A stretch of 5,662 bases of DNA. Origin: an uncultured Cellvibrio sp. (GTDB lineage Bacteria; Pseudomonadota; Gammaproteobacteria; Pseudomonadales; Cellvibrionaceae). Under the pieces are notes generated by a model. The model did not search any database. It saw only the letters and a program-made list of their open reading frames with translations, and had not been told where the DNA came from. Positions 1 through 5,662 of the stretch are shown here, one piece after another. Both the position numbers and the translations under genes were made by a program. Position 1 is the first letter of the stretch; each line of letters starts with the position of its first letter. Where the stretch lies: NCBI GenBank assembly GCA_946481735.1, contig CAMLOU010000198.1, positions 1 through 5,662 on the forward strand, in the 5' to 3' direction.

Positions 1-1233
1 CAGCGACCGCTGTCGCTGTATTTCCATATTCCGTTTTGCGACACCTTGTGTTTCTACTGCGGGTGCAACAAGGTGGTCACGCACACCAAAAGCCGCGCAG
101 AACCATACTTGCGCCGTGTCGAAAAAGAAATGGCCATGCAGGCGCAGTGGTTTGATACCGGCCGCCCGGTCAAACAATTACATTGGGGCGGCGGTACGCC
201 AACCTTTATCAGCGATGACGAAATGACCTGGTTGATGGCTGCTACCCGGCGGCACTTCAATCTGATGGACGATGACTCGGGTGAATACGCCATTGAGATT
301 CATCCCGGTCGGGTCAGCGCGAGTACCATGAAACATCTGCGCAAATTGGGTTTCAACCGCGTCAGCATGGGCGTGCAGGATTTTGACTTGCGCGTGCAAA
401 AAGCGGTGAACCGCTACAACACCGTGGAAGATGTCAGTGCGCTGGTCAATGCGTTGCGTGCCCAGGCTTATCATTCCATCAGCATGGACCTGATTTACGG
501 TTTACCCCTGCAAACACCACAGAGCTTTTCGACCACGCTGAACAAGGTGATAGAGCTGTCGCCTGACCGGTTATCCTTGTTCAACTACGCCCATTTGCCA
601 CATTTATTCAAAAGCCAGGCGTTGATCAAAGACAGCGAGTTGCCTTCGCCGCAGCAAAAACTCGATATTCTGGCGATGTCGATCGAAACATTGCAAAACG
701 CCGGTTATGTGTACGTGGGCATGGATCACTTTGCCAAACCGGATGACAGCCTGGTCCAGGCGCAGCGGGCAGGGGTGTTACAGCGCAATTTCCAGGGTTA
801 CTCCACCCACGGTGATTGCGATCTCCTGGCCTTTGGTGTGTCATCAATCAGCGCCTTCGGTGGAGTGTACGTGCAGAATGCCAAGCTGGTTGAGCTGTAC
901 CAGCAATTAATTGATGCAGACAAACCGGCCTCGGTGCGCGGCTTCACCTTGAGCGATGAAGATCATCTACGGCAGTTTGTGATCAATCAGTTGATCTGCC
1001 ATTTCTATCTCGATTTTGATCAGGTACAGCAACGCTTTGGTGTCAATCCAGCGGTTCACTTCGCCGCTGAATTAGCGGAGCTTATGCCGATGGTGGAAGA
1101 TGGGCTATTGACCCTGAGCGATAAAGGAATTCAGGTACACAACACGGGACGATTGCTGATCCGGCGTGTGTGTATGGTATTTGATGAATACCTGAACAGC
1201 GGCAGCGGGATTCGTTACTCAAAAGTGATTTAA
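1..1233 (+). CDS. hemN: Oxygen-independent coproporphyrinogen III oxidase (radical SAM), 5' end cut by window edge
   Basis: The frame is open from base 1, giving 410 residues; E. coli HemN is 457, so about 50 N-terminal residues lie outside the window. HemN is a cytoplasmic enzyme that oxidatively decarboxylates two propionates of coproporphyrinogen III to give protoporphyrinogen IX without oxygen. The [4Fe-4S]/SAM motif CDTLCFYCGC (C-x3-C-x2-C-x-C, bases 37-66) follows RPLSLYFHIPF, as in true HemN and unlike HemW. Also visible are HWGGGTPT, the SAM-contacting Glu at 295-297, GFNRVSMGVQDF, MDLIYGLP, FNYAHLPHLF, LPSPQQKLDIL, MDHFAKPDD, RNFQGY and the C-terminal end YSKVI. The segment usually reading E-V-D-P-R is E-I-H-P-G here. 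The gene is convergent with the moa genes. Haem supply for anaerobic cytochromes explains its place beside nitrate-respiration genes. Identity is near certain; full-length integrity cannot be judged. Confidence 0.95.
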   Translation, partial: QRPLSLYFHIPFCDTLCFYCGCNKVVTHTKSRAEPYLRRVEKEMAMQAQWFDTGRPVKQLHWGGGTPTFISDDEMTWLMAATRRHFNLMDDDSGEYAIEIHPGRVSASTMKHLRKLGFNRVSMGVQDFDLRVQKAVNRYNTVEDVSALVNALRAQAYHSISMDLIYGLPLQTPQSFSTTLNKVIELSPDRLSLFNYAHLPHLFKSQALIKDSELPSPQQKLDILAMSIETLQNAGYVYVGMDHFAKPDDSLVQAQRAGVLQRNFQGYSTHGDCDLLAFGVSSISAFGGVYVQNAKLVELYQQLIDADKPASVRGFTLSDEDHLRQFVINQLICHFYLDFDQVQQRFGVNPAVHFAAELAELMPMVEDGLLTLSDKGIQVHNTGRLLIRRVCMVFDEYLNSGSGIRYSKVI

Positions 1234-1240
1234 GGCGAGT

Positions 1241-1386
1241 TCATTCTCCGATCACCGTGGGAAAGTACGCTATTTCATCATCAGGGAAGATGGGCTCCTC
1301 TAATGAAGCATTCCATCCAGACCTAACTGTTCCCGCAAATTCGCAAAGAATAAGATTCTTAACTTGTCTATTCCCGACTTGAGCAC
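1241..1386 (-). pseudogene. moaD: Relic of moaD, the molybdopterin synthase small subunit
   Basis: Seen directly: immediately after moaB, one leftward frame reads KLRILFFANLREQLGLDG (codons from 1365 down to 1312) and stops at TAG 1302-1300. A second frame, from about 1318 to the TGA at 1243-1241, reads GWNASLEEPIF then PDDEIAYFPTVIGE. These match the start (K-V-L-F-F-A-x-x-R-E-L-x-G) and end (D-G-D-E-V-A-F-F-P-P-V-T-G-G) of MoaD, an 81-residue ubiquitin-like sulfur carrier. About 35-40 middle residues are absent and the two halves are out of frame. The terminal Gly-Gly that carries the thiocarboxylate is Gly-Glu. No ATG precedes the first half; a GTG at 1386 overlaps the moaB end, and an ATA at 1371 sits where a start would be expected. 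Deletion, frameshift and loss of the catalytic tail together argue for a dead gene, not a sequencing error. The order moaB-moaD fits known Moco clusters. Confidence 0.8.
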
Positions 1387-1907
1387 ATCGGCTGCTGGAT
1401 TAAATGCGGAACAAAATTACAAGGGCCTTGCCGCGCGTCGAGTTGTTTTTTGAGTATTTGCTCCCATCCTGTGCGACACGCACCGGTAGATCCCGGTAGA
1501 CAACAAACCAGTGTACGATTGGCGAGGCCGGCTATCGCACGGGACTGAATTGTCGAGGTGCCGATTTCCTCCCATGAGAGTTGTCGGAACAGTTCACCAA
1601 AACCTTCAATTCGCTTATCAAATAAAGGTATTACGGCTTCCGGTGTTGAATCTCTTTCAGTAAAACCGGTTCCGCCGGTAATCAATATGACTTGTACTTC
1701 TTCGGCAGCGATCCATTGCGATACCCGTGCACGAATCTGATAAATGTCATCTTTTACCAAGGATCGTTCGACGAGTAAATGCCCTTCGGTTTTCAAGGCG
1801 TCAATCAAATAAGCACCGGAAGTATCATTTTCAAAGTTGCGGGTATCGGAAACCGTGAGTACTGCAACTCCCAAGGGAATGCGTTCATGTGAACGTGAAT
1901 GCGCCAT
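1368..1907 (-). CDS. moaB: Molybdopterin adenylyltransferase-family protein MoaB
   Basis: The protein has 179 residues (E. coli MoaB 170) and is homologous to MogA/Cnx1G, which adenylylate molybdopterin before molybdenum insertion; it is cytoplasmic. Visible marks in order are VAVLTVSDTR (14-23), NDTSG (27-31), ILITGGTG (74-81) with the GGTG ligand-binding loop, ERDSTPEA (84-91), EGFGELFRQLS (101-111), GTSTIQSRA (117-125), LPGST (137-141), ACRTGWE (143-149) and the MoaB-type tail PCNFVPHL (162-169). The tail and overall match are closer to MoaB than to MogA. The ATG at 1907-1905 has a good ribosome binding site, GGAG, five bases upstream. It starts 26 nt after the moaA stop, so co-transcription is likely. 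In many bacteria without MogA, MoaB-type proteins do the adenylylation; whether a mogA exists here is unknown. The last ten residues or so are variable and overlap the moaD relic. Confidence 0.95.
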   Translation of the reverse strand: MAHSRSHERIPLGVAVLTVSDTRNFENDTSGAYLIDALKTEGHLLVERSLVKDDIYQIRARVSQWIAAEEVQVILITGGTGFTERDSTPEAVIPLFDKRIEGFGELFRQLSWEEIGTSTIQSRAIAGLANRTLVCCLPGSTGACRTGWEQILKKQLDARQGPCNFVPHLIQQPMCSSRE

Positions 1908-1933
1908 AAAAACTCCACAAATATAAACCGGGT

Positions 1934-2914
1934 TTAGCCGCCGATCATCGCTAACTGGCGGGTCGATCCTGTATAGCCTTGATGTAAATTATGTGAAACA
2001 GTTTTTTCGCTGACATTATGTTTCAAGTAATTCAATAGTTCCCCGTTATGCCGGTCAGCTTGCAGAAACGAGCGGAGGTTTTGATGATTGTCTGCGAAAA
2101 GACACAGGAACAACTTGCCATCACTGGATACACGCAAGCGATTACAGGTGGTACAGAAATCTTTACTGTAAGGCATGATTAGCCCAATGCCGCCGCGATA
2201 AGCAGGGTGAAAAAATTCCCTTGCGGGCCCTGCGTGTGATGGTCGTTCACGCTCCTGCCAACCGCGTGAAAGGCACCTTTCAACGATACTTGTACCGCTC
2301 AGGTGGTGGCGATCAAAAAACTCACGATTGTCACCCGTCTGCATCAGCTCAATAAAACGAACCGTTAGCGGGCGAGTGCGAACAAACTCAAAAAAATCAT
2401 CCAGGGTGTCATCATTAAACCCTCGCATTAACACACTGTTGACTTTTATGTTTGAAAAACCAAGTTCTTCAGCCAGTGCGAGACCTTTAAGTGTTTTTTG
2501 CAGTTTGTCATGGCCGGTAATCATTTCGAAACGAGCGGCATCCAGGCTATCCACGCTCACATTGATTGCATCCAGGCCAGCCGCTTTCCAGGCTGGCAAA
2601 TCTTGTAACAAACGATAGCCATTCGTGGTAAGGGCAACCTGTTCAATTCCGGGTACAGCTTTGCAGGTGGCAATAATATCGGGCAGGTCTCGACGCAACG
2701 AGGGCTCGCCGCCGGTGATTCGTATCTTGCGTGTTCCAAGCTGTGCGAACGCAGTTACCAAGCGACGGATTTCGGGCAATGTGAGATCCTGTACACGGCG
2801 AGCTGTATCACAATCGGTGCCTTCGGGAAGGCAATAGTTACAACGGAAATTGCAGGCTTCAGTGACAGATAAACGTAAATAAGTGAAACGTCGCGCGTAC
2901 TGGTCAATCAACAT
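1934..2914 (-). CDS. moaA: GTP 3',8-cyclase MoaA (radical SAM)
   Basis: MoaA converts GTP to 3',8-cyclo-7,8-dihydro-GTP, the first step of molybdenum cofactor synthesis; MoaC then makes cPMP. I choose the ATG at 2914 (326 residues, E. coli 329). It puts AAGG about eight bases upstream, whereas the GTG at 2923, three codons earlier, lies on top of that same Shine-Dalgarno sequence. Numbered from this ATG, the N-terminal cluster motif is C21-x3-C25-x2-C28 (ACNFRCNYC), the SAM motif GGEP is at 68-71, and NVSVDSLD follows near 118. The second [4Fe-4S] cluster, next to which GTP binds, is C254-x2-C257-x13-C271 with the NRLRVSS arginines between. The chain ends in the conserved Gly-Gly (MIGG), which the family needs for activity. 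All key residues are present, so the enzyme looks functional. It follows moeA after a 192-nt gap holding a gene relic and a hairpin, and precedes moaB by 26 nt. Confidence 0.97.
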   Translation of the reverse strand: MLIDQYARRFTYLRLSVTEACNFRCNYCLPEGTDCDTARRVQDLTLPEIRRLVTAFAQLGTRKIRITGGEPSLRRDLPDIIATCKAVPGIEQVALTTNGYRLLQDLPAWKAAGLDAINVSVDSLDAARFEMITGHDKLQKTLKGLALAEELGFSNIKVNSVLMRGFNDDTLDDFFEFVRTRPLTVRFIELMQTGDNREFFDRHHLSGTSIVERCLSRGWQERERPSHAGPAREFFHPAYRGGIGLIMPYSKDFCTTCNRLRVSSDGKLFLCLFADNHQNLRSFLQADRHNGELLNYLKHNVSEKTVSHNLHQGYTGSTRQLAMIGG

Positions 2915-3104
2915 AAGTGGCACCTTTCCGTAGCTCTGTGAGAGCTAAATGCAGGAGGTCGCGTTGATGGTAAGGATAACCTTGAAGTAACGGGTTTATT
3001 ATCCATCTCAAGTAGCAGCTGTTGTACCTCGTTGGGGGTATGGCTAAACGTGAGGTATGTGCGTTAAGCAACAACGCGTTTCCGTATGCGACGAAATCAA
3101 TCTC
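2908..3104 (-). pseudogene. Probable C-terminal relic of mobA between moeA and moaA
   Basis: Seen directly: just after the moeA stop, one leftward frame (3104 to 3054) reads EIDFVAYGNALLLNAHT. A second frame (from 3042) reads HTPNEVQQLLLEMDN and stays open to a TGA at 2910-2908 that overlaps the moaA start. The two frames meet at a direct repeat, CATACC, at 3059-3054 and 3042-3037, offset by 17 nt. Removing one 17-nt unit joins them without a break into a D-F-x4-x-A-L-L-L-N-A-H-T-P-N-E-V pattern. This resembles the conserved end of MobA (V-D-F ... A-F-x-N-I-N-T-P-E-E-L), the Mo-molybdopterin guanylyltransferase. The roughly 160 N-terminal residues, with the GGxxxRMG nucleotide-binding loop, are missing. 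The mobA identity is my inference from a short match; that the spacer holds broken coding sequence is better supported than its name. The residues after the stub, down to 2908, I cannot assign. Confidence 0.42.
2931..2947 (-). promoter_or_regulatory. Hairpin next to the moaA ribosome binding site
   Basis: TAGCTCT-GTG-AGAGCTA is a perfect inverted repeat with seven-base arms and a three-base loop. In the leftward transcript it ends one base before the CGGAAAGG stretch that contains the moaA Shine-Dalgarno, about 16 nt before the ATG. It lacks a following U run, so it is not a normal terminator. It could mark an mRNA processing end or affect access to the ribosome binding site. Function is inference. 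Confidence 0.35.
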
Positions 3105-3106
3105 AG

Positions 3107-4354
3107 TTATTGAATAAAACGATCAAAGGGAAGAATGTTAACCGTGTCGTGTTGATTCACCGAGCTGCGCCCCCGTTCCAATACGATATAACAATCCGCA
3201 TTACTGAAAGAGGTCATCACACCTGAGCCTTGTGCTCCCGTGGTATTCACTAAGAGGTTGCCTTCGCTGATGGTCAGTCGACCGCGCTGATAATCCGTGC
3301 GACCAGGTCGTTTTTTTATGATTGATCCGGCGTTCGCCACGAAGGTTGCTGGCGGGGCAACCTGTTCACCAGCCATACGGCGAAGGATGGGGAGTGCGAG
3401 TTGGTGAAGCGTGACCATGGCAGAAACCGGATTTCCCGGCAAACCAAAAAAATAACTCCGCCCTATCTGGCCAAAGGCAAAAGGTTTTCCAGGTTTGATT
3501 GCGACTTTCCAAAAATTTATTTGCCCTAGCTCGCCCAGCACGTCTTTTACATAATCCGCATCGCCGACAGAAACCCCGCCAGTGGATATTACGGCGTCGG
3601 CTTGTTCAGCTGCATCAATAAAAGCGTTGCGAAGGGTGTCGGGCTGATCCGGAATCAATCCCACATCAATGACCTCCACATGCAAACGTTGGAGCAGGGC
3701 AATGATGCTGTAGCGATTGCTGTCGTAAATACTGCCGGAGGGTAAGGCCTCGCCAGGTGGTATGAGTTCATCACCGGTAGAAAGCACGGCGATGCGAAGC
3801 CGCCGAAACACATCGACTTCCGCCATGCCCAATGAAGCGATTAATCCAATATCCAACGGATTCAGGCGTTTTCCTTTCGCTATAACTACATCACCCTCGG
3901 CGATGTCTTCACCGCGTTGACGAATGTTTTCCAGGGAGCGTGGATGTTGGTTCAGCTTGATGAATTGACGATCACCTGCGTTTATAACGTCGACATTTTC
4001 TTGCATGACGACACAATTAGCACCAGCAGGAATGGGAGCGCCAGTCATGATCCGTATGCAGGTTCCCGGTACCACTTCGCCGTCAAACGGATGGCCAGCC
4101 AAGGCGCTTCCGATCAGGCGCAGGCTCTTGGGTAACGCGTGTGTGTCATCAAGATGTATCGCGTACCCGTCCATTGCAGAATTTGCCTGGGCGGGCACGT
4201 TGAACTGCGCGATGAGGTCGTGTGCCAATACTCGATCAAGCGCTTGCATGAGGCCGATTCGCTCAATATGAGTCACCGAGGTCACGCGGGTCTTCATCTG
4301 CGCTAAGGCATCTTCAATGGGTAATAAATGATGCTCGTCGCAACAGCTTTTCAC
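3107..4354 (-). CDS. moeA: Molybdopterin molybdenumtransferase MoeA
   Basis: MoeA inserts molybdate into adenylylated molybdopterin, releasing AMP and giving active Moco; it acts as a cytoplasmic dimer. The product has 415 residues (E. coli 411). In order: substrate motif NSAMDGYA (58-65, Asp62), CIRIMTGAPIPAGA (99-112), VVMQE (115-119), RGEDI (147-151), the MoCF-domain motif STGDEL (192-197, Asp195), YDSNRY (210-215), STGGVSVGDADYVK (257-270, Asp265), KPGKPFAFG (287-295), GLPGNPVSAMVT (304-315), and C-terminal domain IV with RTDYQRG and TTGAQGSG. All expected acidic and lysine residues are present. The start is GTG at 4354, backed by a strong AGGAGGT six bases upstream; the next Met is residue 20, too far in. 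The CCDEHH stretch at residues 4-9 is a Cys/His-rich tip that I believe occurs in other nitrate-linked MoeA copies. It begins 28 nt after narL stops, so the two are probably one transcript. Confidence 0.97.
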   Translation of the reverse strand: MKSCCDEHHLLPIEDALAQMKTRVTSVTHIERIGLMQALDRVLAHDLIAQFNVPAQANSAMDGYAIHLDDTHALPKSLRLIGSALAGHPFDGEVVPGTCIRIMTGAPIPAGANCVVMQENVDVINAGDRQFIKLNQHPRSLENIRQRGEDIAEGDVVIAKGKRLNPLDIGLIASLGMAEVDVFRRLRIAVLSTGDELIPPGEALPSGSIYDSNRYSIIALLQRLHVEVIDVGLIPDQPDTLRNAFIDAAEQADAVISTGGVSVGDADYVKDVLGELGQINFWKVAIKPGKPFAFGQIGRSYFFGLPGNPVSAMVTLHQLALPILRRMAGEQVAPPATFVANAGSIIKKRPGRTDYQRGRLTISEGNLLVNTTGAQGSGVMTSFSNADCYIVLERGRSSVNQHDTVNILPFDRFIQ

Positions 4355-4382
4355 CGGTTTACCTCCTGCTTGTTACGATGGT

Positions 4383-5030
4383 TCACTCGCCAGATTTGTG
4401 GTTGACCATCCATACGGCGGCTTCAACCCGCGAACGAAGGCCCAATTTTTTCAGTAGATGTTTGACGTGGACTTTTACGGTGCCGTCGGAAATGTCCAGT
4501 TCCCGAGCGATCAATTTATTGCTCAGGCCTTTTGCGATCAGCTTGATGATGTCGCGTTCGCGACTGGTGAGGCTTTCTAATGACGCGAGCGGATTTTTTT
4601 GTGGTTTGCGAATAGCGCTGGCCAATACTTGCGTTACGGCTTCGCTCATGACCAGCTTGCCTTGCAAGGCCCGCTGGATGTGTTCAAGTAATTGTTCCGG
4701 TTCCATATCTTTCAATAAGTAGCCGTCCGCGCCACGTCCGATGGCTTCCAGAACATCCTCATCGGCATCCGAGACTGTCAACATGACGATGCGGGAGGTG
4801 ACGCCTTGATCCCGCAAACGACTCAAGGTCTCCAGGCCATTCATGCCTTGCATATTCAGATCCAGCAGAATCAGATCCGGGTCCAGTTCAACGCCCAGTG
4901 TGACGGCGTCCGCTCCGTTACTTGCTTCACCAACCACCTCCAGATCATCTGCCAGGCTGAGCAGTTGTTGTAAGCCTTTGCGCAACAAAGGGTGGTCGTC
5001 GACAAGTAAAACAGTGGAGGTTTGCGTCAT
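4383..5030 (-). CDS. narL: Nitrate/nitrite response regulator NarL
   Basis: The product has 215 residues (E. coli NarL 216). It has an N-terminal receiver domain (about 5-125) and a C-terminal LuxR-type helix-turn-helix (about 150-210). Acidic pocket Asp11/Asp12, phosphoacceptor Asp57 in LILLDLNM, Thr85 and Lys107 (GYLLKDMEPE) are all present. The DNA-binding part reads LTSRERDIIKLIAKGLSNKLIA and then GTVKVHVKHLLKKL, where Lys186, Val187 and Lys190 align with the E. coli base-reading residues, so it should recognise TACYYMT heptamers. When phosphorylated by NarX or NarQ, NarL activates nitrate-respiration genes. The usually conserved proline after LNM is Gln61. Start: ATG at 5030 with GGAG seven bases upstream. 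It heads the run narL-moeA-moaA-moaB and is divergent from the narK-like gene. The cognate sensor gene narX, normally adjacent, is not in the window. Confidence 0.95.
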   Translation of the reverse strand: MTQTSTVLLVDDHPLLRKGLQQLLSLADDLEVVGEASNGADAVTLGVELDPDLILLDLNMQGMNGLETLSRLRDQGVTSRIVMLTVSDADEDVLEAIGRGADGYLLKDMEPEQLLEHIQRALQGKLVMSEAVTQVLASAIRKPQKNPLASLESLTSRERDIIKLIAKGLSNKLIARELDISDGTVKVHVKHLLKKLGLRSRVEAAVWMVNHKSGE

Positions 5031-5146
5031 GGTTAGTCTCCGGTGGAAAAAGAAAAAATCCCTTGCGCTTCATTGTGATGGCAGGGAAGGAGGCTTGGCA
5101 AGGGCGAAAGTGGCTGGACAAATCGATGATATCTCCAAAAAGTTTT

Positions 5147-5182
5147 TACTCCACCTGGCATTACCCCGAAATAGGTACTACT
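5147..5182. promoter_or_regulatory. Cluster of NarL-heptamer-like sites between narL and narK
   Basis: Within 36 nt lie four matches to the NarL heptamer TACYYMT. These are TACTCCA (5147-5153, six of seven), TACCCCG (5162-5168, six of seven), TACCTAT on the minus strand (5177-5171, seven of seven) and TACTACT (5176-5182, six of seven). They sit about 120-160 nt before the narK start and 117-152 nt before the narL start, a sensible place for a regulator acting on either gene. None forms the classic 7-2-7 head-to-head pair, and the last two overlap by two bases. Function is inference from the gene next door. Confidence 0.35.
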
Positions 5183-5222
5183 AAAAAAATAGCAAGCGAC
5201 GTTGGTTAACCCTTAAGAGCAA

Positions 5223-5251
5223 TTGAGCCTTCTCCGCAGAGCTTGCATAGT
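5223..5251 (+). promoter_or_regulatory. Weak candidate sigma-70 promoter for the narK-like gene
   Basis: TTGAGC (5223-5228) and CATAGT (5246-5251) are 17 nt apart, each matching four of six consensus bases, about 50 nt before the proposed narK start. An activated promoter would be expected to be weak like this. I see no FNR/Anr box (TTGAT-N4-ATCAA) next to it. The rest of the 5031-5303 region is non-coding, with A/T-rich patches and a seven-base inverted repeat (CCCTTGC at 5060, GCAAGGG at 5098) in the narL leader. Confidence 0.2.
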
Positions 5252-5303
5252 GATATGTGCTGAATCTCTTCCTCCTTATCCCCAACGGTGAGACCCATCT
5301 GCG

Positions 5304-5662
5304 ATGCTGCATCAGGAACTCAGACACGGAGGAAATTCCACATTCTTCCATCTACGGGCCGGTTTAATCAGCGGTTATGTATTGTGTGGGCATGGCGTGT
5401 GGTTGAGCTGGAGCGTTGTGGCTGTCATGTTGCTGCAAGTCGGTTACCCCTATTCCCTTAACGGACTTTTTTCCCTTATCACGATTGCCGGGATGGCGGG
5501 CGGCAGCCTGCGGATTGCCTTGGGGTTTTTGCTGCCCCAGTTTACCTCGCCGTGGGCGTTGGGGTCGTCTATGGCTTTGCTGGTACTTCCAGCCCTTGGC
5601 ATGGCGGTGGCTTTGCAATACGAAACCACGCTAGGGACGTTGCAGGTGCTGGCGTTGTTGAG
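5304..5662 (+). CDS. narK: NarK-like nitrate/nitrite transporter (MFS), 3' end cut by window edge
   Basis: The frame runs open from ATG 5304 to the right edge, giving 119 residues of a protein that is usually 400-480 long. An in-frame TGA at 5289-5291 limits the start. The first membrane segment (about 21-45) contains GVWLSWSVVAVMLL, matching the NarK pattern V-W-x-x-W-S-V-V. The second (about 55-77) contains GGSLRIALGF, where Arg70 aligns with the substrate-binding Arg89 of E. coli NarK (G-x-L-L-R-V-x-Y-S-F). A third hydrophobic span covers 85-104. The family exchanges nitrate and nitrite across the inner membrane, and the divergent narL supports that role. Oddities: the loop after segment 2 is PQFTSPW instead of the usual F-G-G-R, and the best ribosome binding site, GGAGGA (5328-5333), lies inside the reading frame. 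Other MFS subfamilies are possible, but context and the Arg motif favour NarK. The start is less certain than the identity. Confidence 0.75.
   Translation, partial: MLHQELRHGGNSTFFHLRAGLISGYVLCGHGVWLSWSVVAVMLLQVGYPYSLNGLFSLITIAGMAGGSLRIALGFLLPQFTSPWALGSSMALLVLPALGMAVALQYETTLGTLQVLALL

Follow-up and report, generated by a model that had tools for sequence, protein, structure and literature searches.

The spacer between hemN and moaB in this DNA contains a dead moaD. In the window, by which we mean the whole 5,662-nt stretch of an uncultured Cellvibrio sp. that was analysed, the two ends of a MoaD protein (approximately the first 18 and the last 20 residues) are kept in two reading frames directly after moaB, while about 42 of the 80 residues are missing. 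We consider it very likely that the spacer is a fairly recently decayed moaD pseudogene of the nitrate cluster, a copy that would have been redundant with a moaC-moaD-moaE set elsewhere in the genome. The features of the window, compared with Cellvibrio sp. PSBB006, are as follows.

1 to 1233, plus strand: hemN, cut off at its 5' end by the window edge; it converges on the moaD remnant, with the stop codons 7 nt apart.
1241 to 1306, minus strand: C-terminal piece of the moaD remnant, (S)LEEPIFPDDEIAYFPTVIGE and stop, from translation, tblastn and alignment; Gly-Glu in place of the terminal Gly-Gly.
1303 to 1311, minus strand: deletion junction inside moaD, with 121 nt (net) missing relative to PSBB006; ends good to a few bases, flanks diverged.
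1310 to 1362, minus strand: N-terminal piece of the moaD remnant, (L)RILFFANLREQLGLDGM; the frame runs on to a TAG at 1302-1300.
1368 to 1907, minus strand: moaB, 179 aa, intact; 90% identity to PSBB006, dN/dS 0.13.
1934 to 2923, minus strand: moaA, intact; 93% identity to PSBB006, dN/dS 0.04.
3107 to 4354, minus strand: moeA, intact; 93% identity to PSBB006, mosaic at the DNA level; dN/dS 0.25.
4383 to 5030, minus strand: NarL-type response regulator, intact, with response-regulator and LuxR-type domains; protein 99.5% identical to PSBB006.
5304 to 5662, plus strand: first part of a transporter gene, aligned with a PSBB006 ORF of 531 aa.

The regulator at 4383 to 5030 was named NarL by context. 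The PSBB006 ORF aligned with 5304 to 5662 suggests a NarK-like transporter; Pfam gave no match for the part of this gene inside the window. A megablast search of the window against plasmid records gave no match.

The spacer is 134 nt long and lies between the hemN stop codon, ending at 1233, and the moaB stop codon (1370-1368). On the minus strand, one frame reads ...KLRILFFANLREQLGLDGMLH and a stop, is open over 1416-1303, with a GTG in frame at 1386; another reads SLEEPIFPDDEIAYFPTVIGE, open over 1306-1244, with its stop at 1243-1241. With the intact PSBB006 MoaD as query, tblastn matched the N-terminal piece at 1362-1315 (E 5.0e-6) and the C-terminal piece at 1306-1247 (E 5.5e-7), both E-values referring to a search of the window only. 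Both pieces were also matched by a MoaD HMM made from three sequences (E 1.4e-4 and 1.8e-4). The two halves scored 70 and 77; when the 134-nt spacer was dinucleotide-shuffled 1000 times, the best scores were 34 and 37, and no shuffle reached either observed score. A Pfam scan of each piece alone (28 and 21 aa) gave no match, the pieces being too short. The preliminary description, which had placed a dead moaD in this spacer with both ends of the protein in two frames, is borne out by the translation, the tblastn matches and the shuffle control.

From start to stop, the remnant measures 122 nt (1362-1241) versus 243 nt in PSBB006, and this net internal loss of 121 nt breaks the moaD reading frame. 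The middle third to half of the gene had been proposed as missing; the deletion itself stands, but alignment with the intact protein puts its extent at slightly more than half. A TTA is found at 1362-1360, where the PSBB006 gene has its TTG start, with the GTG remaining upstream, and a 1-nt gap relative to PSBB006 lies just upstream of the remnant's start position. The remnant ends in ...TVIGE and a stop, the final Gly having become Glu; this replacement, also described earlier, was read both in the minus-strand translation and in the alignment with PSBB006. The terminal Gly-Gly is present in all 38 of the MoaD rows in the alignment used for a 38-row tree. The remnant has neither the single open frame of ~80 ubiquitin-like residues nor the C-terminal Gly-Gly of a functional MoaD. 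The C-terminal Gly-Gly of MoaD is thiocarboxylated, and the deletion alone would be expected to abolish MoaD function. In PMC4326299, the terminal glycine of MoaD is given as the sulfur carrier, and substitution of the terminal glycine in MoaX is described as producing a non-functional MoaD-like subunit.

It is very unlikely that the break is an artefact of assembly or sequencing and that an intact moaD is really present. The window contains no N and carries lesions separate from the deletion, namely the TTA at the start position, the 1-nt gap upstream, the terminal Gly to Glu change and seven changes among 30 otherwise shared residues (see below); what favours an artefact is a comparable case, the moaC of the relative G028, whose only break proved to lie on an NN gap in the scaffold. 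We regard as extremely improbable the suggestion that the short frames retain a use, for instance by encoding a 28-residue peptide that begins with the GTG at 1386, or that the spacer is an RNA element between the convergent moaB and hemN. Although that GTG is in frame and the N-terminal piece is less changed than the C-terminal piece, loss of the middle would be expected to take away most of the ubiquitin-like core, judging from alignment to E. coli MoaD (1fm0), and we infer that the 28-residue peptide could not be MoaD. Moreover, Rfam at gathering scores gave no match in the window, and the 110 moaB loci surveyed, three of which (from two genomes) have moaD directly after moaB, yielded no comparable short form.

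An intact counterpart of the decayed gene was found in relatives. A search of genome contigs with the window MoaB returned 230 relatives, and the best 80 of the 230, all with ≤72% identity, were taken; the top-ranked of these 80 was Marinimicrobium alkaliphilum (MoaB 71% identical), in which the same order, narL-moeA-moaA-moaB-moaD, includes an 82-aa moaD immediately after moaB. A further MoaB search covered 144 genomes of the family of M. alkaliphilum, 137 of which gave a match, and identified PSBB006 (G026) as the closest relative found, with a MoaB 90% identical to that of the window and 86.5% DNA identity across moaA-moaB. PSBB006 (L081/L111) also shares the order of the window, and its nitrate-linked moaD is intact: it encodes 80 aa from a TTG start, ends in VTGG and lies 6 nt after moaB. 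The comparison of loci proposed earlier thus yielded an intact moaD at the corresponding position in PSBB006, and the ends of the deletion can be read within a few bases. Two metagenomic sources contributed MoaB proteins (P0001 and P0002) that are 99% identical to that of the window.

Several further observations concern the PSBB006 locus. In databases, its nar-linked moaD (L111:8970-9212) is represented by a 66-aa 'hypothetical protein', CBR65_00915, with a shorter N-terminal end than the 80-aa TTG frame. The moaA-moeA spacer of PSBB006 has ~126 nt that are absent from the window (window position 2960, compared with L111). The window hemN is closest (89%) to the PSBB006 hemN at 1.115 Mb (L134 and L136 were examined); a second PSBB006 hemN (83%) lies ~18.5 kb from moaD, beyond the nar genes, and ~450 nt past moaD there are, instead of hemN, two IS3-like transposase pairs, named from reading of the proteins.

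PSBB006 carries a second moaD in a moaC-moaD-moaE set, together with the only moaE and the only moaC of the genome, and a third PF02597 match, weaker than the two moaD, that we read as thiS. In a 26-row MoaD tree, in which the remnant occupies 46% of columns, the remnant grouped with the PSBB006 nitrate-linked moaD and P0122 with support of 100/99, apart from the moaE-linked copy. P0122 is an intact metagenomic MoaD, one of only three proteins that a search with the PSBB006 nar-linked MoaD gave at E 1e-6, and is identical to the N-terminal piece over RILFFANLREQLGL. At 7 of the 30 residues common to PSBB006 MoaD and P0122, the last residue included, the remnant differs. The grouping of the window-type moaD with other moaB-linked copies had weak support both in the 26-row tree (66/66) and in the 38-row tree (95/76), which contains fewer housekeeping copies. 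Because the moaB-linked moaD of M. alkaliphilum groups weakly with the housekeeping copies in the 26-row tree (60/92), moaD may have come to lie next to moaB on more than one occasion. We do not take it as proven that the moaB-linked moaD copies all share one origin, given support of only 66/66 and the placement of M. alkaliphilum elsewhere. The M. alkaliphilum genome has a moaC-moaE pair (L142, G001 contig C3) without a moaD between the two genes, and, apart from a weaker match that reads as ThiS-like, its nitrate-cluster moaD (L001:7546-7794) is the sole PF02597 match.

Relative to PSBB006, dN/dS is 0.04 for moaA, 0.13 for moaB, 0.25 for moeA and 0.006 for narL. All four frames are open with values of 0.006-0.25, and the decay is therefore confined to moaD. 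Such constraint is not shared by every neighbour, as the transporter start gave a dN/dS of 1.26, on 14 differences. For the 36 remnant codons dN/dS is 0.14, with a dN of 0.14 that is ~3-4 times the dN of moaA and moaB. As the ratio for the remnant is still low, most of its divergence would predate the loss and the lesions would be young; moaD probably persisted through most of the period after the split from PSBB006 and was lost late. A crude ratio, likely an overestimate, assigns ~0.2 (relative to moaA) to 0.5 (relative to moaB) of the window's branch to neutral change. Changes found only in the window affect 1 of 17 N-terminal residues versus 7 of 20 C-terminal residues (Fisher p 0.048, on a tiny sample), an unevenness that runs against the prediction of simple neutral decay and may be due to chance. 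We also observed that dS relative to PSBB006 is ~0 to 0.04 in the first ~276 codons of moeA (gene 3107-4354) and in the transporter start (5304-5662), 0.5-0.75 in the last third of moeA and 0.9 in moaA, with an abrupt shift between ~3400 and ~3530; this mosaic identity in the moeA/transporter region looks like recent recombination.

The survey of moaB loci comprised 110 loci, 80 from genome contigs (the best 80 of 230) and 30 from the family search, four of which (L083, L091, L095 and L109) also occur in the first set; downstream coverage was 0.6-7 kb. The MoaD HMM placed moaD 6-7 nt after moaB in three loci (two genomes), 371-551 nt after in 32, 2843 nt after in one and on the other strand in two, and detected no moaD within the 0.6-7 kb downstream in 72 of the 110. 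No other piecemeal moaD was found at E < 0.05 in these 110 loci, with an HMM that does detect the two pieces in the window.

Among 11 further Cellvibrionaceae moaA-moaB stretches of ~10 kb each, moaC, moaD and moaE follow moaA-moaB in four (G018, G023, G031 and G032) and also in G028, whose moaC is interrupted by an N gap. The ~10-kb stretches of the remaining six (G064, G066, G050, G123, G131 and G130) showed no moaC, moaD or moaE. At the moaA-moaB loci of PSBB006 and M. alkaliphilum, moaD stands alone, without moaC or moaE. We saw moeA or narL in only five of the 11 stretches (G018, G023, G032, G064 and G050); the other six are relatives by MoaA-MoaB alone and not established nitrate clusters. 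The moaB-linked moaC of G028 was considered as a second decaying gene and rejected, as its ~150-nt loss coincides with two N at L147:1501-1502, an assembly gap.

This series of loci suggests stepwise loss, in a direction that we infer and with weak support in the MoaD trees (66/66; 95/76), and the window's lineage would have had an earlier moaE. The preliminary description had the cluster losing its molybdopterin synthase genes; this holds for moaD and in part for a wider loss, five of the 11 loci having moaC-moaD-moaE and six having none of them. The same six loci could be taken to mean that moaD died as part of the decay of the whole nitrate and molybdenum cofactor cluster, an explanation that is most unlikely when the window has full-length moaA, moaB, moeA and narL, each with dN/dS ≤0.25, and the six relatives themselves keep moaA and moaB.

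The pseudogene is probably the result of the loss of a spare moaD copy, otherwise ordinary gene loss. The nitrate-cluster moaD would have been redundant with a moaC-moaD-moaE set elsewhere in the genome, as seen in PSBB006, and the MoaA, MoaB and MoeA of the cluster would now rely on the molybdopterin synthase from that set. We speculate, with less confidence, that the window could capture a middle step in a process by which Cellvibrionaceae dismantle their nitrate-linked molybdopterin synthase stepwise: moaC and moaE would have gone first, moaD would be dying, and moaA and moaB would be kept. The uncertain nitrate-cluster status of six of the 11 loci compared tempers this reading. If it were true, extra MoaA and MoaB would raise cofactor supply in nitrate respiration, and one shared MoaD-MoaE would be enough. 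An apparently empty spacer is gene debris, which amends the gene list of the cluster and suggests that the cofactor steps kept in extra copy near the nitrate genes are MoaA, MoaB and MoeA, and not MoaD-MoaE. Literature searches on PSBB006, moaD pseudogenes and moa-narG redundancy found no publication on this locus, and none was found that treats Cellvibrio molybdenum cofactor, nitrate reductase and moaB together.

The two pieces match both ends of MoaD, the small subunit of molybdopterin synthase (PF02597; E. coli, PDB 1fm0 chain D), and the remnant is positioned after moaB like the moaD of PSBB006 and M. alkaliphilum. Unlike MoaD, the remnant lacks a start codon at the matching place, ~42 of 80 residues, a continuous frame and the terminal Gly-Gly. 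Several moa copies in one genome are also described, in PMC4326299, for Mycobacterium tuberculosis, for example moaD1, moaD2 and moaX; in both cases a single cofactor pathway has multiple MoaD-type genes. In M. tuberculosis, according to the same work, the copies were tested for activity by complementation, whereas the copy described here is a small remnant known from sequence alone.
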